This document shows, in pieces, positions 1 to 64,000 of a DNA stretch of 64,000 nucleotides. Numbering within the stretch: position 1 is the stretch's first letter; the number at the start of each line of letters is the position of its first letter. The stretch lies in contig NZ_JANQNS010000008.1 of the NCBI RefSeq assembly GCF_028279465.1, forward strand, positions 124,001 through 188,000, read 5' to 3'. The notes under the pieces are model-generated. The model was not told where the DNA came from. It saw only the letters and a program-made list of their open reading frames with translations, and ran no database searches. Position numbers and translations under genes: made by a program. This DNA comes from Parasphingopyxis sp. (GTDB lineage Bacteria; Pseudomonadota; Alphaproteobacteria; Sphingomonadales; Sphingomonadaceae).

Positions 1-1209
1 AAGATGCTGGCGACCCTGCTCGACCGCGACAATTTCATGGGCCGCGTGCTCACTGGGCGGATCGAAAGCGGGCGGCTTGAGATGAACATGCCTATCAAGG
101 CGATCGACGCAGAAGGCAATGTGGTGGAGAGCGGGCGTGCGACGAAAATCCTCGCTTTCCAGGGCCTTGAACGCGTTCCTGTAGAATCGGCGAAAGCCGG
201 CGATATCGTCGCGATTGCGGGGCTTACCGATGCGACCGTGGCGAACACGATCTGCGCGCCCGAGGTCGAGACGCCGGTCGACGCCCAGCCAATCGATCCG
301 CCGACGCTGGCCATGACCTTCGCCGTCAATGACAGCCCGTTCGCCGGCAAGGATGGCGACAAGGTGCAATCGCGCGTCATCCGCGAGCGGCTGGAGCGCG
401 AGGCGGAGGGCAATGTTGCGATCCGGATCAGCGAGAGCGCCGAAAAGGATGCCTTCGAGGTGGCCGGACGCGGCGAGCTGCAGCTCGGCGTACTGATCGA
501 AACGATGCGGCGCGAGGGGTTCGAGCTGTCGATCAGCCGCCCACGCGTACTCTTCCGCGACGGCGAGAGTGGGCGCGAAGAACCCTATGAGACGGTCGTC
601 GTCGATGTGGACGACGAATTTTCCGGCACGGTCGTCGAGAAGATGGCGCTGCGCAAAGCTGAGATGACCGACATGTCGCCCTCGGGCGGCGGCAAGACGC
701 GGATCACCTTCTCCGCGCCCTCGCGCGGCCTGATCGGCTATCATGGCGAATTCCTGTCCGACACGCGCGGCACCGGGATCATAAACCGGGTTTACGAGAA
801 ATACGGGTCGTACAAGGGTCCGATCGAGGGCCGGGCCAACGGCGTGTTGATCTCGATGGAGCAGGGCGCGGCCGTTGCCTATGCGCTGAACTCGCTCGAG
901 GAGCGCGGCGTGCTGTTCATCTCGCCCGGCGATGCGCTCTATCAGGGGATGGTGATCGGCGAGAATGCGAAGCCGCAGGATCTCGAGGTCAATCCGATCA
1001 AGACGAAGCAGCTCACCAACATCCGCTCATCGGGCAAGGATGACGCGATCCGCCTGACCCCGCCGCGCCGGATGACGCTGGAACAGGCCATCGCCTATAT
1101 CCAGGATGACGAACTGGTCGAGGTCACGCCGAAAGCCATCCGTATCCGCAAACGCCATCTCGATCCGCATGAGCGGAAAAAGGAAGCGCGGAAAGCGGAG
1201 GCGGCTTAG
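1..1209 (+). CDS. typA: Translation GTPase TypA/BipA, C-terminal part (5' end outside window)
   Basis: This is the C-terminal roughly 400 residues of TypA/BipA, a ribosome-associated translational GTPase of the EF-G/LepA family that helps 50S assembly and stress growth. The usual length is about 600 residues, and the frame is open from base 1, so the GTP-binding G domain lies upstream of the window. What remains is domain II (about residues 1-90), the EF-G domain III/V-like parts with the GRGELQLGVLIETMRREGFE signature, and the TypA-specific C-terminal domain with GLIGYHGEFLSDTRGTGI and a basic tail (IRIRKRHLDPHERKKEARK). The stop is at 1207-1209, only 6 bp from the end of the convergent next gene. 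The identification is firm; the true start is not visible. Confidence 0.96.
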   Translation, partial: KMLATLLDRDNFMGRVLTGRIESGRLEMNMPIKAIDAEGNVVESGRATKILAFQGLERVPVESAKAGDIVAIAGLTDATVANTICAPEVETPVDAQPIDPPTLAMTFAVNDSPFAGKDGDKVQSRVIRERLEREAEGNVAIRISESAEKDAFEVAGRGELQLGVLIETMRREGFELSISRPRVLFRDGESGREEPYETVVVDVDDEFSGTVVEKMALRKAEMTDMSPSGGGKTRITFSAPSRGLIGYHGEFLSDTRGTGIINRVYEKYGSYKGPIEGRANGVLISMEQGAAVAYALNSLEERGVLFISPGDALYQGMVIGENAKPQDLEVNPIKTKQLTNIRSSGKDDAIRLTPPRRMTLEQAIAYIQDDELVEVTPKAIRIRKRHLDPHERKKEARKAEAA

Positions 1210-1215
1210 CTTTCG

Positions 1216-2712
1216 TCAGGCAGGTTCGGCGACGAAAATTTCGCCGTCGAAATCGACGATATAGATGCTGCCATCGCCCGTCGGAACGAGGGCGACCATC
1301 CGGTCTATCGTCCCGACATCGGGCGCGAAATCCTCGTTGCGGCGTTCATATTCGCTTGAGGGGACGATCATCGATCCGTTCAGCCTGCCGACCGGGATCG
1401 ACCAGATATTGCTGCTGAGGAAATCGGCGAAGACATATTTGCCGAAAAGATCGACGATGGGCCCGTCATAGACGATCCCGCCGATCACCGAGCGGCCCGC
1501 GCGCGGGCCTTCGCCATTGTCATATTCGGTCACCGGGTCGGTCAGTCCGCCAGGATCGTCGCCGCGAAAGGGGATGCTGCCCTCGCGGAACGGCCAGCCG
1601 AAATTCGTGCCTGCGCCATCCAGCCGTGAAAGCCGATTGACCTCTTCGAACGTCTTCTGGCCGACATCGCCCATGAACAGGGTATCGCCCGAGAATGAGG
1701 CTCGGAAGGGATTGCGCAGGCCAAGCGCGTAAATTTCCGGCGCGCCGCCGCCATTGGCGAACGGATTGTCGGGTGGAATCACGCGAAAATTGCTCGGGAC
1801 CGACGCGCCGGCATAGGGATCGCGCAAAATGCCGAAGCGCAGAATCTTGCCGAGCAGCGAATCCGGGTCTTGCGCATTGTCGTTCGGTCCGCCGATCGCC
1901 CCGCCATCCCCGGTGGCGACGAACAGCAGATCGTCTGGATCGAAACCGATCCAGCCGCCATAATGGTTGCTGGCGACCGGATGCGGAATGGTCAGGAGCG
2001 AAGGCTCGCCCTGTGGCGGTTCAATGCCGTTTTCGCGGAAGCGGCGCAGTTCGATATCCCCCGCCGCATTGGTCACAAAAATGTAGATCATTCGCTCGCT
2101 GGGATAGTAGGACGGCATGGCGATGCCGAGCAGTCCGCCTTCGCCCTCGAATGAGATATCCTGCACTGTCCGGACGGTATTCAACGCGCCCGTCGCCGGA
2201 TCGAGCCGCAGGATGCGCCCCCGTTTTTCGATCACGAAGACATCGTCTTCGCCGGGTATGGGCGCGATATAGGTCGGCCGGGCAAGGCCGGACGCGATCC
2301 GGCGCACCGCAATGCCCTCGCGATCATTCTCTACGGTGATGGAGAGATTGGTGCTGTCGGACGCCTGGCCATCGCTGACGGTGACGTTGACGCGATAGAC
2401 ATTGTCCTGATTGGCGTCCGCCGGCAAATCGAAATTGGGCCGCGCATTGAAGACGAGGGCGCCCGCGCTGTTGATCGAGAACAGGCTGGCGTCCGCACCG
2501 CCGGATATCGAATAGGTCAGCGTGTCGCCGTCCGGATCGCTGACTTGGGTCTGATAGGCGTTGCGATCATTCTCCGTCACCTGCGCCGTGCCCGCGGACG
2601 TGATCGAAGGCGCCGTGTTCGCGGGCGGAGGCGGCGGTGGCGGAGCATTGCCGTCGCCGCCACAGGCGTTGAGGACCAGAATGGACGCAGCGGATGCCAA
2701 AAAACGCTTCAT
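1216..2712 (-). CDS. Lipoprotein: cadherin-like domain + glucose/sorbosone dehydrogenase-type beta-propeller
   Basis: 498-residue exported protein. The N terminus is a lipoprotein signal with lipobox LNAC (Cys17) followed by GG and a poly-proline linker, so it is probably anchored in the outer membrane. Residues about 33-128 resemble a cadherin-type domain (VTENDRNAYQTQVSDPDGD... VTVSDGQASD). Residues about 134-490 match the glucose/sorbosone dehydrogenase (GSDH, PQQ-type or HHIP-like) propeller, with GGLLGIAMPSYYP, ATGDGG, NPFANGGG, EIYALGLRNPFR and GDVGQKTFEEVN. Family members oxidise sugars with PQQ or bind ligands; the substrate here cannot be read. It is transcribed toward typA and divergent from the next lipoprotein gene. 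The ATG at 2712 fits the signal peptide exactly; the ribosome site is weak. Confidence 0.85.
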   Translation of the reverse strand: MKRFLASAASILVLNACGGDGNAPPPPPPPANTAPSITSAGTAQVTENDRNAYQTQVSDPDGDTLTYSISGGADASLFSINSAGALVFNARPNFDLPADANQDNVYRVNVTVSDGQASDSTNLSITVENDREGIAVRRIASGLARPTYIAPIPGEDDVFVIEKRGRILRLDPATGALNTVRTVQDISFEGEGGLLGIAMPSYYPSERMIYIFVTNAAGDIELRRFRENGIEPPQGEPSLLTIPHPVASNHYGGWIGFDPDDLLFVATGDGGAIGGPNDNAQDPDSLLGKILRFGILRDPYAGASVPSNFRVIPPDNPFANGGGAPEIYALGLRNPFRASFSGDTLFMGDVGQKTFEEVNRLSRLDGAGTNFGWPFREGSIPFRGDDPGGLTDPVTEYDNGEGPRAGRSVIGGIVYDGPIVDLFGKYVFADFLSSNIWSIPVGRLNGSMIVPSSEYERRNEDFAPDVGTIDRMVALVPTGDGSIYIVDFDGEIFVAEPA

Positions 2713-2904
2713 GGATTGATCCCGTATCTGCCAATCGCGACCATGTGTAATTCTATCATATTATCGCGCCGATGCTCGGATTTCGAACGGAAACAGTGTG
2801 AACATCTTATTGAGACGCGCTGCAGGCGGGCGTCGTCGGGTACTGACCGATTGACCGCCCCGTGCAAATCCCTATTTCGGGTGCAGGTCGTTTTTGGAGG
2901 TAGT

Positions 2905-3375
2905 GTGAAGCACGGGTTGGTTTTCGCGGTGATGGCGGGGGCGCTGGCGCTCGCCTCCTGCAATCCGAATGTGGAGCAGACCAGCGGATCGGGTACGGCG
3001 CCGCTCGATCGCGGCGAGGTCGAACGGTCCGACGAGCTGGTGCAGCCCGTGGTCGTCGGCCAGTTCGGGCCGCGTTTCAATGCGTGTCAGGCGACGGGGC
3101 AGGTACAGTCCCTGGGCGGGCAGGCGGCGCTGGCCGTGCGCGCTGCGCCGTTCGATCGCGCGCGGCAACTCGACAGTATAACGGTCGGCATGCGCGTCTT
3201 CGTCTGCAATCGCAGCCACGATCAAAGCTGGCTGGCCATCGTCTATACCGAAGCGGGCGAACTGAGCGCCACCTGCGGCGTATCCGAGCCGATCGGATCG
3301 CGCCGGGCCTATGACGGCCCGTGCCTTAGCGGTTGGGTCAATTCGGCGTTTATCCAGCTGCGCGAAGCACGCTAA
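2905..3375 (+). CDS. Small lipoprotein with SH3-like C-terminal region
   Basis: 156-residue predicted lipoprotein. I place the start at the GTG at 2905 because GGAGG (2896-2900) lies 4 bp upstream and the protein then begins with a classic signal (VKHGLVFAVMAGALALASC, lipobox Cys about residue 19). The open frame continues upstream but encodes no signal and crosses the promoter region. The mature part has a ~60-residue segment resembling an SH3-like fold (GGQAALAVRAAPFDRARQLD ... VFVCNRSHDQSWLAIVYTEAG ... CLSGWVNSAFIQL), like the bacterial SH3 domains that bind peptidoglycan or peptides. Function unknown; an envelope role is inferred. It ends 9 bp from the convergent CHAP gene. Confidence 0.75.
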   Translation: MKHGLVFAVMAGALALASCNPNVEQTSGSGTAPLDRGEVERSDELVQPVVVGQFGPRFNACQATGQVQSLGGQAALAVRAAPFDRARQLDSITVGMRVFVCNRSHDQSWLAIVYTEAGELSATCGVSEPIGSRRAYDGPCLSGWVNSAFIQLREAR

Positions 3376-3384
3376 CCAAAAGCC

Positions 3385-3975
3385 TTAATCGAGATCCTCG
3401 ATCAACTGACCGATGCGATCGCCATCGGCAGGCTGATAGCTGGCGAGCAGGGTGCGATTGGCGTCCAGCTCGGTCGCGGCGATCCGCACTTCGGGCTCCG
3501 CATCTGCTGCGTTGGGATAGATGAAGCCATAGACCGGATAGCGCGTGATGCCGAGCTGACCGGTCGGCGTGTGCCAGACGCGGACCACGCTCCAGTCATT
3601 GTTCGGCGAAACGTCTTCAGCCAGCACATCGCTCTCGATCATGCCGCGGCGCGACCAGTTGGCATGGTTCAGGCGAATCTGGCGATCATTGACGACTTCG
3701 CGGACCATCGCGACATGGCCGAGCCGCATGCGGCCATGCGACCGCAGCACCATGACCGAGCCTGCTTCCGGCGTGCTGCCGCGCTCGTAGCGGCCTTCTG
3801 CGGATGCCCACCAGGTATGCGCGTTGCCGCGAATCTGGATGTCCGACACGCTGCGCGCATAGGTCACGCATTGCCAGCGCGGATCGCGCGCTTCGGCGGC
3901 GGTTGTGGTAACGCCAAGCGCGAAGATGCACGCGGCGATCAAGCTGAAAAAGCCCGGTTTGCGACCCGGTATCAT
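3385..3975 (-). CDS. Secreted CHAP-domain protein (putative peptidoglycan amidase/endopeptidase)
   Basis: 196 residues with an N-terminal signal peptide (residues about 7-28, cleavage near AEA-RD). The body matches the CHAP cysteine-histidine amidohydrolase fold: catalytic Cys36 in RWQCVTYARS, the GNAHTWW segment, PEAGSVMVL and catalytic His87 in LGHVAMVREV, followed by NHANWS, where an Asn or Glu is usual. CHAP enzymes cleave the peptide part of murein. The C-terminal ~60 residues have no recognised domain. It lies 127 bp downstream of the M1 aminopeptidase gene on the same strand and may be cotranscribed. The ATG at 3975 gives the signal peptide directly. Substrate not determined. Confidence 0.82.
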   Translation of the reverse strand: MIPGRKPGFFSLIAACIFALGVTTTAAEARDPRWQCVTYARSVSDIQIRGNAHTWWASAEGRYERGSTPEAGSVMVLRSHGRMRLGHVAMVREVVNDRQIRLNHANWSRRGMIESDVLAEDVSPNNDWSVVRVWHTPTGQLGITRYPVYGFIYPNAADAEPEVRIAATELDANRTLLASYQPADGDRIGQLIEDLD

Positions 3976-4102
3976 ATGCGACTCTTTTTTCTTCGAATGC
4001 CGTGGTGCGGCGTTCGATAGAGCCCTTTCCCCAGTATAGGGTGAAGCGAAAGGGTTAACGCGACAAGCGGTGAGGAGTCGGCGCTAAACTGCGGAACCCG
4101 GA

Positions 4103-6034
4103 CTATCCGTCCGACAGGGGCACCGTTTCGTCGACGGTCCCGGTCGTGATCGCATGATAGCGCGGTCGCGCTTCGCGATAGATTCGCCGGGCGAAAGGCT
4201 GCCCCCAATCGCCTGCGGCCATTAGCGCTTCGAACAATGGCGCGACGAATTTCCGCCGGCCCATGGACAGGAGGAAGCGTTCGACCGAATCCCGTGCATC
4301 GTCATAACGATTGGCGATCGCGAGCCTCAGCCAGGCAAAGCGGATTTCGCTGTTGCGCGCGACATTGAGTGCGAACGTCTCTTCGAGCGCCGTGAGCCGG
4401 TCCTCATCCATTTCGCGCGGCAGGCCGTTGAGGAAGCGCAATCGCTCCTGCGTCGTCCATTCGGGCCAGTTGATGACCGTCACTTCGCCGCTCTCCGCGA
4501 AATTCTGGATCGCATGGTCGACGGCGCGGAAGCGATTGGACTGCACATGGACGGCGTTTTCGGGAAGGCCGGGTTCGTAGATCCATTGTTCGATGCCGAT
4601 CTCGTCCGCCTCGTCGCCTTCGAACAGATTGGCGCGCATATCGGCGATCAGCCCGGCGCTGGTCTGCGGCCGGAAGGCGTTGCGGTCGAAATAGTCGCGC
4701 AACCAGGCGTCGAAGCGGGCGCGGCCGACCGTTTCTTCGATCGTGCGCAGGAACACCGCGCCTTTCTCATAGGCGATATCGGTCATCCCGTCGTCGGGAT
4801 TGCGGCCCTCAAGATCGAGATGCAGCCGGGTATCGGGAGATTCGAGTCCGCCCAGCGCTTCGATATCGGCCATCATGTCCGCCCAGCCGAGATCGGCGAG
4901 CATCTCCGCCTGTTCGCGGCCATAGACCGCTTCCATGATGCGGTTTTCGAAATAGACGGTGAAGCCTTCATTGAGCCAGAAATCGTTCCAGGTCGCATTG
5001 GTGACGAGATTGCCGGACCAGCTATGCGCGAGTTCGTGCGCGACTAGGCTGACCAGCGATTTGTCGCCGGCGAGAATGGTCGGCGTCACGAAGGTGAGAC
5101 GGGGATTCTCCATCCCGCCGAACGGGAAGGCCGAGGGCAGTACGAGCAGATCGTAGCGGCCCCAGCGATACTCGCCGTACAGCTGTTCGGCCGCGGTGAT
5201 CATCTCCTCAATATCCTCAAATTCGCTAGCCGCGGCGGCGAGCATCGACGGTTCGGCATAGACGCCGCTGCGGTCGCCAAGCTCCTGAAAGGCGAGGTCA
5301 CCGGCCGCGATAGCGATCAGATAGGGCGCGATCGGCTCATCCATGCGAAAGCGGAAAGCACGGCGGCCCGGCTGATCGTCGATGAGTTCGCCCTCAGGCG
5401 TCAGCATTTCCGCGCTCATCACGACGCGAATGCCCTCGGGCGCGGTGATCCGCGCGTCCCAGGTCTGGCGGATACCGGGGCTGTCCTGCGTCGGAATCCA
5501 GCTCCGGTTGAGAATCGCCTGGCCCTGGCTGAACAGGAACGGTTCCTCGCCGCCTTCGGTCTGCTCGGGCTCCAGCCATTGCAGGGCGGCGGCGCCCGGC
5601 GCGGACGCATAGGTGATCTTCACCTGCTCGGCGCCGTCGAGCGCAATCGTCAGCGGCGCGCCATGCACATCGCCGCTGTCTTCGCCCATCTCCCAGCGCA
5701 GGGCCTCGCCCTCGCCATTGACGACCTCGCGGATTTCCAGCCCCTTGCTGTCGAGCACGACCTCCTCGGCATCCTCGGCGAGCACGAGATCGAGCGTTGC
5801 CGTTCCGACCATCCGCCGTTCCTCGAAATCGGCATTGAGATCGAGCGAGACATGGGTGACGCGGGCTTCGAGCGGATTGGCATAGCTATGCGTATCGCGG
5901 CCTTCCTCAGTCGCGTAGATACTCTCGCCATCGACCATGGGTTCGGCGCTCCGGTCGCGTAGCTCCTGTTCGCTGCCGCATGCCGCGAGCAACGTCATCG
6001 CCGCCAGCGGCGCGATCAAATTGGCGATTTTCAT
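4103..6034 (-). CDS. Lipoprotein M1-family zinc aminopeptidase (leukotriene A4 hydrolase-like)
   Basis: 643 residues, signal peptide with lipobox LLAAC (Cys19). This is an M1 metallopeptidase: the exopeptidase motif GGMEN at 306-310, the zinc motif HELAHSW starting at His333, and the third ligand Glu356 in WLNEGFTVY. The region GNLVTNATWNDFWLNEG and the helical C-terminal domain (about 490-635) are those of the LTA4-hydrolase/aminopeptidase branch rather than PepN. It probably removes N-terminal residues from peptides in the periplasm or at the outer membrane. Length agrees with the family (about 610-660). It is divergent from the acyl-CoA dehydrogenase at 6235 across a 200-bp region holding a regulator palindrome. 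Confidence 0.93.
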   Translation of the reverse strand: MKIANLIAPLAAMTLLAACGSEQELRDRSAEPMVDGESIYATEEGRDTHSYANPLEARVTHVSLDLNADFEERRMVGTATLDLVLAEDAEEVVLDSKGLEIREVVNGEGEALRWEMGEDSGDVHGAPLTIALDGAEQVKITYASAPGAAALQWLEPEQTEGGEEPFLFSQGQAILNRSWIPTQDSPGIRQTWDARITAPEGIRVVMSAEMLTPEGELIDDQPGRRAFRFRMDEPIAPYLIAIAAGDLAFQELGDRSGVYAEPSMLAAAASEFEDIEEMITAAEQLYGEYRWGRYDLLVLPSAFPFGGMENPRLTFVTPTILAGDKSLVSLVAHELAHSWSGNLVTNATWNDFWLNEGFTVYFENRIMEAVYGREQAEMLADLGWADMMADIEALGGLESPDTRLHLDLEGRNPDDGMTDIAYEKGAVFLRTIEETVGRARFDAWLRDYFDRNAFRPQTSAGLIADMRANLFEGDEADEIGIEQWIYEPGLPENAVHVQSNRFRAVDHAIQNFAESGEVTVINWPEWTTQERLRFLNGLPREMDEDRLTALEETFALNVARNSEIRFAWLRLAIANRYDDARDSVERFLLSMGRRKFVAPLFEALMAAGDWGQPFARRIYREARPRYHAITTGTVDETVPLSDG

Positions 6035-6194
6035 AGCCTTGCCCTCCGAACGTATCCGGCTTTGGCAGACGGCCTAGCCAATCGTGCCATCTGCGTCACC
6101 CCGCCGATTTCGGTCCGAAGACATGGCCAAGCCTGCGCTAACCCAAGCTGAACGCGTCGCGATGGCTTGACCTTGCCCGCCATTTCCCCGACAA

Positions 6195-6210
6195 TTGACG
6201 TGAACGTAAA
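6195..6210. promoter_or_regulatory. LiuR-like (MerR family) palindromic operator/promoter
   Basis: TTGACGTGAACGTAAA is a near-perfect 16-bp palindrome (TTKACGT-NN-ACGTMAA). It lies 25 bp before the acyl-CoA dehydrogenase start at 6235. The same element occurs at 17045-17060. Its form agrees with what I recall of operators of the MerR-family regulator LiuR, which controls branched-chain acid and fatty acid catabolism in proteobacteria. The left half doubles as a TTGACG -35 box, usual for MerR-type promoters. The regulator gene is not in the window; the assignment is inference. Confidence 0.6.
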
Positions 6211-6234
6211 GCAGCGCATTTTCAGGAGAGCATG

Positions 6235-7422
6235 ATGGCCGATGTCGAACCCCTAGACGCCTTCCGGACGGAGGTGCGCGACTGGCTGGCGGACAATTTC
6301 GATCCCGCGCTCAAGGGCCGTCACAATCCGATGGGTATGGTGGACGGACCGACCGACATGTCGCCGGATATGGTGAAATGGCGCAAGGCGCTGGGCGAGC
6401 GCGGTTTCGGCACGCCGACCTGGGCGAAGGAATATGGCGGGGCAGGACTCTCCTCCAAGGAAGCCGCCATTCTCGACGAGGAAATGCGCAAGATCGGCGC
6501 CTATAATCCGATCGGCGGCCTGGCGGTCGGCATGTTTGCGCCGACGCTGATGGAATATGGCACCGAGGAGCAGAAGCGGAAATGGCTGCCGCCGCTATCG
6601 GACGGCTCTCTCCGGGGATGTCAGGGGTATTCGGAACCGAATGCCGGGTCCGATCTCGCCAATGTGCAGAGCTTTGCCGAGGACAAGGGCGATCATTACG
6701 TCATCAACGGCCAGAAGACCTGGCAGTCGGGCGGCCAATGGGCCGATTTCTGCTTTGGCCTGTTCCGCACGGACAAAGAGCACAAGCATGACGGCATCAC
6801 CTTCCTAATCGTCGATATGGATCAGCCGGGCGTCGAACGCCGTCCGATCAAGATGATCTCGGGCCTGTCGCCTTTTTGCGAAACCTTCTTCACGGATGTG
6901 AAGGTGCCCAAGGAAAATCGCGTCGGCGAGGAAGGCAAGGGCTGGACGATCGGCAAGCGCCTTTTGCAGTTCGAACGTGCCGGCATTGGCGGTGGCGGGG
7001 CGCGCGCGATGATGCGCTCGCTGGCCGATCACGCGAAGCAATATGTTGAGGTCACTGAAGAGGACGAGATTGCCGACAAGGAATTGCGGCTTAAGATCAT
7101 CAAGCACGAGATGTCGGTGCGCAATTTCATGGGTACGGTCGGCCGCGCCCAGCGCGAGGCGCGCGAACAGGGCGGGCCGAGCGCGACCAGTTCGGTCCTC
7201 AAAAATGTTGGCGCAAAACTGGCGCAGGAACGCACCGACCTGATGGTAGAAGTCATGGGCATGCAGGGCCTGGGCTGGGAAGGCGAAGGCTTCGACAAGG
7301 ACGAGCTGAAGACGACGCGCACCTGGCTCTGGAACCGGGCCGTTACGATTTACGGCGGCTCGACGGAGATCCAGAACAACATCATCTCCAAACGCGTGCT
7401 CGGGATGCTCGACCACCAGTAA
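6235..7422 (+). CDS. Acyl-CoA dehydrogenase
   Basis: 395 residues, cytoplasmic flavoenzyme that introduces the alpha-beta double bond into an acyl-CoA. Signatures: the FAD/substrate motif [14 protein letters not shown], the middle beta domain ([20 protein letters not shown]), and the C-terminal helical domain ending in the flavin-binding [22 protein letters not shown] at 6224-6228 is 6 bp from the ATG at 6235; an ATG one codon earlier (6232) is also possible but too close. A LiuR-like palindrome lies just upstream. The SDR at 7472 and the acyl-CoA ligase at 8384 follow on the same strand, suggesting one catabolic operon. Chain length or branching of the substrate is unknown; its closest relative in the window is the protein at 17121. 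Confidence 0.93.
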
Positions 7423-7471
7423 TCGGCGGTCTATCCATCCCGGTCGAGGCACTTGGCCGGGAGAATCGCGA

Positions 7472-8257
7472 ATGAAACGGCTGGACGGGAAGCTGTGCCT
7501 TGTCACCGGTGCCGGACGCGGGATCGGCGAAGCGATTGCGCGCGCTTTCGCAGCCGAAGGCGCGGACGTCATCGTGACCGACAAGGACGGGGCGAGCGCG
7601 CAAGCGGTTGCGGACGATATCGGTCGCCAATGGCTGCGTCTGGATGTCGGCGAGGAGGCCGACTGGCAAGCCTGTGCCGATGCGTTTCCCGCGGTCGATA
7701 CTGTCGTCAACAATGCCGGCGTGACGGGTTTCGAAGAGGGTATGAGCCCGCACGACCCCGAACATGTGAGCCTCGAAGATTGGCATGCTGTCCACCGCGT
7801 CAATCTGGACGGGACGTTTCTCGGCTGCCGCTACGCCATCCGCGCCATGCGCGAAAAAGGCACGGGTTCGATCATCAACATATCCTCGCGTTCCGGGATG
7901 GTCGGTATTCCGGGCGCTGCGGCCTATGCCTCGTCCAAGGCTGCTATACGCAATCACAGTAAGACCGTTGCGCTCTATTGCGCGGAGCAAGGGCTAAACA
8001 TCCGCTGCAACTCCATCCATCCGGCTGCCGTGCTGACCCCGATGTGGGAGCCGATGCTCGGCGACGGGCCGGATCGCGAAGAGCGGATGGCCGAATTCGT
8101 CGCCGATACGCCAATGCGGCGGTTCGGTGAGCCCGAGGAAGTGGCGGCGTTGGCCGTGCTGCTGGCGAGCGACGAGGCGGCCTATATGACGGGCGCTGAG
8201 TTGACTATCGATGGCGGTTTGCTTGCCGGTTCGGCGGTCGCGCCGTCGCGCGACTGA
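7472..8257 (+). CDS. SDR-family NAD(P)-dependent oxidoreductase
   Basis: 261 residues, classical short-chain dehydrogenase. The Rossmann glycine motif TGAGRGIG is at the N terminus, an acidic residue follows strand beta2 (VTDKDG, suggesting NAD preference), NNAG is at about 74-77, the catalytic Ser is in NISSRSG and the Tyr-Lys pair in AYASSKAAI, and the C-terminal [10 protein letters not shown] is typical. It lies 50 bp after the acyl-CoA dehydrogenase and is followed by the acyl-CoA synthetase after a palindromic repeat. It most likely oxidises a hydroxyacyl-CoA or alcohol intermediate, but the substrate cannot be read from sequence. Confidence 0.92.
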
Positions 8258-8270
8258 AATCGAACAGTAT

Positions 8271-8366
8271 CGTCATTCCGGACTTGATCCGGAATCCAGG
8301 GCGGTTAGGCACATTGCTTGTTGCCCGAGATTCCGGATTAGCGACCCATCGGGAGCCGGAATGACG
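8271..8366. repeat. Intergenic palindromic repeat (CGTCATTCC type)
   Basis: A 96-bp intergenic element begins CGTCATTCCGGACTTGATCC and ends CCGGAATGACG, the inverse of its start, with internal inverted copies (GGACTTGATCC... GATTCCGGATT). It has the same architecture as the elements at 13192-13279 and 20802-20890. It fills almost the whole gap between the SDR and the ligase, ending 17 bp before the ligase ATG, so it is probably transcribed and folds as a large hairpin in the mRNA. Confidence 0.75.
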
Positions 8367-8383
8367 TTTGAGAGGAGCCTGGC

Positions 8384-9904
8384 ATGACGACCGCCGCCGA
8401 GATGCTGCAAAGCGAGTTCGCATCCTATGCCGATGTTGTGTGCGCCCATGCGACCGAACGGCCGGACGATATCGCGGTTGTCGCGGGGGACAGAAGGCTG
8501 AGCTATGCCGCGTTCGATCGCTATGGCGACCGGATTGCTGCCGGGCTTCAGCGAGACGGAGTCCAATCGGGCGAGGCGGTGTCGATTTGCGGCCTCAACG
8601 GCTGGGCCTATGCGGTGCTCTGGCTCGGCATATTGCGAGCCGGGGGGACTGTGGCGCCGCTCGCGCAAAGTTCAACGCCCGAGGCGCTGGCGCTGATGGT
8701 CGAGGATTGTGGCACGCGGCTGCTCTTCGCCGACCAGTCGATCCTCGATACCCTGACGCTGCCGGACGGCGTGACGCCGGTGACGCTGGACGACGATACG
8801 GCGTTCGAAGCCTGGCTGCCGGAAGAAGGCGCGGAGCCCGAACCGGTCGAGATCGATCCCGAACAGGGCTTCAACATCATTTATTCGAGCGGCACGACGG
8901 GCACGCCCAAGGGCATCGTCCATTCGCATCAGATGCGCTGGCGGCAGGTGACGGCCTTCGGTGGGCTGATCTTCACGCCCGCGACCGTCGCGCTGCTCTC
9001 GACGCCGCTCTATTCGAACACGACGCTGGTGAGCTTCCTCCCCTGTATCGGCAATGGCGGCAAGGCGGTGCTGATGCAGAAGTTCAAGACAACGGAATTT
9101 CTTGAACTCAGCGAGCGTGAAAAGGTGACGACGGCGATGCTTGTGCCGATCCAGTATAAGCGGCTGATGGCTGAGCCGCGTTTCGACGATTACGACCTGT
9201 CCTCCTATCTGATGAAATTCTGCACGAGCGCACCGTTCGCGGCGGAGCTGAAGGCGGACATTCTGAAACGCTGGCCGGGCGGGCTCGTCGAATTTTACGG
9301 CATGACCGAAGGTGGCGGCAGCTGCGCGCTGCGCGCCCATGAATTTCCCGACAAGCTCCATACGGTCGGCCAGCCTATGCCGGGCCATGACATCCGCCTC
9401 ATCGACGAGCAGGGCAAGGAAGTACCGCAGGGCGAGATCGGCGAAATTGTCGGGCGCTCGGGTACGATCATGAAGGGCTATCACAACCGGCCCGAACAGA
9501 CGCGCGACACCGAATGGTATGATGAAGAGGGCAACCGCTTCATCCGCACCGGCGATGTCGGGCGGTTCGACGAAGACGGGTTCCTGACGCTGATGGATCG
9601 CCGCAAGGACATGATTATTTCGGGCGGATTTAATATCTATCCCAGTGACTTGGAAGCGGTTGTTATCGAGCATCCCGAAGTCGACGAGGTCGCCGTGATC
9701 GGCGTGCCGAGCGAGGATTGGGGCGAAACGCCGGTCGGTGTCGTCGTCGGGCCGCGCGATGCCGAGGCGATCAGGGACTGGGCCAACGCGAAGCTCGGCA
9801 AAACCCAACGGCTTGCCGCCGTTCATATCGTCGATGAATTGCCGCGCAGCGCAATCGGTAAGGTATTGAAGCGCGAATTGCGCGAGAGCCTGAAGCTCGG
9901 CTGA
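8384..9904 (+). CDS. AMP-dependent acyl-CoA synthetase/ligase
   Basis: 506 residues, ANL superfamily. It adenylates a carboxylic acid with ATP and transfers it to CoA. Motifs: the P-loop YSSGTTGTPKG (about 166-176), the core YGMTEGGG, the hinge-region TGDVGRFDEDGFL and DRRKDMIISGGFNIYPSDLE, and the C-terminal catalytic Lys in AIGKVLKREL. AGAGGAGC is about 7 bp before the ATG at 8384. Together with the acyl-CoA dehydrogenase and SDR upstream it supplies the activation step of a beta-oxidation-type route. The family includes fatty acyl, aryl and feruloyl-CoA ligases, so the substrate is open. Confidence 0.93.
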   Translation: MTTAAEMLQSEFASYADVVCAHATERPDDIAVVAGDRRLSYAAFDRYGDRIAAGLQRDGVQSGEAVSICGLNGWAYAVLWLGILRAGGTVAPLAQSSTPEALALMVEDCGTRLLFADQSILDTLTLPDGVTPVTLDDDTAFEAWLPEEGAEPEPVEIDPEQGFNIIYSSGTTGTPKGIVHSHQMRWRQVTAFGGLIFTPATVALLSTPLYSNTTLVSFLPCIGNGGKAVLMQKFKTTEFLELSEREKVTTAMLVPIQYKRLMAEPRFDDYDLSSYLMKFCTSAPFAAELKADILKRWPGGLVEFYGMTEGGGSCALRAHEFPDKLHTVGQPMPGHDIRLIDEQGKEVPQGEIGEIVGRSGTIMKGYHNRPEQTRDTEWYDEEGNRFIRTGDVGRFDEDGFLTLMDRRKDMIISGGFNIYPSDLEAVVIEHPEVDEVAVIGVPSEDWGETPVGVVVGPRDAEAIRDWANAKLGKTQRLAAVHIVDELPRSAIGKVLKRELRESLKLG

Positions 9905-9909
9905 TCGCG

Positions 9910-10878
9910 TTACTGCGCCGGGTCGCGCCCGGATTCGATGGCGTCGCTGACGCCCTGCATCGCGCCTGCAATATCGTCGAGCGCGTCTGCCTGCGACCGG
10001 ACCGCGTTTTCGGCACTGGCTTCGCGTGCGATCCGCTCGTCCTCGCTCAGGATGCGGATCCGCGATTCATGCATGTACCCGCGCGTGCCGTCCGCGGCCA
10101 TGATCTCCCACCAGTCGGCGACCTGCTCGCGCGTCGAGAACATCTCGCCGTCCGAAATGGCGCGCAAGACAGCGGCGCCCCGCGCCGGCGCGTTGCGCAT
10201 ATAGGTGAAGCCGTCCGGATCGTCGATCACGGCGCGCAGCGGGAATTCCTCCACCGGTTCTTCCGCGTCTTCGGCGGCGATCGCTTCCTCTCTATTCTCT
10301 TGCATAGCCGGCTTTTCCCGATCCGGCAGCCACAGAAACAGCGCGACGGCGATCGTTGCGCCCAGCGCAACGATGCCCGCGATCAGCGGAAGGCGGTTCG
10401 ATCGAGCGGCGCTGTCTGCTTCGGCCCATACAGGCTCCGGCGGCGGCGCGCTCGGCATGGCATAGGCGGGCTCGGCAGCGCTGTTCGGCGGACCGCATAG
10501 TTCGGTCAGGCTTTCCCGGATCTTGCGCCACCCCGAATGATCGTCCTGGCCCTGCCAATCGTCTAGCATCACGCACTGAATCTGGTTGAAGGGCAGGGGC
10601 GGCGGCGTGTCGTCGAGCGCGCTCTGGATCAGTTTCTTCTGGTTGCGCGCGATATCGGCCTCGGCCCGCACCCATTCCGATGCCGCCGCGCTTTTCGACC
10701 AGACGACGATCGCCGCCTTGGCCACGCCGATCTTCTCCGTGATCACATCGCCATAGGATTTGTGCGGCGGTAGTTCCTCATCCCACCAGACGGCATAGCC
10801 CAGAGCGGCGCATTTCTCGGCGAGCAGCCGGACCTTGGCCCGGTTTTCGCGCGAATAGGAGATGAAGATATCGACCAT
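9910..10878 (-). CDS. TIR domain - transmembrane - SH3-like protein
   Basis: 322 residues with three parts. Residues 1-about 130 are a TIR domain: FISYSRENRAKV (box 1), AVWWDEELPPHKS (box 2 region), and SAAASEWVRAE, where Glu73 sits at the position of the NADase catalytic glutamate of SARM1 and plant TIRs (W-x3-E). Residues about 165-187 form one transmembrane helix (LIAGIVALGATIAVALFLW). Residues about 208-275 are SH3-like (GFTYMRNAPARGAAVLRAI... DWWEIMAADGTRGYMHESRI). The TIR would be cytoplasmic and the SH3 part periplasmic. It may act as a membrane-linked signalling or NAD-cleaving protein; no recognised defence partner is adjacent. It ends 5 bp from the convergent ligase gene. Confidence 0.85.
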   Translation of the reverse strand: MVDIFISYSRENRAKVRLLAEKCAALGYAVWWDEELPPHKSYGDVITEKIGVAKAAIVVWSKSAAASEWVRAEADIARNQKKLIQSALDDTPPPLPFNQIQCVMLDDWQGQDDHSGWRKIRESLTELCGPPNSAAEPAYAMPSAPPPEPVWAEADSAARSNRLPLIAGIVALGATIAVALFLWLPDREKPAMQENREEAIAAEDAEEPVEEFPLRAVIDDPDGFTYMRNAPARGAAVLRAISDGEMFSTREQVADWWEIMAADGTRGYMHESRIRILSEDERIAREASAENAVRSQADALDDIAGAMQGVSDAIESGRDPAQ

Positions 10879-10953
10879 GATGCTGGATCAAGAATAGCGC
10901 CTTGCCGCGATGACATAAAGCAGCCCGACCGGGAATCGAAGAAAGCGCCGAGC

Positions 10954-11298
10954 TTACCCTGCGTCCGTCATCCGGTCGCAATTGAGGCGCGGCGTGCCGC
11001 CGGCATCGGTCGTATAGCGGCATTCGACCGTGATCTCGTTGCCGCTCTCGGGATCGCGGATCGTCGCATTGCCGATATAGCGGGCGCCGTCAGGGGCCAG
11101 TTCCATCGTCACGTCGGTGACCTCGGCGCCTTCCGCTTCATAGGCGTCGCGCACTGCGTTTTCGACCAATGCGCGGTCCCGCTCAGCGCTTTCTTCTGCG
11201 GCGGTGGCGGCCGCTTCTTCAGCGGCCTCCGGAGAACCGCACGCGGCCAACAGCAAGGCGGCGGCGAACAGCGATACGGTGCGAAAAGGGGCGGTCAT
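10954..11298 (-). CDS. Small lipoprotein with one copy of a Cys-Cys repeat domain
   Basis: 114 residues. Signal peptide with lipobox LLAAC, then an Ala/Glu-rich linker (EAAEEAAATAAEESAERD) and a ~65-residue domain with V-x-Y-x-x-G... Y-x-G... C... C spacing (AVRDAYEAEGAEVTDVTMEL, RYIGNATIRDPESG, ITVECRY, RLNCD). The same domain occurs twice in the neighbouring lipoprotein at 11386. I chose the ATG at 11298 because GAGG lies 6 bp upstream; the ATG at 11304 leaves no room for a ribosome site. It lies between the TIR gene and its paralogue on the same strand. Function unknown; the two cysteines may form a disulfide in the periplasm. Confidence 0.7.
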   Translation of the reverse strand: MTAPFRTVSLFAAALLLAACGSPEAAEEAAATAAEESAERDRALVENAVRDAYEAEGAEVTDVTMELAPDGARYIGNATIRDPESGNEITVECRYTTDAGGTPRLNCDRMTDAG

Positions 11299-11385
11299 GG
11301 GCATCCTCGATAACTTCGAAAACGCCCTAACCGATTCTGCGCGGGATTTTCCAGTGCGGATTGCGCCGGACCGGGCATGTGCGTC

Positions 11386-11877
11386 TTACGGCGCGCACTG
11401 CCAATTCGCATCGCCATCGGCGAGATCGACCGTACAATCGTGGCGATTGCGCTGGCCGGTCTGCGGGTTGGTATAGTCGACATGGCCGGTATAGCTGGTG
11501 TCGCTTTCGGACGTCAGTTCGGCGTAGACTTCTTGCGCGCCGCGTTCCTCATAACCATCGACGATCATCTGGGCGAGGTCGTTTACACGCGGATAGCATC
11601 GCCAGGACGCTTCGTTATTCTCGACCGGTTCGACCGAGCATTCGAGTGTGCGCTGGACATCGTTCTGCTGGGGAACGGTATATTCGACTTCGCCGATATA
11701 GCCGCCCTCTTCGGTCTCTTCGAGCGAGACCGCGATATTCTCATATCCTTCGCCCTCGTAATTCTCGACGATCGATTGTTCGATATCCTCCAGACTCGGT
11801 CCGCCAAAGCTGAATTCGCAGCCGGTCAGCGCCAAGGCCATCGCCGTTGCCGTGACGATCCCGAAAGTCCGTTTCAT
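11386..11877 (-). CDS. Lipoprotein with two tandem copies of the Cys-Cys repeat domain
   Basis: 163 residues from the ATG at 11877, which has AGGGGG about 7 bp upstream; a longer frame starts at 11922 but would bury the signal. Signal peptide with lipobox LTGC. The mature protein is two similar ~63-residue units: DIEQSIVENYEGEGYENIAV with GYIGEVEYTVPQQ, TLECSV and WRC, then DLAQMIVDGYEERGAQEVYA with SYTGHVDYTNPQTG, HDCTV and WQC. Both match the single unit of the neighbour at 10954. The pair look like products of duplication. Very acidic; no catalytic motif seen. Function unknown. Confidence 0.7.
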   Translation of the reverse strand: MKRTFGIVTATAMALALTGCEFSFGGPSLEDIEQSIVENYEGEGYENIAVSLEETEEGGYIGEVEYTVPQQNDVQRTLECSVEPVENNEASWRCYPRVNDLAQMIVDGYEERGAQEVYAELTSESDTSYTGHVDYTNPQTGQRNRHDCTVDLADGDANWQCAP

Positions 11878-11952
11878 ATGCATGCCCCCTTCGATTCGCG
11901 CCCTTTTCGAAATCTGCGGCAAAGCATTAGCTGAGTCAAAAGCGGAAGCGCG

Positions 11953-13170
11953 TCAGGCCAGTGCCGAATAGATGAGCGTCTTGAGTTCCCGGCGGATCGG
12001 GTAGGTGTTGGACGGCTGGAGCTGGGTCATGAAAACCATCGTCAGATCCTCGACCGGATCGACGAAAAAGGCGGTCGAATACATGCCCCCCCAATAAAAT
12101 TCGCCGGCTGAGCCGGGCATCATCGACCGCGCCGGATCGAGATTGACCGCGAGGCCAAGGCCGAAGCCGGTGCCCGCATTTTGCGTCTCGCTGAACATGG
12201 CGATCGACATATCGGCGAGGTCGCGGCCGCCGGGCAGATGGTTCTGCGCCATCAGCTCGATCGTCTTGCGGCCGAGGATGCGGGCATCGCCGAGTGAACC
12301 CTTACCGAGCAGCATGCGGCAGAAACGATGATAGTCGGCGCTCGTCGAAATCAGCCCGCCGCCGCCCGAGAGCAGCTTGGGCGGCCTCGACCAGATGCTC
12401 TCCTCCGCCCGGTCGAACATCACCGGCTCTTTCGGCGTCCATGTCCAGCAATCGCCGAGCCGGCCGAGCTTGCTTTCCGGCACGGTGAAGAAGGTGTCGT
12501 CCATGCCGAGCGGGGCGAGGATATGGTCCGCGAAATAGGCGTCGAGCGTCTGCCCAGATACGCGCTGGATCACGGCGCCGAGCACATCGGTCGAGACTGA
12601 GTAATTCCAAGCCGTACCCGGCGAGAATTCGAGCGGCAGCGTTCCAAGATCGGCGACGAAGCTATCGAGATCGTGATTGCCGTGCCACTTTTCGATCTTC
12701 CGGTCCCGATAGGCGAGGTCGATATTGGAGCGGTTCTGAAAAGCGTAGGTGAGGCCCGATGTGTGGCGCAGCAGGTCCACCATCCGCATCGGCGCCTCGG
12801 TTGGCGTGGTGGCGAACGGGACTTGCGCGCCGCCGCCTGCATAGACGCCGAGCCCCTTGAACTCGGGCAACACGCGATGGACCGGATCGTCGAGCGCGAC
12901 CTTGCCCTGTTCGACAAGCTGCATAAAGGCGACCGAAGTGATCGGCTTGGTCATCGATGCGATGCGGAAGAGTTGATCGTCGAGGAGCGGTGCGCCATCC
13001 TCGCGCGCTATCCCGCCAGACGCGAACAGCGCGATATCGTCGCCCCGGCCGATCGTCAGCTGGAAATTCTTCATCTTGCCGCTGGCGATGTAGCGCTCGT
13101 TGATGAACTCGGGGATGTAGCTCAGGCGGTTGGGGATGAAACCCAGCGCATCAGGATCGGCGGTTTGCAT
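11953..13170 (-). CDS. Serine hydrolase, beta-lactamase/EstB family
   Basis: 405 residues. The catalytic Ser-Lys motif SMTK is at 72-75 ([13 protein letters not shown]) and the Tyr motif is [11 protein letters not shown]; the C-terminal [17 protein letters not shown] replaces the KTG box, as in esterase-type members (EstB, family VIII). No signal peptide, so probably a cytoplasmic esterase. I take the ATG at 13170 (GGAGG about 10 bp upstream) because the longer frame to 13224 is only translation of the palindromic repeat at 13192-13279. It is the last gene of a minus-strand run (SDR, transporter, acyl-CoA dehydrogenase, hydrolase), so it may release an acid or alcohol for the pathway. Substrate unknown. 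Confidence 0.87.
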
Positions 13171-13191
13171 GATCGCTGCTCCCTCCTCATC

Positions 13192-13279
13192 CGTCATCCC
13201 AGCGAAGGCTGGGATCTCAGGCAACTATGCGGAACAGTCCCGCCAGAAAGCCCGAGATTCCAGCCTTCGCTGGAATGAA
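13192..13279. repeat. Intergenic palindromic repeat (CGTCATCCCAGCGAAGGCTGGG type)
   Basis: It begins CGTCATCCCAGCGAAGGCTG and closes with CCAGCCTTCGCTGGAATGA, so each end is itself a hairpin (CCAGC-GAAG-GCTGG) and the two ends are inverted relative to each other. It belongs to the same class as 20802-20890. It lies between the acyl-CoA dehydrogenase and the hydrolase genes. Because it is open in one frame it generates a false N-terminal extension on the hydrolase. Confidence 0.8.
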
Positions 13280-13293
13280 GTGAAACATCATTT

Positions 13294-14580
13294 CTAACGC
13301 GTGACGCCGATATCGCCGCTGCTCATCGCGCCATCATCTTCGGTCGGCGCATGGCGGCCGAATTCCCAGCGGGCGATGGCGCGGGCATGGACTTCGTCGG
13401 GGCCGTCGGCGAGGCGCAGCGTGCGCTGGCTCGCATAGGCGCGGGCGAGGCCCGGATCGGTTGTGACGCCGGCGCCGCCGAACGCCTGGATCGCGTCGTC
13501 GATGATATCGAGCGCCATTTGCGGGGCGGCGACCTTGATCATCGCGATCTCGTTGCGCGCCGTCTTGTTGCCGGCCTTGTCCATCATGTCGGCGGCCTTG
13601 AGGCAGAGCAGCCGATTCTGCTCGATGCCGATCCGCGCCTTGGCGACGCGCCATTCCCAGATCGAGTGATCGGCGATCGTCTTGCCGAACGCGACGCGCG
13701 ACTGGAGACGCTTGCACATCTTTTCGAGTGCTTCTTCCGCCACGCCGATTGTGCGCATGCAGTGATGGATACGGCCCGGGCCGAGGCGGCCCTGCGCGAT
13801 CTCGAAACCGCGGCCTTCGCCGAGAAGCAGGTTCGACGCCGGCACGCGGACATCCTTGAGGATGACCTCCATATGGCCGTGCGGCGCGTCGTCATAGCCG
13901 AAGACGGGCAGGTGACGTACGATCTCGACGCCTTCGGCATCGGTCGGCATCAGGATCATCGACTGCTGCTGGTGGCGCTGCGCTTCGAAGTCCGTCTTGC
14001 CCATGACGATCGCGACCTTACAGCGCGGATCGCCGAGGCCGGACGACCACCATTTGCGGCCGTTGATGACATAATCATCGCCATCGCGCTCGATCTTCGT
14101 TTCGATATTGGTCGCGTCGGACGAGGCGACCTGTGGCTCGGTCATCAGAAAGGCGGAGCGGATTTCGCCGTTCATCAGCGGGCGGAGCCACTGCTCCTTC
14201 TGTTCGAGCGTGCCGTAGCGATGGAAGACTTCCATGTTGCCGGTATCGGGCGCCGAGCAGTTGAAGCATTCGGACGCAATGCCGACCCGGCCCATTTCCT
14301 CGGCGCACAGGGCGTATTCGAGATTCGTGAGCTGTTCACCCTCAAACTCGAACGTATCGTCGACATGCGTCTGGCCGGAATGGGGCGGCATGAAGAAGTT
14401 CCACAGGCCCTTGGCTTTCGCCTTTTCCTTCAGCTCTTCGAGCGTATCGCTCGTGCCCCAGCGATTGTCGGGCGGGAACTCGGCGGCATAGTCATCGACA
14501 CGCGGCCGGACTTCCTCATCGATAAAGGCTTTGACGCGGTCGCGGAAATGGGTCTCGCGGTCCGAAAGGTTGAAATCCAT
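13294..14580 (-). CDS. Acyl-CoA dehydrogenase (ACAD10/11-like)
   Basis: 428 residues. Acyl-CoA dehydrogenase with the FAD/substrate motif [25 protein letters not shown], the helical domain [20 protein letters not shown] and the C-terminal [20 protein letters not shown] ... LADGPDEVH. The last motif, in place of IYEGTS, is characteristic of the ACAD10/ACAD11 branch, which handles longer or branched acyl-CoAs. It follows the GPH transporter by 30 bp on the same strand; AAGGAGACT precedes the ATG at 14580. A 414-residue open frame on the other strand (13351-14595) is only its shadow. Confidence 0.93.
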
Positions 14581-14610
14581 GAAGAGTCTCCTTGATAATC
14601 CGAATTCAAA

Positions 14611-16086
14611 TCACATCGTCGCTTCGCCGGCCGCGCCGCGCATGCGTGCGATGCGCGCTTCGTGGTCGGCCTGATCGATCGGGAATCGACTGACGATGGC
14701 CGCTGCCGAAAGCGCTAGCACGGTAATGATGCCCGTATACACCATCGCGAGATTGTTGAGGATGGATTGCGGCACCTCGCCCGGCGTTGCGCCGATCGGG
14801 AAGGATACGAGTGCGATGATGCCGGCGGTGATCGCGATCCCCATGCCCGATACGCATTTCTGGACGAAGAAATTGCCCGCGAAGAATATGCCCTCGTTGC
14901 GCTTGCCGCTGCGCTCGGCATCGTCCTCGATCACATCGGTCAGCATCGAAACCTTGAGGATCAGGCCGGATACCAACAGCCCGCTGCCGAGCGCCATGAA
15001 CAGGACGAGGATTGGCAGCAGTATCGGGTCGCCATTTTCGGGCATGATGCCGAACACCCGGCCCAGATAGGCCGCCGGGGTGAACACGATCGACGAAAGA
15101 ATGAAGATATAGGCCGCGCGGCGCTTGCCGATCCGTTTCGAGAGCCAGGCCGAAGCGACCACCGCGCAGGCGATGCCGGCGACGAGGCCGATCACGAACC
15201 AGGCGAGCGCCGCCGAGTCCAGCTCCCAGAAATAGGTGATGAAATACATGAGCAGGCCGAGATTGAGGCCGAGTGTGGAATTGGCGAACAACGTGCACAA
15301 CATCAGGATCTTGAAGCCGGGATTGTTGAACGAGCGGAGGATCAGCCGTAGCTCCTCGCGCAGCGATTGGCGCTGATAATTGTTCTTCGGCAGATATTTG
15401 ATCTCGCTATGCGTGCCCATGCCCGCAATGATGATCACGCTCGCCATGATGACGGCGCCAATCAGTGCGAAACTTTCATAGCCGGCCGGGTTGAGCTGAC
15501 CGTCCGGATAGCCGGGGGCGGGCACCAGCAGAAACGCATAGGTAATGAGCAGCATCGATGAGCCGCCAAACCAGCCGAAGAAAAACCGCAGCCCGTAGAG
15601 CCGCGTGCGCTCATGATATTCGCTGGTAAGCTCCGGCCCGAGCGAGGCCATCGGCACCTCGAAGAAAGACATGCTCGCGCGCACGAGAAAGGCTGCACCG
15701 AAGATGAAGAAGAACATCTGCCCGTCGGTTAGCTCGGGTGGATTCCACAGGAATATAAAGCACAAAGCCGCCGGTATCGCGGACCCGTAGAGAAACGGAT
15801 GCCGCCGGCCCCAGCGCGTTTTCAGATTGTCGGAGAGATGGCCGATCAGCGGATCGTTGAAGGCGTCGAAGACAAGCGCGCAGAGCAGGGCGCTGCCGAC
15901 GATTGTCGCGGGCACGCCGATCACCTGATTGAAATAGAAGGTCAGCAGCAGCGCGAAGCTGAGGTCTTTGATGCCGAAGGCGATGGCGCCGAAGCCGAAG
16001 AAGAATTTCACACGGGCCGGCACATGCCGTTCCAGCGGAACGGAGGCATTGCCGGCAGGGGCGTCTGGCTGGGCCGTGTCGCTCAT
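14611..16086 (-). CDS. MFS transporter of the GPH (glycoside-pentoside-hexuronide:cation symporter) type
   Basis: 491 residues with about 12 hydrophobic segments, an inner-membrane secondary transporter. The first cytoplasmic loop carries DPLIGHLSDNLKTRWGRRHP, the signature of the GPH/MelB family. Members move sugars or related solutes with H+ or Na+. Its position 7 bp after an SDR gene and 30 bp before an acyl-CoA dehydrogenase gene suggests that here it imports a pathway substrate (for example a terpenoid, steroid or glycosylated compound) rather than a simple sugar; that is inference. Confidence 0.88.
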   Translation of the reverse strand: MSDTAQPDAPAGNASVPLERHVPARVKFFFGFGAIAFGIKDLSFALLLTFYFNQVIGVPATIVGSALLCALVFDAFNDPLIGHLSDNLKTRWGRRHPFLYGSAIPAALCFIFLWNPPELTDGQMFFFIFGAAFLVRASMSFFEVPMASLGPELTSEYHERTRLYGLRFFFGWFGGSSMLLITYAFLLVPAPGYPDGQLNPAGYESFALIGAVIMASVIIIAGMGTHSEIKYLPKNNYQRQSLREELRLILRSFNNPGFKILMLCTLFANSTLGLNLGLLMYFITYFWELDSAALAWFVIGLVAGIACAVVASAWLSKRIGKRRAAYIFILSSIVFTPAAYLGRVFGIMPENGDPILLPILVLFMALGSGLLVSGLILKVSMLTDVIEDDAERSGKRNEGIFFAGNFFVQKCVSGMGIAITAGIIALVSFPIGATPGEVPQSILNNLAMVYTGIITVLALSAAAIVSRFPIDQADHEARIARMRGAAGEATM

Positions 16087-16093
16087 CGGCTGG

Positions 16094-16951
16094 CTAGGCG
16101 GTCCCTTCCAATTGCGCTTGCGCTTCGATTAGCTCCAGCAGGCCGGGCGTATTCTCGTCCCAGCTATGGCGATGGCCGACCGTGATCCCGCCATCGACGG
16201 TCAGATCGGTCCCGTTCACGAAACCGCCATCCTCGGAGCAGAGATAGAGCACCGCTTGCGCGATATCCTCCGGAGCGCCCGAACGGGATACCGGCTGCGC
16301 GATCGGCGAGACCATGCGGATCGCCTGATCGACGCGCTGCGCCTCTTCCGGCTCGTTCTTGTAAGCGTCCGCGAAAATGTTCGTCATGATGAAACCCGGG
16401 CTGATCGAGTTCACCCGGATATTGAACTTGGCGAGTTGTGCTGCGGAGAGCTTCGAGAGATGCCGCACCCCGGCCTTGGCCGTCGCATAGGCGACCGGAC
16501 CCCAGCCGGCTTCGTGCGCATTGATCGACGAGGTGTTGACGATCGCGCCGCCGTCCGGATTTTTCTTCATATGATCGACGGCGTAGCGCGTGCCCATGGC
16601 GACCGCGCGCAGCAGCAGGTTCATCGTCGAATCCCATGCCTCCGCCGTCATCTCATCGATCGTCTCACGCGCGCCGCCCGCGCCCGCATTGTTGAACAGG
16701 ATATCGATCCCGCCGAAATGTTCGGCGGCATTGTCCATCAGACTCTTGAGATCGTCGACATTGCAGACGTCCGTCGGCTGGAAGGCGAGGCGGTTATCGA
16801 AGTGCGCATCGGCCGCCATCGCATCGCCTGTTTCGGCGTTGAGATCGCCCATCATCACCTGCGCGCCTTCGGCGATGAACGCTTCGACGGTCGCCTTGCC
16901 GATGCCCGAAGCACCGCCCGTGACGACCACGCGCTTGCCTGCGAATCTCAT
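16094..16951 (-). CDS. SDR-family oxidoreductase
   Basis: 285 residues, classical SDR. TGGASGIG nucleotide motif, Asp after beta2 (MMGDLNAETG, suggesting NAD), NNAG at about 89-92, Ser in VNTSSINAHEAG, the Tyr-Lys pair in AYATAKAGV, and DLTVDGGITVG near the C terminus. It is the first gene of the minus-strand run with the transporter, acyl-CoA dehydrogenase and hydrolase. Its start is 93 bp from the LiuR-like palindrome at 17045, in a divergent promoter region shared with the acyl-CoA dehydrogenase at 17121. Probably a hydroxyacyl-CoA or alcohol dehydrogenase. Confidence 0.92.
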   Translation of the reverse strand: MRFAGKRVVVTGGASGIGKATVEAFIAEGAQVMMGDLNAETGDAMAADAHFDNRLAFQPTDVCNVDDLKSLMDNAAEHFGGIDILFNNAGAGGARETIDEMTAEAWDSTMNLLLRAVAMGTRYAVDHMKKNPDGGAIVNTSSINAHEAGWGPVAYATAKAGVRHLSKLSAAQLAKFNIRVNSISPGFIMTNIFADAYKNEPEEAQRVDQAIRMVSPIAQPVSRSGAPEDIAQAVLYLCSEDGGFVNGTDLTVDGGITVGHRHSWDENTPGLLELIEAQAQLEGTA

Positions 16952-17044
16952 AGCGTTCCTCTCTTGGCCGAAAGGCTAGGGCAAAGCGATGACGCCCGAA
17001 AGCCCGTTGCGACCGAAAACTTTTTCTTGTGGCTTAGCCGAGTA

Positions 17045-17060
17045 TTGACGTAAACGTAAA
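17045..17060. promoter_or_regulatory. LiuR-like (MerR family) palindromic operator/promoter in a divergent region
   Basis: TTGACGTAAACGTAAA, 15 of 16 bases identical to the element at 6195-6210, with the same palindromic core ACGT-NN-ACGT. It lies 60 bp before the acyl-CoA dehydrogenase at 17121 and 93 bp from the start of the divergent SDR at 16951. The TTGACG half can serve as a -35 box for the plus-strand operon. One regulator may therefore control both arms of this region and the operon at 6235. Confidence 0.6.
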
Positions 17061-17120
17061 GCAAGATTCGCGCTCCCGCGCCCGCGGGATTAGTATGGCG
17101 AAGACCGATAGGAGATTGCG

Positions 17121-18320
17121 ATGCCCGACCTCGAAAGTTTCCGCAGCGAGACCCGCGCCTGGCTGGAGGCGAATTGCCCGGCCGAGATGCGCGAGCCGGT
17201 GCGCGATGAAGCCGATATCTATTGGGGCGGCCGCAACGCCACGTTCAAAAACGACGCGCAAAAGGCTTGGTTCGAAGCCTGTCTGGAGAAGGGCTATACG
17301 GTGCCCGAATGGCCGACAGACTATGGCGGGGCAGGGCTTTCCCCGGCCGAAGGCAAGGTTCTCAAACAGGAAATGGCGCGCATCAAGGCACGGCCGCCGC
17401 TCTCCAGCTTCGGCATCTGGATGCTCGGGCCCGCGCTCCTGCATTTCGGCACCGAGGCGCAGAAGCAGCGCTTCTTGAACGAAATCGCGCGCGGCGAAAT
17501 CCGCTGGTGCCAGGGCTATTCGGAGCCGGGCAGCGGGTCCGATCTCGTCAGCTTGCAGACCTTCGGCGAAGACAAGGGCGATCACTGGGTCGTCAACGGG
17601 AGCAAGATCTGGACCAGCTATGCCGACCAGGCCGACTGGATCTTCTGCCTTGTCCGCACGGACAAGGCAGACAAATATCGCGGCATCACCTTCATGCTGT
17701 TCGACATGGCGAGCGAAGGCGTGTCGACCAAGCCGATCCTGCTGATCTCGGGCAGCTCGCCCTTCTGCGAGACCTTTTTCGACGATGTGCAGGTGCCCAA
17801 GGATTATGGTGACGGCGTCACCGGCTATGTCGGCGAGATCAATCGTGGCTGGGATGTCGCCAAATATCTGCTGGGCCATGAGCGCGAGATGATTTCGGGC
17901 ATGGGCGGCGGTGGCGGCATGGGCTCGCTCGGCAAGGCGGTAATGCCGAGCCTCGGCGAGGACGCTATGGGCCGTCTCGACGATCCGCTGTTGCGCGCGC
18001 AGCTTGCCGAGCTCGATGTCGAGGCGCTCGCCTTCAAGGCGATGGCCGAACGTTTCATGGACGAGCTCAAGGCCAAGAAGAACCACCCGGCGACGCCCAA
18101 TATGATGAAATATGCGGGGACCGAGCTCAACAAGCGGCGGCACGAGCTGATCATGGCGTCGGGCGGGTCCGAAGCGCTGGAATGGGACAGCGAAGCCTCG
18201 AACGGCGGCGCAAAATCGCGCGACTGGCTGCGGACAAAAGCGAACAGCATCGAAGGCGGCACGAGTGAGGTCATGCTCAACGTGATCTCGAAGCGGATAC
18301 TCGAGCTGCCGGACGCGTAA
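17121..18320 (+). CDS. Acyl-CoA dehydrogenase (probable partner of the next gene)
   Basis: 399 residues. Motifs [54 protein letters not shown] and C-terminal NSIEGGTSEVMLNVISKRIL. It has the layout of the full-length subunit seen in paired acyl-CoA dehydrogenases (for example FadE28/FadE29 in steroid side-chain degradation), and the shorter, divergent homologue at 18472 would be its partner. It is the first gene of a four-gene plus-strand run with a LiuR-like box upstream. It also resembles the protein at 6235 (the GYSEP and SPFCETFF segments). Substrate unknown; the pairing is inference. Confidence 0.92.
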   Translation: MPDLESFRSETRAWLEANCPAEMREPVRDEADIYWGGRNATFKNDAQKAWFEACLEKGYTVPEWPTDYGGAGLSPAEGKVLKQEMARIKARPPLSSFGIWMLGPALLHFGTEAQKQRFLNEIARGEIRWCQGYSEPGSGSDLVSLQTFGEDKGDHWVVNGSKIWTSYADQADWIFCLVRTDKADKYRGITFMLFDMASEGVSTKPILLISGSSPFCETFFDDVQVPKDYGDGVTGYVGEINRGWDVAKYLLGHEREMISGMGGGGGMGSLGKAVMPSLGEDAMGRLDDPLLRAQLAELDVEALAFKAMAERFMDELKAKKNHPATPNMMKYAGTELNKRRHELIMASGGSEALEWDSEASNGGAKSRDWLRTKANSIEGGTSEVMLNVISKRILELPDA

Positions 18321-18328
18321 ATTTTGAG

Positions 18329-18451
18329 CCTCTCTCCCCTTGCGGGAGAGAGGTTTGGAGAGAGGGGTTCGCGAAGCGATCTTGATCTCGGCGGCATCGA
18401 ACCGCCTCGGTCAACCCTCTCTCCCTAGCCCTCTCCCGCAAGGGGAGAGGG
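18329..18451. repeat. Intergenic inverted repeat (CTCTCCCCTTGCGGGAGAG type)
   Basis: The element begins CCTCTCTCCCCTTGCGGGAG and ends CCCTCTCCCGCAAGGGGAGA followed by GG; each end is a hairpin and the two ends are inverted copies, with a ~75-bp middle part. It differs in sequence from the CGTCATTCC elements. It separates the two acyl-CoA dehydrogenase genes and probably forms a stable structure in their mRNA. Confidence 0.75.
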
Positions 18452-18471
18452 CATGACTGGAGAGACCTGAA

Positions 18472-19611
18472 ATGCCCCTTTATCACGACGATGACCAGAC
18501 GATGCTGCAGGACACGGTGCGCCCCTTCATGGCGGCCGAGGGCAGCATCGAAACGCAGCTCCGCCATTGGCGCGACCGCGAGTGCAAGGACGGTTTCGGC
18601 CATGCGCTGTGGAAGCAGTTTGCCGAAATGGGGTTCGCCGGGATGCTGGCGGGCGAAGAGGATGGCGGGCTCGGCATGGGCCATGTCGAAGCCGGGATCG
18701 TGCTCGAAGAGATCGGCCGTAATCTGACGCCGTCTCCTTTCCTGACGACCTCGGTGGTCGGCGTGACTGCGCTCAATGATGCCAGCAAGGATATGCGCGA
18801 TCAGTGGCTGCCTGGCATTATCGCCGGAGACACGGTGCTCGGCATCGCGATCGACGAGGGTGCCAAGTTCCGCCCCACCCATATCGCCATGCAGGCCGAG
18901 CGGTCCGGTAACGGTTTCAAGCTCAACGGCAGGAAACAGTTCGTGATTCAGGGCGCATCGGCCGATATGCTGATCGTCGCCGCGCGCACCGGCGGCAGTG
19001 TCGGCGAGACGAACGGCATCACGCTGTTCGCGGTCGAGAAGGATGCCGCCGGGCTTTCGGCGGAGGCCGCGCGCCTCGTCGATAGCGCGATGGGCGCGCA
19101 TGTTGCGTTCGATAATGTCGAGGTGACTGCCGACGCCGTGATCGGCGAGGTCGATCAGGGCTGGGACGTGCTGACCAAGATGCTCCATGCCGGGCAGACG
19201 GGCGCGGCGGCTGAGACCGTCGGCGTCGGTGCGGGCGCGATGGACATGACGGTGAACTATCTTAAGGAGCGTAAGCAGTTCGGCCGCACCATCGGCAGCT
19301 TCCAGGCGCTCCAGCACCGCGCGGCGCATCTCTATAGCGAGATGGAGATCGCGCGTTCCACGGTGCTCAAGGCGCAGCAGCTGCTCGATGAGGGCGACGA
19401 GGGCGCGCCGCTGATGGTCTCCGTCGCCAAAGCCAAAGCGAGCCGCGCGGCCAATCTTGTCGTCCGCGAAGGCGTGCAGATGCATGGCGGCATCGGCATG
19501 ACCGATGAGTACGACATTGGCCTCTACATGAAGCGCGATCGCGCGCTGGCCGAATTCATGGGCGACGCCAATTATCACGCCAATCGCGTGGCGGAGATGA
19601 ATGGGTATTAG
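18472..19611 (+). CDS. Acyl-CoA dehydrogenase homologue lacking the usual C-terminal Glu motif
   Basis: 379 residues. The acyl-CoA dehydrogenase fold is clear in the C-terminal domain (ERKQFGRTIGSFQALQHRAAH, VREGVQMHGGIGMTDEYDIG), but the FAD motif region is weakly conserved (GIAIDEGAKFRPTHIAMQ) and the C terminus reads KRDRALAEFMGDANYHANRV with no EGTS-type segment. This fits the smaller subunit of heteromeric acyl-CoA dehydrogenases. It lies between two other acyl-CoA dehydrogenase genes on the same strand, so a complex with the 17121 protein is plausible. An open frame of 433 codons on the opposite strand is a shadow. Confidence 0.88.
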   Translation: MPLYHDDDQTMLQDTVRPFMAAEGSIETQLRHWRDRECKDGFGHALWKQFAEMGFAGMLAGEEDGGLGMGHVEAGIVLEEIGRNLTPSPFLTTSVVGVTALNDASKDMRDQWLPGIIAGDTVLGIAIDEGAKFRPTHIAMQAERSGNGFKLNGRKQFVIQGASADMLIVAARTGGSVGETNGITLFAVEKDAAGLSAEAARLVDSAMGAHVAFDNVEVTADAVIGEVDQGWDVLTKMLHAGQTGAAAETVGVGAGAMDMTVNYLKERKQFGRTIGSFQALQHRAAHLYSEMEIARSTVLKAQQLLDEGDEGAPLMVSVAKAKASRAANLVVREGVQMHGGIGMTDEYDIGLYMKRDRALAEFMGDANYHANRVAEMNGY

Positions 19612-19640
19612 GACCGGCCATTGAGGACAGGGGAATAGCC

Positions 19641-20801
19641 ATGGCGCTCGATCCGGAAACCTTCGATCAGCTGCTCGAGACTATCCGCCGCTTCGTACAG
19701 GAGCGGTTGCGCCCGCTCGAAGGCCAGGTCGAGGCTGATGACGCTATCCCCGAGGATGTTGTCGAGGAAATGAAAGCGATGGGGCTGTTCGGCCTGTCGA
19801 TCGACCCCGAATATGGCGGCATCGGGCTGACGATGAGCGAAGAGGTGCGCGTCGCCTTCGAGCTTGGTGGTACCACCCCGGCCTTTCGCTCCACCTTCGG
19901 CACCAATGTCGGGATCGGCAGTCAGGGCGTGGTAATCGCGGGCACCGACGAACAGAAGGCCGAATGGCTGCCGAAAATGGCGAGCGGCGAGGCGATAGCG
20001 AGCTTCGCGCTGACCGAGCCGGATGTCGGATCGGACTCGGGCGCGGTGAAAGCCAAGGCTGTGCGCGCCAAAGATGAAAAAGGGGGCGATGTCTACCGGC
20101 TCTCCGGCACGAAGCGCTACATCACCAATGCCGACAAGGCCTCGGTCTTCACCGTCATGGCGCGCACCGGCGAGGAAGTGGGCGGACGCGGCGTTTCGGC
20201 CTTTCTCGTCCCGCGCGACTTGCCCGGCTTATCGGTCGGTGAACCGGAAAAGAAGATGGGCCAGCAGGGCGCCAAGGTTTGCGACGTCAATTTCGATGAT
20301 GCGCCCGTGCCCGCTGCCAACCGGCTCGGCGCGGAAGGCGAGGGGTTCAAGGTCGCGATGCAGGTGCTCGACCGCGGGCGACTGCATATCAGCGCGGTAT
20401 GTGTCGGCATCGCGGACCGGCTCATCGCCGATTGCGTCGCTTATGCGACCGAGCGCAAGCAGTTCGGCCAGGCGCTGTCCGAGTTCCAGCTCATTCAGGC
20501 GATGATTGCGGACAGCAAGGCGGAAAGCATGGCGGCCAAGGCGCTCGTCCTCGAAGCCGCGGCGAAAAAGGATGCGGGCGAGCGGATCACGCTCGAAGCG
20601 GCGGCCGCCAAATATTTCGCCAGCGAGATGGTCGGCCGGGTTGCGGACCGCGCGGTACAGATTCATGGCGGCGCGGGCTATATCAATGATTACGGCATCG
20701 AGCGCTTCTACCGCGATGTGCGGCTGTTCCGGATCTATGAAGGCACGAGCCAGATCCAGCAGCTGATCATTGCAAGGGAAACGATCAAAAACCGAGGATA
20801 A
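19641..20801 (+). CDS. Acyl-CoA dehydrogenase, canonical type
   Basis: 386 residues, the length of homotetrameric short/medium-chain enzymes. FASFALTEPDVGSDSGAVK (FAD and substrate binding), SGTKRYITNADKASVFTVMA, GRLHISAVCVGIADR and the catalytic base in LFRIYEGTSQIQQLIIAR, with Glu in the IYEGT position. It starts 29 bp after the previous acyl-CoA dehydrogenase; its stop codon abuts the palindromic repeat at 20802. Of the five acyl-CoA dehydrogenases here this is the most typical straight-chain or branched short-chain enzyme; exact substrate not readable. Confidence 0.93.
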   Translation: MALDPETFDQLLETIRRFVQERLRPLEGQVEADDAIPEDVVEEMKAMGLFGLSIDPEYGGIGLTMSEEVRVAFELGGTTPAFRSTFGTNVGIGSQGVVIAGTDEQKAEWLPKMASGEAIASFALTEPDVGSDSGAVKAKAVRAKDEKGGDVYRLSGTKRYITNADKASVFTVMARTGEEVGGRGVSAFLVPRDLPGLSVGEPEKKMGQQGAKVCDVNFDDAPVPAANRLGAEGEGFKVAMQVLDRGRLHISAVCVGIADRLIADCVAYATERKQFGQALSEFQLIQAMIADSKAESMAAKALVLEAAAKKDAGERITLEAAAAKYFASEMVGRVADRAVQIHGGAGYINDYGIERFYRDVRLFRIYEGTSQIQQLIIARETIKNRG

Positions 20802-20890
20802 CGTCATTCCAGCGAACGCTGGAATCTCAGGCTCTTAAACGCCGGCGTTTCCACAATTTGCCAGAGATCCCCGCGTTCGCTGGGATGACG
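20802..20890. repeat. Intergenic palindromic repeat (CGTCATTCCAGCGAACGCTGGAA type)
   Basis: It begins CGTCATTCCAGCGAACGCTG directly after the stop codon of the acyl-CoA dehydrogenase and ends CGCGTTCGCTGGGATGACG, 13 bp before the next ATG. Each end folds as CCAGC-GAAC-GCTGG or a close variant. It is the best preserved copy of the class also seen at 8271 and 13192. It may act as an mRNA stabiliser or partial terminator within the operon. Confidence 0.8.
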
Positions 20891-20903
20891 AAGGAGAAGA
20901 ATA

Positions 20904-21698
20904 ATGGATATCGGGCAACTTTTCAGCCTCGAAGGGCGCACGGCGCTGGTCACCGGTGGATCGCGCGGCATCGGCAAGATGATCGTGCAGGGCCTGCTCG
21001 CGGCCGGATGCCGCAAGGTCTATATTTCGGCGCGCAAGGAAGATCAGATCGCCGCCGCTGTCCAGGAGCTGGGTGAGAAGGTCGTCGGCATTCCGATGGA
21101 CATTTCGACCGTCGAAGGCTGCAAAGGTCTTGCCGCCGCCATTGCCGAGCATGAGGACAAGCTCGATATCCTCGTCAACAATGCGGGCGCAGCCTGGGGC
21201 GAGGATTATCTGAGCTTTCCCGAAAAGGGCTGGGACCGGGCGATGGACCTCAACGTCAAATCGCCCTTCTTCCTGACCCAGGCGCTGCACCAGTTGCTCG
21301 TCAATGCGGCGAGCGCAGAACAGCCGGCCAAAGTCATCAACATCGGCTCGATCGACGGTATGCGGCTCAATCCGTGGGAAACCTACAGCTATCACGCATC
21401 CAAGGCCGCGATCCTGTGGCTGACCAAGCGGATGGCGGCACGCCTGATCAAGGACAATATCATCGCGACGGCGATTGCGCCGGGCGCTTTCGCTTCGGAC
21501 ATGAACAAAGCGGCGCGCGATGCTGGCGACGCTGTCGCGCAGTCGATCCCGGCGAAGCGGATCGGCGAAGCGGAAGATATGGCGGCGGCCGCCATCTATC
21601 TGGCGAGCCGCGCGGGCGACTATGTGATCGGCGAGACGCTGACGGTCGATGGCGGTCTTGTGCACGCCGATGCGCGGACGAGTATCGCGGGAGAGTAA
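20904..21698 (+). CDS. SDR-family oxidoreductase
   Basis: 264 residues. TGGSRGIG cofactor motif, then ISARKEDQI after beta2, whose Arg suggests NADP preference; NNAG at about 93-96; Ser in NIGSIDGMRL; Tyr-Lys in SYHASKAAI; C-terminal ETLTVDGGLVHAD. It is the last gene of the plus-strand run that begins at 17121 and lies just after a palindromic repeat; AAGGAGAAG precedes the ATG at 20904. It convergently faces the thioesterase at 21755. A reductase or dehydrogenase in the same catabolic pathway is the likely role. Confidence 0.92.
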   Translation: MDIGQLFSLEGRTALVTGGSRGIGKMIVQGLLAAGCRKVYISARKEDQIAAAVQELGEKVVGIPMDISTVEGCKGLAAAIAEHEDKLDILVNNAGAAWGEDYLSFPEKGWDRAMDLNVKSPFFLTQALHQLLVNAASAEQPAKVINIGSIDGMRLNPWETYSYHASKAAILWLTKRMAARLIKDNIIATAIAPGAFASDMNKAARDAGDAVAQSIPAKRIGEAEDMAAAAIYLASRAGDYVIGETLTVDGGLVHADARTSIAGE

Positions 21699-21754
21699 CT
21701 CGTAAGAATTTCGCCGGTGCGGCGCTCGACCGCAGGGTCGAGTCCAAAAAGACT

Positions 21755-22147
21755 CTACTCCCGAACCAACAGGAAGTTCATACGCGCGGCGGCGATCGGC
21801 TTGTCCTCGCTTTCCTGCCAGGCGAAGCTTTCGACATTGGCCATGCGTTGGCCGAGCCGGGAAATGGTCGCGGCTGCATAGGTCAGTCGCTCGCGTCCGC
21901 CGCGCATGAAATCTGTCGTCACCGTGATCGGCTTGGTCTGCGGCCGCGGTTCTTCTTCGCCCAACGCATCCCAGAGGGTCGCGAAGGCGGCGATCTCGAG
22001 CAGGCCCGCGATCGCGCCGCCGTGGAGGAACTTCGGCCGGCCTTGTACATGCGGGCCGAACGCCATGGTCAGCACGATCCGGCCGTCATCGTCGCGCGTC
22101 GGTTCGATGCCGAGCGCCTCGGCATAGGGCGGCAGCGTCAGCGTCAT
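21755..22147 (-). CDS. Hotdog-fold thioesterase (PaaI/YigI type)
   Basis: 130 residues, single hotdog domain. The core FLHGGAIAGLLEIAAFATLW gives the HGG turn and the helix Glu typical of PaaI-like acyl-CoA thioesterases, and TVTTDFMRGGRERLTYAAATI is the following strand pair. These enzymes hydrolyse acyl-CoA to free acid and CoA, usually as dimers or tetramers. Its start overlaps the end of the next thioesterase gene by 4 bp (22144-22147), so the two are translationally coupled and may form a heteromeric enzyme. Confidence 0.88.
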   Translation of the reverse strand: MTLTLPPYAEALGIEPTRDDDGRIVLTMAFGPHVQGRPKFLHGGAIAGLLEIAAFATLWDALGEEEPRPQTKPITVTTDFMRGGRERLTYAAATISRLGQRMANVESFAWQESEDKPIAAARMNFLLVRE

Positions 22148-22620
22148 TGCGGTGCCCCCAGGAACATGAAGGTGCCGGTGACATTGGCGATCGGGCTGTC
22201 GGCATCGCCGTCATGCGCATAGCCGCGCACGAACGCGACATTGCGGGTATGTTTGTAGCATTCCATATGGCCCGTCACCCGGTTGCCGACCTTGGCGGGG
22301 CGGAGATAATCGACGCGCAGGTCGATGGTGACGGTCTGCAGGAACTTGCCCGTCGTCAGCATCACGCACATGCCCGACGCCATGTCGCATAGGCTGATGA
22401 TCGGACCCGAGGCGAGGATACCGGTGCGCGGATCGCCGATCAGCTTCTCGTCATAATCGATCGCGAGCTCGACCCAGTTATCGGCGTTCGCGACAAACTG
22501 GACGCCGATCAGGCCGTTATGGCTGTGCTGGTTCAGCATCTCGAAAAAGGCGCGCGGATCGATCTCGCCCGCCGTTATCTTCTTGCGGAGCTCGATGATG
22601 TCTTTCTGATCGGGCGGCAT
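22144..22620 (-). CDS. Hotdog-fold thioesterase (PaaI type)
   Basis: 158 residues with an N-terminal helix and a PaaI-type hotdog domain: GILASGPIISLCDMASGMCV (helix with the conserved Asp), QTVTIDLRVDYLRPAKVGNR, and the closing strand IANVTGTFMFLG. The DYLRPA segment is a good marker of the family. It overlaps the second thioesterase by 4 bp and starts 7 bp after the stop of wecC, so it could be cotranscribed with wecBC although its function fits the acyl-CoA region to the left. Confidence 0.88.
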   Translation of the reverse strand: MPPDQKDIIELRKKITAGEIDPRAFFEMLNQHSHNGLIGVQFVANADNWVELAIDYDEKLIGDPRTGILASGPIISLCDMASGMCVMLTTGKFLQTVTIDLRVDYLRPAKVGNRVTGHMECYKHTRNVAFVRGYAHDGDADSPIANVTGTFMFLGAPQ

Positions 22621-22627
22621 GGTGCGG

Positions 22628-23860
22628 CTATCTCCAAAGCCCGACGGTATCGATTACCGTCTTGCCGTCCGCATCCGCCGCGCGATTGCGGAACGCCTTA
22701 TGGCCGACGAGCAGCACGACGATATCGGCCTTGGCCAGCGCCTCCTCGAAACCCGCGAGCCGGATGGAATCGTGCCGCCAGAGTTTCTCCGGCAGCGCAT
22801 TCACATGCGGTTCGACGGCGCAGATTTCAAAGCCTTCTTCGGCGAGGCCAACGGCGATATCGATCGCAGGACTCTCGCGGAGATCGTCGACATCGGGCTT
22901 GAAGGCGAGGCCGAGGCAGGCCACCTTCTTCGATCCCGTTTCCGCCGCCGCAGCGCGAACTTTCTCGAGAACCGTTTCGGGCCGTCCATCATTCACGCGC
23001 CGCGCTTCGGCCATCAGGCCGGTCAGATCGCCATTGTTCGAAATCAGGAACCAGGGATCGACCGCGATGCAATGGCCGCCGACGCCCGGGCCGGGGTTGA
23101 GAATATTGACGCGCGGATGCCGGTTGGCGAGCCCGATGGCCTCCCATGGATCGAGCCCATGCGCTTCGGAGATATTCGCGACCTCGTTGGCAAAAGCGAT
23201 ATTCACGTCGCGATAGGCATTCTCGATCAGCTTCACGAGTTCCGCCGTTTTGGCGTCCGTCATGTGAATCTCGCCGCGCACGAAGCTCGCATAGAGATCG
23301 CGCGCGCATTCTGAATCGGCCGGCGTCAGTCCGCCGACGATACGGTCGTTCTGCACGAGTTCGCGTACCATCTGGCCGGGCAGGATACGCTCGGGGCAAT
23401 AGGCGAGGGCGACGCTGAGCGTCTCGCCATCGACAAGATCGGGCCGAGCCTCGCGGATGACATCGGCGACGGACTCGGTCGCGCCCAGCGGGCTCGTCGA
23501 TTCGAGGATGACGAGATTGCCCTCGGCCAGCACCGGCGCGACCGATCGCGCGGCGGTTTCGACATAGGACATGTCGGGCGACTTATCGTCACGGATCGGC
23601 GTCGGTACGGTGATGATGAAAGCGTCGGCGGGTTGCGGTTCTGTATAGGCGGTCAGGCGGCCGCTGCTGACGGCGCCGCGCACCAGCATGTCGAGATCGG
23701 GCTCGGAGAAATGCGCGCGGCCCTCGTTCAGCTCTTCGACGATATGCGGGGTGACGTCGCAGCCTTTGACCGCGAAACCGGCCGAGGCCAGCGTCGCGGC
23801 GGTCGGCAAGCCGATATAGCCGAGCCCGACGACGCAGATGGTTTCGAATTCACGCGGCAT
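22628..23860 (-). CDS. wecC: UDP-N-acetyl-D-mannosamine dehydrogenase
   Basis: 410 residues, UDP-sugar 6-dehydrogenase family. It converts UDP-ManNAc to UDP-ManNAcA with two NAD+. N-terminal Rossmann motif VVGLGYIGLP (10-19), central ENAYRDVNIAFANEV, catalytic Cys264 in GPGVGGHCIAVDPWF, and the C-terminal UDP-binding domain with LAFKPDVDDLRESPA. GHCIAVDPWF is the WecC/WbpA-type form rather than Ugd. Its start overlaps the end of wecB by 11 bp, matching the two-step route from UDP-GlcNAc. Confidence 0.93.
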   Translation of the reverse strand: MPREFETICVVGLGYIGLPTAATLASAGFAVKGCDVTPHIVEELNEGRAHFSEPDLDMLVRGAVSSGRLTAYTEPQPADAFIITVPTPIRDDKSPDMSYVETAARSVAPVLAEGNLVILESTSPLGATESVADVIREARPDLVDGETLSVALAYCPERILPGQMVRELVQNDRIVGGLTPADSECARDLYASFVRGEIHMTDAKTAELVKLIENAYRDVNIAFANEVANISEAHGLDPWEAIGLANRHPRVNILNPGPGVGGHCIAVDPWFLISNNGDLTGLMAEARRVNDGRPETVLEKVRAAAAETGSKKVACLGLAFKPDVDDLRESPAIDIAVGLAEEGFEICAVEPHVNALPEKLWRHDSIRLAGFEEALAKADIVVLLVGHKAFRNRAADADGKTVIDTVGLWR

Positions 23861-24968
23861 GTTTCATCGCCTCTACTATGTGCGCGGCCGCAGTGCCATC
23901 GCCGAACGGGTTTTTGATCGCGCTAACGCGTGCATATTCCTGCTCGTCGTCCAACAGCGTCGCCGCGGCGCTGACGATCCGGTCGATGTCCGTGCCGACA
24001 AGCTGACAGGTGCCGGCCTCTATCGCCTCGGGCCGCTCGGTGACGTCGCGCGTGACAAGCACCGGCTTGCCGAGCGACGGCGCTTCCTCTTGGATGCCGC
24101 CGGAATCCGATATCACGAGATGCGCCCGGTCCATCAGATAGACGAAGGGCAGATAATCCTGCGGCTCGATCAGATGCACCGCGTTGGTGTCTGCGAGAAC
24201 AGTATTCGCCGCGCGCTGAACATTTTCGTTGAGATGCACGGGATAGACGATCTCCACATCGCCACGCGCGGCCAGCTGCGCGAGCGCCTGGCACATGCGT
24301 TCGAGCCCGCCATCGAAATTTTCCCGACGATGGCCCGTCACGACGATGAGCCGCTTGGTGGCGTCGAGAAAATCGAACTGCGCGTCTAACGCCGCCTTTT
24401 TCGCGCTATCGGCATGGATATCGCCGACGACAGAGAGCAGCGCATCGATCACCGTGTTGCCGGTAATATGGATATGTGTGGGATTAGCGCCTTCCTTGCG
24501 CAGCGCTTCGCCGGCGGTTTCGGTCGGCGCGAACAGCCAGCGCGAGACAAGGTCGACGACCCGCCGGTTCATTTCCTCGGGCCAGGGGGCGGAGAGGTCG
24601 CCGGTGCGCAAACCCGCTTCGACATGGCCGACCGGTATCTGAGCATAAAAGGCCGCCATCGCCGCCGCCATCGCCGTTGTCGTGTCGCCATGGACGAGCA
24701 TCGCGTCGGGCTTCTGTTCGGCCAGAACGGTCTCAAGCCCGGTCATCGTTCCGACGGTCACATCGGTCAGCGATTGCTCGGCTTTCATGATATCGAGATC
24801 GATATCGGGCGCGATATCGAATAGGGACAGCACCTGATCGAGCATGGAGCGATGTTGCCCGGTAACACAGACGATCGTTTCGAAGGCGGGGTCGGCGCGG
24901 AAGGCCTTGACGACGGGCGCCATCTTTATCGCTTCGGGGCGCGTGCCGAAGACTATGATAATCTTCAT
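23850..24968 (-). CDS. wecB: UDP-N-acetylglucosamine 2-epimerase (non-hydrolysing)
   Basis: 372 residues. It converts UDP-GlcNAc to UDP-ManNAc in the cytoplasm. FGTRPEAIKMAPVVKAF at the N terminus, VHGDTTTAMAAAMAAFY, GHVEAGLRTGDLSAPWPEEM, VTGHRRENF, and ISDSGGIQEEAPSLGKPVLV are all standard. I chose the ATG at 24968 (GGGGA 5 bp upstream) over a TTG four codons earlier. It forms a two-gene unit with wecC and supplies ManNAcA for the glycan locus. Confidence 0.94.
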   Translation of the reverse strand: MKIIIVFGTRPEAIKMAPVVKAFRADPAFETIVCVTGQHRSMLDQVLSLFDIAPDIDLDIMKAEQSLTDVTVGTMTGLETVLAEQKPDAMLVHGDTTTAMAAAMAAFYAQIPVGHVEAGLRTGDLSAPWPEEMNRRVVDLVSRWLFAPTETAGEALRKEGANPTHIHITGNTVIDALLSVVGDIHADSAKKAALDAQFDFLDATKRLIVVTGHRRENFDGGLERMCQALAQLAARGDVEIVYPVHLNENVQRAANTVLADTNAVHLIEPQDYLPFVYLMDRAHLVISDSGGIQEEAPSLGKPVLVTRDVTERPEAIEAGTCQLVGTDIDRIVSAAATLLDDEQEYARVSAIKNPFGDGTAAAHIVEAMKHAA

Positions 24969-25055
24969 GAATGTCCCCAACCCGGGCGGTTTCCGCCGTG
25001 CAAATTCCCTAAACTCCCCTAGCGGAAAATGCCTAAAGCGGAGCTAACGGCGCAG

Positions 25056-27128
25056 TCAACGGGCGGAACCGAGCGCGGTGCGGATGGCGCTAACATCGTC
25101 CGGCGCATCGAAATGCGTATCGACGAGTTTGCGCAGTTTTTCGGCGGTTCGCGCGTCTTCGCCTTCGGCCTGGCGATAAACCGTGCCGACTTGTTCTGCG
25201 ATCTGCGCCCAATTGCGCTCGGTTCGCACAAAATCGCGCGCGGCTTCGCCCAGCCGTGCGCGCAGCGTTTCGTCGCCGATTGCCCGGTGCAAAACGGCGC
25301 GCAGGCTCTCCACATCGCCCTTGTCGAAAATCAGGCCGGTACGCTCATGGTCGATCACGTCCTGCAGCGCCCGGACGCTCGAGCCGATCACGGTCTTGCG
25401 CATCGCCATCGCTTCAAGCGGTTTCAGTGGCGATACGAGTTCGCAGACTTCGAGAGGACGGCGCGGATAGGCGCAGATGTCAAAAAGGGTGTAGAGATTC
25501 CGCGCCGTTTCGGGCGGCACGCGATCGACGAGGCGGATATGTTCCGCCATGCTGAGCCGTTCGATCTGCCGTTCGAGATCATATTCGATCGCACCGGCTT
25601 GCGTGCGTTTGGCCGCATCCGCCCCGACGATGAGCAGGCGAATGCGCTCGTCATCCTGGATCAGCGGCGCGGCGGCATCGACCAGCAGGTCGATCCCCTC
25701 ATAGCCGAGCATCGCCCCCATATAGCCGATCACGATATCGTTCGGGCCGACGCCGAACTGTGCCGCCAGATCGGCATCCGGCGCGTGTGGCGCGAACAGG
25801 TCGGCATCGACGCAGTTCGGGGCGAGCGTGATCCGGTCGGCATCCACACCCATCTCGACGAGCCTGTCGCGCATCGCTTCGTTTAGCGTAAGCACCTGAT
25901 CGGCCATGGCGAGCACCATGGTTTCGAGCGCGTCGTCGCGCTGACCTTGCAGGCTTTCGGAAAATCCGAGCTCGCGCGCATCCCGCGTGATCGACCAGAA
26001 ACTGCGTACCTCATAAACGAACGGCAGACCGAGCCGGCAGGCTGCGATGGCGGCTGGCAGGCCCGTCCAGAAATTGGTCGCGGCATGCACCAGCCCTATC
26101 TCATTCGCCGCAAAGGTTTTTTCGAAATAATCGGCGGCGTCCGCGATATAGCCATAGGCGCGTCCGCGCCGGCCAAAACCGTTTTCGAAACGGTACCGCA
26201 CTTCATCCACCTGTTCGGTGTCAGGCGTTCCATCGGGCGATGCTTCGCCGTCGCTCGGAAAGCCGGGCCGGGCGAAAGCGATCAGCGGCTGGCCGGTCTC
26301 GACGATAGCGCTGGCCAGCGCATGGCTGCGCATCGCATAGCCGCCCTGCGCATGTGGCTGCGCATTGTGCAGGCAATAGGCAATCGTCGTGCCGCGCGCC
26401 GGCGTGCGCGGCCGTTTTGCGGCGATATCCCGCAATTCGCCGGCAAGATCGCAATAGGCCAGCAACTCCTCCAGATGCGCGCGGAACGGACCATCGGCGA
26501 GGTCGGGCTTTGCAGCCAACGCCGTTTTCGCCGCGGCTATGGCGCCTGTATAATCATATGCATTGGCCTTGGCGTAAGAGAGTAGCCGGGTTAGATTTGT
26601 CGACTGCCGAATCGCCAGCGCGGCATTCAGCAGATCGACTTGGATCTCTGCAAAGCCAAGGCTGCGGGCGACGGCCGCTCCACCGCGGGCAAGATCGAAA
26701 TTATGGGTGTCCGACAGCGCATCGCTGCGCGGTTGCGCCGGCCGTGTTTCGCTCGAGATGTCCCCGAGCATCTCTGCAAGCGCATGCCTCTCGGCCTCGG
26801 AACCCGTGACCCATTCGTCCAACGGATCGGGCAGCGTCCCGAAAAGGCATGTTGTATCGTTTTCCCCGTGCAACCCGTCGAGACGGACCGGAGTATTCGA
26901 CGCTTCCACCAGCCAAGTCCAAATATGGCGACCATCGGCAAGGGTGCGGCGGAAATCCATGCTGCCGGGATCGGGCGTAAGAGACAGGTCGTCAGCGCCA
27001 TTGGCGATAACCGTGACCCACATCCAGCCCTTGCGCGGCCCGCAGATCGTAATCGCGCCGTCTTGCACGGCAATGTCGCGCCGGCTCATCCGGTCGGCGT
27101 CGTGCAATTTCACCATATTCGGCGGCAT
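25056..27128 (-). CDS. Glycosyltransferase, GT4-like, with long N-terminal extension
   Basis: 690 residues. The C-terminal ~430 residues (about 250-655) are a GT-B fold GT4-type transferase: acceptor domain with AQPHAQGGYAMRSHALASAI and LPFVYEVRSFWSI, nucleotide-sugar domain with IVIGYMGAMLGYEGIDLLVD, PRRPLEVCELVSPLKPLEAM (E-x7-E-like) and GLIFDKGD. The first ~240 residues have a beta-rich start and a helical part with TPR-like spacing (SYAKANAYDYTGAIAAAKTALAAK). It lies between wecB and the GSCFA gene on the same strand. Donor and acceptor sugars unknown. Confidence 0.85.
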   Translation of the reverse strand: MPPNMVKLHDADRMSRRDIAVQDGAITICGPRKGWMWVTVIANGADDLSLTPDPGSMDFRRTLADGRHIWTWLVEASNTPVRLDGLHGENDTTCLFGTLPDPLDEWVTGSEAERHALAEMLGDISSETRPAQPRSDALSDTHNFDLARGGAAVARSLGFAEIQVDLLNAALAIRQSTNLTRLLSYAKANAYDYTGAIAAAKTALAAKPDLADGPFRAHLEELLAYCDLAGELRDIAAKRPRTPARGTTIAYCLHNAQPHAQGGYAMRSHALASAIVETGQPLIAFARPGFPSDGEASPDGTPDTEQVDEVRYRFENGFGRRGRAYGYIADAADYFEKTFAANEIGLVHAATNFWTGLPAAIAACRLGLPFVYEVRSFWSITRDARELGFSESLQGQRDDALETMVLAMADQVLTLNEAMRDRLVEMGVDADRITLAPNCVDADLFAPHAPDADLAAQFGVGPNDIVIGYMGAMLGYEGIDLLVDAAAPLIQDDERIRLLIVGADAAKRTQAGAIEYDLERQIERLSMAEHIRLVDRVPPETARNLYTLFDICAYPRRPLEVCELVSPLKPLEAMAMRKTVIGSSVRALQDVIDHERTGLIFDKGDVESLRAVLHRAIGDETLRARLGEAARDFVRTERNWAQIAEQVGTVYRQAEGEDARTAEKLRKLVDTHFDAPDDVSAIRTALGSAR

Positions 27129-27182
27129 TCCGGGTTGCCCCTTATGCGCCAGGATGCCGATCGGCGAAGTTCGATCGCGTTT

Positions 27183-28847
27183 CTAGCGTTTTTCATGGTC
27201 GAGCGCGCGCTTGATCCGCTGCTTTATCTGCCGAATCTGTCGGAGTTGCCAATCCGATTTCCCGCTTACCCCCCGGATCATCTTTTGCGCTTCCTCGTTG
27301 CGTCCCAATTCGTGAAGACATGCCGCGCAGTAAATCACGGTCGCGATATGCCGATCGGGCAGGGTGGCGGCCGGGAGCAGCCGATCGATTGCGGCTTCGT
27401 AGTGCCCCATAACATGCAGAGCGCGGCCGATCCTCGCCTGGGCATAACCCGTGTTGCGCGGCTGGAACTTCAGCCACTCCTTCTCAATCTGCAACAGCGT
27501 AGATTCGGACTTCATCGCGATGGCGGCTTCGACATAGGCCTCCCAATGATCGGTTTCTTTCAGATCGCTGAGGCACAGGGGCCGAATGAAATTCCTTGCG
27601 CGTGCGGGTTTTCCGGAGGCTATCATGCTGCGCGCGGCAAGAACCTGCATCGCCGGACGCCTATCTTTCCGCGCGAGGCCGATTACCTCCGCAGGGCGCT
27701 GGGTCTCGTAAAGGAACTTCGCATATTCCAGAGCGAAGGCCGGCGATGATTTTGCAGCGCCGGAATGCTCCTCAAAGAACTCCCCGTCCCCCGATGCGCG
27801 TGCTTCCCGTGCCCGTTCCGCCAGCAGGAGCGCTTCAGCCGGTTCCGCCGGTTCGATATCCACTTCGGTCAGGATTGCGGATGCCAGCGTTTTGTTTCCA
27901 GTAAAGGCGTTAACCATTCGCTCGACATTCAGCGCGATCATATCCTTGTTTACATGGACGAAATCTTCGGTCCATGAGAAATTCCTGTCGCTCAGCGATA
28001 CGGTTTCGAAGCTCGGAAAGTAGGAAACCCTCGGGTCTTCGGCGATGATCTGCTCGGCCACCGCACGCAGCACGGATTTGGAATATGTGTTGGCGGCGAT
28101 GACGTCGGTCGGCCGGTGGGTAGCCACCATCGGCACCGGCGAAACGGTGAGAATGACGGAGAGATCGTCCTTGGCATTGGCAAATGCGATGTCGAGCGCC
28201 TGGCGAAGATAGGTATGGCATTCTTCGAAACTCAGAACATGCAGCGCAAATCGATCGGGATGCTTCTCGAGTATGGAGGGGAGCGGGCCGGTGTTCAGAT
28301 AGGTTTGGGCTTCCGTATCCCACCACAGCTCGACGAGGCCGAGCGTCATGATCATGACTCTGCATTCCGCGAGGGTGCGGGTTGCGTCGATCAGGCCCTT
28401 TCGGCGTTGCCGCACGGTCTTGAGCGCCGCGGGCCTGATGCTGTTGACCATGTGCAGATCGATATATCTGTTCTTCCCGACCTCGAGGATACTCTTCTCT
28501 TCGTCGTAGATTTTCTCGCCAAAAGCCCAGGCAAATTCGTTGAAGATCGACGGCGTACCGAAATTGTTGACGATCTCTCGCGGGAGGCCTTTGAAACTAG
28601 GCTGCTCGAAAAGTTCGCGGATGGGTATACGGAATCCGCGCCGGATCAGTTCGCTCTCCACATTGCGTGCGAAACAGGAGCCGATCGTGAATATCTTCTC
28701 GCCAGGCGTCAGCTGAAAAGGGACGTCGAAGGCGGGATTGGCGATCGGTTCGACCCGGTTCTCGGTATTGCGCGATCCCCAGGTCGCATATTCGTTTTTC
28801 TTGCGAATTCGAACCGCTTCGCGGCCGTCAAGCGAGATTAGTGGCAT
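27183..28847 (-). CDS. GSCFA-domain protein (putative SGNH-like esterase/acyltransferase)
   Basis: 554 residues. GEKIFTIGSCFARNVESEL contains the name-giving GSCFA motif at 56-60; the conserved region runs to about residue 320 and includes VMIMTLGLVELW, LTVSPVPM, and SYFPSFE. GSCFA proteins are related to SGNH/GDSL hydrolases, with the Ser of GSCFA as candidate nucleophile, and occur in polysaccharide loci; the activity is not established. The C-terminal ~200 residues are helical and TPR-like (QARIGRALHVMGHYEAAIDRL). A neighbour of glycosyltransferases on both sides, so glycan O-acyl transfer or removal is a reasonable inference. Confidence 0.82.
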   Translation of the reverse strand: MPLISLDGREAVRIRKKNEYATWGSRNTENRVEPIANPAFDVPFQLTPGEKIFTIGSCFARNVESELIRRGFRIPIRELFEQPSFKGLPREIVNNFGTPSIFNEFAWAFGEKIYDEEKSILEVGKNRYIDLHMVNSIRPAALKTVRQRRKGLIDATRTLAECRVMIMTLGLVELWWDTEAQTYLNTGPLPSILEKHPDRFALHVLSFEECHTYLRQALDIAFANAKDDLSVILTVSPVPMVATHRPTDVIAANTYSKSVLRAVAEQIIAEDPRVSYFPSFETVSLSDRNFSWTEDFVHVNKDMIALNVERMVNAFTGNKTLASAILTEVDIEPAEPAEALLLAERAREARASGDGEFFEEHSGAAKSSPAFALEYAKFLYETQRPAEVIGLARKDRRPAMQVLAARSMIASGKPARARNFIRPLCLSDLKETDHWEAYVEAAIAMKSESTLLQIEKEWLKFQPRNTGYAQARIGRALHVMGHYEAAIDRLLPAATLPDRHIATVIYCAACLHELGRNEEAQKMIRGVSGKSDWQLRQIRQIKQRIKRALDHEKR

Positions 28848-29019
28848 AGAATGTTTCAGACTTTCCCGAACGCGACCTCTGGCGATCGACCCGGCACCTT
28901 ATGTTACGGCGCATCTGTCCGATATTGTGCTTTGCGGCAAATGGAAACCCATCAGTGACTTGGCGTGCTCTTATCGCGACCAGCGCAGTACGGTTCCCGC
29001 CCGTTGCGCAGTCACCGCA

Positions 29020-32000
29020 TCAGATCCGCTTCACATCCGAATTTTTGAGGAAAACGCTATCCAGATCACTCAATACGGTCACCGCCGGCCATAGGCGCTC
29101 GATCGCGTGATATATGGTTCCGTCATTTGGAATCGGCTCGTTCGGCCAACCATAATCGTCGCCGAACAGCGCATTCATCCGTCGGACGACCGAGGTTTTC
29201 GTCCAGAACATATTGCCCACGGGAAACATCACCGGGCTATCGGGTAGGGGACGGCCTAGCAGCGTCTCGAGTAGAGGAAGCTGGCGCCGAGATGCCTCCC
29301 AACCGACGATATGCGGGTCCATCGCCGTTACGAGGCCGGTCGCACGATCCGTAATCTCGCCAAGCGCGGATGACACGTTGTTCTGATCGCCGAGCAGTAT
29401 CTCCATCAGGAAACGGTGCCACTGCGCGCCGCCGCTCGCGGAACCGATCGACTGTTTCTGGTGCAGGTGGCACCAGATCGCCGCGTCTGCCAGCGACGGT
29501 TCGCTGTCGATAAGCTCCATGAAAGGCAGGATGTCGCGTCCGCGATTGGGCACCACGCGAATCTCCGGATCGAGACCGGCACTGTCTGCAATCTCCTGGA
29601 TTCTCGCAGCTTTCGAATCTGTGTCGGTCGTAAAGACTAATCGGCTGGTATCTTGCAAGGCGCGATAGCTCTCCAAATCTTGCGCCAGCGAACCGACATA
29701 ATAGGCATGCATATGAACTGCGAAATCCGGCGCTGCGTCCTTAGCCGTGGGCGCTTCGGCGAGCTGCTCCACGATTCGCGAACGGGCATGCATCCACTCG
29801 CCTTCGTCTTTCAGCGCTTGCTCAGCTTCCTGCTGATTTCGCCAGATCATGCGGCGGCCAAGATGCCAGATCTTGGCGCGCTCACGCGCTCGCAATGCTG
29901 TATGTTCGTCATCTCCAGCGAAGAGGACTGCCACGTCGAATTCGCCATCGCCTTCTGCGCTGTGGCCGCGCGCATCGACGGCGGCGTCTAGCCTGGACCG
30001 GATCACGGTGAAGGGCGGCGCCTCATGTTCGCCGGTCACGGTTCCGGTTGGTTCGATCGCGCCACCCGCGTCTTGCAAAAGTTCGGTCTTGGTCGGCCGG
30101 GCCAGCAAGCGTCTACAGGCCGTATATGAGTCGCCATAAGGGACGGTTTCCAGCAAGGGCGATTGCGCATAGGTCTCGTCGCAGAATCCCGAGGCATTCT
30201 CGAACATGATAACGGGATTGGCGAAGCGGATTGCATCGAAGACCACATTGGGCAACGGGTCGAGCCGCGAACTCAAGAACATCGCGTCGGCCGCCTTGCA
30301 CACGTCGAAATAATAATCGCCGGCGGGCAGGAAGAAGAGGTTGCCGTCCGGATCGTTGGCGCCGGCCTGTTGCATCTGGAAATCGAGCCAGGCGCCGAAC
30401 TGGATATCCTCATGATTCTGCCCGTCGCCGATCCAGATGAAAACGGCTGACGGATCGATGTCGCGAGCATGCTGCGACGCGACGATGAACAGATCGGTGC
30501 CCTTGCGCATCTGCGCTTGCCCGGCGCCATAGATCACGCGTTTGCCGGTAAGGTCTGCGCCAATGATCCGCGATACGCGTTCGCGGGCCGCCGCGAAATC
30601 GCTCGCGCTCAGCTTGGGATCGGGCAGCCGCTCCTGCGGAATGATATAGGAGTCCCGATCCACATCGAATTGCGTGTCCTCGAAAACGCCCGCCCATGAA
30701 TCCCGCACGCTTTCGGATGAGAAGGCGAGGGTGTCGGAGTAGAGCGCGGCGATCTTCGTTTTGTAGTATGGAAAAGTGTAATGCTTATATTCGTGGATAT
30801 AGCAGCCGAAGGGAACGCCGCGCGCGACCATTTCGCGAATGAAGGCGAAGCTCTCCACTGAATTGAGAATGGCAAAATCGGCGGATTCGAGAGCGGGGTG
30901 CTCGAAATACTGAAAATCGGCGGCTGGATTTTCGGTGACTATCACAGCCGAACTCGTGGCGGCGAAATCGTCCAACAACGAGCCGTCGCGGAGCGACAAC
31001 GCGACGACATTGCAGGTCTTGGTAGCCTCCTGCGCGAGTTTGAGCGCGACGGCAGGCGCGCCTGTCCGCGAAAAATCATGGCTGGCGATCAGGCATGTCG
31101 GGCGGTCGGGGTCGAACAATTGCTCCCCGTCGATCATGTTTTCACGCAGCTGTTTGAGGCTGAACCGGCCTTCGGTGAAGCCATAGGACAGATAATGCTG
31201 CCAGGCATCGAGACCCGGCTTGTCGATATCGGAGTAGGTTTCGCGATAATATTTTGCGGAGAAGTCCGAGACTTTCCGATCGACCGGTTCGCCAAGGCCG
31301 ATCAGTTCAAAGGCGAGTTCGGCGGCATGGGGAATGTCATCGACAATGGCCTGGGCAAGCGCTTCGTCCCGTACGAGCTTCGAAATTTTGCCGTCCAGAT
31401 TGGATATGGTCGACCGGGCGAGATGATAGCGGTTCGGCGGCCGGCCTTCGCGCCGACCGATCGTATCAAAATGCTCCTTTGCGGTGAGAATCTCGAGGTC
31501 CCGATAAGCACGCTGATAGAAGTCGATGTCGAACCGGAAATTCGGCCTACGATCGTATAGCTCCGCGCCAATGTAGTCTCGCCAGATAGCGTCGAGGTGC
31601 CGGCGGTCTTCGTCCTTCTCCTCTATCCGGCTCGTTTTCGCATTTTGCAGGCAATATTGCGACAGGGGCGAGAGCCCGCTCGCCGCGTCATATTCAGCCG
31701 ATGCGATGAAGGCATCGTTGGCGAATTCGGCGTTCGGATCGCGGCCGATCATCCATCCGAGCATCAGATAGTGCTGGATCGGATAGTGCGGCGCCGCGCC
31801 CATCTCGAACTGCGCGCAATAATGCTCTTCGTCGAATGCGTAACGGATCAGATCGGTTTCGGGATGTGTAGTGGTGAGGCGCGCGGGCCTGTCGCGCATG
31901 ATCGTCCGCTCGATCTCGAAAGACTCCTTCGGCGGATCGACGATATTCAGAAGAAAGCCGAGCCTCCGATTATCCTGCGCGCCCGGATTATCGAGATACT

Positions 32001-32256
32001 CGCTGACGAATTGCAGCGTGATATCGCCATCGACCGTATGGATCGGCTCCATCGCGTGAAGCTTACCACGGTGCAGTTCGACATGGTGAACCGATTGCCC
32101 GTCGAAAATGGCTATCCGCTTATTCTCCGGCCAGTCATCGGCATTGGGTATGTACAGGTTGATGCTGATCTCTTCGCAGCCCGTGACGCGGATCGCGCCT
32201 TCGGTCTGCAGCCAGCCATCCTTATGCCAGTTCCAAGCATCGATTTTCAGCGCCAA
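29020..32256 (-). CDS. Giant glycosyltransferase: D-rich repeats + GT4-like + RgpF-like domain
   Basis: About 1080 residues. The N-terminal ~200 residues are beta-rich. Three short surface-glycan repeats follow (numbered on the longer 1095-residue frame): near 156-192 (HYLMLGWMIGRDPN), 259-292 (FDTIGRREGRPPN) and 347-383 (YLSYGFTEGRFS). A GT4-like transferase covers about 590-730 (YGAGQAQMRKGTDLFI, FIWIGDG, LSSRLDPLPNVVFDAI). The C-terminal ~230 residues match rhamnan synthesis protein F (HMHAYYVGSLAQDLESY, VVPNRGRDILPF, PVGNMFWTKTSVVRRM, DYGWPNEP, DGTIYHAIERLWP). It probably adds rhamnose or related residues, fitting the rfb genes. The start is a TTG: 32256 has GGAGA 5 bp upstream; a TTG at 32307 is possible. 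Confidence 0.83.
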   Translation of the reverse strand: MALKIDAWNWHKDGWLQTEGAIRVTGCEEISINLYIPNADDWPENKRIAIFDGQSVHHVELHRGKLHAMEPIHTVDGDITLQFVSEYLDNPGAQDNRRLGFLLNIVDPPKESFEIERTIMRDRPARLTTTHPETDLIRYAFDEEHYCAQFEMGAAPHYPIQHYLMLGWMIGRDPNAEFANDAFIASAEYDAASGLSPLSQYCLQNAKTSRIEEKDEDRRHLDAIWRDYIGAELYDRRPNFRFDIDFYQRAYRDLEILTAKEHFDTIGRREGRPPNRYHLARSTISNLDGKISKLVRDEALAQAIVDDIPHAAELAFELIGLGEPVDRKVSDFSAKYYRETYSDIDKPGLDAWQHYLSYGFTEGRFSLKQLRENMIDGEQLFDPDRPTCLIASHDFSRTGAPAVALKLAQEATKTCNVVALSLRDGSLLDDFAATSSAVIVTENPAADFQYFEHPALESADFAILNSVESFAFIREMVARGVPFGCYIHEYKHYTFPYYKTKIAALYSDTLAFSSESVRDSWAGVFEDTQFDVDRDSYIIPQERLPDPKLSASDFAAARERVSRIIGADLTGKRVIYGAGQAQMRKGTDLFIVASQHARDIDPSAVFIWIGDGQNHEDIQFGAWLDFQMQQAGANDPDGNLFFLPAGDYYFDVCKAADAMFLSSRLDPLPNVVFDAIRFANPVIMFENASGFCDETYAQSPLLETVPYGDSYTACRRLLARPTKTELLQDAGGAIEPTGTVTGEHEAPPFTVIRSRLDAAVDARGHSAEGDGEFDVAVLFAGDDEHTALRARERAKIWHLGRRMIWRNQQEAEQALKDEGEWMHARSRIVEQLAEAPTAKDAAPDFAVHMHAYYVGSLAQDLESYRALQDTSRLVFTTDTDSKAARIQEIADSAGLDPEIRVVPNRGRDILPFMELIDSEPSLADAAIWCHLHQKQSIGSASGGAQWHRFLMEILLGDQNNVSSALGEITDRATGLVTAMDPHIVGWEASRRQLPLLETLLGRPLPDSPVMFPVGNMFWTKTSVVRRMNALFGDDYGWPNEPIPNDGTIYHAIERLWPAVTVLSDLDSVFLKNSDVKRI

Positions 32257-32422
32257 GAGACTCTCCGGGACACGATGGGCATTGGGCGGGCCGTCTGCGC
32301 AAAACAACGGAATGTGCTAGTGACTGCCCCTGGTCGCGGGGAAGTATCCTGCTCGGCAGAGACACGCAATAGACCGAGACTATTTCCGTAGCCGGATCGC
32401 GGCGACGCTATTCCATCGAGAC

Positions 32423-32638
32423 ATGACGGATATCGTCACCGCGAAAAAAGTTGTTTTCCGTCGTGATGTGGTCGACGATGCGCGTGAAGCAGGGGGTATG
32501 TTGGTGAGATCGGTCAATACTATCGCATGGATTGCGCCGGGCGCGTATTTCGATCCCGACAGTCGGCGGCGGTTGCGGCCGATGTGCAGCTATTGCGATG
32601 GATTGAAAGCCGAATTGCGGGCGAACGCTGGAAAATGA
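32423..32638 (+). CDS. Possible small protein (71 aa) coupled to the epimerase gene
   Basis: An ATG at 32423 opens a 71-codon frame whose TGA (32636-32638) overlaps the ATG of the epimerase (32635) as ATGA, the coupling arrangement seen elsewhere in this window. The product is basic with a CSYC pair (MCSYCDGLKAELR) and no recognised domain. The frame stays open upstream to 32324 without an ATG. It could be a real small leader protein or chance; codon usage is not decisive. If it is not real, 32308-32634 is a noncoding divergent region. Confidence 0.3.
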   Translation: MTDIVTAKKVVFRRDVVDDAREAGGMLVRSVNTIAWIAPGAYFDPDSRRRLRPMCSYCDGLKAELRANAGK

Positions 32639-33552
32639 CAATTTATGTCACTGGCGCGTCCGGCTTTATCGGGTCCGCTATCGTTCGATATCTGGATCAA
32701 CATGGCGGCGACGTTCGGGCGATTGCGCGCAAACCGTCTCCCGCATTGCCGGATGACGATTCGCGGCAGGTTCATACGTCCCACCTGTTCGATGGCGATT
32801 GGCTCGATGCCGATTGCACGGATGCGGCGATTATTCATTGCGCCGGATTGTCCGATCCGCGCATCAGCTTTGCCTCGCGCAACGAACTCTACGATAGGGA
32901 AGTCGGGCCGCATGTCGCGATGATGGAATCGCTGATCGCTCGAGGATGGAGAGGGCGGCTTATCTTCATATCGTCTGGCGGCACGGTCTATGGGGATACG
33001 GACAAGCTACCGATAAGTGAGAATGTGCTGCCGCAGCCGAAAAATGACTATGGCCTCTACAATCTGTTTCTCGAACAGGCCTTTGCGTTTCTGTCCCAAA
33101 GGTTCGGTACCGAGACAATTTCGCTGCGGGTGTCCAATCCCTATGGCGGTTTCGTGCGTAAGCCGGGCCAGGGCATTATTCCGATATTGATCGACGCGAT
33201 CCTGGAGGACCGGACGATCGAACTGTTCGGCGACGGCAGTGCGTTGCGCGATTATATCGCCATGGACGATCTGTGCCGGGCCGTGAGACTGGCGGTGGAT
33301 ACCGATCTTTCGGACCCGAGCCTGACGCTCAATATCGGCAGCGGGCGCGGCGTATCCGTACGCGAGCTGATCAGCCATATCGAGGAGATGACGGGCCGCT
33401 CGATCAGAACGAGGCAGGTCGCGCTGGGCGCCAATGTGCATTCGAATATTTTATGTTGCGCGCGCGCGCGAGACCAGCTCGGCTGGTCCGCGGAAATCGC
33501 GATCGAGACCGGATTGGCTGAGATGCTGTGCGAGGCTGGCTTGATCGAGTAG
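32635..33552 (+). CDS. NAD-dependent epimerase/dehydratase homologue lacking the catalytic Lys
   Basis: 305 residues, extended SDR family of nucleotide-sugar enzymes. VTGASGFIGSAIV (6-18) binds NAD; SSGGTVYGD at 113-121 gives the Ser; the Tyr segment reads D-Y139-G-L-Y-N143-L, so the usual Y-x3-K has Asn in place of Lys. LRVSNPYGGF, FGDGSALRDYIAMDDLCRA and LNIGSGRGVSVREL are standard for sugar epimerases/dehydratases. I place the start at 32635; the longer frame to 32527 precedes the nucleotide-binding strand with no recognisable sequence. Likely a sugar-nucleotide modifier for the glycan, with altered or lost activity. Confidence 0.85.
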   Translation: MTIYVTGASGFIGSAIVRYLDQHGGDVRAIARKPSPALPDDDSRQVHTSHLFDGDWLDADCTDAAIIHCAGLSDPRISFASRNELYDREVGPHVAMMESLIARGWRGRLIFISSGGTVYGDTDKLPISENVLPQPKNDYGLYNLFLEQAFAFLSQRFGTETISLRVSNPYGGFVRKPGQGIIPILIDAILEDRTIELFGDGSALRDYIAMDDLCRAVRLAVDTDLSDPSLTLNIGSGRGVSVRELISHIEEMTGRSIRTRQVALGANVHSNILCCARARDQLGWSAEIAIETGLAEMLCEAGLIE

Positions 33553-33607
33553 ATCAGGCCTTTCGGACTCGTTCGACCCGGCGGTCTGCTGCCGTTTGGT
33601 CTGGTGC

Positions 33608-34372
33608 CTAAGCGAAATAGTCTTCGAAACCGTAACCCAGGCGCTCGCCGACGTCTTCCGCGATGGAGGTGAAGACGGCCTTATCCTCATCGCTCCAATC
33701 CACTTCGCTCAGCTTGAGGAATTTCGTCAGATCGCGGTCAGGCGCGGCTTCCGGTCTCTGCGAGTGCAGATACGCTGCCATTTTGCCGATCACATCCTCA
33801 TCAACGCCGATATATTCGCCGATCAACTTTGCAACGCTATCCGGGTCGGTGGCCAACTGGTGGAAATCGAACTCTACGAAATTTTCGTCAAGCTCATCCC
33901 GGATATCGAGCCAGGCGGCATTGGTGTCCGCCCATTCCCGCGTGTGATGGGCGATGTCCTTCTCGGGGAATTTCTTCAGCTTCGAATGTATATTGTCGAC
34001 ATGGCGGCGCGAGCAATGAATGAATTTCACATTCTTGTGGAATTTGTTCAGATCTGGCGCCGCTAGTATCGGCGTGATGGTTGGGGTTTTGTCGACGATG
34101 TATTCCGAGCCGATCTCTTCGACGAGATATCGCTCATATCCGTGGAACAAATGGCGCAGCAGAACGAAGGGGCGTAACTTGTAGAGTCCGTTCCCAGGCT
34201 CGTCATGGCCAAGGCCCGAACTATTGTGCCGGCGTATCGTAGCGATCATATCAACGAGTATGGGGGCCAGATGCCCCTCGCCATAACCTTTATACTGTGT
34301 TTCACCTAACGCGTTGCGGATGGCAGACGTGCCGGAACGCGTTGACCCCAATACATAAATTATCCCCGCCAT
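33608..34372 (-). CDS. Sulfotransferase-family protein
   Basis: 254 residues from the ATG at 34372, which directly precedes the first beta strand and P-loop (MAGIIYVLGSTRSGTSAIRN; AAGGG about 9 bp upstream). The longer frame to 34510 adds a sequence with no domain. GSTRSGTSAI is the PAPS 5'-phosphosulfate-binding loop, and VKFIHCSRRHVDNIHSKLK resembles the 3'-phosphate-binding region (R-x7-S). Sulfotransferases move sulfate from PAPS to hydroxyl groups, here presumably on the polysaccharide. Convergent with the epimerase, divergent from the repeat protein at 34581. Confidence 0.78.
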   Translation of the reverse strand: MAGIIYVLGSTRSGTSAIRNALGETQYKGYGEGHLAPILVDMIATIRRHNSSGLGHDEPGNGLYKLRPFVLLRHLFHGYERYLVEEIGSEYIVDKTPTITPILAAPDLNKFHKNVKFIHCSRRHVDNIHSKLKKFPEKDIAHHTREWADTNAAWLDIRDELDENFVEFDFHQLATDPDSVAKLIGEYIGVDEDVIGKMAAYLHSQRPEAAPDRDLTKFLKLSEVDWSDEDKAVFTSIAEDVGERLGYGFEDYFA

Positions 34373-34580
34373 CGAAGTTGACCCTTGTTTTGCGACCCTC
34401 TGCTTCTCGTTAGCATTATTCCGAAACATTGCCACGCCACCCATCCCCAAAAACGGTTCACGCTTGCAACTTACCGGGGATCGAATAAGCAGTAGAGAAG
34501 GAATCGGCACATCGGGGGATAAAGTTCTGAAGTCCGCGAGTTCTAAACAGGCGCGTGCGTGTGCGTTGGCGCGCGGTTTG

Positions 34581-35003
34581 ATGGATATCGAAAAGTCCGA
34601 CGACGATAGGGTCTCGGTCCCGACCGACGTTTTTCATTACATTGTTCAGCTAGCCGTCAAACCGTCATTCGATGAGGACGGCTATTTGTCTCGCTATCCC
34701 GATGTCGAGGCTGCCATCGCGCAAGGGGCTGTTCAATCCGGGTTTCACCATTTTGTCACCGCGGGCATCTATGAGAAACGTATTCCCTTCGCGTGTGAAC
34801 TGGACGAAGACGATTATGCAAATCGCTATGAGGATGTCGTGAAAGCCGTCGAAGACGGACGTTTTGCCAGTGTCAGAGAGCATTTCTATTCTGTCGGCTT
34901 TCGAGAGGGCCGGCAGTTCAAGCTGCGGAATGACGAGTCTGAGTATGATGACAATTTCGGCTTGGACATACTCGCGGAATCGTTGAAGAAAGACGCCGCT
35001 TAA
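34581..35003 (+). CDS. Small protein made of two Y-x-D / H-F-x3-G-x2-E repeats
   Basis: 140 residues. Residues 31-69 and 76-113 are two copies of a ~38-residue unit: YLSRYPDVEAAIAQG... HHFVTAGIYEKRIP and YANRYEDVVKAVEDG... EHFYSVGFREGRQF. The same unit occurs in the giant glycosyltransferase at 29020 and, degenerate, at the N terminus of the next protein. The start at 34581 lacks a clear ribosome site; upstream in-frame sequence has no domain. Its stop is 3 bp before the next ATG, so it is coexpressed with the two glycosyltransferases. It may be a docking or targeting module; function unknown. Confidence 0.75.
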   Translation: MDIEKSDDDRVSVPTDVFHYIVQLAVKPSFDEDGYLSRYPDVEAAIAQGAVQSGFHHFVTAGIYEKRIPFACELDEDDYANRYEDVVKAVEDGRFASVREHFYSVGFREGRQFKLRNDESEYDDNFGLDILAESLKKDAA

Positions 35004-35006
35004 ACC

Positions 35007-36491
35007 ATGCCGAGCGAGTTCAAATTTCAGAATTATGCACAGGCGAATGCCGATCTACTCGATGTGTTCGGCGAAGACGAAGAATCTCTGAAACGACATT
35101 ATGAGAAGCACGGTCGTGGCGAGTTACGAGGCGTGCAGGTCGATCGCTATTTTCAGATCGAGAATTTTTTCTGCTCCGACCAAGGCGATATTTTTATCGC
35201 GGGTTGGGCCGACCGCCGTATTATTCAAACGCTGCAGCTTCGCATGGAAGTTGGCTATCTAAGCTTCGATTTGGATACGGATGGCGTGTGCTGGTATGCT
35301 CGGCCGGATGTCGACGAAGTGCTTGGCAATCAAGGAGCGGCCAATGGCTTTATTGCGATTCTGAAAATTCCGGCCGAAGACAGCTTTTTTGTGCATTCCG
35401 AGGTCAATCTCTATCTGAGAAACTTCAAGGTCCATCAAGATCCCGCCAGTCGTTGGCTCTCGACTGGAAAATTCCTTGACCAGGCATTGGGTGCCTGCGC
35501 TGTTCTCGCGGCGCATCCGATTGGCGATACGCTTGCGATCGGAGCGCAACTCTATGACCGGATCGAACCGATCTGGAAAACGGTTCTGGCAAATCAGAAA
35601 TTTGCCAAGATGGTCGATACAAGGGGCGATGCGGATGTCGATCAGAGCATTATCATCACGATATACAGGAAGCCGGCAATGTTGCTCGTGCAGCTCACTG
35701 AGCTCGCGGATTTCCTGAAAGAAGGCAGCGCCGAGGTTATCGTGGTTCTCAACCAGGTTCCGGACCCGGTCGGCCTCGTCAACAACGTGCTCGCATTCTG
35801 CCAAATCCACGATATCAGGCTCTCGCTATACGTCTGTACGGGCAATTCCGGTTTCTCTGGCGGCAATAATCATGGCGCCGAAGTGGCGCGCGGCGATACG
35901 CTGATTTTCATGAATCCCGATGTGTTTCCACCAGCCGAGGACAAGGAAGCCGCGCTCAATTTTCTAAAGACAGACCCCGGCGACGCCCTGCATGGCGGCC
36001 TTCTCTATTATGGCGAGGGGCTGCTCATGCATTCGGGCATGTATGTCGTCAGGGAAACGGTGATGAACTCCCGGTCCGGAGAGACAGGCAACGCCCTTCG
36101 TGTCGAACATTTCGGCAAGGGTCTGTCCCATCATATCGATGATGACGAAGCGGGACTCGATCGGGCCTTGATGAATGTGCGCAAAGACGCGTGCATCGTG
36201 AGCGCGGCGCTCTGGAAAGTCCGCAAGGATCGGTTTTGGGCGCTTGGCGGCCTGCCCACAGATTATATCTTTGCCTATTACGAAGACGCTGATTTCTGTC
36301 TGCGCTGGATCGCGGCAGGTGGCGATATCGTGGTCGATCGCGACGCGCGATGGATTCACCTCGAAGGGGTCGGCAAGGCCATGTCGCCCTCGGTCCGGTC
36401 CTTCATGTGGCTCAATCGCGTGCACTTTTCGAAGAAATTCGAGTCCTGCGATCAAGTAGTCGACATCGTTTCGGACCAGGCACTACTATGA
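35007..36491 (+). CDS. Glycosyltransferase family 2-type protein
   Basis: 494 residues. The N terminus (8-41) is one repeat of the type seen in the preceding gene (ANADLLDVFGEDEES... HYEKHGRGELRG). From about 210 on there is a GT-A fold GT2-like domain: IIITIYRKPAMLLVQLTELA, EVIVVLNQVPDP, TGNSGFSGGNNHGAEVARGD, the D-x-D-like FMNPDVFPP, and YIFAYYEDADFCLRWIAAGG. The first catalytic strand (D-G-S) is replaced by NQVPDP, slightly atypical. Its TGA overlaps the next ATG (36488-36491). Confidence 0.85.
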   Translation: MPSEFKFQNYAQANADLLDVFGEDEESLKRHYEKHGRGELRGVQVDRYFQIENFFCSDQGDIFIAGWADRRIIQTLQLRMEVGYLSFDLDTDGVCWYARPDVDEVLGNQGAANGFIAILKIPAEDSFFVHSEVNLYLRNFKVHQDPASRWLSTGKFLDQALGACAVLAAHPIGDTLAIGAQLYDRIEPIWKTVLANQKFAKMVDTRGDADVDQSIIITIYRKPAMLLVQLTELADFLKEGSAEVIVVLNQVPDPVGLVNNVLAFCQIHDIRLSLYVCTGNSGFSGGNNHGAEVARGDTLIFMNPDVFPPAEDKEAALNFLKTDPGDALHGGLLYYGEGLLMHSGMYVVRETVMNSRSGETGNALRVEHFGKGLSHHIDDDEAGLDRALMNVRKDACIVSAALWKVRKDRFWALGGLPTDYIFAYYEDADFCLRWIAAGGDIVVDRDARWIHLEGVGKAMSPSVRSFMWLNRVHFSKKFESCDQVVDIVSDQALL

Positions 36492-37804
36492 CGGATCGCC
36501 CCATCAAGTATTTAAGCGTCTCGCTGTATCATCCGCGCGTGATGCGTGGCGGCGCCCAGTTCGTCGCGAAGGATATTCATGACGCGGCGGTGCGCGATGC
36601 GAATTTCGATCCGGTTATGCTCGCTGGCATCGATGGTCAGATGTTCCCGCAATATGCCAAGGTCGGCTCCGCGATCACGGCTCTTCCGGATAGCGCCAAC
36701 GAATACATATTGGCCGGCCAGAAATTCGACGATTTCTTCCACACGATCTACGATCAACGGCGCAACAAGGCGGTGGCCCGATTCCTCGAAGATCATCAGC
36801 CTGACGTCATTCATGTACATCATTCAATTTGGATCGGCCTCGAATTTTTGGAACTGGCCCGCAAGATCCTGCCCAACGTCAAGATCATCTACACGCTGCA
36901 CGAATATGTCGCGATCTGTAATTCGCGCGGCCAGCTTTATCGTTATCACGAGAACGGCATCTGCAACGATTCATCACCGGATCAGTGCGTGAAATGCTTT
37001 CCTGACCGGTCTGCGGAAGAATTCATATTGCGGCGGCGCATGTTCAAGCGGGCCTTCGGTCTCGTCGATCATTTCATCGCGCCGTCCGCGTACCTTCGAC
37101 AGCGCTTCGTCGATTGGGGCATTCCGAAAGACAATATTTCGGTCGTACCGAACGGTCATAAGAGCGTGCGGCCTGACGACTGGACGCCTAAGGCGAGCGC
37201 GTCGCTGAACGTCTTCGGTTTCTTTGGACAATTTGTCGATGCGAAGGGGATCGACATATTGCTGATGGCGGCGCGCGTAGCCGCTGACAGGGTCAAGGAG
37301 GATATCGAGGTCAAGATTTTCGGCGGGAATAAACAGCACGCGTCCGAAGACTATGTGGCGCGTATTGAAGCTATACTCGAAGACGCGCCCAAAAATCTCA
37401 CGGTACGCGAAATGGGCTCCTATTCGCGGCGCAACGTGTTCGATCTCATGACCGGGATCGATTGGGCGGTCGTGCCCTCGGTATGGCCGGAAACCTTCGG
37501 ATTAGTCGTGTCGGAAGCGTGGGATGCGCGCCGGCCCGTTATAGCGGCGCGCGCGGGCGGCCTCGACGACCGCATCGTCGACGGAAAGAATGGCCTGTCC
37601 TTTCCGCCAGGGTCGACCGAGCGGCTCGCCAACATTATCGAAGACTGTATCGGCAATGCGGACTTATGGGATCGCTTGCGATCCGGGATCAAGGATGAGA
37701 TCACTGTAGATGCGGCCTGGCAGGCGCATGTGGACATTATTGAATCGCTCGGCGTGAAACGGGACCCTAAGGTAGTACAACTTGATTCGGCGGCGCGCAT
37801 CTAA
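36488..37804 (+). CDS. Glycosyltransferase family 4
   Basis: 438 residues, GT-B fold retaining transferase. Acceptor domain: YHPRVMRGGAQFVAKDIHDA, HVHHSIWIGLEFLELARKI, KIIYTLHEYVAICNSRGQ, then a CNDSSPDQCVKCFP segment with three cysteines common in this subgroup. Donor domain: FGFFGQFVDAKGIDILLMAA and the E-x7-E motif in VWPETFGLVVSEAWDARRPV. I start at the ATG at 36488, which overlaps the previous stop by 4 bp; the longer frame to 36350 lies inside the previous gene. It completes a three-gene unit (34581-37804). Confidence 0.92.
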   Translation: MTDRPIKYLSVSLYHPRVMRGGAQFVAKDIHDAAVRDANFDPVMLAGIDGQMFPQYAKVGSAITALPDSANEYILAGQKFDDFFHTIYDQRRNKAVARFLEDHQPDVIHVHHSIWIGLEFLELARKILPNVKIIYTLHEYVAICNSRGQLYRYHENGICNDSSPDQCVKCFPDRSAEEFILRRRMFKRAFGLVDHFIAPSAYLRQRFVDWGIPKDNISVVPNGHKSVRPDDWTPKASASLNVFGFFGQFVDAKGIDILLMAARVAADRVKEDIEVKIFGGNKQHASEDYVARIEAILEDAPKNLTVREMGSYSRRNVFDLMTGIDWAVVPSVWPETFGLVVSEAWDARRPVIAARAGGLDDRIVDGKNGLSFPPGSTERLANIIEDCIGNADLWDRLRSGIKDEITVDAAWQAHVDIIESLGVKRDPKVVQLDSAARI

Positions 37805-37974
37805 TTGCCGCCGGCAGCACAGATAATCGGAGTGCCTGTAATCGTGGGCGTATCGCATAAGCGATGGCTGGACGATCATGGACATTCACTATCGTGATCG
37901 GGAGATCGCGATATATGTTTGGGTTTCACTATAGATATTCTCGCCGGTGAAACGGCGTCGACCTGGAGTAAAAA

Positions 37975-38991
37975 ATGGCCAAAGTGCAGCATTCTTCCGA
38001 AGATCATATCAAGAGCTTGTATCAGTGCCTGCTTTTGCGGGAACCGCGGGAGAAAGAACTTAAACACTGGGCGTCCCAGCTCGATGAGCACGGCCTTTCG
38101 TTTGAAGATGTCTTTTACCGGATTCAGAATTCAATAGAGCGCTCCGCGCATAGCCATGTCGTGCCGGGCCATCCCCCCGGTCACTACTATTCGCCGATCG
38201 TGGATCCGGAGGCTATACGCGACCGGTTCAATATCGATCGCGGAAGGTCAATCGAAACGCTTCCCGCCCTCAATGTCAGCGCTGCCGAACTGCAAGAGCG
38301 GTTCCAGCAAGTCGCGCCGTTCATTGGAAAGCACAAATTTCCGGAGCACAAGACGGACGGTTTGCGTTACTATTACGACAACGGCTTCTTCCCGCTCGGC
38401 GATGCGGTCATGCTGAGTGCGATCATCGCGCACAACAAGCCGGCAAAGATTATCGAGATCGGATCGGGCTTTTCAACGGCTGCGATGCTCGACGCGATCG
38501 ATCGGGATGGGCTCGATACGCGCGTCATGTGCGTCGAACCTTATCCCGCCCGATTGCGCGAAAATCTGACGGAAGACGACGCGAAAAAAGTCACGATTAT
38601 CGAGAGTCCCGTCGAAGCAACGGATCCGGCGCTCTATTCCACTTTGGAAGCGGGGGACATTCTCTTCATCGATTCCACCCACGTTCTGAAAACCGGGAGC
38701 GATGTCTGTTTCGAACTGTTCGAGATTCTACCCGTCCTGAAACCCGGCGTGCTCGTGCATTTCCATGATATCCACTATCCGTTCGAATATACCGATAGCT
38801 GGGTATTTGAATTCCGGCGGTCCTGGAACGAGATCTACGCGGTCCGTGCATTCCTGATGTATAATGACAGATTCAAGATCGTGTTCTTCAACAATTATTT
38901 TGGAACGCATCATCGCGATCAGATGGCCGAAGCTTATGGCGAGCCGGTTCCGCAGACCGGCGGTGGCCTTTGGCTCGAGGTGCAGGCTTAG
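37975..38991 (+). CDS. Class I SAM-dependent methyltransferase with DUF4214-like N terminus
   Basis: 338 residues. Residues about 10-55 (IKSLYQCLLLREPREKELKH... GLSFEDVFYRIQNS) resemble the DUF4214-type helical module common in bacterial surface-glycan and S-layer proteins. The C-terminal part is a Rossmann methyltransferase: motif I AKIIEIGSGFSTAAML, acidic loop VMCVEPYP, motif IV GDILFIDSTHV, and LVHFHDIHYPF. It probably methylates a sugar or the glycan end. The 170-bp gap upstream shows no clear promoter to my reading. A strong inverted repeat lies 50 bp downstream. Confidence 0.85.
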   Translation: MAKVQHSSEDHIKSLYQCLLLREPREKELKHWASQLDEHGLSFEDVFYRIQNSIERSAHSHVVPGHPPGHYYSPIVDPEAIRDRFNIDRGRSIETLPALNVSAAELQERFQQVAPFIGKHKFPEHKTDGLRYYYDNGFFPLGDAVMLSAIIAHNKPAKIIEIGSGFSTAAMLDAIDRDGLDTRVMCVEPYPARLRENLTEDDAKKVTIIESPVEATDPALYSTLEAGDILFIDSTHVLKTGSDVCFELFEILPVLKPGVLVHFHDIHYPFEYTDSWVFEFRRSWNEIYAVRAFLMYNDRFKIVFFNNYFGTHHRDQMAEAYGEPVPQTGGGLWLEVQA

Positions 38992-39040
38992 CTTGTCGAG
39001 AGGCCCGCGGCCGCGGATCGCAATGACAGATCGTTCTGAT

Positions 39041-39067
39041 TCGGCGCCCCCCAAAGTCGGGCGCCGA
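39041..39067. terminator. Candidate bidirectional terminator hairpin
   Basis: TCGGCGCCC and GGGCGCCGA form a perfect 9-bp stem with a 9-base loop between the convergent methyltransferase (ends 38991) and sulfotransferase (ends 39088) genes. There is no clear T tract on either strand, so termination is inferred from position and stem strength. Confidence 0.45.
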
Positions 39068-39087
39068 TCGGAAAAAGCGCGTATCGA

Positions 39088-40293
39088 TCAAGCCGATTGT
39101 TTCAGCACGAAGCCTTTCGATCGAAGCGCGCCCAATGCCATATCCGCTTTTTCGGCTGCTTCTTTCCGCTCTTCGTTGAAGGCCAGCGCGCGCGATCCGG
39201 CGCTATCGAATGCGCGATCATCCTGCTCGCTGAGCCATAGCGCCTTGATGAAAATAGACCGGTTCTCATCGGAATTCTCGGGTTCGGTGCCTGCCGGCGC
39301 TGTGCTGAGTCCGGCGCGCTTCTCATATCTTTTCAGCTCATCGCTCAACGCTTCGGCTACGGCGTGGATCTGATCGGCCGAAAAAACGAACTGGTCATCC
39401 CGATTTTCATTGGAAAACCGCGCGATATAGTCCTCGGCTTCGCCGGGCCGCGGATGCTCTTCCGCCGGCACCAGTTCGAGATATTCGGGATCTTCCATTT
39501 CGCTATGCATGCGCTCGAGAAAGACAGTCAGCTCGTCGCGCGATAGCGGCGGCGTTTCGGACTTGATATCCGGCAAAGCGTGACAAAGCGGGTCGCTGAC
39601 AAATCGCCGCGCCAGGCCGCCGAAATGTGCGTTGAAAATAAGCTGCAGTTTCAATTCTGAATTGGTCAGCGAGCGGTTGATATTATTCACCGGGGGCCGC
39701 GGCAGTGAGCCCGACACCAGCCCAAGCCAGTTCTCGAACGTTGCGAGCAAATTCTTCTTGTGCCGCGTGTAATTGAGGACAGTTGTGTCTGCGCCGCATT
39801 TGCGAAGTTGACGAAGCACGGTCTTCGTCTCCGAAGGATAGCGGTAGGACTGCATGAAATCAGCCAGTGTGCCGGTGAAACCGCCGCGTTTGACGCGTTG
39901 CTGGTAACCGGAAACGACATGATCGACCGGATCACGCAAATACACGAGTGTCTTGATCTCGGCGTCAGGACATTCGGCGGAAATGCGATCGAGGAAGCCA
40001 GAGCCTTCTCTGACCAAGAGCTGAAAAATCGACTCGCTGGAAATCAACCAGCCGGGCAGGTCCGATTGGCGGCCTCTCTCGATGAGTGCGGTGAATGCTC
40101 CAGGCTTCGGATAGAAATTTCCGGACGTTATGAGGCCGTTTCGCGCCTTTTCCGATTCGGTTTCGTCGATCGGATAATGGATCTTATGATCCGCGAGCGT
40201 CTTTTCCGCATTCGCCAACGACGACTGAATGAAACTGGAGCCGGTCTTCGGACTGCCGATATGTAAATAGATTATCTTCGGCGAATTACGCAT
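39088..40293 (-). CDS. Sulfotransferase-family protein with a separable C-terminal domain
   Basis: 401 residues. P-loop LHIGSPKTGSSFIQSSL at 11-27 and VYLRDPVDHVVSGYQQRVK as 3'-phosphate-binding region identify a PAPS-dependent sulfotransferase fold. The body spans about 1-300. The last ~56 residues (IKALWLSEQDDRAFD... ADMALGALRSKGFVL) align without gaps to the complete 72-residue protein encoded at 40684, so this is a fused accessory domain. ATG at 40293; ribosome site weak. Sugar sulfation is inferred from context. Confidence 0.82.
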   Translation of the reverse strand: MRNSPKIIYLHIGSPKTGSSFIQSSLANAEKTLADHKIHYPIDETESEKARNGLITSGNFYPKPGAFTALIERGRQSDLPGWLISSESIFQLLVREGSGFLDRISAECPDAEIKTLVYLRDPVDHVVSGYQQRVKRGGFTGTLADFMQSYRYPSETKTVLRQLRKCGADTTVLNYTRHKKNLLATFENWLGLVSGSLPRPPVNNINRSLTNSELKLQLIFNAHFGGLARRFVSDPLCHALPDIKSETPPLSRDELTVFLERMHSEMEDPEYLELVPAEEHPRPGEAEDYIARFSNENRDDQFVFSADQIHAVAEALSDELKRYEKRAGLSTAPAGTEPENSDENRSIFIKALWLSEQDDRAFDSAGSRALAFNEERKEAAEKADMALGALRSKGFVLKQSA

Positions 40294-40683
40294 CGTGATC
40301 CATTGGCAAGAATGGTGATTATGGCACGAGTCTATCGAGCCTTGGCTCCGATATCTACAACGGGCATTCTTAGCGCGTTACTCGAAATACTATTGTCCGT
40401 GAAGAATGATTTACCGGGCACGTGATACCAACCTGACGCCATGCCGATGGACGTGGCCATAGCCATGATTTGGCGCGGATCACACACTTCCATGATAGGC
40501 ACCATATGTTCCCGGTACCACTTTCGGATCCTTATGCTTTGGCGTCGGCAAGGGTGTTTCAGCCGGGCTGGTGACTGAATTCGATATTCGTCGTCTACAC
40601 CGGATTTTCGCGGTTTTTTGCGCGTTGCAATTTCAAAAACGCTTGGTTAGAACTCCCATGAATTTACGCTTAGGAGTACAACA
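40294..40683. other. 390-bp intergenic region before the 72-aa gene
   Basis: Divergent region between the sulfotransferase at 40293 (minus) and the small gene at 40684 (plus). It is AT-richer than its surroundings, especially near 40605-40665. No supported ORF, RNA or repeat was found. AGGAG at 40672-40676 is the ribosome site of the small gene, and TTGCAA near 40625 is a weak -35 candidate. Promoters for both genes must lie here. Confidence 0.5.
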
Positions 40684-40902
40684 ATGGCCGAAAAAATTGA
40701 ATTGACCGACGCTGATAAAAAAGCCCGTCCTGCACTCGCGCGCGCCCTTTGGTCCGCCGAGCAGGGCGACAAGAAATTTGATGATCAGACCGCGAAGCAG
40801 GAAGCCTATCAGGCCGAAAAAGCGCCCTTCGTTCAGAAGGCGAACAAGGTGCTGCGGCAGCTGAAGTCGCGTGGCGTCAGCCTGGTTCAGGAAGAATCGT
40901 AA
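40684..40902 (+). CDS. 72-residue helical protein homologous to the sulfotransferase C-terminal domain
   Basis: Well-formed gene: AGGAG 7 bp before the ATG, and a charged, helical product without signal or membrane segment. Residues 15-69 (RPALARALWSAEQGDKKFDD ... LKSRGVSLVQ) align without gaps to the C terminus of the sulfotransferase at 39088 (RSIFIKALWLSEQDDRAFDS ... LRSKGFVLKQ), with 19 identities in 55 positions by hand count, including A-L-W, E-Q, F-D and S-x-G. It looks like a stand-alone copy of that accessory domain, perhaps acting in trans on other sulfotransferases. No named family recognised. Confidence 0.8.
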   Translation: MAEKIELTDADKKARPALARALWSAEQGDKKFDDQTAKQEAYQAEKAPFVQKANKVLRQLKSRGVSLVQEES

Positions 40903-41003
40903 GCCGGCTTGGCAGCCCTATAAAATCGGTGGATTGGTGCGGTCACCGCTGCCGGACTGGAGATTGAATCTGATCCCGGCATTGCAACCTGTCGGTCGTG
41001 GCC

Positions 41004-41867
41004 ATGACCAATAAGCTCGATTTCATTGTGTTCGGTATGCCGCGCGGTGGTACGAGTGCCACCGCGCGCTACCTTTCCGCGACCCAGCATATCCATTGCG
41101 GCGTCGAGGTCTTTCCACCCAATATCGATCATTCGGAGATTTCGGTTCCCGACGCGTTTATCGCGTTCGAGCACGATCGATGGCGGTCGACATCCAAGGA
41201 CGAAGTCCTTTCCAGAGGAGACGAGATTCGGTTCTTCGGCAACAAAACGCCCAACTATTACAATCGGTTGAATGGCATTCTTGCCGAACTCGATAACTGT
41301 CCGGCGATCAGCTGCGTTCGCGACCCTTTTGCGGTTGCCCGCTCGTACAACGCCCGGGCGGCGAACCGTAAGGACCCATGGCAGAAAGGGCGGCGCGGCG
41401 TATTTGCCATAATGGATACTATTTCGCTCTTGCGCGCTTTGGTGCACGCACCGGACGACGCCAATATCTTGATCGCGCCGCACCAGTGTCTGCTCGACGA
41501 CTGGCGTTCGGCAGTGAAGCGGATGGCGGAGCATGTCGCGCCCGCAGTCCCCACCGCATTCGAAAAATCTCGTGTCATGCGGATCAACCAGATCAAGCGG
41601 AAGCAGGGCAGGAAAGTCAAAACCGAACTGCAGGACTTTGAAGCCGAACTGGTCGGTGATCTGGTCGACAGCGGATTTTCTGCTCTTTTCGACTCAAAAA
41701 CGCATCTGCTGTTGAGCGATGTGAAGGGTCAGATCGAGGATATTCTGAGCCAGTTTGAGGAGCGTGGCCTCGCTGGCGTGGACGAAGCTGTGTCCCTCTA
41801 TGGAGAGGACGATGTCGTCAATTATTATAAACGCTGGCACAATATAACGCAGCGCCTCGACGATTAG
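41004..41867 (+). CDS. Sulfotransferase-family protein
   Basis: 287 residues. FGMPRGGTSATARYL near residues 10-24 is the PAPS-binding loop; AISCVRDPFAVARSYNARA provides the R-D-P and Ser of the 3'-phosphate-binding region. The rest is helical with KRKQGRKVKTELQDFEAELV. ATG at 41004 is preceded in frame by a GTG at 40998; neither has a strong ribosome site. It lies 101 bp after the 72-residue protein gene on the same strand, so the two could be cotranscribed. Acceptor unknown, presumably glycan hydroxyls. Confidence 0.8.
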   Translation: MTNKLDFIVFGMPRGGTSATARYLSATQHIHCGVEVFPPNIDHSEISVPDAFIAFEHDRWRSTSKDEVLSRGDEIRFFGNKTPNYYNRLNGILAELDNCPAISCVRDPFAVARSYNARAANRKDPWQKGRRGVFAIMDTISLLRALVHAPDDANILIAPHQCLLDDWRSAVKRMAEHVAPAVPTAFEKSRVMRINQIKRKQGRKVKTELQDFEAELVGDLVDSGFSALFDSKTHLLLSDVKGQIEDILSQFEERGLAGVDEAVSLYGEDDVVNYYKRWHNITQRLDD

Positions 41868-41986
41868 ACACAAGGCATTCGCGCGACTCAAACCGTTTGT
41901 CTTGCACCTTTAGTTCAACGACATAGATGCATGCGCCGGTATCGACTCTTAGCCTTCTATCGGTCTGAGCTCCTGCGCTGAGTCCC

Positions 41987-43021
41987 TTATTCGTTTTCCT
42001 CCGCTGAAACCCGGTCGAGTTTCTCTTCCAACTCTACGACTTGTTCCTGCAGCGCATAGATCATCTGCAGGAGCAAACGGTTCATTTCCCAGTCCGAGGC
42101 TTTTCTCGGCTTGTCCTCGGGTTGGTGAAATTCGAGCGCGGGCTCGCCGCGCTCTGTCAGCAGCGTGTTGACATATTCGAGATCGTCGGCCTGGCTGTCC
42201 TGAAACTTCTGAAGCTGCTCAACCGACGGCAAGAGATCTTCAATCGGCAGGCAGCTGCGATCTTCATTCGGCATGATGCCCAACCGTCTGCCGGTATCCA
42301 GAAACTCCGTGGGCATCACTTGGCCGGCAAACTTGTTGTTGAACACCGCCCATGCGGCGAGAACGGCATTGGACGGCGCGACATTGGCCCGGATGGTTGG
42401 TACGGGTTCCAAGCCCGCCAGCTCAAAAAAATGAGCCGCGACATCATCGATGGCGTCGAAATTATAGGTTTCGATATTCGGAAACAGACGCGCCCATCTC
42501 GCCAGGGACTCGCTATACCCCGTTATGCTATCAGGCGCCCATTCGTCGAAGCTCTTGATACGCCCGCGATACGGCTTGAACTTGATCGCATTCTGGACAT
42601 AGACGCTCCGTGCCCATTTATCATGGCGGCGAACATAGCAGACCGGTCGAACAGCAACGCCATCGTCCGCTAATCGCTTGATAATGTGGATGATCCGGCC
42701 GTGCCGGGTCAAAAAGGCCTCATTGCTCCAAATGACCTGGCGATAGCCTTTCCGGCCGAGCTGTTCGAGCTTGTCGCGCATGAAAGTATAGACTTCGTCG
42801 TCGACGCGTTCAGGCTCTTTGGTCCGGAAATATTTTTGCGGCGCACGATTTACCGACCAGTCGAACTGACCCTCTTGCGTCAACTGTTCCAGCATTAATC
42901 CGGCGTAACGGCAGTCCTGCGCGATGAGCGCCTTCGCGTTGTGCCTGAGCGTGAACTGGATCGATGTCGAACCGGTTTTTCCGGCGCCGATATGCAGCAA
43001 TAATTCAGGCGTGTCTGACAT
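41987..43021 (-). CDS. Sulfotransferase-family protein with C-terminal coiled coil
   Basis: 344 residues. LLLHIGAGKTGSTSIQFTL at the N terminus is the P-loop, nearly the same as in the proteins at 39088 and 56594; RPVCYVRRHDKWARSVYVQ is the likely 3'-phosphate-binding region. The last ~40 residues (LLLQMIYALQEQVVELEEKL) form a coiled coil that suggests oligomerisation. AGGA lies 7 bp before the ATG at 43021. Next to the rfb operon on the same strand but separated by 102 bp. Confidence 0.82.
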   Translation of the reverse strand: MSDTPELLLHIGAGKTGSTSIQFTLRHNAKALIAQDCRYAGLMLEQLTQEGQFDWSVNRAPQKYFRTKEPERVDDEVYTFMRDKLEQLGRKGYRQVIWSNEAFLTRHGRIIHIIKRLADDGVAVRPVCYVRRHDKWARSVYVQNAIKFKPYRGRIKSFDEWAPDSITGYSESLARWARLFPNIETYNFDAIDDVAAHFFELAGLEPVPTIRANVAPSNAVLAAWAVFNNKFAGQVMPTEFLDTGRRLGIMPNEDRSCLPIEDLLPSVEQLQKFQDSQADDLEYVNTLLTERGEPALEFHQPEDKPRKASDWEMNRLLLQMIYALQEQVVELEEKLDRVSAEENE

Positions 43022-43123
43022 TCATGTTCCTATCGCATCGATCATGCTACCTATACGATTCTTCGCACTGCACAACCGGTCTAGTAGATGCAGCTCACCA
43101 TCGCGGCGGGATCGGCGTACGAC

Positions 43124-44182
43124 TCAGGCCTTCGCCAGTACCGCCTGCCACCAGTTTTCATTGTCCAGATACCAGTCGATCGTTTCCGCGAGTCCCTGTT
43201 CGAACGTGCGCGCGGGTTTGTAACCGAGTTCGCCGGCGATCTTGCGTTCGTCGATGGCATAGCGGCGATCGTGGCCGAGCCGGTCTTCGACATGGGTTTT
43301 CAGGGTTTCGCTGGGTTTGCCATTGGCGGCGGCAGCGTCGGGAAAGGCTTCGGCGATACCGGGCTTCGTCTCGAATGCCTGATCGACTGCCGCGCATATC
43401 GTGTCGATCACGGCGAGATTGGGCATCTCCGCCCCGCCGCCGATATTGTAGACTTCGCCGCTCCGGCCATTCGAGATGACCAGGTCTATGCCCATGCAGT
43501 GGTCCGTCACGTGCAGCCAGTCGCGCCGTTGCTGTCCGTCGCCATAAATCGGCAAATTCTTCCCGTGCAGCGCGTTGAGGATGAACAGTGGGATCAGCTT
43601 TTCGGGATATTGATAGGGCCCGTAATTGTTCGAACAGTTCGACGTCGTGACCTCGAGGCCATAGGTGTGGTGATAGGCGCGTACGAGATGGTCGGACGCC
43701 GCTTTCGAGGCCGAATAAGGCGAATTGGGCGCATAGGGTGTCGTCTCGCTGAAACCCGGATCGTCGGGGCCGAGGCTGCCATAGACTTCGTCGGTCGAGA
43801 CATGGTGGAAGCGATGGGGACGCCCGCCGCCCGCGTCGAGCCAATGCGCCTTGGCAGCTTTCAGCAGCGACAGGGTGCCGATGATGTTGGTGTCGATGAA
43901 CACGTCGGGACCGTCGATCGAGCGATCGACATGGCTTTCGGCGGCGAAATGGATGATGCGATCGACGCCGCGATTGCCGACAAGTTTATACACCATGTCG
44001 AAATCGCGAATATCGCCTTCGATAAAGTCGATGCCTTCGACCCCGTCCAGGCTTTCCCGGTTGCCCGCATAGGTCAGCGCATCGAGCACGATGACTTCGT
44101 CTTCGGGATGGTGCGCCCGCCAGTGCCGCACGAAATTCGCTCCAATAAAACCGGCGCCGCCGGTGATGAGGATAGTATTCAT
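43124..44182 (-). CDS. rfbB: dTDP-glucose 4,6-dehydratase
   Basis: 352 residues, the usual length. ILITGGAGFIGANFVRHW at the N terminus binds NAD; HFAAESHVDRSIDGP, VSTDEVYGSLG and the catalytic Tyr-Lys in SPYSASKAASDHLVRAY are RfbB-specific; NNYGPYQYPEKLIPLFI and NIGGGAEMPNL complete it. It makes dTDP-4-keto-6-deoxyglucose, the second step to dTDP-L-rhamnose. It is the last gene of a compact rfbA-rfbC-rfbD-rfbB operon and overlaps rfbD by 4 bp. Confidence 0.97.
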   Translation of the reverse strand: MNTILITGGAGFIGANFVRHWRAHHPEDEVIVLDALTYAGNRESLDGVEGIDFIEGDIRDFDMVYKLVGNRGVDRIIHFAAESHVDRSIDGPDVFIDTNIIGTLSLLKAAKAHWLDAGGGRPHRFHHVSTDEVYGSLGPDDPGFSETTPYAPNSPYSASKAASDHLVRAYHHTYGLEVTTSNCSNNYGPYQYPEKLIPLFILNALHGKNLPIYGDGQQRRDWLHVTDHCMGIDLVISNGRSGEVYNIGGGAEMPNLAVIDTICAAVDQAFETKPGIAEAFPDAAAANGKPSETLKTHVEDRLGHDRRYAIDERKIAGELGYKPARTFEQGLAETIDWYLDNENWWQAVLAKA

Positions 44183-45039
44183 GAAAGGGCCTTTTGCTGG
44201 TCAAGCATGTTGCGCAGTTCGTCGCGCCAGTTCTTTGCCGGTCCGGTTATCGCATAGGTCGCCGTGCAGTCGAGCAGGCTCATGGCCGGGCGGGCGGCTG
44301 GCGTCGGATATTCGGCAGTAGTGATCGGGTGGACGGTGCAGCCGTCGATCATGCCCATCGCCCGCGCTTGCTCCTCGATCGCCATCGCGAAGCCATGCCA
44401 GCTCGTTTCGCCGGCATCGGTATAATGGAAAACACCCTGAGCCTCGTTGCCGACGAGCGCCCACAATGCGCGGGCGAGACTGTCGGCATGGGTCGGCGCG
44501 CCGATCTGATCTGCGACGACGTTGAGTTCGTCGCGCTCGGCCATCAGCCGCAACATGGTCACTACGAAATTCGCGCCGCCCGCGGCGTAGACCCAGGCGG
44601 TCCGCACGATCAGCGCGTCGGGCAGGATCGCCTGCACCGCCTCTTCGCCGGCGAGTTTGGATCGGCCATAGACGCTAACCGGGCCGGTGGGGTCATCCGG
44701 GCGATAGGGCCGTTCGCCCGTGCCGTCGAACACATAATCGGTGGAGACATGGACCAGCCGCGCGCCCACATCATTACAGGCTTGCGCGATATGACCGGGC
44801 GCCTCGGCATTGACGTGGAAGGCAGTATCCGTTTCGCTTTCTGCCTTGTCGACGGCCGTATAGGCGGCCGCGTTTATCACGATATCGGGCTTGGTTTCCT
44901 CGATCGCCGCCGCAACCGCATTGGGCGAGCAGATATCGAGCTCTTCCTCGGGGAAACTTTCCGCCGCAACGTTCTCGGGGAGGGTCGCCCGCAAGGCGCG
45001 GCCCAGCTGGCCGCCCGCTCCGAAAATCACGGTTTTCAC
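44179..45039 (-). CDS. rfbD: dTDP-4-dehydrorhamnose reductase
   Basis: 286 residues. VIFGAGGQLGRAL at the N terminus, NAAAYTAVDKAESE, STDYVFDGTGERPY and the catalytic Tyr-Lys in SVYGRSKLAGEEAV are typical. It reduces dTDP-4-keto-L-rhamnose to dTDP-L-rhamnose, the last step. Overlaps rfbC and rfbB by 4 bp on each side, so all four genes should be translationally coupled. Confidence 0.97.
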   Translation of the reverse strand: MKTVIFGAGGQLGRALRATLPENVAAESFPEEELDICSPNAVAAAIEETKPDIVINAAAYTAVDKAESETDTAFHVNAEAPGHIAQACNDVGARLVHVSTDYVFDGTGERPYRPDDPTGPVSVYGRSKLAGEEAVQAILPDALIVRTAWVYAAGGANFVVTMLRLMAERDELNVVADQIGAPTHADSLARALWALVGNEAQGVFHYTDAGETSWHGFAMAIEEQARAMGMIDGCTVHPITTAEYPTPAARPAMSLLDCTATYAITGPAKNWRDELRNMLDQQKALS

Positions 45040-45584
45040 GGATACAGCTCTGCGTCTTTAAACCATTTGCCCTTGGCATCCTTGTCCGAAACATCTGGCG
45101 TTTCGCCGGGTGCAAGCGGCCAGTTGATCCCGATATCGGGATCGTCCCAGCGGATCGACCGGTCATGTTCGGGCGCGAAATAATCGGTGCATTTGTAGAG
45201 AAAATCGGTGTCGTCTTCGAGCGTCAGAAAGGCGTGACCGAAGCCCGGCGGCACCCAAAGCATATGCTTGTTCTCGGCGCTGAGTTCGAACGCGACATGT
45301 TTGCCGAAAGTCGGCGAGGATTGTCTGAGGTCGACGGCGACATCGAGCACGGCCCCGCTCGTCACGCGGACAAGCTTACCCTGGGGCTGCTGGACCTGAT
45401 AGTGGATGCCGCGCAAGACACCCTTGGCGGACCGGCTGTGATTGTCCTGCACCCAGGGCCCCGCTATCCCATACTCGGCCATCGCGTTTTCGCGCCAGCT
45501 TTCGAAAAAGAAGCCGCGATCGTCGGCGAACACCTTCGGTTCGATCAGCTTGACGTCGGGTATGTCGGTATCGACGACCTTCAT
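45036..45584 (-). CDS. rfbC: dTDP-4-dehydrorhamnose 3,5-epimerase
   Basis: 182 residues, cupin fold. [37 protein letters not shown] (with the catalytic His), [20 protein letters not shown] and [13 protein letters not shown] define RfbC. It epimerises C3 and C5 of the 4-keto sugar. Lies between rfbA and rfbD with 4-bp overlaps. Confidence 0.97.
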
Positions 45585-46477
45585 GTGCCGGGCTTCCCGG
45601 CGATCTCCAGCAGATATTCGCCATATCCGCTTTTCACCAAGCCATTGCCCAGGTCACGCAGCTGATCCCGGTCGATGAACCCCTTGTACCAGGCGACTTC
45701 CTCCGGGCAGCAGATTTTGGTGCCCTGCCGTTCTTCAACGATGCGCACGAACTGGCTCGCATCGGTCAGCGCGCCATGGGTGCCTGTGTCCAGCCAGGCA
45801 AAGCCACGGCCCATCATTTCAACGTTCAGCGTACCCGCTTCCAGGTAGAGCCGGTTAAGGTCGGTGATTTCGAGCTCGCCGCGTGCGGATGGCTTGAGCG
45901 AGGCGGCCATTTCGCAGACATTCTCGTCGTAGAAATAGAGCCCGGTCACCGCATAATGGGATTTCGGCTTGTCCGGCTTTTCTTCGATCGTCTCCGCGCG
46001 CCCTTCATCGTCGAACGACACAACGCCATAGGCCTCGGGGTTGCTGACCAGATAGCCGAAGACGCTGGCGCCATCGCGCCGGCTATCGGCGCTGAGCAGG
46101 AGCGGTTCCAGCCCATGACCGTAAAAGATATTGTCGCCGAGGATGAGCGTCGAAGGCGCATTGCCGACAAAGTCCCGCCCGATGATAAAGGCTTCGGCCA
46201 GGCCGTTGGGGTCAGGCTGTACGGCATAGTGGAGTTCGATCCCCCACTGGCTGCCATCCCCGAGCAGATTCTGGAACTGTGCCTGATCATGCGGCGTTGT
46301 GATGATCAGAATTTCGCGAATACCCGCCAGCATCAACGTGCAGAGCGGATAGTAGATCATCGGCTTGTCGAACACCGGCATCAATTGCTTGGATACCGCG
46401 ATGGTTAGCGGATGAAGCCGCGTCCCCGAACCGCCCGCAAGAATGATCCCGCGCCGCGCGGGCATATGCTCAGTCAT
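45581..46477 (-). CDS. rfbA: Glucose-1-phosphate thymidylyltransferase
   Basis: 298 residues. [20 protein letters not shown] holds the nucleotide loop and catalytic Lys; [32 protein letters not shown] and [16 protein letters not shown] are typical. It makes dTDP-glucose from glucose-1-phosphate and dTTP and is normally feedback-inhibited by dTDP-rhamnose. First gene of the rfbACDB operon; the promoter should lie in 46478-46678, where I see no clear consensus. Confidence 0.97.
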
Positions 46478-46678
46478 GCCTGAATCCGATCATTCTTCCG
46501 TTGGCGTCTTTGCGATTTGCTGTGCGAGGCGGAGGCGGTCCGAATCCCACGACTACGGCGTAATCGCATACCATGTTGGAGAATGTTCGCAATTGTCTAC
46601 ACCGAGTGGCCTCGCGACGCTGCCAACCAGCGCAACGGGCCGCATCACAGCCAATGTTGCCAGGACAGATACGCCAGT

Positions 46679-47437
46679 CTAGCCGCTATCGGTTTTCTGT
46701 TCGGCGGCGATCTTCAAATAGCGATCGGCGATCGTGTAATATATCGCCAGATCCGCGAAATTGGCGCGAACAAGCCTTTCGAAGAGTGCATCGCCGAGTT
46801 CGGTCTGAATGGCGGCGATCCGGGCAGTCACGCTTTCGCTACCGTCAGACGTGGCGTTCTTACGGGCCAATAGCGGTTCGAAATCGTGAATATGGGGTTT
46901 GAGCTTCGCGACCAATATGTCGATCGACAAGACGTATTCCTCGACAAGTCCGACAAAGGGGAGTTGGCGGAGCGCGTTTTGCGCGCGTTCCAGCGGCACA
47001 TCGCTGCCGCCGCAGTGGCAATATGCCAATCGGGTAGTCTGGAAATTCCATGCCTGTGTAGCGTTCTCCTGTTCCAGCATCGCGCTTATGTATCCGCTGA
47101 AATCTGTCGATCGCGCCAATCGAGCCCCATGTGTGTCCGCGTCCTGCTTGCTCTCGAACGCATAGGCGGATTTGAGCCGGAGGATCGGATGTCGGACGAA
47201 CAGGATTGGAAATATCTCGACCGACTCGATCTCCGGAACCGGCATCAGAGCTGTATGGGATGACAAGGCCTTTATGTGTGGCCGTTCGACCAGAAACTGG
47301 CGTACGGCGTCGCAATTACTCTCGCTGCCGCGGGTTTCAAATTCCTGCTCGACCCAGGCCTCGCCAAAATTTGCCTTGAGCATCGCATCGACCGACGTGC
47401 CGGCATTTTTGAACAGATGGTAGTGAAGCAGGATCAT
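46679..47437 (-). CDS. Sulfotransferase-family protein (type 2-like)
   Basis: 252 residues. LLHYHLFKNAGTSVDAML at the N terminus resembles the H-x-K-x-A-G-T-S P-loop of the carbohydrate (galactose/uronyl 2-O-type) sulfotransferases, distinct from the HIG-x2-KTGS type of its neighbours. FPILFVRHPILRLKSAYAFE gives the R-x-P and Ser of the 3'-phosphate region. GAGG lies 8 bp before the ATG at 47437. It lies upstream of rfbA on the same strand. Glycan sulfation inferred. Confidence 0.8.
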   Translation of the reverse strand: MILLHYHLFKNAGTSVDAMLKANFGEAWVEQEFETRGSESNCDAVRQFLVERPHIKALSSHTALMPVPEIESVEIFPILFVRHPILRLKSAYAFESKQDADTHGARLARSTDFSGYISAMLEQENATQAWNFQTTRLAYCHCGGSDVPLERAQNALRQLPFVGLVEEYVLSIDILVAKLKPHIHDFEPLLARKNATSDGSESVTARIAAIQTELGDALFERLVRANFADLAIYYTIADRYLKIAAEQKTDSG

Positions 47438-47626
47438 CGGATAGCCTCGGATGCGTGCCGGAAACCGGCATCTCCTATGCCAAAAAGGTCCTTCACAAAA
47501 GTTTTCACTGTGCCGATCGGTGAATAATCACTCATTCTCCGGACGGGAGGCCCCGATCTGCAATCCCGAGAATTCGGGCGATCCGACTGTCTTATATGCT
47601 TTATTTCAGCGGCTTAGGCAGTGAGT

Positions 47627-50600
47627 TTATACGTAAATGTCGACGGCACTCACGATATCTCGCATCTCCTTGCTGCCGCGCTCGAAGGAGAAATTGGCGT
47701 CAACAAATTCGAGGGCATTATCACGAATTTTCTGCCAGAGTTGCTCGTCGGTCTGCAGCAATTCGATCGCTTCGACCCATTCCTGCGGGCTGTTGGCGAT
47801 CAGGCAATGGTCCATATGTCTGAGCGCCATGCCTTCGGCGGACACGTTCGAAAGGATCGTCGGTATGCCATGCGCCATCGCCGAGATCACCTTGCCCTTG
47901 ATCCCGGCGCCGCTCGTGAGCGGTGACGCGAATATCCGGTGGTGCGCATAGGCGTCCGCGATATCTTCGATAAAGCCCTCGATGTCGACGCCTTCCTGGG
48001 ACAGAGCCTGCGCCTCCTTGTCCCAGCCTGAACCGTATACATGAAGCCTGTTCTTTGCGTCTGGCTCGTGCAGTATCGGCACGATGGATTCGGCGAAATA
48101 ATGCACCGCGTCCACATTGGGCGGATGGCGATAACTGCCGACAAAACACAGGCCCGACCGCTCCTTGAAAGTCGCATCGCCGGGATTTGTTTCCTGCACC
48201 CAGGGGAGCAGCTTGACCTTTGCGGCACTGCCGACCAGCGCGCGCATCATTTCGACCTCGAGATCGCTATAGCTGAGCGCCATATCGGTGCGCTTGATAA
48301 CAGCGAGTTCCGCATCTCGTACCCGGTGCGCATTCTCCTCGGCCTCCGCATCACCGGCGAACAGAGACTTACGCATTTCGCGCAGGAAATGGAGGTCCAT
48401 AATGTTGAGTACGAGCTTAGCCTGCGGCGCATATTTCCGGATCGGGTCGATCAGCGGTTCGAGCGTGGTGTAGTTGCAAACATAGACCATATCGAATTCG
48501 GAACCGCGCTGGATCAGAAAATCTTCGACACTGCTCGCAAAGGGCGCATGGATGCATTCGATACCCTGCCGGTACAGATCTTCGTTGTAGCGCCCCATAT
48601 AGGCGCAGTTGCCTGGCAGATGCGTTACTTTCATGCCCAGCGACTGGAGCATCCTCATTTCCTGCAAGAGCGCGAAGCTGCCGGCATCATGATCCGGGCG
48701 CGCCAGGGTCCAGCTGATGACCAGCGCGCGGCCGCTTGCCGTGCGGTCCTTCTGTAAATCTTCCCGATCCCATTCGTCGCCATGTGCGGCATAGGCTTTC
48801 GCCCAGCGCTGTTTGAACTTGGGGTGGTTGATTTTCTGAAAGCGCTTGAGGCCGGTATTGGTATCGGTGTCGACGCCGTTGGAAACGCCCTGAACATGAT
48901 AGACTTTGGATGGCGCGCAATAGATGGTTCGCAGGCCCAGTTCGCGCACAGCGAAACTGTACCAGGTGTCCTCGAAATAAGCGGGTCGCAGTGAGTCCTC
49001 GAAACCGCCAATCTCATTCCACACTTCGACGGGCGTCATCAGCGCGGCGCCCGACAGATAATCCGCGTCGCGCGAATAGGTGAAGCGCGGGTCAAGCGCG
49101 TTCTTTCCGCGGCCGTAATTCGCCGGCGTGCCGGTGTTCCAGACGATGCCGCCCGCGTCCTGCAGACGCCCGTCCGGGAAGAGCAGTTTGGACGCCGCTG
49201 CGCCGGTGCCCGGGAAAATCTCGAACACCTTGACCAGCTCGTCGATCCAGCCAGCCGTCGTTTCAACGTCGTTGTTGAGGAACAGCAGATATTCGCCCGA
49301 AGCGTGGTCCGCGCCGTCATGGCAGGCATCGATAAAGCCGCCTGCCGCCTCGCGGGAGACCACCGTTATCCCTTTATGCTCGGCGAGCCGCTCCGCTGTA
49401 TCGTCCGGCGAACCATCATTCACGACGATCAGTTCGAATTCGACATTATTGCGGGCGAGCAGTAGCGAGCAAAGACAATGGAACGTCACCGAATATTTGC
49501 CATGCACCGGGATGATAACGCTGACGAGCGGTTCTTTCGGCTGCTGGAACTCCAACGGGAAAAAGTCGGTATTATTCTCGAAACCGCGCGTGATGACGTC
49601 CCTGATACGCGGCAGGGACTGCATCAGCCATTTGTCCTGCGTCGAGAGCCGGTCGAGTTTGGCAAAATATTCCAGCTGGCTTTCATAGGCGCGCATCCAT
49701 TGATTTGCGCGCGGCGAAATCCGGCGTTCGAAGGGCGGCATGCAATAGGTTTCGATTGCCGACCATGGTGTGGCGTTGTCGGCGATGATCGAACAATCGC
49801 GCGCCATGACCTTGCCGGTCTTATAGTCGCTCACCTCAATGACGTGATAGTTGTCGTCCAGATAGTGGGTCGGCATGGTAAACAAGAAAGTCCGGAACCC
49901 TTCGAAGCTCCGAACGGATTTCGTGCCGATGGTTTCGCCGTCAATCCGGACAGCGATCGTTCCGAAAAACTGCCGGACCTTGATCTTCAGGGTCGGCGTT
50001 TCGATCGCAAAAACCTGCGCGACCGGCGATCCCTTCGGTTTCGGAACGTCATATTCCAGCAACGGGGCGGCATTTTGGTCGTCCCGCAATATGATCTTCG
50101 ATAACGGCCGATCCATGGCGCGAAGGCTGGTATCAGCGACATAGACCGGGCGGTTCGGATCGGCAATAAACCTGCGTATCGGGTCGAGGTCGACGGGATC
50201 GACGCTCCATTCCGGGTCCAGGAATTCGGTGCCGCGCATCAAAGTTGGTTCGGCTATCCGGAATTCGATCTCTCCGTGATCCGTGTCTACGGCTTCGATC
50301 GACAGACGGATAACGAAAAGCATATACTGTGCTCCGGGAGGCGCGACTGCCTGAACTGATACGGCCTCGACAAAGCCGTTCGCATCCTCACCGGGAACGG
50401 TCGCAAATTCATGCGCTTCCGCGCCGATAATCGCGTCATTCGCATCTCGAAACTCGAGCGCCACCTTTACGCTCGCGGGTTTGTTTCGAAGCGGACCGTC
50501 AATCTGGCACCGGCAACTCAACTGGCACTTTTCGCCGGCGGTGACCGGGATGTTTTTACCCCAGACCGGATCGGCATAGATCAGGAAGAGGCGCCCCTGT

Positions 50601-51073
50601 CGCGCGTCCTTCCCGACCGTAATAACGGATTTCAGCGCTCGACCGCTTGTCGGTGCAACAACGCTGTCTTTCTCGGCCGCCGGAGATGTGGCAACATTTT
50701 CAAAACCCTGAAAGCTTGTCCGCCAGTGTGTATCGCCGTCCCGGAAAGCGGGATCCTCGATCAGATTGACCGATTGAAGCAATTCGCCCGTGTTGCTCAG
50801 TTTCCGCGTTTCGCCCATTCCTTCGGCGATCGGATTATCGCCGTTCCAGTCTGCGGGGCTCGCGAAGAAAAACTTCCCATCGCGCATGTGTAGCAATTCC
50901 CAAGCCGAATCTGTTCCGGTTGCTTCTTGCTCAGCGGTTGCTCCGGTTTCGGTGGGTGCAGTTGACATCGGTTGAGGCCCTTCGTCTGCTTTTCCGGTTT
51001 CATTGTCAGATTCAGGCGCGAGATACTTGCGTACCCGTGACCAAGCCGATTGGTCTTTCCGCTGTTCGGTCAT
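47627..51073 (-). CDS. Bifunctional glycosyltransferase, GT2 + GT4 domains
   Basis: 1148 residues. The first ~450 residues have beta-rich parts and no domain I can name. A GT2 domain runs about 515-760: PLVSVIIPVHGKYSVTFHCL, LIVVNDGSPDDTAE, LFLNNDVETTAGW (D-x-D equivalent), DYLSGAALMTPVEVWNEIGG and PAYFEDTWYSFAVRELG. A GT4-type domain fills about 780-1148: ALVISWTLARPDHDAGSFAL, LCFVGSYRHPPNVDAVHYFA, RLHVYGSG and ASPLTSGAGIKGKVISAMAH. Two catalytic domains suggest that it adds two different residues, like chain-building transferases of capsule loci. AAAGGA precedes the ATG at 51073 by 8 bp. Confidence 0.9.
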   Translation of the reverse strand: MTEQRKDQSAWSRVRKYLAPESDNETGKADEGPQPMSTAPTETGATAEQEATGTDSAWELLHMRDGKFFFASPADWNGDNPIAEGMGETRKLSNTGELLQSVNLIEDPAFRDGDTHWRTSFQGFENVATSPAAEKDSVVAPTSGRALKSVITVGKDARQGRLFLIYADPVWGKNIPVTAGEKCQLSCRCQIDGPLRNKPASVKVALEFRDANDAIIGAEAHEFATVPGEDANGFVEAVSVQAVAPPGAQYMLFVIRLSIEAVDTDHGEIEFRIAEPTLMRGTEFLDPEWSVDPVDLDPIRRFIADPNRPVYVADTSLRAMDRPLSKIILRDDQNAAPLLEYDVPKPKGSPVAQVFAIETPTLKIKVRQFFGTIAVRIDGETIGTKSVRSFEGFRTFLFTMPTHYLDDNYHVIEVSDYKTGKVMARDCSIIADNATPWSAIETYCMPPFERRISPRANQWMRAYESQLEYFAKLDRLSTQDKWLMQSLPRIRDVITRGFENNTDFFPLEFQQPKEPLVSVIIPVHGKYSVTFHCLCSLLLARNNVEFELIVVNDGSPDDTAERLAEHKGITVVSREAAGGFIDACHDGADHASGEYLLFLNNDVETTAGWIDELVKVFEIFPGTGAAASKLLFPDGRLQDAGGIVWNTGTPANYGRGKNALDPRFTYSRDADYLSGAALMTPVEVWNEIGGFEDSLRPAYFEDTWYSFAVRELGLRTIYCAPSKVYHVQGVSNGVDTDTNTGLKRFQKINHPKFKQRWAKAYAAHGDEWDREDLQKDRTASGRALVISWTLARPDHDAGSFALLQEMRMLQSLGMKVTHLPGNCAYMGRYNEDLYRQGIECIHAPFASSVEDFLIQRGSEFDMVYVCNYTTLEPLIDPIRKYAPQAKLVLNIMDLHFLREMRKSLFAGDAEAEENAHRVRDAELAVIKRTDMALSYSDLEVEMMRALVGSAAKVKLLPWVQETNPGDATFKERSGLCFVGSYRHPPNVDAVHYFAESIVPILHEPDAKNRLHVYGSGWDKEAQALSQEGVDIEGFIEDIADAYAHHRIFASPLTSGAGIKGKVISAMAHGIPTILSNVSAEGMALRHMDHCLIANSPQEWVEAIELLQTDEQLWQKIRDNALEFVDANFSFERGSKEMRDIVSAVDIYV

Positions 51074-51276
51074 GGATTAAGTCCTTTAAGCCGATACATA
51101 TTTGGTCGCGTCGAAGCGCTATTTCAATAGCATCATATTGTGATGGTTTAGCAAAAATCGCGATCATCCTTAGCGGATTGATACGGACATATTGGCGCTT
51201 GCGCCGTTTACTCGATTTCGGTCACCAGATATGCGGTGGTCATCCGACCGACCAGCCGTAACGAACGAGATTGATC

Positions 51277-52557
51277 ATGCATGCCAGTTCGATGGAAAAT
51301 ATGCGTGAATGCCATCGCCGATACGCTGCGGACATGGTCGCAAAAGCCTCGTCGCCGCTTAAAATCGTCGATATCGGCGGCGCCGATGTTAACGGTTCTT
51401 ATGCCGATTTGTTCGGCAAGCCCGACTTCGACTATCTAGCCGTTGATCTGGAGCCGGGTCCCGGGGTCGGCGTGGTGCTAGACGACCCCTATGCGCTGCC
51501 CTTCCCGGACGATGCTTTCGATCTCGTGATCTCTGGCCAGATGCTCGAACATTGCGAGATGTTCTGGCTATCGTTCGCGGAGATGATGCGCGTTACGAAG
51601 TCCGACGGCTATCTCTTCTTGATCGCGCCGTCTTCGGGTCCGATCCATCGACATCCGGTGGATTGCTACCGCTTCTATCCGGACGCGTATCGCGCGCTCG
51701 CCAAATATGCCGATTGCCATCTCGTCGATCTGTGGCGAGATCGCCGCGGTCCGTGGAATGACCTCGTCGGCATATTCAGCAAGACGAAACAGAAGGCCAA
51801 ACGTCCGAAGACGTCAGACGATTCGGCCGCAAAGGCGATAAACAACCGCTTCGTTGGCAGTCGGCCTCCGCCAGAGCTGAGTGCGGCGCAGGGCGAATCT
51901 CGATATCTCGACGTTCTGGCAATGCTGCACAAGGAGCTGGAGCCGCAAAGCTATCTCGAAATCGGTGTCCGCGAGGGTAAGAGCCTGGCGCTGGCGGACT
52001 GCGAAGCCGTCGGTGTGGACCCTGATCCGGATGTCACGGCAACACTCTCAGAAAAGGCCGAAATCGTCCGCCAGACGAGCGATGATTTTTTCGGGTGGAA
52101 AGAACATCCGATACTCGAGGCGCAGCCCGATCTTGTGTTCATTGACGGCATGCATCTATTCGAGAATGTGCTGCGAGACTTCATGCATGTCGAAGAAATC
52201 GCAGGGCCGCACACGCTCGTCGTGATCGACGACGTTCTGCCGAATCTTGCCGAACAGGCGACGCGGGAGCGGAATACCGGTGCTTGGGCCGGTGATGTCT
52301 GGAAAATATATGACTGCCTGAAACGCTTTCGACCGGACCTTCAACTGACCCTGGTGAACTCGTGGCCGACCGGCTTGCTGGTCGTTGGACGTTTGAAACC
52401 GAAAAATCGGATGCTCTGGCAGAAATACAATCCGATAGTTGGCCAATATGTACATAACGATCGGCCGCCGCCAGAAACCGTGTTGAATCGGACAGGCGCC
52501 ATCTCGCCGAATGGTGAGGAATTTCTAACTATTCTGAGATCGCACAAAAGGGCCTAA
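51277..52557 (+). CDS. Tandem SAM-dependent methyltransferase (two domains)
   Basis: 426 residues. Domain 1 (about 30-170): motif I KIVDIGGADVNGSY, then VDLEPGPGVGVVLDDPYALP, FDLVISGQMLEHCEMFW, SDGYLFLIAPSSG, a class I methyltransferase of the type 11 group. Domain 2 (about 220-400): YLEIGVREGKSLALA, VDPDPDV, PDLVFIDGMHLFENVLRDF, LVVIDDVLPN, which resembles the type 24 group also seen at 37975. Two methylations, or a fused pair, are suggested. ATG at 51277; a TTG at 51271 and an ATG at 51292 are also possible. Confidence 0.87.
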   Translation: MHASSMENMRECHRRYAADMVAKASSPLKIVDIGGADVNGSYADLFGKPDFDYLAVDLEPGPGVGVVLDDPYALPFPDDAFDLVISGQMLEHCEMFWLSFAEMMRVTKSDGYLFLIAPSSGPIHRHPVDCYRFYPDAYRALAKYADCHLVDLWRDRRGPWNDLVGIFSKTKQKAKRPKTSDDSAAKAINNRFVGSRPPPELSAAQGESRYLDVLAMLHKELEPQSYLEIGVREGKSLALADCEAVGVDPDPDVTATLSEKAEIVRQTSDDFFGWKEHPILEAQPDLVFIDGMHLFENVLRDFMHVEEIAGPHTLVVIDDVLPNLAEQATRERNTGAWAGDVWKIYDCLKRFRPDLQLTLVNSWPTGLLVVGRLKPKNRMLWQKYNPIVGQYVHNDRPPPETVLNRTGAISPNGEEFLTILRSHKRA

Positions 52558-52591
52558 TGAAAAACTTCCGAGTGAAAGCACTAGATCGCGA

Positions 52592-53743
52592 TCAGGTCTG
52601 GATCAGTCCGTTCGCAACGGGCGTCGTTCCGGCTGCTGGGAATACTGTGCGGCGGAGCAGGCCCGGTTCGATTGCGAAATGGTCGGCGACCAGGTCGGCG
52701 AAAAGCCGGTCGAGCGATCGGGTCGGCTGCAGGTCGCGGCCCTCGAAGAGGTCGGCGGGCCTGAGGCCGGGCCAATCCGCAACGACACTGCCGCCGCGCA
52801 ACGCGCCGCCGAGCACCAGCGCCGCCGAGCCGGTTCCGTGATCCGATCCCTGGGTGCCGTTGGGGCGGACGGTGCGGCCGAATTCGGTCGCCACGATCAC
52901 CAGCGTGTTCGACCAGATCGGCCCGAGCCCCGAGTGCAATGCAGCGAGCACCGCGTCGAGCGCTTCGAACCGGCGGTTCAGCCTGCGGCGTTGATCGCGA
53001 TGCGTGTCCCAGCCGCCCATTTCCATCGCCGCGATCCGCGGTCCCTCGGGATCTGAAAGAAAGCGGGCCGCCAATTCCCCGGTTGCCGCTTCGCCGCGTC
53101 GTGCGCCTTCGACATCGCCCGCCAGTTCGCGGGTTTCGGTCGCCTGTTCCCAATCCGCATGCAATTCTTCATCGCCTTCATACAGCATCGCCACACGTGA
53201 CAGCAGCCCGACATCGGGTTCGGGCAATCGGGAGGGCGCGTAAGACGACGCCTCGGCTTCGCCGCGCAGAACCATCGGCATGTTGGACGACAGGGCCAGG
53301 GCTTCGGCTTGCTGCCCGGATAGCAGGCCGGCGAGCCGGTTCATCCACCCGTCGCGCAGGCCATAGGGTGTCGTACCGGCGGTTTCGAGAATATTCTGTC
53401 CATCGAAATGGGAGCGATCTCGATAGGCCGATGCGACGGCGTGGAAAATGGCTGCGTCGCCGGATGCGTAGAGCCGGGCAGTTTCCGCCAAGGCCGGATG
53501 CAAAGTGAAAAAACTGTCCAGTCGCGCGCCGCCCTCACTATGCCCGGCGAAATCGCGGCGCGCGGTCTCATATTGCGGGTCACCGGTCGGCGCGACCATC
53601 GACAGCGCATCGGCCGCACCGCGCAGAATGATGAAGACCAGCCGCCTGTCGGTTTCCGCCTGGGCGCAGGCGATATGCGGCAGGAACACCAGGCTGGCCG
53701 CACCGGCCGCGCCGTTCCGCAAGAATCGTCGACGATCGATCAT
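52592..53743 (-). CDS. DUF1501 protein with twin-arginine signal
   Basis: 383 residues from the ATG at 53743 (GGAG 8 bp upstream), which gives a twin-arginine signal MIDRRRFLRNGAAGAASLVF cleaved near CAQA. DUF1501 features: RLVFIILRGAADALSMVAP, MGGWDTHRDQRRRLNRRFEA and TLVIVATEFGRTVRPNGTQG with SDHGTGSAALVLGG, an alkaline-phosphatase/sulfatase-like fold. Biochemical role unknown. It follows the DUF1800 gene by 4 bp; the two families nearly always occur together. Periplasmic. Confidence 0.9.
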   Translation of the reverse strand: MIDRRRFLRNGAAGAASLVFLPHIACAQAETDRRLVFIILRGAADALSMVAPTGDPQYETARRDFAGHSEGGARLDSFFTLHPALAETARLYASGDAAIFHAVASAYRDRSHFDGQNILETAGTTPYGLRDGWMNRLAGLLSGQQAEALALSSNMPMVLRGEAEASSYAPSRLPEPDVGLLSRVAMLYEGDEELHADWEQATETRELAGDVEGARRGEAATGELAARFLSDPEGPRIAAMEMGGWDTHRDQRRRLNRRFEALDAVLAALHSGLGPIWSNTLVIVATEFGRTVRPNGTQGSDHGTGSAALVLGGALRGGSVVADWPGLRPADLFEGRDLQPTRSLDRLFADLVADHFAIEPGLLRRTVFPAAGTTPVANGLIQT

Positions 53744-53747
53744 GGTC

Positions 53748-55187
53748 TCATCTCCGCAGGAATTCGGGCGACACGAGAAGCAACGCAAGCCCCTGGTCGG
53801 CGCTTTCGGCCCCGGCGATGATCCGCGCTGTCCGGCTGCTCAACATGGTGCCAAGAAGCTGGGGCGCGAGCGTGCGCGCATCGATCCGGTCCCGGCTGAC
53901 TTCCGCGACGCGCTGTGCGATCTCGACGCGCGAGGCGAGCGCCGCTGCCCCGGTCCAGCTGTCCGCCACATCGTCAAAACCGGCAGGCGATCCTGGCCTC
54001 CAGGTCGGTTGACCCATTTCGTTGACGAAGCGTCGCGTCAGCTGGCCGGCACCACGTTCGCCCAGCGCCCGAAAGGTCGATATCGTCCATTCCCAGGGCG
54101 TTTTGAACTTGAGAGGTGCCTCGACCCAACATTCTTCGGCGTCGATCAGCACGCGATACATTGCCGGTAGATCGCCGCCGCTGTTGCGATAGGCCGATGC
54201 AAGTCGGTCGATGAGGGCAGCGGGCGGTTCGTCTCCGGCGAAATGCCGGGCCAATTTGGTCGCGAGATGCCGCGCCGTAGAGGGATGCGCGGCGAGGTCG
54301 GCGAGTATCGCCTCGGCCTGCGCCCGTCCGGATTGCGCGTAGGTGCGGCCCATCAGTCGGCGCGCGCCGGGTTCGTGCAAAGACTCGGCAAAGCCAAAAC
54401 CGCCCGGCTGGACCGACGTGTCGAACATGCGATCCGGCACCGCACGGACGAGCCCGGCGATCGTCCATCCGGTCAATGCGCGCGCAAATTCCGTAACATC
54501 GGCTTGCGAGTAGCCGCCGTCGACGCCGAGCGTATGCAGCTCCATGATCTCGCGTGCGAGGTTTTCGTTAAGCCCCATCTCGCGCCTGCGGCGGCCGCGG
54601 CCCCGCTGGGTGAAAGGCGAATTGGGCCCGATAGACCGCGCCTGATTGAGATAGAGCAGCATCGCCGGGTCGCGCGTCACGGCGAGCAGCATATCGTGAA
54701 ACCGGCCCATGACATTCGGACGGATCGCGTCGAACTCCATCAGTCCGCCAAGCCGGAGCAGCTCGGGCCCATTGACCGAAATTGCGAAATGATTGGTCCA
54801 GAAATGGACGAGCCGTTCGGCAAAAGGTGTCGACGTGGTTAGGGCCATGCGGACCCGGGCATTGATCAATTCCCGGTGGCGGGCGCGGCCCGACCGGTTG
54901 GCCATTCGCCGCGTGTCCATAAGCTGCGCGTCGACATTGCCTTCGGAGGACGTGCGCTCACCCCTACGTCTTTCGCGTCGTTGGCGGGTGAGTTCGGAAA
55001 TTTCGGCGCGATAATCGAATATCTCTCCGGTGAGCAACTCGCGCGATGGGGCATTCCGCAACGCGGCGGGGCTTGGGTCGAAGGCATCGAGCTGATCCGC
55101 GAGCCATTGGCGCGGGGCGCGCAAATCGCTTTCCCCGGGCCGTGCTCCAAGGCCGAAGCGGTTCAATGCGATTACGGATTCGGTCAT
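53748..55187 (-). CDS. DUF1800 protein
   Basis: 479 residues. NRFGLGARPGE at the start, FWTNHFAISV, FHDMLLAVTRDPAMLLYLNQ, GLNENLAREIMELHTLGVDG, YSQADVTEFARALTGWTI and LIDAEECWVEAPLKFKTPWE are characteristic DUF1800 sequences. No clear signal peptide on this start; function unknown. Partner of the DUF1501 protein, which would be exported by Tat. The pair is inserted between methyltransferase genes of the glycan locus. Confidence 0.9.
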   Translation of the reverse strand: MTESVIALNRFGLGARPGESDLRAPRQWLADQLDAFDPSPAALRNAPSRELLTGEIFDYRAEISELTRQRRERRRGERTSSEGNVDAQLMDTRRMANRSGRARHRELINARVRMALTTSTPFAERLVHFWTNHFAISVNGPELLRLGGLMEFDAIRPNVMGRFHDMLLAVTRDPAMLLYLNQARSIGPNSPFTQRGRGRRRREMGLNENLAREIMELHTLGVDGGYSQADVTEFARALTGWTIAGLVRAVPDRMFDTSVQPGGFGFAESLHEPGARRLMGRTYAQSGRAQAEAILADLAAHPSTARHLATKLARHFAGDEPPAALIDRLASAYRNSGGDLPAMYRVLIDAEECWVEAPLKFKTPWEWTISTFRALGERGAGQLTRRFVNEMGQPTWRPGSPAGFDDVADSWTGAAALASRVEIAQRVAEVSRDRIDARTLAPQLLGTMLSSRTARIIAGAESADQGLALLLVSPEFLRR

Positions 55188-55291
55188 CTTGCCAACGCCT
55201 TAACAGAGCGACATGAACCGGGAATTGATCGCCGGATCAAGCGCAAAGCGCGTGTTTGCGACGGAGCGTTGCGATTATCGGGTCCAGGCCG

Positions 55292-56335
55292 TCACGGCTT
55301 GCGCAAAATGGCGCAATTCTGCCGGTTGGAAAATTCGCCGGAGGCGAGGATGTCTTCGACAGTGAAGAATTCGCCCCATATCTTCCGCACTGAATCCCAT
55401 GTCTGATACGCGTTTTGATAGGCGTCCGGGAATACGCCCCGCCAGCCATCGTCGTCGATAAATGCGAAGCCGTCATTGGCCGCCCATGTCTCCCGGATAG
55501 CGTCCTGATACCCGGGAGCATGCGCGAGCACTTTCTCGACGAAATCGTCGCCAGAGAAGGTCACGATGGCTAGTGCGCCTTTCTTCAATATACGCGCCCA
55601 TTCGCTCAGCCATGCCAATTGATGGTCCATATCCAGATGCGTCAGCACGGAAACCGCATACATCAGGTCGATGCTGTCATCTTCGATATGCATTGGCGGC
55701 GTGAGCTGGCCCTGGAAAAACTCACCGAAGCCCATATGCCGCTGGCACCATTCGATCGCATCGGGATGCAGGTCACACGCGAGCACCTGACCGGGCGTCA
55801 GGCGCGGCAGGAATCGGGCGACGCGGCCGCTTCCACATCCAAAATCCAGAATGCGCGATTCCGGCGATAGTTCCTGTCCGTGTTTTTCGGCCAGTTCCAG
55901 AATGAGCTTGGCCGAACGCTCGCCGCTCCGCAGATAGCGGCGCGGATCCGGCATGCTCGTAAACGCCTGGCAGAGCCAGCCCGGTGGAATCGGCATGTCA
56001 TGCTCGTCCCGTTCGGGCGATACGAAACCCTGTTCGGATCGCGGGTCGACGCGTTCTAGAGACACTTTCCCGTCGCGGCGTAGTTCGATGGCGACAACAT
56101 CGCCGATTTCCAGACCGGCTTTTCTGAGGACGGCGCCGCCCGTCAGGACGGTGCCGTTCTGCGGCGCAGGATAGCTGCGCAGGAGGTTGTCCGAGGGTTT
56201 GGTCCGCGACACGATCAGTCTGCCCGGTGCGTCCGTCGACAGGTGCACCTTGTCACCGGCCTCCCACTCGCACTGTCTGGCGAAACGATCCGGCACCGGT
56301 ACGCGGCCCTTGCGAACAATAGCCGTGGCTTTCAT
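55292..56335 (-). CDS. SAM-dependent methyltransferase with N-terminal AbrB-like module
   Basis: 347 residues. The first ~95 residues contain two AbrB/SpoVT-like swapped-hairpin units: MKATAIVRKGRVPVPDRFAR with WEAGDKVHLSTDAPGRLIV, then NGTVLTGGAVLRKAGLEIGD with VVAIELRRDGKVSLER. The C-terminal domain (about 160-345) is a class I methyltransferase: SRILDFGCGSGRVARFLPRL, CDLHPDAIEW, DLMYAVSVLTHLD, KKGALAIVTF. AbrB modules normally bind DNA, so this fusion is unusual; the methyl acceptor could be sugar or protein. ATG at 56335 starts the first AbrB unit directly. Confidence 0.82.
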   Translation of the reverse strand: MKATAIVRKGRVPVPDRFARQCEWEAGDKVHLSTDAPGRLIVSRTKPSDNLLRSYPAPQNGTVLTGGAVLRKAGLEIGDVVAIELRRDGKVSLERVDPRSEQGFVSPERDEHDMPIPPGWLCQAFTSMPDPRRYLRSGERSAKLILELAEKHGQELSPESRILDFGCGSGRVARFLPRLTPGQVLACDLHPDAIEWCQRHMGFGEFFQGQLTPPMHIEDDSIDLMYAVSVLTHLDMDHQLAWLSEWARILKKGALAIVTFSGDDFVEKVLAHAPGYQDAIRETWAANDGFAFIDDDGWRGVFPDAYQNAYQTWDSVRKIWGEFFTVEDILASGEFSNRQNCAILRKP

Positions 56336-56593
56336 CTATTCACTCTTTCCTGATTTGTTTGCGGCAGTGATTTTCCGCGCTGAGGTCGAATTAGCGCATA
56401 TGCCAACGGCGGCGTCAAAGCAAAACGCGATATCGTGGAGATGTGCGGTTCTTTCTGCCGGTATATCGGTTGCTCCATCTTTCGATCCCATATACGGGCC
56501 TCGAAGACGTTCCGTGTCCAAACCAGTGCTGCTCGCAAGGCGCGACTGAACATCTTTGTCATCGATCCGTTTTGGCTTGAAGGAAGCCCATAT

Positions 56594-57625
56594 ATGCCAC
56601 GAGCCATTCTCCATATCGGCATGAACAAAACCGGGTCGACATCCATCCAGCACTCGTTGACTGGTTATGATGACGGCGTATCGCGATATGCGCGTTTATC
56701 GGCTCCCAATCACAGCCAACCCTTGTCGACGATATTCATGGAGAGGCCGGAAAACTCGGTAAACTGGAAGAGAATCGGCGCACCGTCCGAGAAAATACGG
56801 GCAGCGCGCAACAAGTTTCGGGACCAGCTCGACGCCGAGCTGTCTCACGACAGGCGGACCTTCATCCTCTCGGCTGAAGAGTTGTGCATGCTCGATCATC
56901 GGGAGGTCGAAAACCTCAAAGCCTATTTCGAAGCGCGGGACATCGCGGTCGAAGTCATCGCCTATGTCCGGGAACCTATCGGTTTCGCGTCGTCGGCACT
57001 TCAGCAGCGTATCAAATCCGGTCTGGCCAAATTCGGCGTAGCGCAACCCCATTACAGATTCCGTTTCGAATCCTATCTGGATGTTTTCGGCCGGTCGGGC
57101 GTGCGGTTTCTGCCATTCTCCCGCGCCGATTTCGACCAAGGATCGGTCGTTCGCGATTTCGCCCGAAGGCTGAACCTGGACCTGGGCTCGATAAAGGAGC
57201 GAACCGCGAATGAGAGTATTGCCGCCCCGCTCGTTGCCATCCTCTTTTTCTGGAATCAGCACCCTGCTTCGATCGTGAATTCGCAAGACACAGTCGTGGC
57301 GCGGCGTTTGCTGATCCGGGAGTTGTCGCCGCATTTCGATGGCAAATTCAGATTATCCGACGCCATCATACGCCGCAAACTGGACGAGGAGGATATTCGT
57401 TGGATGGAGCAGGAAAGCGGCATTAGGCTAATGCCTGACGCTGCACCAGTGGAAGGCGAGGGCGTCTCGGGAGAGGCCGATCTGGAGGTTTTGACAGCGC
57501 AAACCGTGCCTATCCTGTCCCAGATGCTACGCGACAAGGGCCTTGTCGTGCCGCCCGATGGCGATCCGCTGAAGATGATGACGCGCCTTTACCGTATGTT
57601 TCTTCGGCAGCGTGCGGAGCACTAG
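56594..57625 (+). CDS. Sulfotransferase-family protein
   Basis: 343 residues from the ATG at 56594 (AAGGA about 10 bp upstream), which leads straight into ILHIGMNKTGSTSIQHSL, the PAPS-binding loop, shared in form with the proteins at 39088 and 41987. The middle includes EVIAYVREPIGFASSALQQ, the likely 3'-phosphate-binding region. The frame upstream to 56435 has no domain. Divergent from the AbrB-methyltransferase. It marks the right end of the glycan locus. Confidence 0.82.
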   Translation: MPRAILHIGMNKTGSTSIQHSLTGYDDGVSRYARLSAPNHSQPLSTIFMERPENSVNWKRIGAPSEKIRAARNKFRDQLDAELSHDRRTFILSAEELCMLDHREVENLKAYFEARDIAVEVIAYVREPIGFASSALQQRIKSGLAKFGVAQPHYRFRFESYLDVFGRSGVRFLPFSRADFDQGSVVRDFARRLNLDLGSIKERTANESIAAPLVAILFFWNQHPASIVNSQDTVVARRLLIRELSPHFDGKFRLSDAIIRRKLDEEDIRWMEQESGIRLMPDAAPVEGEGVSGEADLEVLTAQTVPILSQMLRDKGLVVPPDGDPLKMMTRLYRMFLRQRAEH

Positions 57626-58081
57626 GTTGAATGCGTTGCCGAGGCGCGGTCTGGCGCCTTCCGAAGCGTCGGATGTCCAAATGATTTGGCGCGCCGTACA
57701 GTCTCGTGCAAACTGATCTCTAGCAGAGATTTCCCTGTTATCAGGGAATTTGTGGGAAAAATGCTAGGACTCAGTCGGTTTGTCGACGGATTCAGATGTT
57801 GGAGGCCAGAGTTTCAGAGATTCTTCGGAGAAAATTCCCTGCTCGATGGAACAAGGAATCGCTTTCGCGACACAGGTATTGGCTTTTGAGAAGCAGGGAA
57901 AGAGGGTGCGTTAATCGAACTGCGACAAAGTCCTACTTTGCGTGCAAAGTGGAAATTCGGCAAGCCGTACTAATCTTGCCGATGGCCGCGATTCTGCTCG
58001 AACCGATCTTCGGTAAAGCAACGGCCTTAAGGTTCGTCGCCAGCCACTTGCGATTTTAGGTATCCTATGACCTCTGCATGA
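57626..58081. other. 456-bp intergenic region with TTCCCTG/CAGGGAA inverted repeats
   Basis: Between the sulfotransferase and hutU. It contains the perfect hairpin TTCCCTG-TTAT-CAGGGAA (57731-57748), a second TTCCCTG at 57835-57841 and CAGGGAA at 57894-57900. The region is AT-richer than its surroundings. A 67-codon frame (57686-57889) crosses these repeats and is probably not a gene. It may be a degenerate mobile element or a dispersed alphaproteobacterial repeat; this is inference. Confidence 0.45.
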
Positions 58082-59758
58082 TTAGTTTGAATTCGCATCG
58101 GCCATCGGGAGGTTTAGGCCGTTGTCGTGCGCACATTCTATGGCGTCTTGATAGCCGGCATCGGCGTGGCGCATAACACCTGTTGCCGGGTCGTTCCACA
58201 GCACGCGTTCGAGCCGCCGGGCCGCGTCCGCGGTGCCGTCGGCGACGATCACCATGCCGGCATGCTGCGAATAGCCCATGCCGACGCCCCCGCCATGATG
58301 GAGCGACACCCATGTCGCGCCCGAGGCGGTATTGAGCATAGCGTTCAAGAGCGGCCAGTCCGACACTGCGTCCGAACCGTCGCGCATCGCCTCCGTCTCG
58401 CGGTTGGGCGAGGCCACCGAGCCTGAGTCGAGATGGTCGCGGCCGATCACGACTGGCGCCCTGAGTTCACCTGACGCCACCATCTCGTTGAAGGCAAGGC
58501 CGAGCCGGTGGCGGTCGCCGAGCCCGACCCAGCAGATACGCGCGGGCAGGCCCTGGAAGTGTATGCGCTCCTTGGCCATATCGAGCCAGCGTTGGAGGTG
58601 CGTGTTGTCGGGCAGTAGCTCTTTCACCTTCGCATCGGTCTTGTAGATGTCCTCGGGATCGCCCGACAGCGCCGCCCAGCGGAACGGGCCGATGCCCCGG
58701 CAGAAGAGTGGGCGGATATAGGCGGGGACGAAGCCGGGGAAATCGAACGCGTCTGCGACGCCCTCGTCCTTTGCCATCTGGCGGATATTGTTGCCGTAAT
58801 CGAGTGTCGGCACCCCGGCGTGATAAAAGTCGAGCATCGCGCGGACATGTTCGGCCATCGACGCCTTTGCCGCCGCCTCGACCTCGCCGGGCGCGTTCTC
58901 GCGCGCCGTTTGCCAGCGGTCGAGCGTCCAACCCTTTGGAAGATAGCCGTTGATCGGATCGTGCGCCGAGGTCTGGTCGGTGACTGCGTCGGGCCTAACG
59001 CTGCGGCGAACGAGTTCGGGATAGAGTTCGGCGGCGTTGCCGAGCAGGCCGACCGAGAGCGGCGTCTTCGCAGCGCAGGACTCCTCGATCATCGCCAACG
59101 CTTCGTCGAGGCTGTTCGCAGCCTTGTCGAGATAGCCGGTCTTGAGCCGCATCTCGATCCGCGAGGGTTGGCATTCGATCGCAAGGCAGGAGGCGCCGGC
59201 CATCACCGCGGCGAGTGGCTGTGCACCGCCCATGCCGCCCAATCCGGCGGTGAGGATCCAGCGGCCCGAAAGATCGCCGTCATAATGGCGGCGGCCGACC
59301 TCGACGAAGGTCTCATATGTACCCTGCACGATGCCCTGGGTGCCGATATAGATCCACGATCCGGCGGTCATCTGGCCGTACATCATCAGTCCGACGCGAT
59401 CGAGTTCGTTGAAATGCTCCCAGGTCGCCCATTCGGGGACGAGGTTGGAGTTGGCGATCAGCACCCGGGGCGCGTCTTTGTGCGTCCTGAAGACGCCGAC
59501 GGGCTTGCCCGACTGGACGAGCAAGGTTTCGTCTTCCTCGAGCCTCTGGAGACACCCGACGATGGTGTCGAAACAGTCCCAATCGCGCGCCGCGCGGCCG
59601 ATGCCGCCATAGACAACAAGTTCTTCGGGATGTTCGGCGACCTCGGCATCGAGATTGTTCATCAGCATCCGCATCGGCGCCTCGGTCGTCCAGCTTTTCG
59701 CCGTCAGCTCGGTGCCGTGCGGCGCTTTGATCCGGCGCTGATTGTCCGTGCGGTTCAT
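58082..59758 (-). CDS. hutU: Urocanate hydratase
   Basis: 558 residues, the usual length. It converts urocanate to imidazolonepropionate using tightly bound NAD+. [16 protein letters not shown], the active-site Cys region [20 protein letters not shown], and the C-terminal [20 protein letters not shown] are strong signatures. ATG at 59758 overlaps the hutG stop by 4 bp; the longer frame to 59815 is inside hutG. Last gene of hutI-hutH-hutG-hutU. Confidence 0.97.
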
Positions 59759-60573
59759 GGGGTGCTCCTTGCGTAGGTGAGGCAAGCGTCGAGGATCTTC
59801 GCGAGCAGCGCGCACATCGGTGCGGCGCGGCCGGGGTCGTAGTCGGCGGGCCAGTTTTCAGGTTTGGCTTCCAGTGGTTCGTCGAGATAGCCGCGACAGG
59901 CCAGCTCCATCTGGATGGCGTGGATCCCGCTATCGGGAGCGCCATAGTGCCGTGTCGTCCAGCCGCCCCTGAAGCGGCCGTTCAGAACATGGCTGAAGGC
60001 ACTTGCGGCGCAAGGCTCTTCGACCGTGGCCGTCAGTTCGGGCGCACAGCTCGTACCGTCGAAACTGCCGATATTGAGATGCGGCAGCTCGCCGTCGAAC
60101 AGGCGGCCGATGCGGCTTCGGATCGAATGCGCGTCATAGAGAACGACCTGGCTATGCGCGGTCCGCAGCCGCTCAATCTCGGCCGAGATAGCGGTGTGAT
60201 AGGGATCGAACCATTGCGCGCGGCGCACGGCGATCTCCGCTTCGTTCGGTTCTTCGCCGTCGCGATAGAGTTGTTCGCCGTCGAAGGTCTCGACCGGACA
60301 CAGGCCCGTCGTCGCTTGGTCCGGGTAGAGCGAGGCGCCCGAAGGATCGCGGTTGACGTCGATCACCGAGCGGCTGAACGGGGTACGTACCGTCGTCGCG
60401 CCGCGCGCTGCGGCGAAATCGTAGAGTTTCTCGACATGCCAGTCGGCGTCTTTGCGGGCGAGCCAGGGCGAGGCCATACGCGCTTCGATCTCCGCCGGGA
60501 TATCGGATCCCGTATGCGGGAAAGAAACGATCAGCGGTTCCTCGCCGCGATGGATTTCGACCCAATCGCTCAT
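59755..60573 (-). CDS. hutG: N-formylglutamate amidohydrolase
   Basis: 272 residues. [16 protein letters not shown] at the N terminus, [13 protein letters not shown], and [20 protein letters not shown] are typical of HutG (N-formylglutamate deformylase type). It hydrolyses N-formylglutamate to glutamate and formate, the last step of the five-step route that uses hutF. Overlaps hutH and hutU by 4 bp each. Confidence 0.95.
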
Positions 60574-62105
60574 GCGGCAAGACCCGGCAGCAGGCCATCG
60601 CTGACCGCTCCGGCGATTGCGCCCGACGCGACGAGCGCCGTCGCGCTATCGATATCGGCCTGGAAGAAACGATCGTCGGCTAGTTCTGGAGTGCGGTCGC
60701 GGATCAGCGCGCGGACAGTTTCGAGCGCCTCGCTCGATTTCAGCGGCTTGTGAAAGTCGCAGCCCTGCGCGGCGGCGAGCAGTTCGATAGCGACTACGGC
60801 GCGCGCATTGGCGGCCATAGCGGACAGTCGCCGCGCTCCATGCGCCGCCATCGACACATGATCCTCCTGATTGGCTGATGTCGGGATCGAATCGACACTC
60901 GCCGGATAAGCCCGTTGCTTGTTCTCGGACACCAATGCGGCGGCGGTGACCTGCGGGATCATGAACCCGGAATTGAGACCGGGACGCGGCGACAGGAAAG
61001 CGGGCAGACCCGAAAGTGCCGGATCGACGAGCATCGCCGTGCGCCGTTCGGAGATCGATCCGATTTCGCACAGCGCCAGCGCGATCGTGTCGGCGGCGAA
61101 GGCAACGGGTTCGGCGTGGAAATTGCCGCCCGACAGCGCTTCGTCGCTTTCGGGGAAGATCAGCGGGTTGTCGGACACGCCATTGGCTTCGTCGGCAAGC
61201 GTTTCGCCCGCCTGACGCATCAGGCCTAGCGCTGCGCCCATCACTTGCGGTGCACAGCGCAGACAATAGGGATCCTGGATGCGTTCGTCGTCTACGGCAT
61301 GCGAAGCGCGGATTTCCGACTTCGCCATCAGCGCGCGCAGCGCCGCAGCGGTCTCGATCTGGCCCCGATGGCGGCGCAATTCGTGGATACGCGGATCGAA
61401 AGGCGTGTCCGATCCCTTCGCCGCTTCGGTCGAAAGCGCGCAGGCGACGAGAGCGGTGCGATAGAGATTTTCCGACTCGAACAGACCCGCAAGCGCATAG
61501 GCAGTCGAAAACTGGGTCCCGTTAAGCAAGGCTAGTCCTTCCTTGGGGGCGAGTTCGGCAGGTTCGAGACCGGCGGCCGCGAGTGCCTTGGCGGCGGGCA
61601 GGGTCTTGCCCTCATAGACGATCTCGCCGGTGCCGATCATCGTAGCGGCAAGATGCGCGAGGGGCGCGAGATCGCCACTCGCGCTAACCGAGCCTTGGGT
61701 CGGGATGACGGGAACGAGCCCGGCCGCGAGCATCGCCTCGATCAGCCGCGCGGTTTGCGGACGGACGCCCGACGCGCCCTGGCCGAGACTCGCCAGCTTC
61801 AGCACCATCATCAGCCGGACCATGCGCTCGGACATCGCCTCGCCCACGCCTGCCGCGTGCGAGAGTACGAGGTTGCGCTGCAAGGTCGCGAGACTGTCGG
61901 CGCCGATGCTCACATTGGCAAGTTTCCCGAAGCCTGTGTTGAGGCCGTAGACCGGCGTTCCTGCCTCGAGGATGCGTTCGACCGCCGCCGCACTTTCGGC
62001 GATGTGCGGCCAGGCGCTCTCGGCCAGTTTGATCGCTGCGCCGTCGTACACGGCGCGCCATTCGGCGAGCGAGACGTTGCCGGGAGCGATCAAAACTACC
62101 GTCAT
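60570..62105 (-). CDS. hutH: Histidine ammonia-lyase
   Basis: 511 residues. It removes ammonia from L-histidine to give urocanate. The autocatalytic MIO cofactor triad Ala142-Ser143-Gly144 lies in [49 protein letters not shown] and [15 protein letters not shown] are further family markers. First catabolic step; overlaps hutI by 4 bp at 62102-62105. Confidence 0.98.
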
Positions 62106-63307
62106 CGGCCGTTCCTGATTCGTTGGTGAAGCGGATTAGCGCCGATCGCATAGACCAGCTCGGCAGGGCGTTCGACGTCCCAGATGGCGAGGTCGCAGGC
62201 CTTGCCAGCCTCCAGCGTGCCGATTTCGTCCGATAGCCCGAGCGCACCGGCGGCATTGCGCGTCACACCGGTGAGGCACTCCTCGACCGTCAAGCGGAAC
62301 AGTGTCGCCGCCATGTTCATCGTCAGCAGCAGTGAGGTCAGCGGCGACGTGCCCGGATTGCAATCCGTCGCAACGGAGATCGGGACGCCATGCGCGCGCA
62401 ACAGCTCCACCGGCGGCAGCTTCGTCTCGCGCAGAAAATAGAAAGCGCCGGGAAGGAGCACGGCAGCGGTTCCGGATTCAGCCATCGCGGCGACCGCCGT
62501 CTCGCCGGCATATTCCAGATGATCGGCCGAGAGCGCATCGAACCCAGCGGCGAGCGCGGCCCCGCCGCTATCCGAAAGCTGCTCAGCGTGGATCTTGACC
62601 GGCAGGCCGAGCGCAGTCGAGGCCTCGAATAGCCGCTGCGTTTGCGCTGCCGTAAAGCCGATCGTCTCGCAAAATATGTCGACGGCGTCGGCAAGGCCCG
62701 CTTCGGCGATTGCCGGCAGCATCTCCTCGCAAACATGGGCGGCGTAACCGTCGGTGTCGTCGGTGAATTCGGGTGGCAGGCTGTGCATGCCGAGAAAGGT
62801 CGTTGCGACGCGGCAGTCCATCGCTTCGCCGAGCGCGCGCGCGGCTTCGAGCTGCTTGCTCTCATCGGCGAGAGTGAGGCCATAGCCTGACTTGATCTCG
62901 ACCGTTGTGACACCCTCGGCGACGAGATCGGCGAGCCTTGGCCGCGAATCTGCAACCAGCTGCTCGCGGCTCGCGGCGCGGGTCGCGCGAACGGTGGAGA
63001 GGATGCCGCCGCCGGCTTTCGCGATGTCCTCATAATCCGCACCGGCAAGCCGCTGTTCGAACTCGGCCGCGCGATTCCCGGCATAGACGAGGTGCGTATG
63101 GCAATCGATAAGCCCCGGCGTGATCCAGCGTCCGTCACATGTGACTGTTTCGGCGGCTTCAAGGGCTGGGGCGTCGGCGACTGAGCCCGCATAGACGATC
63201 CGGCCGCCATCCGCCGCGACCATTCCGTCTTCTATTTCGTCGAGGCCGGACATACCCTGCGTCATCGTTGCGAGGCGCGCATCAGTCCAGATTGTATCGC
63301 AGCGCAT
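62102..63307 (-). CDS. hutI: Imidazolonepropionase
   Basis: 401 residues from the ATG at 63307 (GGAG 7 bp upstream); the longer frame to 63400 would overlap the divergent hutF and its promoter. Amidohydrolase fold: metal motif [43 protein letters not shown] and [11 protein letters not shown]. It opens 4-imidazolone-5-propionate to formimidoylglutamate. First gene of the minus-strand hut operon. Confidence 0.97.
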
Positions 63308-63355
63308 CGCCGACTCCGAGTCCCCGTTGCGCACATAGTTGGCTCTCGCGCAAAT

Positions 63356-63369
63356 AATGTCTAGACATT
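63356..63369. promoter_or_regulatory. Candidate HutC operator (palindrome)
   Basis: AATGTCTAGACATT, a perfect 14-bp palindrome in the 86-bp divergent hutI-hutF region. Its core GTCTAGAC fits the GT-N-TA-N-AC pattern described for operators of the HutC subfamily of GntR regulators, which release DNA on binding urocanate. The site could block both promoters. hutC itself is not in the window. Confidence 0.6.
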
Positions 63370-63393
63370 TTATCCGGCGAAAGGGACTCGGCG

Positions 63394-64000
63394 ATGACAC
63401 AGCTCTGGTTCGAAACGGCTCTGCTCCCCGGGGGCTGGGAACGGCACGTCCGGCTCAGGCTGGATGCGGGCCGGATCATGGCCGTCGAGGCGAATACGGA
63501 GCGCAAGCCGGACGACGAGGCGCATGGCATCGCAATCCCCGGCCTCGTCAACGTCCACAGCCATGGCTTTCAGCGCGCGCTTGCCGGACGAACCGAGCGG
63601 CGCGGCCCGTCGTCGGACAGTTTCTGGACCTGGCGCGAGGTCATGTACCGCTTTCTGGACCGGCTGACGCCCGACGATGTCGAAGCGATCACGGCGCAGG
63701 CCTATGCCGAGATGCTCGAAGCCGGTTTTGTCCGCGTCGCCGAGTTCCACTATCTCCACCACGATGCCGATGGCGCGGCCTATGGCGATCGCGCCGAGAT
63801 CGCGGCGCGGATCGCCGCAGCCGCCGGGGCGACCGGCATCGGCCTGACCTTGCTCCCCGTCTTTTACGCGCATGGCGGCTTTGGCGGCGCGGACCCGAGT
63901 CCAGGCCAACGTCGCTTTCTCAATGATCTCGACGGCTATGCAGCGCTGCTGGAAGGTTCCCGTGGCGCCGTACGAAAGCTCGACGGCGGCAATATCGGTA
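63394..64000 (+). CDS. hutF: Formimidoylglutamate deiminase, N-terminal part (3' end outside window)
   Basis: 202 codons, open to the window end. ATG at 63394 with AAGGGA about 8 bp upstream. Amidohydrolase family: metal-binding His55 and His57 in [17 protein letters not shown], then [18 protein letters not shown] and [12 protein letters not shown], characteristic of HutF. It converts N-formimidoyl-glutamate to N-formylglutamate and ammonia, giving the substrate of HutG. Divergent from hutI. Full length would be about 450 residues, so more than half is missing. Confidence 0.95.

Follow-up and report, generated by a model that had tools for sequence, protein, structure and literature searches.

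A small helical module, free-standing and fused to a sulfotransferase-like protein, may help organise sugar sulfation in bacteria

In sulfated bacterial polysaccharides several sulfotransferases have to act on one polymer, and how they are brought together is, to our knowledge, an open question. A locus of Parasphingopyxis sp. raises this question in a particular form, as a sulfotransferase-like protein with a C-terminal extension is encoded there next to a small protein, which the original prediction took to be a free-standing copy of that extension and a possible adaptor or recruitment module for glycan sulfation. Are the two segments homologous, to which family do they belong, and is that family linked to sulfation? 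The window in which we addressed these questions is the whole stretch of 64,000 nucleotides (contig NZ_JANQNS010000008.1, positions 124,001 to 188,000), and coordinates given with a strand, or as belonging to the window, refer to it.

The larger gene (39088..40293, minus strand) encodes P0001, a sulfotransferase-like protein of 401 aa in which an N-terminal PAPS-sulfotransferase part is followed by a linker and a C-terminal helical module, and the smaller gene (40684..40902, plus strand) encodes P0002, the free-standing copy of 72 aa. Both ORFs lie where the original prediction had placed them, and the divergent intergenic region between them (40294..40683, GC 0.49) is, as it had said, 390 bp long. 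The fused copy, recognised from its alignment with P0002 and from helices in the structure model, comprises P0001 residues 345-399 (39094..39258, minus strand); a presumed flexible linker between the catalytic part and the module, at about residues 327-341 (39268..39312, minus strand), is assigned with low confidence from its composition and its lack of predicted secondary structure. Local alignment of P0001 residues 345-399 with P0002 residues 15-69 is ungapped, with 19 of 55 positions identical exactly as had been counted by hand, and its BLOSUM62 score of 89 compares with a mean of 27 (s.d. 5, maximum 58) for 3000 shuffles. Within the whole genome (3.3 Mb, 21 contigs) P0002 matches itself and the P0001 tail (E = 1.9e-5), and the next place has E = 0.42; that third place, antisense to a membrane-protein-like ORF, is not credible. 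The small gene looks real, judging from a likely ribosome-binding site just 5' of its ATG (AGGAG, 40671..40675, plus strand), a GC3 of 0.64 that equals that of the neighbouring genes, and stand-alone homologues elsewhere. A consensus search of the 390-bp gap found no sigma-70-like promoter, and an Rfam search of the same gap found no match to a non-coding RNA.

The P-loop residues K16, T17 and G18 of P0001 and its 3'-phosphate residues R120 and S128 are invariant or nearly so in an alignment of ten proteins. We call the protein sulfotransferase-like by motif and homology only, because it falls below the Pfam gathering cut-off (13.4 bits against 27 for PF13469), as does its distant relative P0003 (21.4 against 22.8 for PF17784). 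Its nearest relative, QEW23969 of Marinibacterium anthonyi pLA6_007, is 42-45% identical, ends before the module, and is encoded next to a homologue (L022:16108-17043) of the sulfotransferase that lies downstream of P0002 in the window.

When plasmids were searched with P0002 by tblastn, one weak match was obtained (E = 0.4), on plasmid NZ_CP133485.1 of Acuticoccus sp. MNP-M23, where it falls on the C-terminus of P0003, a sulfotransferase-like protein of 465 aa. A profile built from the two window segments finds this tail at E = 1.8e-6, and a three-row profile finds P0005, a stand-alone family member of 79 aa on the same plasmid, at 6e-4 to 6e-3. This 24-kb plasmid also carries dTDP-rhamnose genes, a rhamnan-synthesis F family gene, glycosyltransferases and several sulfotransferase-like genes; by these comparisons, the pairing of a free and a fused module recurs in another order, the Hyphomicrobiales. 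On plasmid pS3B of Thalassococcus sp. S3, the stand-alone member P0008 is encoded 98 bp downstream of a sulfotransferase-like gene, and searches of plasmids with other family members added little new. A five-row profile gave matches at E <= 0.05 in 36 of 395 genomes of the Rhodobacteraceae (or its equivalent), and in about 25 of these E was under 1e-3; the family is assigned from one match whose record coordinates coincide with those of Thalassococcus S3. The two-segment profile finds five Rhodobacteraceae proteins at 1e-7 to 2e-6, while a profile of Rhodobacteraceae proteins from glycan loci only ranks P0002 (E = 4e-14) and the P0001 tail (0.0024) ahead of every non-member, and a profile of ten proteins linked to dnaG-rpoD finds P0002 at 1.3e-5. 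Because the two-segment and the Rhodobacteraceae-only profiles recover each other's members, the homology is independent of the rows that were chosen by eye. By pairwise score L072 is nearest to P0002, and a tree built from 31 members of the family groups P0002 with the P0001 tail as its sister (support 100/96), so that it is fair to speak of a copy, as the original prediction did, with the fused copy on a long branch.

Several candidates were set aside: the tails of P0006 and P0009 appeared by eye to be degenerate copies, are statistically not significant and were excluded from the counts, and L088, an internal match within a sulfotransferase, was discarded. The window's own family gave three false matches, two of them to ribosomal protein L9 linkers and one to an unrelated protein. 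No true member turned up among nine further genomes of the genus sample or the remaining genomes of the family samples, so the module is foreign to the Parasphingopyxis lineage. Back-translation scans of genome contigs and viral contigs found nothing, and a search of phage records gave no match. The original prediction recognised no named family, and we likewise found no family covering the module in Pfam, NCBIfam, PHROG or PDB sequences, where the PHROG matches were confined to one member each, and no description of it in open-access papers. As far as sequence comparison and structure prediction go, the module is an undescribed family of helical hairpins of about 55 residues.

In the alignment of the 31 members, an aromatic residue is conserved in helix 1 (90%) and another in helix 2 (100%), followed near the end by L or M (100%) and G (94%). 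P0002 has both aromatics and the L-x(3)-G-hydrophobic end (W23, Y42, L60, G64, V65), and the P0001 tail has W, F, L, G and F at the same aligned positions. The AlphaFold2 model of P0002 consists of helices at residues 9-30 and 35-62, with a mean pLDDT of 69 that denotes moderate confidence. In the model of full-length P0001, the catalytic part failed (mean pLDDT 39), and the tail, after a coil, forms helices at 342-355 and 365-392 (pLDDT about 67-83); in these models of moderate to low confidence, the tail is thus predicted to fold independently of the catalytic part. A fold search with the module model gave no match.

To assess the genomic context of the family, we considered up to 18 kb around each member, labelling neighbours by similarity to the proteins of annotated plasmids and of the window, together with 40 size-matched control regions, drawn with at most a few exceptions from the same genome set. 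Sulfotransferase or other glycan genes (counted were sulfotransferase, glycosyltransferase, UDP-galactopyranose mutase and sugar-nucleotide genes) occur within 9 kb in 11 of the 16 loci that are not linked to rpoD, against 3 of the 40 controls (Fisher p = 8e-6). Sulfotransferases themselves are found in 6 of these 16 loci against 1 of the 40 controls (p = 0.0014), their detection being slightly favoured near members in that the references came from related loci, and the sole control with sulfotransferases shares its contig with a module member. Locus L089 has a further sulfotransferase-like neighbour, recognised by eye alone. The check named in the original prediction, whether a profile of the two segments leads to proteins fused to or lying beside sulfotransferases and glycosyltransferases, gave a positive answer, and the proposed glycan link is supported for one part of the family but not for another: ten Rhodobacteraceae members (L065, L074, L076-L079, L082, L083, L085, L086) adjoin dnaG-rpoD and lack any glycan gene over 9 kb. 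L070, L072 and L084 have other neighbours and no clear glycan link, and L071 lies at a contig end. Because of the ten dnaG-rpoD members, the family is not specific to sulfation. As a separate observation, five sulfotransferase-like matches (L122, G734:C16:60000-78100) occur on a 104-kb contig that also carries the free member L080.

The strongest hint of a functional link comes from cassettes of equivalent content. Locus L068 contains, in order, genes for a glycosyltransferase, a sulfotransferase of the Acuticoccus P0004 type, a tail-less sulfotransferase of the P0003 type, a third sulfotransferase, and a divergently oriented module of 71 aa; L067, also from the Rhodobacteraceae, has the same sulfotransferase set and a separate module gene. 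In L087, again from a Rhodobacteraceae genome, the glycosyltransferase and the P0004-type sulfotransferase are followed by a P0003-type sulfotransferase of 455 aa that bears the module at its C-terminus and aligns with Acuticoccus P0003 over its full length, module included, and no free copy was found in the region. The P0003-type proteins of the L067 and L068 loci are tail-less orthologues, 36-38% identical to those of the L087 and P0003 loci, and the two arrangements form a split and fused pair. Because P0001 belongs to a different subfamily, whose nearest relative has no tail, the module was fused to sulfotransferases at least twice. The sister relationship of P0002 and the P0001 tail, together with the tail-less nearest relative, suggests that the small gene next door gave rise to the fused copy of P0001, although the long branch of the tail calls for caution.

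The genes of the island in the window have a GC content of 0.54-0.56 compared with 0.63 in the flanking genes, a contrast that fits horizontal acquisition. Downstream of P0002 lie a sulfotransferase of the Sulfotransfer_3 type (40998..41867, plus strand; PF13469, E = 1.7e-9) and a sulfotransferase-like gene of the Acuticoccus P0004 type (41987..43021, minus strand; 26-28% identity, E 1e-18 to 1e-20), a type that accompanies fused or free modules at other loci, and farther away a P0003-type sulfotransferase-like gene without the module (56435..57625, plus strand; E = 2.6e-26 to P0003). The genes at 33608, 34464, 39088 and 40998 (window 33608-41867) have close-set counterparts on L022, from the Rhodobacterales plasmid pLA6_007 of Marinibacterium anthonyi. 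One of them (34464..35003, plus strand) encodes a free-standing protein with two 'YPDV..HF..GY.EGR' repeats. This repeat of about 45 residues has no Pfam name and is found free, or N-terminal on a sulfotransferase or on glycosyltransferases, in such loci (besides window 34464-35003, at L023:11659-13116 and 13305-13697, L022:22460-22966, L068:3073-5640 and L087:4254-6812). A gene pair that by look only resembles DUF1800/DUF1501 (window 52592-55187) adjoins the sulfation locus, and an annotated DUF1800/DUF1501 pair stands beside a sulfation locus on a Rhodobacter plasmid (L009:4449-7020). Two Acuticoccus plasmids encode, within their exopolysaccharide loci, another repeated domain with the motif 'HPAFY..E.......WMGR' (L008:8875-10980, L013:322-870), and a Pfam search with the three-copy protein of L008 gave no match.

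At polysaccharide-sulfation loci, then, the module as delimited here is either a stand-alone protein of 70-95 residues or a C-terminal sulfotransferase tail after a linker. We propose, as a reading that has a real chance of being right though somewhat short of an even one, that it is a protein-docking surface through which sulfotransferases are tied to one another or to the assembly machinery. The aromatic residues of the two helices and the C-terminal L-x(3)-G-hydrophobic edge would form a small binding surface, whose shared partner may be another copy of the module or a component of polysaccharide assembly or export. As a tail, the module would tether the sulfotransferase that carries it, and the free copy would serve the tail-less sulfotransferases of the cluster. 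A host of the sphingomonad type would have received the module along with the entire sulfation island, and it was probably in that host that the neighbouring small gene gave rise to the fused copy, as the tree and the tail-less relative suggest. Docking is supported by the homology of the segments, the recurrence of free and fused forms, the split and fused cassettes, the fusion in a second subfamily, the enrichment in context, the two-helix models and the GC content of the island; against it count the ten dnaG-rpoD members, the neighbours of L070, L084 and L072, the last being nearest to P0002 by pairwise score, the lack of a fold match, the moderate or low confidence of the models, and the very basic nature of several rpoD-linked proteins, which would suit nucleic-acid binding. 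The wider claim, that a new docking module organises bacterial polysaccharide sulfation, with free and fused copies gathering several sulfotransferases in one complex, and was recruited from an older Rhodobacteraceae family adjoining rpoD, we think unlikely, if worth stating.

Other explanations draw on the same observations. The module could be a dimerisation domain, the free copy modulating oligomerisation or stability of the fused sulfotransferase in an allosteric or chaperone-like manner without recruiting enzymes; sister copies stand side by side in the window and small amphipathic helical hairpins often dimerise, but in L067, L068 and the rpoD-linked members the module exists only as a free copy, in L087 it is fused and none free was found in the region, and we regard this explanation as rather doubtful. 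Roughly as doubtful is a regulatory protein, binding nucleic acid or associated with RNA polymerase, whose free copies would tune expression of the island or of the rpoD region and whose fused copy would provide feedback from the enzyme. The ten members beside dnaG-rpoD, the very basic nature of several of them (pI about 10) and the divergent orientation of the window's small gene over its 390-bp intergenic region would fit such a role, whereas the glycan-linked copies have a net charge near zero, the copy fused to P0001 is acidic (pI 5.0), searches gave no match to a DNA-binding family or fold, and regulators are not typically found as C-terminal tails of such an enzyme. It is less probable still that the module binds the acceptor glycan, a lipid carrier or PAPS and raises the processivity of sulfation in the manner of a carbohydrate-binding module: the conserved aromatic columns and the position of the fusion after a linker agree with this, but known carbohydrate-binding modules do not resemble a pair of short helices, and the rpoD members have no glycan context. 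Finally, short charged alanine-rich helices do match spuriously, as shown by the L9 linkers that the two-row profile finds at E about 0.002-0.006. Nevertheless, these linkers become sub-threshold once members are added to the profile, and a convergent low-complexity helix in accidental neighbourhood is highly improbable, and refuted for the homology of the two window segments, given the shuffle scores, the reciprocal profiles, the recurrence of fused and free forms and the enrichment in context.

Under the docking reading, the module may help organise sugar sulfation. A module that occurs free, fused, and split or fused when equivalent cassettes are compared is a textbook indication that proteins are functionally linked, and such a role, if true, would give a function to a family left as 'hypothetical protein' in databases. 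A module of 55 residues is also easy to test.

Among known systems, the PAPS-dependent sulfotransferases (Pfam Sulfotransfer_1/2/3/4) share with P0001 the P-loop KTG and the 3'-phosphate R and S, and the neighbours of P0001 pass the Pfam cut-off; unlike these enzymes, P0001 stays under the cut-offs and carries a C-terminal module that is outside all such models. The undescribed small proteins beside dnaG-rpoD in the Rhodobacteraceae have the hairpin motif in common with the window module, but differ in having no glycan genes nearby, in being often strongly basic, and in that no fused form was seen. The RyR domain and the phage 'W..R' small proteins have a similar overall look, with a Trp helix and then a helix ending in L-x(3)-G-hydrophobic; a relation to the RyR domain (PF02026) was not supported, as none of the 31 members matched it when scanned at E <= 0.01. 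The 'YPDV..HF..GY.EGR' repeat resembles the module in being found both fused, at the N-terminus of a P0001-type sulfotransferase of Gemmobacter fulvus p5 (L023:11659-13116), and free (13305-13697), whereas its sequence is unrelated, its position is N-terminal, and it also occurs on glycosyltransferases. That sulfation loci repeatedly show such modules in both fused and free form makes the idea of an adaptor more plausible.
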